29,149 bases of DNA from positions 1 through 29,149 of the IMG/VR virus record IMGVR_UViG_3300008050_000204. The stretch is one strand, 5' to 3'. The position numbers and the translations under genes were made by a program. Of this stretch, positions 1 through 29,149 are shown piece after piece. Origin of the DNA: a virus. How positions within the stretch are numbered: position 1 is the stretch's first letter; every line of letters begins with the position of its first letter. The notes beneath the pieces are model-generated. The model had not been told where the DNA came from. It worked only from the letters and a program-made list of their open reading frames with translations, and searched no databases.

Positions 1-1311
1 GATGGAGACATTGATATATGGGCATTTAGTGCAGGATCTAAAATAAACCTAACAGGTACTGGAGGAATTGATTCGTTAAGCGTTCATAACTTTCAATTCG
101 ACAATGGAATAACATTAGCTGGAATAGCAGGAGTAGCTGGAGAGGTAATAGCCTCGGCAGGACCAGGTGCGCCATTGGCATGGAGTACTGTCTCAAGTTT
201 ATTGCATCTAACCACTTCTAATGTGTTTACAGGAGACGCTACTAACACTCCTACAGCAACTGATCTTATAAAGCTAGATTTAGCACCAGCAGCCACCTTT
301 CCAGATATCACTATAGGCAAGACTGGTCCTATAACACTTACACATACACTTGGACTCTATTACGCTGCTGTAACTCATCCTCTTGGCGATCTGAATTTAT
401 CTTATGGCTTTGACGCATTAGTTCAAAGCCCACTAACAGGGACTTTAAATACAGCACTTGGAATAGGGGCACTACAAGAGGTCGTAGCAGGTAGCTATAA
501 CACAGGTGTAGGGCATAGTGCAGGCGCAGGTACACAAGATACAGCGCACAACACAGCACTAGGATTCAACGCATTAAAAGGAGTTGCTCCAAACACAGTT
601 GGCAACTATAATGTAGCGATAGGAAGTAAGTCTATGGAGTTTATGAACTCTAATGTGGCTGACTCTAATACTGCTGTAGGTACGCTCTCTTTAGGCGCGC
701 TTTCAACAGGAAAAGGAAATGTTGCTATAGGTTATGACGCAGGGTTTGGTATAACAACAGGAACAGCAAATATTGCTATAGGAAGGGACAGTATGCTAAC
801 TGCATCAGTAAACGCAAGCGAAAATGTGGTTATAGGCGATACTACCGGACAGAATATAACTTCAGACGAAAATGCCATTATTGGTGCATCAGCTGGCAAC
901 ACTCTTGTTAATGGACAGAAGAATGTCCTCGTAGGTCACTCAGCAGATGTAAGTGCTAATGCTGATTCTGATGCAGTAGCAATAGGGGCTAATTCAACAG
1001 CTGGGGGTGCATCAATAGCTATAGGATCGTTGTCTAATGCTGCGCAAGATGGCATAGCCCTAGGAGGAAGAGCCACAGCTACAGCACCTCATTCAATTGC
1101 ATTAGGAAATTTATCTGCAGCTCCAAACCTACAAACTATTAACATTAATGTCGTAGGTGGTGTTGCTCCTGTTCTACAGGGAGGATTAGTTACTGCTCCA
1201 ATAGGCGCACCACTCCCTCCACCACCTCTTACTGGAGGAGATGTGTATGTGGTTTCAGGGGTTATGTTACCAGGATCAGCTAATCCTTGTAATGTACTTT
1301 GTATAGTATAA
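1..1311 (+). CDS. Phage fibre/adhesin with YadA-head-like repeats (5'-truncated)
   Basis: The frame is open from base 1 to the TAA at 1309-1311 (436 codons visible), so the gene starts upstream of the window. The in-frame TTG at 175 is inside the gene and is not a start. From about 410 to 1120 the protein repeats short units of the type N-x-A-[IL]-G (NTALG, NTGVG, NVAIG, NTAVG, NIAIG, NVVIG, NAIIG, NVLVG, DAVAIG, ASIAIG, SIALG). This is the left-handed beta-roll pattern of YadA/trimeric autotransporter head domains, which phages also use in tail fibres. The C-terminus has a short Pro-rich stretch, then a Gly/Val-rich end with two cysteines (CNVLC). The likely role is a trimeric receptor-binding or fibre-shaft protein on the virion surface. 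No intramolecular chaperone or peptidase domain is visible at the C-terminus. Confident about the repeat class, less so about which fibre it is. Confidence 0.75.
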   Translation, partial: DGDIDIWAFSAGSKINLTGTGGIDSLSVHNFQFDNGITLAGIAGVAGEVIASAGPGAPLAWSTVSSLLHLTTSNVFTGDATNTPTATDLIKLDLAPAATFPDITIGKTGPITLTHTLGLYYAAVTHPLGDLNLSYGFDALVQSPLTGTLNTALGIGALQEVVAGSYNTGVGHSAGAGTQDTAHNTALGFNALKGVAPNTVGNYNVAIGSKSMEFMNSNVADSNTAVGTLSLGALSTGKGNVAIGYDAGFGITTGTANIAIGRDSMLTASVNASENVVIGDTTGQNITSDENAIIGASAGNTLVNGQKNVLVGHSADVSANADSDAVAIGANSTAGGASIAIGSLSNAAQDGIALGGRATATAPHSIALGNLSAAPNLQTININVVGGVAPVLQGGLVTAPIGAPLPPPPLTGGDVYVVSGVMLPGSANPCNVLCIV

Positions 1312-1347
1312 AATTAAATTATTATTAATCAAATCAAATTAAATCAA
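1312..1347 (+). promoter_or_regulatory. A/T-rich SD-less leader with TCAAATCAAAT motif
   Basis: This 36-bp gap before the gene at 1348 is made almost only of A and T plus repeated ATCAAAT units ending directly at the ATG. The same AATCAAATCAAAT core precedes the ATG at 7375, and a variant (ATTAAATCGAATCAA) precedes the GTG at 10023. No Shine-Dalgarno sequence is present. A partial promoter match (CTTTGTA, 1297-1303) lies in the end of the fibre gene but lacks the correctly spaced TA of the full late motif. I read this as a translation-initiation leader, not a promoter. Confidence 0.35.
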
Positions 1348-1590
1348 ATGGAAAACAAGAAACTTACCGAAGAAGAATTAACCAATATCAAAGACCTGAA
1401 TAAAAAACTTTATGATAGTCTATTATCTATTGGGGACATGGAAGCCTCTATTTGGGCTTTAACTGAGAAGAAGAAGATGGCTATTAGCGAACACCAAAAG
1501 ACTATTTCTACTATGACTCAAATTCAATCTGAGTTAGGAAAGAAATACGAATCTACGAAAGTCGATATGTCTACTGGCGTTTTAAGCTAA
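1348..1590 (+). CDS. Small coiled-coil hypothetical protein (80 aa)
   Basis: This 80-residue, highly charged protein starts MENKKLTEEE and is predicted helical for most of its length. It has heptad-like hydrophobic spacing, then a short tail ending in STGVLS. It has no catalytic motif, signal peptide or membrane segment. Small coiled-coil proteins of this style are common just upstream of the packaging genes in phages of Bacteroidetes, but no function is established to my knowledge. Its stop codon overlaps the next start (TAATG), so the two genes are probably translationally coupled. The start is supported by the A-rich leader immediately before it. Confidence 0.7.
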   Translation: MENKKLTEEELTNIKDLNKKLYDSLLSIGDMEASIWALTEKKKMAISEHQKTISTMTQIQSELGKKYESTKVDMSTGVLS

Positions 1591-1817
1591 TGTTAATACG
1601 AAAGATTTCTATAGGCTTGGACTTCAAGTCAAATGCGATGCATTATGTGTTAAATCAACCTGTTTTAGGGGGGAAAGCTAGTATACATCTTATTCAACAA
1701 CTCGCTGATGGACAAGTAAAAATTTGGATAGAAAATAGCGACAAGACCATAAAGTTATGGAAGTATTTTAATACGAATATGGCCTATACTTTAGAATATA
1801 ACATAGAAAAATACTAA
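1590..1817 (+). CDS. Conserved small phage protein (75 aa), function unknown
   Basis: This protein starts MLIRKISIG and is probably a small alpha/beta protein with two stretches of alternating hydrophobic residues. It includes a QVKIWIEN strand and a C-terminal TLEYNIEKY strand. I recognise the overall pattern (MLIRKISIG...MHYV...VLGG...EYNI) from small genes beside the terminase in Bacteroidetes phages, but know no assigned function. The ATG overlaps the stop of the upstream gene by one base, and one base separates its stop from the next ATG. It therefore belongs to a tightly coupled set leading into the terminase genes. Confidence 0.65.
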   Translation: MLIRKISIGLDFKSNAMHYVLNQPVLGGKASIHLIQQLADGQVKIWIENSDKTIKLWKYFNTNMAYTLEYNIEKY

Positions 1818-1818
1818 T

Positions 1819-2394
1819 ATGCGTTCTCCAACTTTATTTTTAATTCGCCCTAAAGGGGGGCGGAGATATGATAATATTAAGAAGTTTGGTGACATTGATT
1901 TTATAACCTCAAGTTCTCAAGAGGACCATAAGGTTTCCAATCGGTATGGCGAGGTTATTGCCACTCCTATAGGTTACAAAGGAGATATTGAGCCAGGAGA
2001 TATGTTATTAGTTCACCACAATGTCTTTAAGAAATATTATGATATGAAGGGAAGAGAAAAATCTGGACCTTGTCATTTTCGTGATGATATCTTTATGGTT
2101 AACAATGATCAATTCTTTTTATATAAACATGACAATAAATGGCATACTCATTCTAGATATTGTTTTGTAAGGCCTTTAAATAATGAAAATTCCAACCTCT
2201 TCAACATGAACATCGAGAACAACAACCATTTGAGTTTGATTGGTCAAATAGTGTATTCCAATGATGAGTTAGAGGACATGGGGTTACATAAAGGGGATTT
2301 GATAACCTTTCAACCTCATTCGGAATATGAGTTTATGATAGAAGGCGAGAAACTTTATAGAATGTTTACACGTAATATATGTACAAAGATTTAG
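1819..2394 (+). CDS. Tandem GroES/Cpn10-like protein (putative phage co-chaperonin)
   Basis: The 191 residues appear to hold two copies of a Cpn10-type layout. Copy 1 (about 5-107) has a first strand FLIRP, then GEVIA at 44-48, GDMLLVHHN at 60-68, a loop with KSG, and a closing strand (DDIFMVNNDQFFLYK, 89-103). Copy 2 (about 113-191) has FVRPL at 116-120, GQIVY at 142-146, GDLITF at 159-164 and a closing GEKLYRMFTRNI at 176-187. GroES homologues show the same order: V-x-RP, G-x-V-x-A, GD-x-V, then a closing hydrophobic strand. Phage Cpn10 proteins such as T4 gp31 work with host GroEL to fold the capsid protein, and the location just before the head genes fits that. Co-chaperonin function is inferred from pattern only; a structural beta-barrel protein is the alternative. 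Confidence 0.5.
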   Translation: MRSPTLFLIRPKGGRRYDNIKKFGDIDFITSSSQEDHKVSNRYGEVIATPIGYKGDIEPGDMLLVHHNVFKKYYDMKGREKSGPCHFRDDIFMVNNDQFFLYKHDNKWHTHSRYCFVRPLNNENSNLFNMNIENNNHLSLIGQIVYSNDELEDMGLHKGDLITFQPHSEYEFMIEGEKLYRMFTRNICTKI

Positions 2395-2669
2395 ATGTAA
2401 GTAAATTAAAAGCACGTATTATTGAGGCTGGGCAAGAAGCTGTCAAGCAGCTCATTAATGTGGCTAAAGAAGAGATTATTAAGCCTGATCCCGAAGATGA
2501 ATTGGCGGCTGATCGTTTAAAGAATGCAGCAGCTACTAAAAAGTTGGCTATTTTTGATGCCTTTGAGATTCTTAAAAGGATAGAGGAGGAAAAAGCTATT
2601 TTAGAAGGCACTGAAGTTTTAATGAACAACAATGCTACTCAGGGGTTTGCCGAGAGAAACTCAAAGTAG
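2379..2669 (+). CDS. Small helical protein, candidate terminase small subunit (TerS)
   Basis: This 96-aa protein is almost wholly alpha-helical and rich in Ala, Glu and Lys, with a KDLDVSKLKARIIEAG N-terminus and a charged helix around residues 40-75. Its start overlaps the upstream gene by 16 nt, and one base separates its stop from the preferred TerL start. Being short, helical and directly upstream of TerL is typical for a small terminase subunit, which recognises phage DNA. I see no clear helix-turn-helix, so the TerS call is from context. It could equally be a minor head or packaging accessory protein. Confidence 0.4.
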   Translation: MYKDLDVSKLKARIIEAGQEAVKQLINVAKEEIIKPDPEDELAADRLKNAAATKKLAIFDAFEILKRIEEEKAILEGTEVLMNNNATQGFAERNSK

Positions 2670-2670
2670 A

Positions 2671-4911
2671 ATGGAAAATGTCCTATATGAAGTTATTGAT
2701 CCTAAGATTCCCGCCGGGGCGAGACTTAAAAAAAACAAGGCTAAAACTTGGGACTATGGCTACCACCCAAAATATGATATGGTCGTCATCTCTAAAGATG
2801 GGACTTTAGGAGAAGTTTATGAGGTTAATGGGTTACGCATAGGCTTACCAAAAAATACTACCAAATTACCGAAAGGGGCTAACCGATGGGTGGCTTCGGA
2901 TTACCCTAAAGAGCTACGTCGTCTAAAAACTATTTTTGATTGGAACAAGAGGGATAATGTCTATAAGAATAAATGGATTTCTTATATTGAAGAAGAATAT
3001 AATAGACGAGATGATGGTCATTGGTTCATTAACAATGGAATAGAGACGTATATTACTGGCACCCACTATATGTATTTGCAGTGGACTAAAATTGATGTCG
3101 GCAAACCTGAGTTTAGGGAGTCTAATAGGATATTTTTTTTATTTTGGGAAGCGTGTGTTGCGGATACCCGTTCCTTTGGAATGTGTTACCTTAAAAACCG
3201 TCGTTCAGGCTTTTCTTTTATGAGTTCAGCAGAAGCCGTTAATACGGCTACTATTACCAGGGATGCTAGGATAGGAATACTATCAAAGACCGGGGCTGAT
3301 GCCAAGAAGATGTTCACCGATAAGGTAGTTCCTATTTCCAATAATTATCCTTTCTTTTTCAAACCTATTCAGGATGGTATGGATAAGCCTAAGACAGAAT
3401 TAGCTTATAGAGTTCCCGCTTCTAAGATTACTAGAAAAAACATGGACCAAGTCCACGATTTAGATGTTGATGGATTAGATACTGTTATTGATTGGAAGAA
3501 CACTTCGGATAACAGTTATGATGGAGAGAAACTTATAAGACTTATACATGATGAGTCGGGAAAATGGGATAGGCCCGAAAACATCCTTAACAACTGGCGT
3601 GTTACTAAAACGTGTTTGCGTTTAGGAAGCAGAGTGGTAGGAAAATGTTTAATGGGGTCAACCTCTAATGCCTTAGATAAAGGAGGGGCTAACTTTAAAA
3701 AACTCTTTGAGGACTCCAACCCTACTCAGCGTAATGCAAATGGCCAAACGAAATCAGGATTATATTGTCTCTTTATTCCTATGGAATGGAATTTTGAGGG
3801 GTATATGGATGAGTATGGGTGGCCCATACTTGAGGACCCTGATGAACCTATTCAGGGGTTAGATGGAGGATGGGTCCATCAATCAGTCATTACCTATTGG
3901 AAAAACGAAGTAGAGTCTTTAAAGTCTGATCCGGATGCTCTAAATGAATTTTATCGTCAGTTTCCTCGTTCTGAGTCCCATGCCTTTAGGGATGAAAGTA
4001 AAAGTTCTCTATTTAATCTAACGAAAATATATCAGCAGATTGATTATAACGATTCTCTTATTCAAGGGAGATTACTTACAAAAGGAAACTTTCATTGGTA
4101 TAATGGCGAAAAAGATGGCAACGTAATATGGACACCTGATCCACGAGGAAGGTTTTTTGTATCGTGGCTTCCACGTTTAGAGCTTCAAAATAATTCTTTA
4201 AAAAAGAATGGACGAAATTATCCTGGCAATGAACATTTGGGGTGCTTTGGATGTGATCCTTATGATATATCGGGAACGGTAGTTGGTAAAGGCTCTAATG
4301 GTTCATTGCATGGACTCACAAAATTCAATATGGATGACGCTCCAAGTAATGAGTTCTTTTTAGAATATATTGCTAGACCTCAGACAGCAGAGATATTTTT
4401 TGAAGATGTCTTAATGGCGTGTATTTTTTATGGGATGCCTGTATTAGCTGAGAACAACAAGCCGCGGTTGTTATACCATTTTAAAAATAGAGGCTATAGA
4501 GATTATTCTGTTAATCGCCCCGACAAAACTTATAATAGACTTTCTCGCAGTGAGAAGGAACTAGGAGGCATACCTAATAGTTCTGAAGATATTAAGCAGG
4601 CTCATGCTTCAGCTATAGAATCCTATATTGAAAAACACATAGGCTTAGATACTGAAGGAGTATATCGTGATCCCACGGAGATGGGATTAATGGCTTTTAC
4701 TAGAACCTTAACTGATTGGGCTAAGTTTGATATTAATAATCGGACTAAGCACGATGCAGCTATAAGCTCAGGCCTAGCGATTATGGCTAATCAAAAGCAT
4801 ATGTATACTCCCATTAAGAAAGAGTCAAAAATAAAAGTTAACTTTGCAAGGTATAGTAACAAGGGCTCAATGAGTAAAATAATAAATAACGACGACTATG
4901 ACAGGAATTGA
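2671..4911 (+). CDS. terL: Terminase large subunit (DNA-packaging ATPase/nuclease)
   Basis: This is the ATP-driven motor that pumps DNA through the portal and cuts concatemers. Numbered from the ATG at 2671, the ATPase domain has a Walker A-like KNRRSGFS (175-182), Walker B LIHDE with D294-E295, and a likely coupling motif GSTSN. The RNase H-like nuclease domain has its first acid in GCDPYD (D529), a second in AENN (E594) and a third in TKHDAA (D695). A CFGC pair lies just before D529. The open frame could begin at 2632, but that start overlaps the upstream gene by 38 nt. The ATG at 2671 lies one base after the TAG, matching the spacing used throughout this cluster, and gives 746 aa. The length fits large TerL proteins of crAss-like and related phages. 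The 3' end overlaps the portal gene by 14 nt. Confidence 0.92.
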   Translation: MENVLYEVIDPKIPAGARLKKNKAKTWDYGYHPKYDMVVISKDGTLGEVYEVNGLRIGLPKNTTKLPKGANRWVASDYPKELRRLKTIFDWNKRDNVYKNKWISYIEEEYNRRDDGHWFINNGIETYITGTHYMYLQWTKIDVGKPEFRESNRIFFLFWEACVADTRSFGMCYLKNRRSGFSFMSSAEAVNTATITRDARIGILSKTGADAKKMFTDKVVPISNNYPFFFKPIQDGMDKPKTELAYRVPASKITRKNMDQVHDLDVDGLDTVIDWKNTSDNSYDGEKLIRLIHDESGKWDRPENILNNWRVTKTCLRLGSRVVGKCLMGSTSNALDKGGANFKKLFEDSNPTQRNANGQTKSGLYCLFIPMEWNFEGYMDEYGWPILEDPDEPIQGLDGGWVHQSVITYWKNEVESLKSDPDALNEFYRQFPRSESHAFRDESKSSLFNLTKIYQQIDYNDSLIQGRLLTKGNFHWYNGEKDGNVIWTPDPRGRFFVSWLPRLELQNNSLKKNGRNYPGNEHLGCFGCDPYDISGTVVGKGSNGSLHGLTKFNMDDAPSNEFFLEYIARPQTAEIFFEDVLMACIFYGMPVLAENNKPRLLYHFKNRGYRDYSVNRPDKTYNRLSRSEKELGGIPNSSEDIKQAHASAIESYIEKHIGLDTEGVYRDPTEMGLMAFTRTLTDWAKFDINNRTKHDAAISSGLAIMANQKHMYTPIKKESKIKVNFARYSNKGSMSKIINNDDYDRN

Positions 4912-7327
4912 TTTAGTGATAGCTCCCATCAGTTTTCCATCACAAACAGCTACAGATGCAGAAAAAGCAAGTGAAGATTATGGACTTAGAATAGGTCAAT
5001 CTATTCAGTATGAATGGTTCCGACGAGATGGTTCTACGTGTCGTTATTACAATCAATGGTTAGAGTTTCATCGATTAAGACTTTACGCTAGAGGAGAACA
5101 ACCTATTGGTAAATATAAATCTGAGATTGCTGTAGATGGAGATATGTCCTATTTAAACTTGGATTGGACTCCTGTTCCTATTATTCCAAAATTCGTAGAT
5201 ATAGTAGTAAATGGAATGCATGATAGACTATTTACTGTACAGGCTTATGCTGTGGATGTTTTATCTGCGCAACATCGAGCTCAATTTCAGAAGATGATTG
5301 AAACGGATATGATTTCAAAAGATTTTCTTTTAAATACAAAAAAAGAGTTTGGCATTGATGGCTTCAATGTTTCTCCTGATGAAATCCCTGAAAGCGATGA
5401 GGAATTATCATTATATATGCAATTAAAGTATAAGCCTGCTATTGAGATCGCTGAAGAACAAGCCATTAAAACTATCTTAGACGAAAATTTCTACGACGAC
5501 ATTAGAAAGAGAGTAGATTACGACTTAACAGTGGTTGGCATAGGGGTAGTAAAACACGAGTTCCTTCCAGGGGCAGGTATAAAAGTTGAATATGTAGATC
5601 CGGCTAATATTGTATATAGTTATACTGAGGACCCTTATTTTAGGGACTGTTTCTATTGGGGTGAAGTTAAACAGGTTCCTATAACGGAACTCTATAAGAT
5701 TAAACCTGACATTACTAAAGAAGAGGTAGTTGAAATCCAACAATATGCTACCGCTTGGTATGATTATTATGGCATTACTCGACAGTATAGAGATGATATT
5801 TTTGACAAGGACGTTATAACTCTATTGTATTATAATTATAAGACCACCAAGAAAATAGTTCACAAAAAGAAAAAGATGGCTCATGGTGGGCATAAGGTTA
5901 TTCAAAAGGATGACACTTTTAATCCTCCTGTTGATGAGGCAGAAAGATTTGGGAAAATAGAAAAAACCATTGATGTTTGGTATGAGGGGATATTAATAAT
6001 GGGAAGTAATTATCTTTTAAAATGGCAGCTATCTAAAAACATGGTTCGCCCTAAGTCGGCTTCTCAATATGCTCTTCCAAATTATGTTGTTACTGCACCT
6101 AGAATGTATAAGGGAGTTGTCGAGTCTCTTACTCGTAGAATGATAACTTTTGCTGATCTTATTCAAATGACTCATTTAAAACTCCAACAAGTTTTAGCCC
6201 GCATTGTTCCTGATGGAGTATATATAGATGCCGATGGAATCAATGATGTAGATTTAGGAACCGGGGCAGCTTACAATCCTGAAGATGCATTAAAGATGTA
6301 TTTCCAAACTGGTAGTGTAATTGGAAGGAGTTATACTCAAGATGGCGAATATAACCATGCTAAGATACCGATACAGGAATTAAATTCGAATAGTGGCCAA
6401 AGCAAGATTCAGGCTTTAGTTAGCACTTACAATCATTATTTAGATATGCTTAGAGGTGTGACGGGACTAAATGAAGCTAGAGATGCTTCAACTCCCGATC
6501 CTAAGTCTTTGGTAGGGGTTCAAAAATTAGCTGCCTTAAACTCCAATACGGCTACTAGACATATTTTAGAAGGAAGTTTAAATATAACTAAAAGACTATC
6601 AGAGGCTCTAACGTGTAGGGTTGCCGATATTTTAGAGTACGATCCTTTTAGGCAGAAGTTCATTGACCAAGTGGGGCAATACAATGTTTCTATTTTGGAT
6701 GAGATAAAAGACTTATATATCTATGATTTCGCCGTCTTTATAAAGGTGTCTCCCGATGAGGAGGAAAAAGCTAAATTAGAAGAGAATATTCAGATGGCTA
6801 TGCAAAAAGAATCTATTACCTTAGAAGATGCCATTGACATTCGCCAAGTAGGAAATCTTAAATTAGCTAATGAGTTATTAAAAGTAAAACGCAAACAGAA
6901 ACAAAAGCAAGACCAAAAGAGAGAGGACCAAATCCAGCAACAGCAAAGTGAGCAACAAATGCAAATCCAGCAGGCAGCTGCCCAAGCTGAAATGCAAAAA
7001 GTTCAAACAGAGATACAAGCTAAGATGCAACTTGCTCAGGCAGAAACTCAAGGTAAGATAAGTCAATTAGAGGCTGAAGCAGGTCTAAAAGAAAGACTTA
7101 TGACCAAAGAGTTTGAATTTAATATGCAACTTAAAGGAGCCGATAGTTCTAATATTCAAAAACGAGAATCTCTTAAAGAAGCAGCAAAAGATAAAAGAAT
7201 TAGTCAGCAAAATAGTCAAAACTCTCAATTGATACAACAGAGAAAACAAAACTTAGGGCCTATAAACTTCGAGTCTAATGAGGATACTTTAGATGGATTT
7301 TCGCTCTCGCAGTTCGATCCTCAGTAA
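4898..7327 (+). CDS. Portal protein
   Basis: This 809-aa protein follows TerL, overlapping it by 14 nt, and precedes a scaffold-like gene and the capsid gene, the usual portal position. The middle of the protein has portal-like character, with long alternating alpha/beta segments and a region around 380-560 rich in long helices (MITFADLIQMTHLKLQQVL). The C-terminal region, about 665-765, is a Gln/Lys/Glu-rich coiled coil (QKQKQDQKRE, QQQQSEQQMQ). Such a tail could form the helical barrel that projects into the capsid in P22-type portals. It is expected to form the dodecameric ring through which DNA is packaged and ejected, and the platform for the tail rings. Identification is by position, length and composition; no single diagnostic motif exists. 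Confidence 0.85.
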   Translation: MTGIDLVIAPISFPSQTATDAEKASEDYGLRIGQSIQYEWFRRDGSTCRYYNQWLEFHRLRLYARGEQPIGKYKSEIAVDGDMSYLNLDWTPVPIIPKFVDIVVNGMHDRLFTVQAYAVDVLSAQHRAQFQKMIETDMISKDFLLNTKKEFGIDGFNVSPDEIPESDEELSLYMQLKYKPAIEIAEEQAIKTILDENFYDDIRKRVDYDLTVVGIGVVKHEFLPGAGIKVEYVDPANIVYSYTEDPYFRDCFYWGEVKQVPITELYKIKPDITKEEVVEIQQYATAWYDYYGITRQYRDDIFDKDVITLLYYNYKTTKKIVHKKKKMAHGGHKVIQKDDTFNPPVDEAERFGKIEKTIDVWYEGILIMGSNYLLKWQLSKNMVRPKSASQYALPNYVVTAPRMYKGVVESLTRRMITFADLIQMTHLKLQQVLARIVPDGVYIDADGINDVDLGTGAAYNPEDALKMYFQTGSVIGRSYTQDGEYNHAKIPIQELNSNSGQSKIQALVSTYNHYLDMLRGVTGLNEARDASTPDPKSLVGVQKLAALNSNTATRHILEGSLNITKRLSEALTCRVADILEYDPFRQKFIDQVGQYNVSILDEIKDLYIYDFAVFIKVSPDEEEKAKLEENIQMAMQKESITLEDAIDIRQVGNLKLANELLKVKRKQKQKQDQKREDQIQQQQSEQQMQIQQAAAQAEMQKVQTEIQAKMQLAQAETQGKISQLEAEAGLKERLMTKEFEFNMQLKGADSSNIQKRESLKEAAKDKRISQQNSQNSQLIQQRKQNLGPINFESNEDTLDGFSLSQFDPQ

Positions 7328-7346
7328 AAAGTAAAAAACTTTTACT
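7323..7346 (+). promoter_or_regulatory. Inverted repeat abutting the scaffold promoter
   Basis: AGTA(a)AAAGT and ACTTTTACT can pair as a 9-bp stem with one bulged A and an AAAAA loop. The left arm covers the portal stop codon. The right arm ends on the first base of the TAACTTTG box at 7346-7353. It is too A/T-rich for a convincing intrinsic terminator. It may be an operator or an attenuating hairpin, or simply chance in A/T-rich DNA. The promoter at 10774 has a shorter AGTAA/TTACT pair in the same position. Confidence 0.35.
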
Positions 7347-7359
7347 AACTTTGTAATAA
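7342..7359 (+). promoter_or_regulatory. Late promoter-like site upstream of scaffold and capsid genes
   Basis: The sequence TTACTAACTTTGTAATAA contains the Bacteroidetes -7 box (TAnnTTTG, here TAACTTTG at 7346-7353). It matches three other sites in the window over 17-18 bp. The ATG of the scaffold gene lies 21 bp after the box, with a TCAAATCAAAT leader between. I see no clear -33 TTTG/TTG element at the usual distance. It would drive the scaffold-capsid pair, which ends at the terminator at 9970. Confidence 0.6.
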
Positions 7360-7374
7360 ATCAAATCAAATCTA

Positions 7375-8478
7375 ATGGCTGACATTAAAATAAAAGATAT
7401 TGGCGCAGCAGAAGAAAAAGGCACCCAAGTTGTGGAAGCCGAACTTCTAGCCAAACATGAGTCGCAGCAAGAAACCGTCGAGGCTGAGACTGTTGATGCA
7501 AGTATTGAAACTACCGATGTGGAAGTTGATGTTCCTGCTGATACAAACAAAGAAATAGATGACGAAAGCGTTCTTTCATATATTAAGAATAGATACAATA
7601 AAGACATCAGCTCTGTTGATGAATTGTTTGAAACCACTAGGGGCAACGAAGAATTGCCCGAAGATGTGGCTACTTTTTTAAAGTACAAACAAGACACCGG
7701 TAGAGGTATTGAAGATTTTGTTCGTTTGAATAGAGACTTTGATAGCGCTGATGATGATAGGTTATTAGAAGAATATTATCGTGAAACTAACCCTCATTTA
7801 GATTCTGAGGATATAGAGTTTGAAATTGATAGCAAGTTTGCTTACGATGAGGACTACGATGATGAGGGAGAAGTTAAGAAGAGAAAAATAGCCAAAAAAC
7901 AAGAACTTGCTAAAGCCAAGGATCATTTCACAAAACTAAAAGAACAATATAAGGCTCCACTTGAGTCAAGGGAAGTTGGTAGTTCAGATAGTAGCGATGA
8001 AGGATATAAGGCTTATCAGGAATATGTTGCTGAATCGAAAACGGTACAGGACCAGCAGAAAAAAAAGCAAGATTACTTCTTTAAAAAGACAGACGAATTA
8101 TTTAATGCGGAATTTGAAGGTTTCAAGTTTAATGTAGGGGATAAAGACGTTATGTTCAAGCCAGGGGAAACTCAGGCTATAAAGAAAAATCAAGCCAATG
8201 TCAACAACTTCATTAATACTCATTTAGATGAGAACGGGATGTTGAAAGATGCTGAACAATACCATAGGTCGTTATCAGTAGCGATGAATCCAGAGTCCTT
8301 TGCGAACTTTTTTTATGAGCAAGGAAAGGCTGATGCTGTAGAGAGCAGTGCTAGAGAGTCCAAAAACATTGATATGCGGAGGGCTCCTGAAAGTGTTACT
8401 CGTGGCGGATTTAAAGTTACGGGTACACCACCACCATCGAGGAGCAATGGATTAGTTATTAGAAGTAACAAGAAATGA
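7375..8478 (+). CDS. Acidic scaffold-like protein (367 aa)
   Basis: This strongly acidic, helical protein sits between portal and major capsid genes, the standard scaffold position. The first 65 residues are Glu/Val/Thr-rich and probably disordered. Residues 65-215 are acidic helices (DSADDDRLLEEYYRE, YDEDYDDEGE), then comes a Lys/Glu coiled coil, and the end is basic (SRSNGLVIRSNKK). An acidic body with a basic C-terminal tail that could contact capsid protein is typical of phage scaffolds such as P22 gp8 or T7 gp9 (known of the families). No protease domain is visible, so the scaffold may leave by exit, not digestion. It could instead be a head-vertex protein. A promoter-like site and SD-less leader lie directly upstream. 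Confidence 0.6.
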   Translation: MADIKIKDIGAAEEKGTQVVEAELLAKHESQQETVEAETVDASIETTDVEVDVPADTNKEIDDESVLSYIKNRYNKDISSVDELFETTRGNEELPEDVATFLKYKQDTGRGIEDFVRLNRDFDSADDDRLLEEYYRETNPHLDSEDIEFEIDSKFAYDEDYDDEGEVKKRKIAKKQELAKAKDHFTKLKEQYKAPLESREVGSSDSSDEGYKAYQEYVAESKTVQDQQKKKQDYFFKKTDELFNAEFEGFKFNVGDKDVMFKPGETQAIKKNQANVNNFINTHLDENGMLKDAEQYHRSLSVAMNPESFANFFYEQGKADAVESSARESKNIDMRRAPESVTRGGFKVTGTPPPSRSNGLVIRSNKK

Positions 8479-8509
8479 TTATTATTAAAAAAATTAAAAT
8501 TTAGATATT

Positions 8510-9961
8510 ATGCCAGGATCAGTCCAGGCTGTACCGGGTTATGATTTAACCCCGTCAGCAATTAAAGCGACCTTGCCTACTAACTATATTACCAACTTCG
8601 ATTTTATGAATCAGTATTTACCTGATACTTATGAGAAGGAGTTTGAGAGATATGGTAACAGGTCAATCGCTTCATTTTTAAGGCTCGTAGGTGCCGAATT
8701 ACCTACAAACTCTGACTTAATTAAATGGGCAGAGCAAGGAAGATTACATACTAAGTATACCTTATGTACGGCTCAAGCTCCAGTAGGTGGAGGTGCTGCA
8801 TTAAGACAACAATTCGTGATTACCGATCCGGGTATTACAGAATGTGTATACAGAGTAGGACAAACAGTCTTTCTAACATCTAACGCAGCAGGAGGTGTTT
8901 TTGCTAAAGGCGTTATTACAGCAGTAGATTTAGCTGCTCCATCATTTACAGTAGCTTACTATGTAGCTGGTGCAACTCCAATTGCCGCTCCAACTGTATG
9001 TACAGCATTTGTATATGGTTCAGAATTTGCAAAAGGAACACAAGGAATGTTGGGCTCTAATGAGTCTGAAGATATTTTCTTCGACAACAAACCAATCATC
9101 ATTAAGAATCGTTACACTGTAGCTGGTTCTGACATGGCTCAGATTGGATGGGTTGAAGTAACTTCAGAAAACGGAGCTACAGGATTCTTGTGGTACATAA
9201 AATCAGAGCACGATACTCGTTTGAGATTTGAAGATCAATTAGAGATGGCGATGGTAGAGGGTGTACAAGCAGAAAATTTATCAGGTGCAGAGAATGCGTT
9301 AAGTACGTCTACTCCAGCTGCTGGTACAGTTAATGCTGGTACTGAAGGTCTATTCGACGCTATATCAGGATTCTCAGCCTTCACAACAGGTAGAGGTAAT
9401 GTATGGTCAGGTGGTAACCCCACTGTACTTGCTGATTTTGATGCTGTTATCCAAAGACTAGACAAGCAGGGTGCAATCCAAGAGAATGTAATCTTCTTGA
9501 ACAGACAGTTTGGATTTGACATCGACGATATGTTGGCTGCTCAAAATTCTTATGGAGCTGGTGGAACTTCTTACGGATTGTTTGATAACGATTCTGAGAT
9601 GGCCCTTAACCTTGGATTTACAGGATTCAAGAGAGGCTATGAGTTCTACAAAACTGATTGGAAGTATTTGAATGACGCTACTCTTAGGGGTGGATTAACT
9701 TCAGGTATTGTCAATGGAGTTATGGTTCCTGCTGGTACTACTAGTGTATATGATCAGGTTTTAGGCAAAAATGCTAAAAGACCATTCTTACACGTAAGGT
9801 ACAGAGCATCAGAAACGGAAGATAGAAGGTACAAAACTTGGATAACTGGTTCTGCTGGTGGTGCAAGGACTAGCGATCTTGATGCAATGGAGGTTCATTT
9901 CCTATCGGAAAGAGCTCTTTGTGTCATGGGTGCGAACAACTTCTTCATGTTCCAGGACTAG
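8510..9961 (+). CDS. Major capsid protein
   Basis: This 483-aa protein is followed by the strongest terminator in the window, as expected for the most abundant virion protein. The N-terminus (MPGSVQAVPGYDLTPSAIKA) leads into helices at about 30-80 compatible with the HK97-fold N-arm and E-loop region. About 105-172 is a Gly/Ala/Val/Thr-rich beta segment (YRVGQTVFLTS, GVITAVDL) that looks like an inserted surface domain. The remainder, including KSEHDTRLRFEDQLEMAM at about 235 and a C-terminal FLSERALCVMGANNFF, resembles the capsid core. The HK97 fold is assumed because essentially all tailed phages use it. Codon use is notably regular here, in keeping with high expression. Spacing to the scaffold gene is 31 bp of A/T-rich leader with no Shine-Dalgarno sequence. 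Confidence 0.85.
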   Translation: MPGSVQAVPGYDLTPSAIKATLPTNYITNFDFMNQYLPDTYEKEFERYGNRSIASFLRLVGAELPTNSDLIKWAEQGRLHTKYTLCTAQAPVGGGAALRQQFVITDPGITECVYRVGQTVFLTSNAAGGVFAKGVITAVDLAAPSFTVAYYVAGATPIAAPTVCTAFVYGSEFAKGTQGMLGSNESEDIFFDNKPIIIKNRYTVAGSDMAQIGWVEVTSENGATGFLWYIKSEHDTRLRFEDQLEMAMVEGVQAENLSGAENALSTSTPAAGTVNAGTEGLFDAISGFSAFTTGRGNVWSGGNPTVLADFDAVIQRLDKQGAIQENVIFLNRQFGFDIDDMLAAQNSYGAGGTSYGLFDNDSEMALNLGFTGFKRGYEFYKTDWKYLNDATLRGGLTSGIVNGVMVPAGTTSVYDQVLGKNAKRPFLHVRYRASETEDRRYKTWITGSAGGARTSDLDAMEVHFLSERALCVMGANNFFMFQD

Positions 9962-9969
9962 AATGACAG

Positions 9970-9999
9970 AAGGGGGAGGGCAACTTCCCCCTTTTTTTT
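9970..9999 (+). terminator. Intrinsic terminator after major capsid gene
   Basis: AAGGGGGA (9970-9977) pairs with TCCCCCTT (9986-9993) around an 8-nt loop, and eight T (9992-9999) follow. It begins 9 bp after the capsid stop codon. This is the only G/C-rich hairpin in any gap of the window, so it probably caps a separate scaffold-capsid transcript. The next gene has no full late-promoter motif and may depend on readthrough. Confidence 0.85.
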
Positions 10000-10022
10000 A
10001 TAATCTAATTAAATCGAATCAA

Positions 10023-10769
10023 GTGAAAAAGAAAGAATTAAAAGATAGGATATATGTCCTAAAAGGAGGTACGGCTCCTTTATCATTTATGTTGGCATCA
10101 CGCCACACCCGTAGACATCCATTATTGCATTTTGATGAAAAAACCCGCACCAATAGAGAGCTAAGGTATGCTAGAAACCAAGGTTCCCCTTTTGTAGATG
10201 AGCAAGATGATAACGCTATTATTGAGCCCATCGTTTTTGAAGATGGCTCTTTGATGGTTCCTAAAAGCAATATTGCTTTACAAGATTTTTTATCTTATCA
10301 TCCTGCCAATGGTCAGAAGTTTGAAGAAAAAGATGAACAAGTAGAGGTTGCCGAAGAGTTGAGTTATCTTCAGCGTGAGGTGGATGCTTTGTCAGTAGCC
10401 AAAGATTTAGATATCAATATGATGGAAATGATTTGCCGTGTAGGTATGGGTAGCAATGTTGATGCAATGACAAGTGCAGAATTAAAGAGAGATGTGTTTG
10501 TGTATGCTAGAAACAACCCCACTGAATTTTTAGATCTTATTGAAGATCCTAGATTGGAGATGACTAATTTTGTTTCTAACCTAATGGCTCAAGGGCATCT
10601 AGGGGAACGCAACAATGGCAGGGAGATTTTTTATAATCTTAAAAACAACAAGAAGCGGTTGATGACTGTTCCTTTTGGCGAAGATCCCAAGTCTGCATTA
10701 ATAGCATTTTTCCAAAGTGATGAAGGGTTAGAGGCCTATGAATATCTCAAGAAAATAAGTAAGAAATAA
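10023..10769 (+). CDS. Unknown protein downstream of capsid gene (248 aa, GTG start)
   Basis: The open frame extends back into the capsid gene to 9858, but that part is just the capsid sequence in another frame. The GTG at 10023 is preferred. It follows the terminator and is preceded by the ATTAAATCGAATCAA leader that resembles those before 1348 and 7375. The protein then starts (M)KKKELKDRIYVLKGGTAPLS. Residues 1-100 mix basic and beta-rich segments with a His/Arg-rich stretch (ASRHTRRHPLLHF). Residues 105-248 are acidic and helical, ending FQSDEGLEAYEYLKKISKK. I do not recognise a family. Its position suggests a minor head protein or capsid-assembly factor. It lies in a poorly transcribed position between a terminator and the next promoter-like site. 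Confidence 0.7.
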   Translation: MKKKELKDRIYVLKGGTAPLSFMLASRHTRRHPLLHFDEKTRTNRELRYARNQGSPFVDEQDDNAIIEPIVFEDGSLMVPKSNIALQDFLSYHPANGQKFEEKDEQVEVAEELSYLQREVDALSVAKDLDINMMEMICRVGMGSNVDAMTSAELKRDVFVYARNNPTEFLDLIEDPRLEMTNFVSNLMAQGHLGERNNGREIFYNLKNNKKRLMTVPFGEDPKSALIAFFQSDEGLEAYEYLKKISKK

Positions 10770-10787
10770 TTACTATCTTTGTAGGGT
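10770..10787 (+). promoter_or_regulatory. Late promoter-like site before 98-aa gene
   Basis: TTACTATCTTTGTAGGGT begins directly after the stop of the upstream gene and matches the other three sites for the first 14 bases. Its TATCTTTG box is at 10774-10781. AGTAA (10758-10762) and TTACT (10770-10774) form a small inverted repeat ending on the box. The 36-nt leader to the ATG at 10818 contains a GGTTA/TAACC hairpin (10785-10803), the longest leader of the four. Confidence 0.55.
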
Positions 10788-10817
10788 TATATTTTTTTTA
10801 ACCATAAATTTTTTGCA

Positions 10818-11114
10818 ATGGAAAAGTTTTTAAACATTACAGGAACCGCAACGGCGGCTTATGCAGGAAGGCAATTAGTCTCATGCAATGGAATTAAGAC
10901 AATTAGATCGGCTACGGCAGCAAACACAGCTACTCTTATTGAATATCACGATGGAACCACTACTACTATTACTACGGCAGCACAAGTAGGATTTGATGTA
11001 GTGTTAGCTGTGACTGACCATGTTAAAGCCGCTTTAGAGACTTCATGGACTAAACCCGTTTATGATTGTACGTTGCCTAAAGCAATTGCTGCTGCAGGTA
11101 TCGTTAACGCTTAG
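10818..11114 (+). CDS. Small beta-rich virion protein candidate (98 aa)
   Basis: This short protein (start MEKFLNITGTATAAYAGRQL) is rich in Thr, Ala and Val with a run of Thr (TTTTITTA), and has a likely C-terminal helix-turn segment (HVKAALETSWTKPVYDCTLP). It has no charged catalytic motif. Its own promoter-like site upstream and an intrinsic terminator downstream make it a monocistronic unit, which suggests it is needed in large amounts. That fits a capsid decoration or head-fibre protein. I recall similar ~100-aa proteins in marine and Bacteroidetes phages without a proven role. The decoration role is inferred. Confidence 0.55.
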   Translation: MEKFLNITGTATAAYAGRQLVSCNGIKTIRSATAANTATLIEYHDGTTTTITTAAQVGFDVVLAVTDHVKAALETSWTKPVYDCTLPKAIAAAGIVNA

Positions 11115-11137
11115 GAGTTATACTGTCATTTATTAGA

Positions 11138-11172
11138 GAAGAGTGGTTTAAATTAAACTACTCTTTTTTTTT
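11138..11172 (+). terminator. Intrinsic terminator, overlapping next promoter
   Basis: AGAGTGGTTT (11140-11149) pairs with AAACTACTCT (11155-11164), with one G-U pair and a 5-nt AAATT loop. A run of nine T (11164-11172) follows. The end of the T run is also the first two bases of the promoter-like site at 11171-11188. The unit therefore ends the 98-aa gene transcript and starts the connector operon with almost no spare DNA. Confidence 0.8.
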
Positions 11173-11188
11173 GCTATCTTTGTAATAA
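11171..11188 (+). promoter_or_regulatory. Late promoter-like site before connector/tail operon
   Basis: TTGCTATCTTTGTAATAA carries the TATCTTTG box at 11175-11182 and matches the sites at 7342 and 19673 through the TAATAA end. The ATG of the connector gene lies 16 bp after the box with no Shine-Dalgarno sequence. It probably serves the run of abutting genes from 11199 to 19671. Confidence 0.65.
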
Positions 11189-11198
11189 ATCCCACGAT

Positions 11199-12164
11199 AT
11201 GATTAACGAAGTTAGGAACACTGTTATGGCCATCTTAAACAAAGATAATAATGGTTACATCACTCCCGCTGAATTTAATTTATTTGCCAAACAAGCCCAA
11301 CTAGAATTATTTGAAGAATACTTCTATGACTACAACAATTGGCTTATAAAGCAAAATCAGGGTAATGGCAGAGAGATAAGGCTATCCAATAGTGGGTATG
11401 CCGATATTCCTCAATCCTATGAGCAAGTTATAGATAGCTTTTCTTCTCAAGCCAATTGTCCTTTTGCTCTTATCCAAATAGATGCCACTACCGTATGGAA
11501 TGGAACCGACTTTGTGGTAGGAGAATTAGTTACTCAAGCAGTAAGTGGTGCAACAGGCACAGTAACGAGTTTTGAAGTGTATGGAACCGTAAAGGTATTA
11601 AGATTAACTATACCAGCTGCATTAGCATTTGATACCACCAATGCTATTACTGCACCAAGTGGTGCGTCATTAGCGGGTGTAGTAAATCCAGGGGAATATA
11701 TAAAAGTGGATGCAAGTGCGGATAACTTTAAACTCCCTGAAGATTGGTACTACATAAACTTTATTAGGTATGGGGGGAGTACAGAGGTAGAGAAGATTCA
11801 TAACAACCAAATATTATTATCTCAAGGCTCTGTATTAGCCGGGGCTAGTTTAACCTATCCCACCTATTTTCAGCAAGACAATTATCTAGTTGTAGCCCCT
11901 GCCACCATAACAAATCAGATTGTCGCTCACTATGTTAGATATCCTCAAGATCCTAATTGGACTTATCAAGCCCTAGCTCTTGCAGATGGCGATCCTCTCT
12001 TCGATGGAGGGGCTGCCGATTACCAAGACTTTGAGCTTCCGCTATCAGATAGCCCGACCCTGGTATTTAAGATATTGCAATATGCGGGAGTGAATATTAG
12101 AGAACAAGAAGTGACGACTTTTGCCACGACAGAGGAAACCATGGAAGATAAAATAGAAGGATAA
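11199..12164 (+). CDS. Head-tail connector/ring protein (321 aa)
   Basis: The N-terminus (MINEVRNTVMAILNKDNNGY, then ITPAEFNLFAKQAQ) is a helical pair I recognise from adaptor-like structural proteins of Bacteroidetes and crAss-like phages. NKDNNGYITPAEF looks EF-hand-like, but the family context argues for structure, not calcium signalling. Residues 97-163 look like an inserted small beta domain (FVVGELVTQAVSGATGTV). The rest (LPEDWYYINFIRYGG, VAHYVRYPQDPNW) is typical of adaptor folds that stack under the portal. The ratio of helices to beta loops and the position between head and tail genes support a ring protein joining portal and tail. Its stop overlaps the next ATG (TAATG), implying coupled, stoichiometric synthesis with the next ring protein. 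Confidence 0.7.
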   Translation: MINEVRNTVMAILNKDNNGYITPAEFNLFAKQAQLELFEEYFYDYNNWLIKQNQGNGREIRLSNSGYADIPQSYEQVIDSFSSQANCPFALIQIDATTVWNGTDFVVGELVTQAVSGATGTVTSFEVYGTVKVLRLTIPAALAFDTTNAITAPSGASLAGVVNPGEYIKVDASADNFKLPEDWYYINFIRYGGSTEVEKIHNNQILLSQGSVLAGASLTYPTYFQQDNYLVVAPATITNQIVAHYVRYPQDPNWTYQALALADGDPLFDGGAADYQDFELPLSDSPTLVFKILQYAGVNIREQEVTTFATTEETMEDKIEG

Positions 12165-13087
12165 TGGCCTATATAACAGATTATAAATATTATGAGAATG
12201 ATGGTATAGCCCCAAAGGATGCAAATTGGGGGTCTTATCAGTACGTTCCTTTCACTGAAATTGTAAACAACTTTTTATATATGTACATTGGGGATGATAA
12301 AATCCTTAATAATATAAAGAGGTCAACAGTTATTTTTCATGCTAAGAGAGGCATTCAGGAACTTAACTACGATGCTTTTAGAAGCATTTGTGTCCTTGAA
12401 GAGATGCTTACTGACAATCTACAGATGGTTTTACCCTCTGATTATGTAAACTATGTAAGAATTTCAGTAGAGCAAAATGGGGTATTGTTTCCCTTATGGG
12501 AAAACCCTTATATAAATTACGCCGCTGAGTATTTAAGGGATAATCAAAACCAGCTGTTATTTGATCTAAGTGGCGAAGTGCTGTCAGAACAGGAGTCTCA
12601 TTTAAACCGAGAACGATTGGCAGGGCACCCTATCCGTAGATATGGCGGATTGAATAATAGATATGGAAATTGGGGTTGGGACGTCGATGGTGCATGGCAA
12701 TATGGATATGGCATTGGAGAGGCTTATTATGGGTTGGAAACGAGTCAAGCCAATGTAAACGATACCTTTAGGATAGATAAAAAAAGTGGTGTCATCAACT
12801 TCAGTTCTGGTGTAAGCGGCCAATATATAGTGTTAGAATATGTCTCTGATGGTATGGCAGGAGGAGATGTGGATAAGATTAATGTTCAAAAAGAGGCTGA
12901 AGATGCCTTATATGCCTATATTAAACACGCACTCTTAGATAACCGAATTGGAGTACAGGAATATGTAGTGAGGAGAGCCCAAAAGGAGAAGTCATCCAAA
13001 ATAAGAAATGCAAAAATTAGGCTTAGTAACCAAAAGATGGGGCGACTTTTGATGGTTCTACGAGGCAGAGCTAAATGGATAAAATAA
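12164..13087 (+). CDS. Second connector/ring protein (307 aa)
   Basis: The protein begins MAYITDYKYYENDGIAPKDA, and an early helical part contains IVNNFLYMYIGDDKILNNIK and HAKRGIQELNYDAF. A Gly/Tyr/Trp-rich loop lies at about 164-192 (RYGGLNNRYGNWGWDVDG). A strand with IVLEYVSDG follows, then C-terminal basic helices (RRAQKEKSSKIRNAKIRL). The helix bundle followed by a beta core and a basic helical end is the layout of head-tail adaptor/tail-ring proteins of short-tailed phages. In crAss-like phages a protein of about this size sits just before the large muzzle/stabilisation gene (from memory of phage phicrAss001). It overlaps the upstream gene by one base, and one base separates it from the next gene. 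Confidence 0.65.
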   Translation: MAYITDYKYYENDGIAPKDANWGSYQYVPFTEIVNNFLYMYIGDDKILNNIKRSTVIFHAKRGIQELNYDAFRSICVLEEMLTDNLQMVLPSDYVNYVRISVEQNGVLFPLWENPYINYAAEYLRDNQNQLLFDLSGEVLSEQESHLNRERLAGHPIRRYGGLNNRYGNWGWDVDGAWQYGYGIGEAYYGLETSQANVNDTFRIDKKSGVINFSSGVSGQYIVLEYVSDGMAGGDVDKINVQKEAEDALYAYIKHALLDNRIGVQEYVVRRAQKEKSSKIRNAKIRLSNQKMGRLLMVLRGRAKWIK

Positions 13088-13088
13088 C

Positions 13089-16000
13089 ATGGCATCGCAG
13101 AATTTAAGTAGAAGTTTTGTAAAAGGCATAATGAATAAGGACGACGACGAAAGGTTGTTGCCTCCGGGAGAGTTTAGAGATGCACAAAATGTAAGCATTG
13201 GCACTAACGAAGGTTCTGACATAGGGGCCGTTGAAAATACTAAAGGAAATATAAATATAAGCAACCTAGGTCCTACGGGTAGCGGGTTACTCACGGCAGA
13301 TGCTAAGTGTCTAGGAGCAATAAGCTACCCCGAAGAATTTAAGATATATTGGTTCGTTAGAGATGGTCTTATATCCTATATCTTTGAGTTTGATGAGACT
13401 AATGACGTTACCACTACGGTGGTGGCTGATGACAGAATTGTAGGAACGAATGTCTTAGACTTCCAAATAGCCCCAATTACGACAGAGTCTTATCTTATAA
13501 CTGGTGGCAATTACTACGACGGGTATCTGTTTTGGACTGATAACTATAATCAACCTAGAAATCTAAATATTGGAAGGGCAAAAACCAATACTGCTAATTA
13601 TGGAAATGCATGGTTAACTAGACCCGTTTCCGAAGGCGGATCCTTGAGTGTATTTGATGTGAATGTTATTGTTCAGCCTCCACAAGCGGGGCCTTATATA
13701 ACCATGGTAAACAACGGCACTGAAGAAAACAATCTAGAAGAACGGTTTGTAGAGTTTTCATATAGATGGAAATATCAAGACAATAGATATAGTGCTTTAT
13801 CTCCCTTTTCAGCTACTGCATTTCAACCTGGCATTTTTCAGTATGATTATGTATCTGGCATAAATAAGGCGATGATCAATGTATATAATGAGGTTACCAT
13901 TAAATTTAATACTGGAATGCCTCAAGTGGAGGAGATACAAATTGTGATGAGGGATACTGGTAAATCTAATATTTATATTGTTGAGAACATAAGCAAGTCT
14001 GATTTGGGATATGCCTCTAATATTGATAAGACTCTTACCTTTGATAACAGCAAAATATATACTGTCCTTTCTAAAGAACAGCTAGGTCGGCTTTATGATA
14101 ATGTTCCTTTAAAAGCTCAAGCTCAAGAGATCGTAGGTAGGAGGTTACTTTATGGAAACTATTTAGAGTTCCGAGACTTAGTCTCTATGGGCGAGCCCAT
14201 GGGGTTGCGTTATACTGTTGGCTATAATTCTTTAGACCTAACGCCGAATGCCACTCAACAGGGGTATAGAACTTTTAGAAGTGATAGAGACTATGAGATA
14301 GGAATAGCCTACTTGGATGAGTTTCAAAGGCAGACAACCGTTCTTACTCCTCCGACAATAACTACCGGGGCGTTACAATCTTATAATACGGTTTATATCC
14401 CCCCGTCGCAATCAGCCTCGGCGAATGATATTCAAGTAGAGATATTTAATTATGCCCCTGATTGGGCTACCCACTATAGGTTATATATAAAGCAGAGGAA
14501 GGAAGATTACTATAATATTTTCCCTTTCATCTTTTATCAAGAGGGAGCATACCGATGGTTTAAGATTGAACGAGCTGATGTGGATAAAGTCCCTTTAGGC
14601 AAATATCTTATCGCCAAATCTGATGAGCTAGGACCTACCTTTAGCAATACCCAATACAAGGTTTTAGATGTGGGAGCTCAGGAATTAAATTTTTTAGGTA
14701 ACAATGAGCCTCCGGGCTTATATTTTAAAATTGGAGTCGATGGAGGAGAATTTGACGAGAAGAACCTTACTAACATAACAAGTTATTCAAAAGGATGCAT
14801 AGGTAAATGGGGTAAGTGGGTGAAACAATCATACTACCCCTTTCCTGTTTTCAATTGGAGGCAGTATACAAATACATCATCCCCATCTCAATCATTCCCC
14901 TCGGATCAAAAATGGCATTGGGAAAATGTAAACCATCCTATTCATTACCCAAAAAAGACAGGCAGTTTAAATGATGTAATAATAGTGGACCCAACCACAA
15001 GCCCTGACCAATCAGCTTTTTTGGCTGATGACAGGCTTTCTATCATAATCCGAGCTGGCAATACCTTTGATGTATTCTCTTGGAAGCAAGGAACTATGAT
15101 GATCGGTGAGGCTATAACGGGAGGTCCTCAAACTATTTCTGGCCTTGGCAATGGCTATCAAATAGAATTTCCTTCTGGTATAGGATATCAGCTAGGAGAT
15201 AGGTGGGTAATAAATATCCGCTCTAAGCGGCATTGGGGATCTTACAGTGGTAATTCTTCGGCCCAAGGTACTCAAGGCGAATCATTGGGTGGTGGCAATT
15301 GGCATGGCGTAGCTGGAGGGGTAACGACAGGAATAGTAGGGACCTATAGTTCGTCTGGGGCAATGATAGACAGAAAAGAGGGAGGAAAGGAAGGCGGTTG
15401 GGGTATAATCCCCAACGACAACTTTGTCACTGTAGGGGCTAGTAATGATATACATAATGAAGATGCTACCGATAAACCTATTAAGGCGGGGGCTCAAATA
15501 TCGTTCAACTATATCAAGATGCTTAACCAAAGGACTGGAGGGCAAAACTATGACACCCCCTACCAAGGCCCTTATACTTCTAGTAGAGAGTACGCTAATA
15601 TTGAAGAGTGGTTTTGGGAAGATGAGATATATAAAGTTTTTAAACAACTAGACGGATCAGGAACAGATATCGGATATAGAAACGTGTTCTTTCGAAGGGG
15701 GTATGATTGGGTATTCCATGGATCATGGACATCCATTGAGACTCATGCTATTAGTTCTCTAGCATATCCTCCTGTCAGAATGATTATAAAAGGAGAGGGG
15801 GAATGGAAAAATTCTATGAGAGCATTTGTGTGGGTGTCGATGACCATCATACAACCTGAAAATCCCATTTTCTTTGAGACGGTTCCTATTGATAATGACA
15901 GCGACTTATTCCACGAAATATATACATCAGATCCTTTAGCTCTATTAAAAGCCCCTACAGGTGAAAATTTACATACGGGAAACTATGCCAGTCAGTCTAT

Positions 16001-18902
16001 AGGAGGTGCAGCTATTGTATCCCTTAATCTATATAATGCCCTATTCCCAACACAAATAACTAACAATATGTTGTTTAATGGCTATGCTTTTGGAAATGGG
16101 CTAGAGAGCAATAGAATAAAAGATGACTATAACGCACCAACCCTAGAATATAGCCCTCGTGTAAGCACTATCATAGATGATTATAAGCAAGAGCGAAGGG
16201 GAGATAGTATGACGTATAGTGCAACCTATGGGTTACTTATAAATGGGTTTAATGACTTTAACTTATCTCAAGGCAATTGGAAAGATTTAGATATCTCTTT
16301 TGGCTCTATTCAAAAATTATATGCACGAGATACTAATGTTCTTGTTCTACAGCAGAATAAGGTATCTCACGTTCTTTATGGTAAAACTCTATTATCTGAT
16401 GCTGTAGGAGGAGGGCAAGTAGTAACTATTCCCGAAGTTTTAGGAAGTCAAGTTAGCTATATAGGGGAATATGGAATCAGTAATAACCCAGAATCTTTTG
16501 CTGACTGGGGGAGCGAGATTTACTTTAGCGATGAGCGCCGGGGGTGTGTAGTATCTCTACAAGGAATGGCTCTTACAGAAGTGAGTAGTTTGGGGTTAAG
16601 AGATTATTTTAAAAACTTTTATACTGAGACTTCTCAAAGTGTGAAACTGGGAGCAATCGACCCTTATAGCGAAAAATATAATCTAGCGGGAATTGATTTG
16701 CCACTGCCATGCAGTTTTAAAGTTCAAGTTAAGGGAGGTGCTTACTTGGCAAGTGGAGATGATTTTTATACTGGAAGCAGTGCTGGAACTAGGTGTTTTA
16801 TTGTAGAAACCGATGCCTCATGGTCAGTTATAGCTGTGGGTGCTCCTGCCTGGGTTCTATCTATTACTCCTACTAGTGGTTCAGGCAATGGGGGAGTATG
16901 TATAAATTTGTCAGGAACACTAGGTTCTAATAGAAGTTTTATATTGCGATTCTCAGCTTGTGGAACCACCTTCGATGTGAATATATTGCAACGAGGTATT
17001 CCAGAGGAAGTTGTGGTAGTACCTATTGTAGTCGTTAACCCTAAAGATTCTGGACAAATATTAAATCCTAGTTATGCCTATCCCGGATATACGGGGGCGG
17101 GAGGCGACTTGGACTTGCCAGGGACTATTGGCCCTGTTGGAACTATAGGGGAATGGGGCGGATCGAGTGGATGGGCTCCTAATGATGGGATACCCGATAT
17201 TGGAGATACAGTTACTTTTAGAGGGCCAGGAAACTTTGCATTGGAGGCTAACAAGGGATTTGAAGAAGGATTAAATAACGAGATGTCATATTTGGTATCT
17301 TTTATAGAGTATGGACCTAACGATCTATCTACCATCCAAGCGGCGGCCATTCCCATAGCTCCTGTATATATTGCGCCAGAACAACGGTGGGATGGACCAT
17401 TTGTGTACAACAACCCTGGAAATGATAAATATTTATATCTCCTATGGGATTATACTGATAGGATTCCAATGGGGACAACTGGAAGTTCGTTAGGGAAATT
17501 GGGAACTAATCATGTAGTCCTCGATTTTGGAACTGATGTGGGAACGGCTCAAGTCACCTATGATGCCAATACCACCCCCAATAGGTTCGTAGTAAAATAC
17601 AACAATTCAGTAGTAGGAGATACCGGCTACGTTGGGTTAAACACTTTGGCTAATTACAATGATTTAATAGCTGCAGGGGTCCCCGACTCAGAAATAAGTT
17701 TAGTTTTCCCATATGATGGCTTAGTAAATAACGGGGTAGGAACTATTGACTTTAATAAATATTCTACTGATATTACTACAGGAGAGTTAGATGTGTATAC
17801 TAAAATAACACCACTTGACGGTTGGGATGCAGGCACAATAGCTCCTTCTCTTACGGGATTCCTAATTAATAATACTCCTAGAAATACGGAATTTGATGTA
17901 TGTCCCGATACACCAGGGACGGGATACTTCCACAATGGACTTGGTCTGACCCCTGTTGTAGGAGATACCATATATACTATTGCTGATGGATCACAGATTT
18001 TTCAAGGCGATAACGCTTATTATGCTACAGGAGTGGCAGGTCCTTTAAATACGTGGGTGATTATTACCAATAGAGGAGTGGTTTCTACAGTAGGAAGTTG
18101 TGCGTGTGCTGAGGTTGCGATACCTGTTATTTTTGCTACTACCATCCCATTACAAATAGGTGCTCAAGTAAATATGTCATTAGAAGCAACAAATAATCCT
18201 ACCTCATGGGAGATCTTGTCGAGTTGCGATAATTACACCTTGTTTGGTGGAGATTCAGGAGGTACGTTTACAGGAACAAATTGTTACTCGTCATTGGCTA
18301 AAGTAGTAGTAGTAGCTAAAGGGGAATATATAGTGACGGAGTATGTAGGAGGTACAGTATCAAAAATAATGGGTGATGCGACAGCCACATTTGCGCAAGG
18401 ACAAGTTTCTCCAAATAGCCATTTCCCTCCCGGTATAACTTTAAGCCAAGAGGGTATGCTAACAGGAGAGGCTAATAAACCGGGTATTTATACTCTTTAT
18501 TTAAGAGCTACAAATTGCTTCGGGCCAAGCCTAGATTCTGCCGTGGTGATTGAGGTGGAGTCACCGGGGTACAATAGATTCTATATGAATGGGTCTACTG
18601 ACTTTGATACAGCACTTTTGGCGTGTGGAGCGATAGTCCCTGGAGGCGAAACTAGATTTTACCATGATGGTCAGTGGAATAATAATTCGGAATACCCCAT
18701 GCTTAATGACGTTGTTTATTTAGGGCAAATGAGTCCAGATGGAGATTATGTTGGGGAGGGGGTAAACAACATGGAGGATATCTACGATTCATACTATCAT
18801 AGATTTAATGGAGGAAATAAATGGTACGTGAGGGCTGATGGTGTAGCCATTCAAATTGCCATTGATGGAACTGTTATAGGAATATTCACTTGTGGTCCAT
18901 GA
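13089..18902 (+). CDS. Giant tail stabilisation/muzzle-like protein with BACON and Ig-like domains
   Basis: The 1937-aa protein opens with a stabilisation-protein signature at 16-54 (NKDDDERLLPPGEFRDAQNV, GSDIGAVENTKGN), as in P22 gp10-like and crAss muzzle proteins. The body to about 1210 fits a large beta-propeller-like tail part, ending near AIDPYSEKYNLAGIDL. A BACON domain follows at about 1240-1302: W1245 in DASWSV, then GSGNGGVCINL, then a final strand ending LQRG with Q1301. BACON is a Bacteroidetes domain thought to bind glycans or mucin. Residues 1601-1673 and 1840-1935 are two copies of a Cys-bounded module. An Ig-like (He_PIG type) domain with PPGITLSQEGMLTG and GIYTLYLRATN lies at about 1760-1824. 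It probably forms the tail end and carries adhesion domains. The first 1200 residues are the tail core and the last 700 the surface decoration. Confidence 0.8.
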   Translation: MASQNLSRSFVKGIMNKDDDERLLPPGEFRDAQNVSIGTNEGSDIGAVENTKGNINISNLGPTGSGLLTADAKCLGAISYPEEFKIYWFVRDGLISYIFEFDETNDVTTTVVADDRIVGTNVLDFQIAPITTESYLITGGNYYDGYLFWTDNYNQPRNLNIGRAKTNTANYGNAWLTRPVSEGGSLSVFDVNVIVQPPQAGPYITMVNNGTEENNLEERFVEFSYRWKYQDNRYSALSPFSATAFQPGIFQYDYVSGINKAMINVYNEVTIKFNTGMPQVEEIQIVMRDTGKSNIYIVENISKSDLGYASNIDKTLTFDNSKIYTVLSKEQLGRLYDNVPLKAQAQEIVGRRLLYGNYLEFRDLVSMGEPMGLRYTVGYNSLDLTPNATQQGYRTFRSDRDYEIGIAYLDEFQRQTTVLTPPTITTGALQSYNTVYIPPSQSASANDIQVEIFNYAPDWATHYRLYIKQRKEDYYNIFPFIFYQEGAYRWFKIERADVDKVPLGKYLIAKSDELGPTFSNTQYKVLDVGAQELNFLGNNEPPGLYFKIGVDGGEFDEKNLTNITSYSKGCIGKWGKWVKQSYYPFPVFNWRQYTNTSSPSQSFPSDQKWHWENVNHPIHYPKKTGSLNDVIIVDPTTSPDQSAFLADDRLSIIIRAGNTFDVFSWKQGTMMIGEAITGGPQTISGLGNGYQIEFPSGIGYQLGDRWVINIRSKRHWGSYSGNSSAQGTQGESLGGGNWHGVAGGVTTGIVGTYSSSGAMIDRKEGGKEGGWGIIPNDNFVTVGASNDIHNEDATDKPIKAGAQISFNYIKMLNQRTGGQNYDTPYQGPYTSSREYANIEEWFWEDEIYKVFKQLDGSGTDIGYRNVFFRRGYDWVFHGSWTSIETHAISSLAYPPVRMIIKGEGEWKNSMRAFVWVSMTIIQPENPIFFETVPIDNDSDLFHEIYTSDPLALLKAPTGENLHTGNYASQSIGGAAIVSLNLYNALFPTQITNNMLFNGYAFGNGLESNRIKDDYNAPTLEYSPRVSTIIDDYKQERRGDSMTYSATYGLLINGFNDFNLSQGNWKDLDISFGSIQKLYARDTNVLVLQQNKVSHVLYGKTLLSDAVGGGQVVTIPEVLGSQVSYIGEYGISNNPESFADWGSEIYFSDERRGCVVSLQGMALTEVSSLGLRDYFKNFYTETSQSVKLGAIDPYSEKYNLAGIDLPLPCSFKVQVKGGAYLASGDDFYTGSSAGTRCFIVETDASWSVIAVGAPAWVLSITPTSGSGNGGVCINLSGTLGSNRSFILRFSACGTTFDVNILQRGIPEEVVVVPIVVVNPKDSGQILNPSYAYPGYTGAGGDLDLPGTIGPVGTIGEWGGSSGWAPNDGIPDIGDTVTFRGPGNFALEANKGFEEGLNNEMSYLVSFIEYGPNDLSTIQAAAIPIAPVYIAPEQRWDGPFVYNNPGNDKYLYLLWDYTDRIPMGTTGSSLGKLGTNHVVLDFGTDVGTAQVTYDANTTPNRFVVKYNNSVVGDTGYVGLNTLANYNDLIAAGVPDSEISLVFPYDGLVNNGVGTIDFNKYSTDITTGELDVYTKITPLDGWDAGTIAPSLTGFLINNTPRNTEFDVCPDTPGTGYFHNGLGLTPVVGDTIYTIADGSQIFQGDNAYYATGVAGPLNTWVIITNRGVVSTVGSCACAEVAIPVIFATTIPLQIGAQVNMSLEATNNPTSWEILSSCDNYTLFGGDSGGTFTGTNCYSSLAKVVVVAKGEYIVTEYVGGTVSKIMGDATATFAQGQVSPNSHFPPGITLSQEGMLTGEANKPGIYTLYLRATNCFGPSLDSAVVIEVESPGYNRFYMNGSTDFDTALLACGAIVPGGETRFYHDGQWNNNSEYPMLNDVVYLGQMSPDGDYVGEGVNNMEDIYDSYYHRFNGGNKWYVRADGVAIQIAIDGTVIGIFTCGP

Positions 18903-18927
18903 TCCATAAAAACATAAACATATTATA

Positions 18928-19671
18928 ATGGCAGAAATTACTCTTACATTTTCTAATAGGCTTCAAGGATGGACATCTTTTTTCTCTTTTCATCCTGAAT
19001 GGATGATTGGTATGAACAATGTGTTTTATACCATGAAAGCAGGGGAGTTATATCGACATCGAGATAATACTGTTGACAGAAATACCTTTTATGGGGTGTA
19101 TGGAGACTCCACTATTACCAATGTTTTTAATGATCAGCCTATGGATGCTAAGATGTTTAAAACAATTGGGTTAGAGTCTACGCACCCATGGAGGGCGGTG
19201 GTAACCACTGACTTGGAGAATGGACAAATACAGACAGATTGGTACTTACGTAAAGAAGGAGATTGGTATGGCAATATCCGACGAAATGACAATAATACTG
19301 ACTTAGATCTTATGTCTGCTCAAGGAATAGGGACTGCCGCCGCTGTAGTAGGAGTTGTACCTGGAATTATAACTATAACTTTTGGATTCAATATAAACCA
19401 AATGGTAAATGTTGGGGATGTTGTTTACAAAAATAATGTACTAGCAGGAGACTTAATTGGGACCATTACATTTATTGACAAGAATGTTATAGAAGTTACA
19501 GTCTCCACTAATGCTCCAGTTCCAGGGGATTTTATCTTAGCAATTAAAGACTCGGTGGCTGAATCTTATGGCTCTAGAGGATATTATATGGAGGTTCAAC
19601 TTATCAATAGTCTTACGACGGCAGTAGAAATGTTTTCAATGAAGAGTGAGGCATTTAAAAGTTATCCTTAA
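18928..19671 (+). CDS. Conserved tail structural protein (247 aa)
   Basis: The first 120 residues have a distinctive conserved-looking pattern: FFSFHPEWMIGMNNVFYT, LYRHRDNTVDRNTFYG and VFNDQPMDAKMFKTIGLE. A beta segment follows at about 131-208 (VNVGDVVYKN, DLIGTITFID) that looks like an insertion. The protein then returns to the core (SYGSRGYYMEVQLI). I recognise the pattern as a virion protein that follows the large stabilisation protein in Bacteroidetes phages. A tail hub or tail-tip subunit is a reasonable guess but is not shown by the sequence. It is 25 bp downstream of the muzzle-like gene with no promoter-like site, so it shares its transcript. The next gene has its own promoter. Confidence 0.6.
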   Translation: MAEITLTFSNRLQGWTSFFSFHPEWMIGMNNVFYTMKAGELYRHRDNTVDRNTFYGVYGDSTITNVFNDQPMDAKMFKTIGLESTHPWRAVVTTDLENGQIQTDWYLRKEGDWYGNIRRNDNNTDLDLMSAQGIGTAAAVVGVVPGIITITFGFNINQMVNVGDVVYKNNVLAGDLIGTITFIDKNVIEVTVSTNAPVPGDFILAIKDSVAESYGSRGYYMEVQLINSLTTAVEMFSMKSEAFKSYP

Positions 19672-19672
19672 T

Positions 19673-19690
19673 TTAGTATCTTTGTAATAA
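19673..19690 (+). promoter_or_regulatory. Late promoter-like site touching the GNAT start codon
   Basis: TTAGTATCTTTGTAATAA overlaps the GNAT start, its last A being the A of the ATG at 19690. The TATCTTTG box (19677-19684) ends only five bases before the ATG. With the usual Bacteroidetes spacing of a few bases from box to transcription start, the mRNA would have almost no leader. It probably drives 19690 to beyond the window end. Confidence 0.6.
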
Positions 19691-20097
19691 TGGAGTTCCA
19701 AGTAAGACTATTACGAGAAGGAGATTACGAAAACACTTTAGTTAAATGGTGGAAAGATTGGAAATGGGCCGCTCCTTCTAAGGACTTTCTTCCTGAAGAT
19801 GGAATAGGTGGCTTGATGGTATCAAAAGGGGACAACGACATTTGTGCGGGGTTTATTTATTTTACTAATTCAAAGGCCGCTTGGTGTGAATTTGTTATTT
19901 CCAATAAAGAGTATAAAGAGAAAGATAGAGGAGATGCCATTAAGGTTTTATTAGAGTCTTTATCTGCGATTAGTAAAGAAAGAGGGGTAAAATATGTATA
20001 TAGCTCTTTAAAGAGCAATAGTTTAATAGAGAAATATAAAGAATGTGGGTATATTCAAGGAGATACTGGATGTACGGAATTAATTAAAATTTTATGA
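19690..20097 (+). CDS. GNAT-like N-acetyltransferase in the virion operon
   Basis: The 135-aa protein has the GNAT strand order. A first strand is in MEFQVRLLREGDY, followed by a WWKDWKW loop. A beta-hairpin follows (GGLMVSKGDNDICAGFIYFTN), then the core strand AAWCEFVIS. The motif A-like helix is entered through EKDRGDAIKVLLESL (about 75-90), and a final KSNSLIEKYKECGYI segment is typical of GNAT C-termini. The canonical R/Q-x-x-G-x-A acetyl-CoA loop is present only loosely (R-G-D-A), so cofactor binding is plausible but unproven. Related small GNAT proteins beside tail genes are common in Bacteroidetes phages, and their substrate is unknown. It is first in a run with two presumed ejected proteins and the giant polyvalent protein, with one base between it and the next gene. 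A host-modifying or virion-modifying role is possible. Confidence 0.7.
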   Translation: MEFQVRLLREGDYENTLVKWWKDWKWAAPSKDFLPEDGIGGLMVSKGDNDICAGFIYFTNSKAAWCEFVISNKEYKEKDRGDAIKVLLESLSAISKERGVKYVYSSLKSNSLIEKYKECGYIQGDTGCTELIKIL

Positions 20098-20098
20098 T

Positions 20099-20638
20099 AT
20101 GGCAGCAATAACATCAGTATTAGTAGCCGTGGGTGGCTTAGGGATGAGCATCCATCAGATGATAAAGCAAAATAAATTAAAAAGAGAAGCCGAAGCGGGG
20201 GGTATTGCTGCGACTAATCGAGTTAAGGGCGTTACTGTTCAGAATGAACTAGCAGGACTTCAAGCCGATACCGAAGCCATAGAACGAACAAAAGAACGTC
20301 AAGCCCAAAGAGATGCTACTACTATCCCTACTATTCAAAAGGATGCCCGATCAGCTATGGGTGGCGCCGTCAATATTGCAGAGATTGGTCGTCAAGAAGA
20401 TTTAGACTTAACTGCGGACACTGCCAAGAGGCTATATGATCGTGATGTTAAAGTTCTAGAGAAAGACCAAGCCATTGAAGAAGAAAGAGCTACACGAGAG
20501 TATGATACAGCGCTATTGGAAGCCGAGGGATATGGCAAGATGGAAGCCGATGCCCAAGCGAATTATAACGTAGCAGCGGGGAGTGCTATGGCTTTGGGAG
20601 GAGATTTGGCATCAGGAATAAAAGAAAAATGGGGTTAA
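20099..20638 (+). CDS. Internal virion (ejection) protein candidate (179 aa)
   Basis: The first 20 residues (MAAITSVLVAVGGLGMSIHQ) are hydrophobic and Gly-rich, like a short membrane-active helix. The rest is charged and helical, with long Ala/Glu/Lys/Arg helices (QADTEAIERTKERQAQRDAT, RDVKVLEKDQAIEEERATRE). It ends in a Gly-rich segment (NYNVAAGSAMALGGDLASG). A hydrophobic N-terminus with a long helical body resembles T7 gp14-type inner core proteins, which leave the head first and help form the channel across the cell envelope. No sequence identity to T7 gp14 is claimed. Position before the two other large cargo candidates supports the idea. Its stop codon directly abuts the next ATG (TAAATG). 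Confidence 0.5.
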   Translation: MAAITSVLVAVGGLGMSIHQMIKQNKLKREAEAGGIAATNRVKGVTVQNELAGLQADTEAIERTKERQAQRDATTIPTIQKDARSAMGGAVNIAEIGRQEDLDLTADTAKRLYDRDVKVLEKDQAIEEERATREYDTALLEAEGYGKMEADAQANYNVAAGSAMALGGDLASGIKEKWG

Positions 20639-22852
20639 ATGGCAAATGCATTAGGATATCAAAAACGAGAAGAAGGTGAAGGCGCCTTTGATATAGGAGG
20701 AGCAGCGAGGACTCAAGCCGGAAAGATACAAATTGCTCAGAAATTAGAACAACAAAAAAGGGATAAACTTACAGCGGAGTATGATGAGTCTATTCGCAAA
20801 ATTAAAAGCACAGAAGCTAAAAGCAAGGGCTTTAACAATTGGATGCAAGAGCAAATCACTAAAGTCACTAAACAAAAATATGACGACTTCCAAGCATTGA
20901 AAAAAAATAAGGGGCGTAATGATAATGAATACCGCCGCAAGAACACGAATATGGACGCCTCTTGGCAGGCATTAGCTACCAGGGCACAAGATTGGAACAA
21001 ACACTATGAGGAAGGTATTAATACTGTAGCAAGTGGAAAAGGTTCTGATTTCATGGCTGCTATGTTGCAAGAAGATTCTAAGATAGGCGATTTTTCCGAC
21101 TTAGATATGATCATTGATGCCGATGGCAATATGGAGTTACAAGGCACCCGTGCGGGAGGTCTAGTAACGAAAAGCCTTACTAGCATCCTCGCTCCTGAGA
21201 ATAGTTATGATGAGGCTATAGATGTTTCTAAGTCCTTAAACAAGATGGTAGGGGATTTGCCTAAAACTAAAGTGAAACAAGCTGATGGCACTTACCTTGA
21301 AAGCCAATCCGAGCACCCTGACTTTAACGGTCAGAGGCTTCTTAATGTTGACGCCAATACTAGCAATCCTCGTGAAGTAGCGGGGTGGTATAGTGGCCTA
21401 TATGACCACAAGCCTACTTACGTCACAAGTGAGGCTAATCGCATGAAAACTGTAGCCGATTATATGGTATCCGATCTAGGCAAGATGGCTATCCAAGCGA
21501 AAACCCAAGAACTTATAGCAGCGAATACTGGAAACGCAGCTTATACCCCAGCTCAAGCGGCAATAGATGCTGAGATGGCGATTCGGGGAGAACAGCAGAT
21601 GTTAGCCATATCTTTTGCCGAAGTAAAGGGGATTAATACCCCTCAGTTTCAAGGTCATGCTTTCACTATCCCAACGGGAGGGGAACCTATGACGATTACT
21701 TATGATGAGATTGATCCTATAAGTGGAGATGTTAAGTCGGTAACCAAAACCTTTAACCCTGGCGACGAAGTTAATATTGGGGATATGCAACACAAGCGAG
21801 TACGAGCAGACCTCTATAAGAAACAATCTAGTATGGTAGACCACATTCAAACCGGGGGTAAGGCTACTGACAACACGACTAAAAAACTCACCCCTGCACA
21901 AATAGCCCAAAATAAATCTGATACCGCCTTCTATACCGATGTTTCCGATGCGGCGCAATGGGATACTGATGGGTATATTGCTGCTAGTAACGGAAAGTTT
22001 ACTAGAATATCACGTGCCCATAATGGGAAAACAGGAGCTGACTTTAGGTGGACAATGAAAATATATGATAAAAATGGCAACGTAGAGCGTATAGACTATC
22101 CTGTTAAAAAGGACGCTAATAAGGAAGTAATCAAAGATGCCAATGGAGAGCCTGTATTAGATGTAGCGAAAATGGAAGAGCGTCTTGCCGATTATTTGGA
22201 AGGAGGTAAAGCTAAGGCGGGAACAGGAAGATTTAGAAAAGGAAAGGGGAATTATGGCAAAACTCCGTATAAAGCTAAAGGAGGAACGCCCGAAGAGTCT
22301 ATGCGATATTATCCTGTTTCCAAAGGGGCTCAACGCCAAACTGATAAAAATGGGGAGGGAATGTTTATTGGCAAAAAAACCTATCCCCGATTTACGAGGC
22401 CCGTCAAAAATAAGCAGGGAAAATTGGTCGCTGAGTCTGTAGACTCTAATACAGCGATGACCATAATAGAAAAGGGCTATGGTTTGGTGGCCACTGATAC
22501 TTTAAAAGCGCAGAAGAAGAAAGATATCAAGCAATATCTAAGAGGATTTGGATCGGTTCCAGACACTAAGGTGAAGGTAGAGACGTTTGTTCCGAACTCA
22601 GGCCAGGATACTAATCGTGTTACAATTGCCTCCCATTATAAGGGTATGGGACAGATTTCCCTAGATATTGTATCCAACAAACCAGATGCGGCCCAACAAA
22701 AAAGCAATAAAAAACTCATGGAATTAGGCATGAAATATTATCACGCCCGAACCGATAAGCAAAGGGCGGCAATACGAAAGGAAATAAATAAGGCAGCCCC
22801 TTGTATAAATAAGAAAAAAGTTACTTCACGAGGCATAGAAATAGCGTGTTAA
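20639..22852 (+). CDS. Large internal virion protein candidate (737 aa)
   Basis: The first about 130 residues are highly charged helices (QKLEQQKRDKLTAEYDESIR, GFNNWMQEQITKVTKQKYDD). A mixed alpha/beta middle follows, with a long helix pair at about 260-330 (VADYMVSDLGKMAIQAKTQE). The last 230 residues are Lys/Gly-rich with extended strands. The final residues carry two cysteines (PCINKKK... EIAC). There is no signal peptide, catalytic motif or strong hydrophobic segment. Its size and helix-rich start, plus its place between the small internal protein candidate and the giant polyvalent protein, fit a T7 gp15-like or crAss cargo protein packed in the head and ejected. I do not recognise a specific family, and the role is inferred from context. 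Confidence 0.55.
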   Translation: MANALGYQKREEGEGAFDIGGAARTQAGKIQIAQKLEQQKRDKLTAEYDESIRKIKSTEAKSKGFNNWMQEQITKVTKQKYDDFQALKKNKGRNDNEYRRKNTNMDASWQALATRAQDWNKHYEEGINTVASGKGSDFMAAMLQEDSKIGDFSDLDMIIDADGNMELQGTRAGGLVTKSLTSILAPENSYDEAIDVSKSLNKMVGDLPKTKVKQADGTYLESQSEHPDFNGQRLLNVDANTSNPREVAGWYSGLYDHKPTYVTSEANRMKTVADYMVSDLGKMAIQAKTQELIAANTGNAAYTPAQAAIDAEMAIRGEQQMLAISFAEVKGINTPQFQGHAFTIPTGGEPMTITYDEIDPISGDVKSVTKTFNPGDEVNIGDMQHKRVRADLYKKQSSMVDHIQTGGKATDNTTKKLTPAQIAQNKSDTAFYTDVSDAAQWDTDGYIAASNGKFTRISRAHNGKTGADFRWTMKIYDKNGNVERIDYPVKKDANKEVIKDANGEPVLDVAKMEERLADYLEGGKAKAGTGRFRKGKGNYGKTPYKAKGGTPEESMRYYPVSKGAQRQTDKNGEGMFIGKKTYPRFTRPVKNKQGKLVAESVDSNTAMTIIEKGYGLVATDTLKAQKKKDIKQYLRGFGSVPDTKVKVETFVPNSGQDTNRVTIASHYKGMGQISLDIVSNKPDAAQQKSNKKLMELGMKYYHARTDKQRAAIRKEINKAAPCINKKKVTSRGIEIAC

Positions 22853-22853
22853 T

Positions 22854-25800
22854 ATGATAGGTACAGACAAAAAATATAAAATGCCTAATGGAGACATTTT
22901 AAGTGAAGATGAAGCCATGGAAGAGTTTGGTGATGACTTGCAAACCTATATAGCTGAAGGTCAAATCGTGGAAGTGGAAGAAGAAGAATCTGTAGCTCAA
23001 GAGGAAGCAGCGGAAGAGGAGGTGAGTGGAGATGCCCTTTTTGTTGCTCCTGACGGAAGCGAACTCAGTGAAGAGGAAGCACGAGCCGAATTAGGTGAGG
23101 CTTTCGATGCGGCGGTGACATCAGGTCAATTAAAAAAAAAAGGCGCCAGCACTACACCCCCTCCCTCTCCTAGTCCCAAACCAGCAGCCCCCTATGAAGC
23201 CCCGGTGGCAGAGGATAATGCAGCCCATGCTCAATATCTTCAAGAACAGGAAGATGGAGAGGAATTACAAACTCGCAAAGAGCCTCTTTCGTATATTGAG
23301 ATTGACCAAAAGGACGATGTTAATTATATGCTTCTTGATGGCAACACGGTTCCTTTAGAAACATTTATTGATGAGGCAGGTGAAGGCGACGCCGTAGTAA
23401 CCTTAAAAGAAAAGTATAGCAAGTATGGCTTTAAATTTACGGAAGCTGTATATGGTATGGACTATGTGGATGTAGAATCCTATGATGGTCATACCCATAG
23501 ACTTAGTTTAGATCCTTATGGCAGTAGCTATGAGGAGGCTGAGAAGTTAAAGGAATTTCTTCGAACTCATGCTGTAGATAAAACAGCTCAAGAGATTAAA
23601 GATATAAAAGAACAAGAAGGCTTGAGTTTGGGAGAAAGCACTCCTGAGATTGATGCCCTTATTAATAAAGTCACTGAGCTTTCTCAGAACCCTGAAGTCA
23701 ATAAAGACGAAATTGCTGCTCTTAATGCTAGGATTTCTCAAATGCAAAAGGCTAAAATTAAGGGAGAAACCTTAGATTGGAGGCAAGAATATTTTAAGAA
23801 GGAAGATTTAGAGTGGGGCAATATTGATGACCAACTAGCTCCCCTTCGCAAAGAACGCAAAACAGCTACCGAAGCTAGGCAAAAAGAAATTGATAAAGAG
23901 ATAGCTCGAATAAGATGGGAGGCAGGAATGTCCGGTAAGATAAATATTGCCGAAGAAGAAATCATGCGATTAGAGGCCCGTATCAATGATATTGAATCGA
24001 ACCCTGCCGACACCCAAACAAAAAATATTGGATACGATCCTAAGTTTCCTCAATATGAAGAGGTCCCGGTTTTAAGTAAGGCTCAAGAAGCGGAGATAGC
24101 AAGACTAGAGGGAGAAATAGATGAGATGATAGCTGAGAATCCTGCTTTAGGAAGCGGAAAGTATACCACCGCAAAATTAGAGACTGATAGAATCTTAGCA
24201 CGAGCCCATAGGGTGACCGCAGAAAAAGCCACTAAAGAAAATAATAAACTTAAAGAAGAAGTTTCTGAAATAGATAAAAAGTCTATCGAAAAGTTTGGAG
24301 TTCCTTTATCGAAGTTGTCTACAGTAACACTGGAAACTCAAGAAGATGTAGATGCAGCCAACCAACTAATTGCGGAGAGAACTATAGTTAGAGATAAAGA
24401 GATAATGACAGCCCAAACTTATAGGATGTCAGGTTTGTACTTCGATGAAAAAACCAATAAAGGCATTCAAGAAGAGTTTGTAGGAGAGTGGGAAGGATTC
24501 ACCAATCAGATGGCTAAAGGCTTTAGTCAAGGTGTCAGTGTAACAGATATGTTAAAGGTAGAGGCAGGTGCTCATACCGACAAAGAGTTTGCTCAAATAT
24601 TGGCAGCCGAAGAGGCATATAGGCAGACTCTATACGACTCCGAGGCGGTAGCCAAATTTAATGGAGCTAAGACATTTGCCGAACAATTAAGTGTTTTTGG
24701 TAACGATCCCTTTGAAATAATAGGTGGGTTAGCAGCTAACTCTTTAGCTATGATGTTGCCTATTGCCGCTCATATAATGCCTACCACAATGGCTGTCGGT
24801 GGGGTAATAGGGTTTACGGGAGGCCTTGGGTTTGGAGCTCTCCCCGGACTGATAGGGGGTGCTGAAGTAGGAATGTTTATGACCACCACGGCGATGGAAT
24901 ATGGCAATACCATTATGGATACTATGCGTCAGTCTATCAACCCCAATACAGGACGACACTATGATTTAAGTAACCCTGATGATATAATGGCTGGTCTGGC
25001 CGATAAAGAGGTTATGAATACAGGTCGTCTCCAAGGGTTGATAAGAGGAGTAACAATTGGCGCTGTAGATAAGATTACGGGAAATATGTTAGGGCGTTTT
25101 GCTAATCCATTCATAAATAAGTGGGCTAATATTGGAGGCACCTTAGCTGGGGCCACAGTGATAAGCCCTATTACTGAGGGTATGGGTGAGGCTGCGGCAC
25201 AGATATTATCAGGTCAAGGGTATAAGGCTACCGAGGTTTTCGCTGAGATGGTAGGTGGCCCTGGAATGACAGCCACGCAAACTAGTATGTCTATTCTTAG
25301 AGAACTAAGTGATGCCAATCAATTTGACTTAGGTAAAAAAATAAGTTTCTTGCCGGATATGATGCAATATGGGCAAAGTGCTGCAACAATAAATAAGTGG
25401 GCTGACAAAGCCTTAGCGGCAGGAGTTCTCAATAAGAGAATCCATGGCTATATCAAACAGAACTCCAACATAAAGTCTCAGGTAGACCAGAAGTTTGACC
25501 TCGTGAAGAAGGGTACCAGTTTTAACCTATTTAAAAACAGAGATGGAAGGAAGATAAAGAACGCCTTAACCAACCTCATCTTCAAAAGACAAAAACTTGA
25601 ACTCAATCCTGATGGCAATAAAGAACAAATAAAAGAGTTAACGGAGGCCATTGACAATATAGTAAAGAATAAAAAGGTAGATCAATCTGCTACCAACTTA
25701 TCTGATAGTATTCGAAAAGAGATGGATATTGATAAGAGGGAATTAGAGTTAGAGAATGAGAGAGATAATCTCTTATCGCAAAACCCTCTTAGTGAAAAAG

Positions 25801-28800
25801 CTAAATTAAAAAGAGAGATCGCCTTAGATGAAGTCTATGAGGGATTGAAAGGGGTTCAACAACTTAAACAAATGCAGGAAGCGGGGGTAGATATTCAAAG
25901 TCTAACTAAGCCCTTTCAGACTCTCTCTAAAAAAGAAAAAGCACAGCGAGTAACTAACCTAAAGAAAGTTGCTGAGAAAGTTGGTAAATCACTAGGGAAA
26001 ATAATTGATCCCAAGATGATTCATGTAGCTGACTCTCAAGAAGCCTATAATAAAGCCGTTAAGGATGCGGGATTAAAATTAATTAAAGGGGAGAGTGCAG
26101 CAGTAGACTTTGATAAAGATACGGGTAAACTAAAAACATTCATTGTCAATGCAGCCTTAGCTGATGAGAAGAGTGTCATGCACGAAGCCTTCCATGTGGT
26201 ATTACAAAACACCTTTGGCAATGACCAAAAACGATTTGCTACCTTTCAGCAGGACATAAGTTCTAGGCTAAAGAAAGCGGGCTATGGGAATTTAGCTCGT
26301 AGGATGGCTAAGTTCAGTAAGCAATATGAAAAAGGAGTGCGGTCCGAGGAGTTTCTGGTGGAGCTTGGAGCCGCCTTAACGGATGATGGCTTTGATGCTA
26401 AAACCTTAACGGATGAGCAAAAGACCATACTACAGCAGATAGCTGAAATGATAAACAAAATTATTAGGGAGGTTACAGGCAATGAAGAGGCAACGCTAGA
26501 TGAGAATAACCCTCAAGATATTCTATCTTTTTTAACTGAGACAGCAGCAAATTTAAAAACGGGCCAAGAGGTAGGTACACCAACCAAGGTCACTACGACT
26601 AAGCAGAAAAAAGCTAAAGCGAATAGAGAGGCACGAAAAAAAGAGATGGCTAAGAAGCGTAAGGAAGAGCGTGAAGCTAAAGAAAAGAAAGGGTTTAAAG
26701 AAAGATTAACAGGCGCAGCTAAGAAAAAAGCCGAGCAAGTAAAGGAAATGCTAGAAGGAATTTCCGAGAAGAAAGCTAGAGGCGAAAGAGCGAAAAGGAA
26801 TACGGGCAAACAGTTAGAGATAGAATTTAGCGAAACAGATATTGAAGCCTTAGCAGAGGGAGCATCGGTTCCTATTGGTAAAGCCAAAAAACTAAAGAAG
26901 CCTGGTCGTCGTTCTAGGCTAGGAAAGAAAATAAAGTTTGAAAAAAGCTACCCACTTTCGTATGTTAAACCTAGTGACAGTTTAGATTTGTTAGCTCTCA
27001 TAGATGAGATTATAGCCAAAGGGCAGCAGGTTATGTTTTGGACTGCCGACCAATTGGGCAGAGGAATCTATGAAGATGTAGTCATAAATAAAGAGCACTT
27101 TTTAGATGCTGGTCCTAGTTATGCATTAGATCCTACCCATAGGGAAGAGGGCAAAATATGGGCTACAGGAGCGGAGACTAAAAGTCTAGAAAATAAAATC
27201 GACGCTGATTACATCTTTATTGTAAGTGGTTCTCCATCTCAAAGTATGCTCTTTAATAAGAAGGTGTTTGATGTTCATAAAGATAGGATAGGAGATTTCA
27301 AGAAATTCAAAAAGGATGTTCTAGGATTAAAGAAAGTTGTTAAAGGGCTAAAAGAAGTTGTGGAGGCTCACGATAGTTGGGCTTCTCTACGTAAAGATCC
27401 TACTCTTGACAAGGTTCTTAGTGTGAAGAAGGCTAGGCAGCAATTGATTGATAAAGCTGCTAAACAGAAATTGATAGATCATGGAATTAAGAATCCGACT
27501 GACGCTCAAATTAAGGAAGCTACGGCCAATAAAGCATTCAAAACCCTATTTGAACCCACGGAGGCTCAAGTAAAAGCAGCCCATGAAGCTGGCAACAAAA
27601 TAGGAACGGGACGGAAGAAATTTCTTCAACTCATGGGGGAACAACGGACAAAGTCAAGAACTGCATTCAATAAACTTATGACACCAAAGGAGGGCTTTAT
27701 AGATGTTAATACACTTAGAGATGGATTCTATAAGGATAATGACTTTCAGATGAACGACATCATGTTAGTTTTAAAGCCTAATCAAAAAACTCAAAAAAGT
27801 TCTCACTCTACCTATCATACTGATATAATGGGAAAAGTTGTGGGTGTTCCCAATCAGAAGATTGATGCTTTTGAAGTAATGCCTAAAGAGCTAATGCACA
27901 AATATGATTTAGTTGCTGATGAGGCAGGTAGGGAGAGATGGACTATGATGTCAAAGAAGAAGGGCAGAGTAGAGCTGGGTGAAGCCAACAAGAACCAAAC
28001 GATAGCCCCTTATGGTATGCGTAAGACCAAACTACAACGACCTGAAGTACTCCGTCGTTCTCAAATTAAAGATGAGGTTTGGAAGTCTACGGCTATTGAG
28101 GGACTAGAGGTGATTCAACAAAACGCAGCTACCCCGGAGCAATGGATGAAGCAGATAGCTGAGAAGGGGGGGGTAGGTACTAAAGCCGAGCTAGAAGCTA
28201 TTGGGCTAGGTCAGTTCTTAAAAGAGTACCAACGTGAACACGGTGGGCGCTCTATTCCTAAAGCCGCAGTAGTAGAGTTTGTCACTAAGAATCAACTTCA
28301 AATAGAGGAGGTGGTATTAGGGGAGTCTGCCGCTAAAGAGGCCCTGAATTTAGATAGTCAATATGCTATTCCTGAAGTAGTAGACTTTGTAACAAAAAAT
28401 CAAGGTGTGGGTATTGACGCTTTGGAAATAGGACTTGCTAATGATTACGACGTATATAATGCTATAAATACCGCTTTTCCCGACTTGATGGAGAATGATG
28501 AAATGTGGGAAGAAACGGTTATAGATGATGTAGTAAGAGAGAAGTCCGAATTACACACCCCCTTTCACGAGACCGAAGTTCTACCCGGAGGGACGAACTA
28601 CAGAGAGGTATTGTTGAGAAGGCCCGAACAAACTAGGCCTGCTATTTTGGATAAGAACGTGGTGGAGAGAGATGGAGAATATTTTGTATCAGGCTTGGAC
28701 TATATACCTTTTAACACCAAGGAGGAGGCGCAAGAATATATTGACAAGAATTATAAGACTGCTAAAAAATTAGTGCCAGGAACTACTTTCTCAGAACGAG

Positions 28801-29149
28801 CGCATTTTGGTGGTATGCAGAATATCCTAGCTCATTTCAGAATCAATGATAGGAACCTAACTGTACCTAACCCTAATTACGTTAACCCAGATTCAATTGA
28901 ACTAGACTTTGATGAGGCTTTTGAATTAGTGGATAGAGGAAGCGCATATCAAATCAGAAATAAATCTAAGGATGTCAGGTATGCAAATAGTTACCCTAAA
29001 TCTAAGATAGAGGAGCTTGGCATGAGTCTGAACGATTTTAAAGAAGATATGGTGAACCGACTCAGAAAAGAGCACCCTAAATTCCAAGAAATAAATAGGA
29101 CTAACACTAAAAATATCCAACAAAAAGTTTTATTTGTTGAGGAGATACA
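22854..29149 (+). CDS. Giant phage polyvalent protein with HEAFH metalloprotease domain (3'-truncated)
   Basis: One frame runs without a stop from the ATG at 22854, one base after the previous stop, to the window edge (2098 full codons). Two acidic repeats at 8-41 and 62-96 precede a Pro-rich linker. Long coiled coils follow to about 600. Residues 624-681 are hydrophobic and Gly-rich (VGGVIGFTGGLGFGALPGLI), like a membrane-active segment. HEAFH at 1110-1114 with downstream EEFLVE (1165-1170) forms a likely gluzincin zinc protease site. About 1243-1320 is Lys-rich. An uncharacterised domain with FWTADQLGRG begins near 1380. From 1755 the sequence matches phage large polyvalent proteins: ATPEQW, VTKNQL, VTKNQG, LPGGTNYREVLL (1910-1921) and VLFVEEI at the edge. 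Such proteins are packed in the head and ejected to act on the host. The protease substrate is unknown. Confidence 0.75.
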   Translation, partial: MIGTDKKYKMPNGDILSEDEAMEEFGDDLQTYIAEGQIVEVEEEESVAQEEAAEEEVSGDALFVAPDGSELSEEEARAELGEAFDAAVTSGQLKKKGASTTPPPSPSPKPAAPYEAPVAEDNAAHAQYLQEQEDGEELQTRKEPLSYIEIDQKDDVNYMLLDGNTVPLETFIDEAGEGDAVVTLKEKYSKYGFKFTEAVYGMDYVDVESYDGHTHRLSLDPYGSSYEEAEKLKEFLRTHAVDKTAQEIKDIKEQEGLSLGESTPEIDALINKVTELSQNPEVNKDEIAALNARISQMQKAKIKGETLDWRQEYFKKEDLEWGNIDDQLAPLRKERKTATEARQKEIDKEIARIRWEAGMSGKINIAEEEIMRLEARINDIESNPADTQTKNIGYDPKFPQYEEVPVLSKAQEAEIARLEGEIDEMIAENPALGSGKYTTAKLETDRILARAHRVTAEKATKENNKLKEEVSEIDKKSIEKFGVPLSKLSTVTLETQEDVDAANQLIAERTIVRDKEIMTAQTYRMSGLYFDEKTNKGIQEEFVGEWEGFTNQMAKGFSQGVSVTDMLKVEAGAHTDKEFAQILAAEEAYRQTLYDSEAVAKFNGAKTFAEQLSVFGNDPFEIIGGLAANSLAMMLPIAAHIMPTTMAVGGVIGFTGGLGFGALPGLIGGAEVGMFMTTTAMEYGNTIMDTMRQSINPNTGRHYDLSNPDDIMAGLADKEVMNTGRLQGLIRGVTIGAVDKITGNMLGRFANPFINKWANIGGTLAGATVISPITEGMGEAAAQILSGQGYKATEVFAEMVGGPGMTATQTSMSILRELSDANQFDLGKKISFLPDMMQYGQSAATINKWADKALAAGVLNKRIHGYIKQNSNIKSQVDQKFDLVKKGTSFNLFKNRDGRKIKNALTNLIFKRQKLELNPDGNKEQIKELTEAIDNIVKNKKVDQSATNLSDSIRKEMDIDKRELELENERDNLLSQNPLSEKAKLKREIALDEVYEGLKGVQQLKQMQEAGVDIQSLTKPFQTLSKKEKAQRVTNLKKVAEKVGKSLGKIIDPKMIHVADSQEAYNKAVKDAGLKLIKGESAAVDFDKDTGKLKTFIVNAALADEKSVMHEAFHVVLQNTFGNDQKRFATFQQDISSRLKKAGYGNLARRMAKFSKQYEKGVRSEEFLVELGAALTDDGFDAKTLTDEQKTILQQIAEMINKIIREVTGNEEATLDENNPQDILSFLTETAANLKTGQEVGTPTKVTTTKQKKAKANREARKKEMAKKRKEEREAKEKKGFKERLTGAAKKKAEQVKEMLEGISEKKARGERAKRNTGKQLEIEFSETDIEALAEGASVPIGKAKKLKKPGRRSRLGKKIKFEKSYPLSYVKPSDSLDLLALIDEIIAKGQQVMFWTADQLGRGIYEDVVINKEHFLDAGPSYALDPTHREEGKIWATGAETKSLENKIDADYIFIVSGSPSQSMLFNKKVFDVHKDRIGDFKKFKKDVLGLKKVVKGLKEVVEAHDSWASLRKDPTLDKVLSVKKARQQLIDKAAKQKLIDHGIKNPTDAQIKEATANKAFKTLFEPTEAQVKAAHEAGNKIGTGRKKFLQLMGEQRTKSRTAFNKLMTPKEGFIDVNTLRDGFYKDNDFQMNDIMLVLKPNQKTQKSSHSTYHTDIMGKVVGVPNQKIDAFEVMPKELMHKYDLVADEAGRERWTMMSKKKGRVELGEANKNQTIAPYGMRKTKLQRPEVLRRSQIKDEVWKSTAIEGLEVIQQNAATPEQWMKQIAEKGGVGTKAELEAIGLGQFLKEYQREHGGRSIPKAAVVEFVTKNQLQIEEVVLGESAAKEALNLDSQYAIPEVVDFVTKNQGVGIDALEIGLANDYDVYNAINTAFPDLMENDEMWEETVIDDVVREKSELHTPFHETEVLPGGTNYREVLLRRPEQTRPAILDKNVVERDGEYFVSGLDYIPFNTKEEAQEYIDKNYKTAKKLVPGTTFSERAHFGGMQNILAHFRINDRNLTVPNPNYVNPDSIELDFDEAFELVDRGSAYQIRNKSKDVRYANSYPKSKIEELGMSLNDFKEDMVNRLRKEHPKFQEINRTNTKNIQQKVLFVEEI
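23132..23141 (+). other. A10 homopolymer in polyvalent gene (possible slippage site)
   Basis: Ten A lie in the frame TTA AAA AAA AAA GGC at codons 93-97, right after the second acidic repeat. Addition of one A during transcription would end translation about ten codons later at a TAG, giving a short N-terminal product of about 106 residues. This is the longest A run I saw inside a gene here. Slippage is a possibility, not shown. Confidence 0.3.

Follow-up and report, generated by a model that had tools for sequence, protein, structure and literature searches.

A predicted zincin-like metallopeptidase domain of the polyvalent-protein class in a giant virion-type protein from a relative of Cellulophaga phage phi38:1

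Zincin-like metallopeptidase (MPTase) domains of phage polyvalent proteins were described in 2017 and comprise 12 clades (Iyer et al. 2017, PMC5512222). Cutting of the chain at its own module junctions was proposed for P1 DdrB and other polyvalent proteins; DdrB carries an MPTase and is cleaved before packaging, and the virion RNA polymerase (vRNAP) of phage N4, which bears a related domain, is packaged uncleaved (PMC5512222). The C1 (HExxH) domain of N4 vRNAP has a solved structure (PDB 9pnr and others), whose authors note the HExxH; the available part of that paper reports no proteolysis by the domain (PMC12633501). The role of the polyvalent MPTases has been a question since 2017, apparently also for N4 vRNAP. 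We compared with these systems a domain in the last structural ORF of a 29,149-base virus record, the whole of which is called the window here.

The giant ORF and its gene neighbourhood

The run of structural genes in the window ends with the giant ORF P0001, which is truncated at its 3' end and thus has 2098 or more residues. Its features outside the MPTase domain are as follows.

22854..29147, + strand: giant virion-type ORF P0001, 2098 aa, open at the 3' end of the window
24171..25964, + strand: conserved N-terminal module, residues about 440-1036, common to MW202828 and several IMG/VR giants
24711..24842, + strand: hydrophobic segment, residues 620-663 (Kyte-Doolittle scan; maximum mean 1.5, weak)
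26586..26843, + strand: Lys/Arg/Glu-rich linker, residues about 1245-1330, after the MPTase domain

Upstream of P0001 lie a terminase (phrog_6681), a portal (phrog_6547) and other virion genes. Their order is shared with Cellulophaga phi38:1 and phi18:3, Flavobacterium elemoA, Maribacter Panino and the phage MW202828; the terminase of MW202828 is 67% identical to that of the window. The window phage is a relative of phi38:1, the Flavobacterium elemo phages and MW202828. P0001 is syntenic with phi38:1 gp101, phi18:3 gp123 and elemoA gp21, and the annotation of gp123 records that MS/MS detected it in virions. Its gene position and this detection of the phi18:3 giant in the equivalent position make the reading of P0001 as a virion protein well founded, and it is probably packaged in the phage particle. 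Its ejection into the host is inferred from the virion-detected phi18:3 giant and by analogy with N4 vRNAP (PMC12633501) and the crAss001 cargo proteins (PMC10172136).

The N-terminal module matches MW202828, L087, L062 and L091 with blastp E values of 1e-36 to 1e-53, and residues 620-663 are candidate membrane-inserting helices by their hydrophobicity. K+R+E+Q make up 46% of the 120 residues that follow the domain, the 96th percentile within P0001. This linker is strong in the window but most relatives do not share it; it was thus excluded as evidence, and the idea of a low-complexity linker as a general cleavage site was dropped. A second conserved module (window 26823-28049, residues 1324-1732) is common to L113/L114 and L016; it is 45% identical to L113/L114 over residues 1324-1516 and 40% over 1587-1732, and has no Pfam match. 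Reading the truncated end of P0001 as an LPD23 domain was a guess that Pfam did not support. Upstream, P0003 runs on beyond its conserved part (window 16740-18902, after residue 1217) with a stretch that by eye resembles an Ig-like domain of the BACON type (DASWS...PAWVLSITPTSGSGNGG...RSFILRFSACGTTFDVNILQRG).

Residues, predicted fold and family of the domain

The domain and its key residues are located as follows.

25929..26573, + strand: zincin-like MPTase domain, residues about 1026-1240 (alignments A6/A8, AlphaFold2 models, hhalign to the N4 vRNAP MPTase)
26148..26150, + strand: N1099, end of the strand preceding the HExxH helix; invariant in A8
26181..26195, + strand: HEAFH, residues 1110-1114; predicted zinc ligands H1110 and H1114, general base E1111
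26325..26327, + strand: Y1158, invariant (23/23)
26349..26351, + strand: E1166, predicted third zinc ligand, invariant (23/23)
26361..26363, + strand: E1170, probable second-shell residue, E in 21/23

The preliminary description had placed HEAFH at residues 1110-1114 of the giant protein and EEFLVE at residues 1165-1170, and both lie there (nt 26181-26195 and nt 26346-26363). It had also claimed a hydrophobic strand ahead of HEAFH, which agrees with a predicted strand at about 1093-1099 followed by the HExxH helix at about 1105-1121; the stretch KTFIVNAALADEKSVM begins at residue 1094. HEAFH is the only HExxH in the 2098 residues of P0001. A bare HExxH is weak evidence by itself, since one occurs in 2.9% of shuffled P0001 sequences; HEAFH is much more than this because the surrounding domain of about 215 residues is conserved.

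Searches with the domain as a single sequence (tblastn in phages, phmmer in the PDB and a scan of viral contigs) gave no match. The family was reached through the conserved upstream structural protein P0003 (alignment A3), which led to syntenic loci and a first domain alignment, A4. By this route over 20 related domains were found in giant ORFs; at least 20 giant proteins of phages have the domain. The alignment A8 holds 23 rows, one row from the phage record collection having been left out, and its sequences are 14-30% identical to the window copy. The family profile matches elemoA gp21, which was held out of the alignment, at E 2e-60. N1099, H1110, E1111, Y1158 and E1166 are invariant in A8 (23/23), while H1114, E1165 and E1170 each occur in 21 of the 23 rows; all three predicted ligands together with the general base are likewise kept in 21/23. 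N1099 is replaced by D in L163, one further family member. The core pattern of the family is IxIN...A..RTVAHExxH ... F...Y.....EExLaEl. Both E1166 and E1170 had been put forward as candidates for the third ligand. The two can be told apart: E1166 is present in 23/23, and E1170 gives way to L or V in 2/23, so that E1166 is the likely third ligand on this conservation. E1170, four residues further on, would lie on the same helix face and is thus probably a second-shell residue, comparable to thermolysin, in which D170 is located behind E166 on the same helix face.

AlphaFold2 was run on A8 for the whole domain (pLDDT 86, pTM 0.76) and on A10 for the core. The core model, from a prediction that the preliminary description had proposed as a check, is ordered as in zincins with pLDDT 93 and pTM 0.85: helix, strand, helix, strand, strand, HExxH helix, two helices and the Glu helix. 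E1166 falls on this last helix, predicted at about 1160-1177. The model agrees in element order only with the polyvalent MPTase core, which consists of an N-terminal helix, three strands and two C-terminal helices, and the published description permits additional helices between the two conserved C-terminal helices, as seen here (PMC5512222). As in that class, the HExxH lies on a helix, and the second conserved C-terminal helix bears the glutamate. Foldseek found no match with E <= 0.001 in the PDB for either the full or the core model. At rank 6 of the PDB matches was selecase 4qhi, a metallopeptidase, with a probability of 0.14, not significant. Against the viral library, the best Foldseek matches were elemo and other giants.

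Profile comparison links the domain to a recognized polyvalent MPTase. With an alignment of the N4 vRNAP MPTase region built from 11 Schitoviridae-type phages, hhalign gave 86% and E 4.9e-6 for A8, with HEAFH aligned on HELVH, and 93% and E 2.3e-7 for the wider alignment A5; two unrelated control alignments gave 0.1% and E about 0.5. Some family members also match phrog_2206 'virion RNA polymerase' and phrog_87 'metallo-protease'. For the window domain itself, Pfam, NCBIfam and PHROGs returned only sub-threshold, mutually inconsistent matches, which makes it likely that annotation pipelines overlook the family. A PDB sequence search with the profiles gave chance helical matches; HExxH stretches appeared there only at E 0.09-1.9, from M3 and IrrE. 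Peptidase M78 (IrrE/ImmA) was not supported as the family: PF06114 did not match the window and reached E 0.044 in 1 of 14 relatives, and hhalign against a shallow M78 alignment of 4 sequences gave 7-48%. Nor did P0001 match an N4-like vRNAP as far as it was read: Pfam and PHROGs recognized no single-subunit RNAP module in the 2098 residues, the 3' part lying beyond the window.

Family conservation, the predicted fold and the profile match together rule out HEAFH as a chance motif, and the domain is very probably a zincin-like MPTase of the polyvalent-protein class. The claim of a zinc-protease domain as in phage polyvalent proteins stands as to the zincin-like domain, with its HExxH helix after a core strand and a later Glu helix; its protease activity is a matter of graded likelihood, treated below.

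Modularity, distribution and departures from the motif

Among 20 family members, the domain is recognizable in 172 of 190 pairs, whereas the 300-residue flanks of the same members match in only 29/190 pairs upstream and 15/190 downstream. On this sequence comparison, the domain is a mobile or exchanged unit at junctions between exchangeable modules of mosaic proteins. As expected of polyvalent proteins, it is embedded in a multidomain phage protein beside virion genes.

Syntenic giants of known length number 23, and 16 of them carry some HExxH while 7 do not. The latter include phi38:1, phi18:3 and Panino, whose structural gene order matches. This bears on the proposal that the domain matures virion cargo. 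A protease acting on other structural proteins of the particle would suit a domain encoded in the structural operon; for some jumbo phages, such a role has been proposed for zincin-like enzymes (PMC7824862). However, phi38:1, phi18:3 and Panino make virions with giants that have no HExxH, which led us to reject an essential maturation protease and makes a maturation role very improbable.

The same accessory distribution (16/23 with, 7 without) favors a host target. The domain would then act in trans as an active metallopeptidase, ejected to cut, soon after infection begins, a defence or regulatory protein of the host. Several HExxH types (HEFGH, HEMGH, HEVLH and HESVH) occur in giants at the same position, and limited distribution and variability have been used as such an argument for phage metallopeptidases (PMC7824862). 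On the other hand, the domain sits in mid-protein between exchangeable modules and not at a terminus, and the good conservation of its core from phage to phage would suit a substrate that stays constant, for example its own chain. We regard a host target as unlikely, and rank it next after self-cutting.

The type HEMGHVWT is found in L165, L168, L173 and L174, and HEFGH[VI]W in L171 and L172, all syntenic giants, at residues about 1590-2140; thus several metallopeptidase-like clades share one gene position. Two different HExxH domains occur in L164 (+ strand ORF, 3526 aa; motifs at 1217 and 2101) and in L016:965. The second of these is of the HE[IV]QH type and lies further on than the window-type domain; in L016 it is preceded by an LPD23 domain. 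Giants with HExxH are longer (median 3021 versus 2526 aa, P 0.004; 23 giants, some of them close relatives). This difference supports self-cleavage only weakly, because the number of domains of any type rises with protein length. In cellular genomes the domain is rare: a scan of genome contigs found it at 2 loci, each in a MAG, and none of 60 relatives of one domain-bearing MAG has the domain. In L132 (RFPL01000025.1, a Sphingomonadaceae MAG), one domain copy lies near a contig end; the contig probably belongs to a prophage or to a phage that was binned together with its host.

The window domain has its closest relatives in four IMG/VR contigs of one lineage (L097:6043, L098, L099 and L100:6043), 36% identical over 122 residues. 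They have HETWE in place of HExxH, the second histidine being a glutamate, and keep the equivalents of H1110, E1111, E1166 and E1170. This site may be a different metal site or have lost activity. At the level of sequence, the lineage shows that the fold can outlast the canonical triad, and the window's own site is intact. Relatives lacking the motif had been named as telling against the first reading of the domain. Such relatives were found in part (L097-L100, and the 7 of 23 same-position giants), and they argue against an essential role in virion maturation, not against domain identity.

Possible function and comparison with known systems

The domain is, from its conserved residues, likely to be an active enzyme. 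H1110, H1114 and E1166 would hold a zinc ion and E1111 is predicted to activate water for catalysis. The substrate may be its own polypeptide, a role to which we give slightly less than an even chance. P0001 would be packaged and then ejected into the host, and the domain would cut its own chain, either within the particle or once refolded in the cell. The cut would free the downstream module, or separate it from the upstream membrane or ejection part. Taken as a whole, the best reading is a polyvalent MPTase in a packaged, ejected giant, most likely self-cutting, with a probability of about 0.5. More tentatively, the domain could be a mobile self-cleaving 'cutter' module among the giants of Bacteroidota phages, placed at cargo-module junctions. 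One ejected chain would then be split into separate early-infection proteins, and one lineage would have swapped the second zinc histidine for glutamate (HETWE), with another metal or lost activity.

Against the best reading stand the lack of a significant Foldseek match in the PDB, the HETWE of the closest relatives and the uncleaved state of N4 vRNAP. These points also favor a zincin-like fold that is no protease in practice, serving as a structural or packaging module or as another metal-dependent enzyme, e.g. of the alphaKG-HExxH kind cited for the N4 domain. The MPTase region of N4 vRNAP is indeed needed for encapsidation of a protein that stays whole (PMC5512222), and the authors of the N4 structure mention both zincins and radical-SAM-linked HExxH enzymes (PMC12633501). 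However, 21/23 members keep the ligands and the general base, and such selection is hard to explain without catalysis or metal binding. We consider a non-protease role improbable, somewhat more so than a host target. The domain is well bounded with named residues, which makes it a useful test case: the phage group has cultured carriers, the elemo phages on Flavobacterium, and one point mutation could test the role of the polyvalent MPTases.

Among the known systems, P1 DdrB is comparable by its description, as a packaged polyvalent protein with a C-terminal MPTase and proteolytic processing before packaging (PMC5512222). N4 vRNAP C1 resembles the window domain over the strand-HExxH part (hhalign 86-93%), and its Glu-helix motif E-F-[LM]-[AV] is similar by eye. 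C1 is preceded by a membrane-inserting N-terminal part, and the window domain by a hydrophobic stretch. However, identity is about 10-16% in the aligned part, hhalign stops short of the Glu helix, and the RNA polymerase module of N4 vRNAP has no recognized counterpart in the window protein. ElemoA gp21 (YP_010108907.1, 'structural protein') shares the domain family (E 2e-60), the gene position, HEIFH and NEEKLSEL, whereas the other modules of this 3694-residue protein differ and its annotation is only structural protein/DUF3293. Lastly, the polyvalent MPTases as a class share with the window the HExxH on the first conserved C-terminal helix, the Glu on a later helix, the preceding strands and the embedding in a multidomain giant adjoining virion genes; unlike them, the window copy has no Pfam, NCBIfam or PHROGs model at a sound score. 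In summary, the window domain is a real, well-bounded member of a class known since 2017, and is ordinary in kind.
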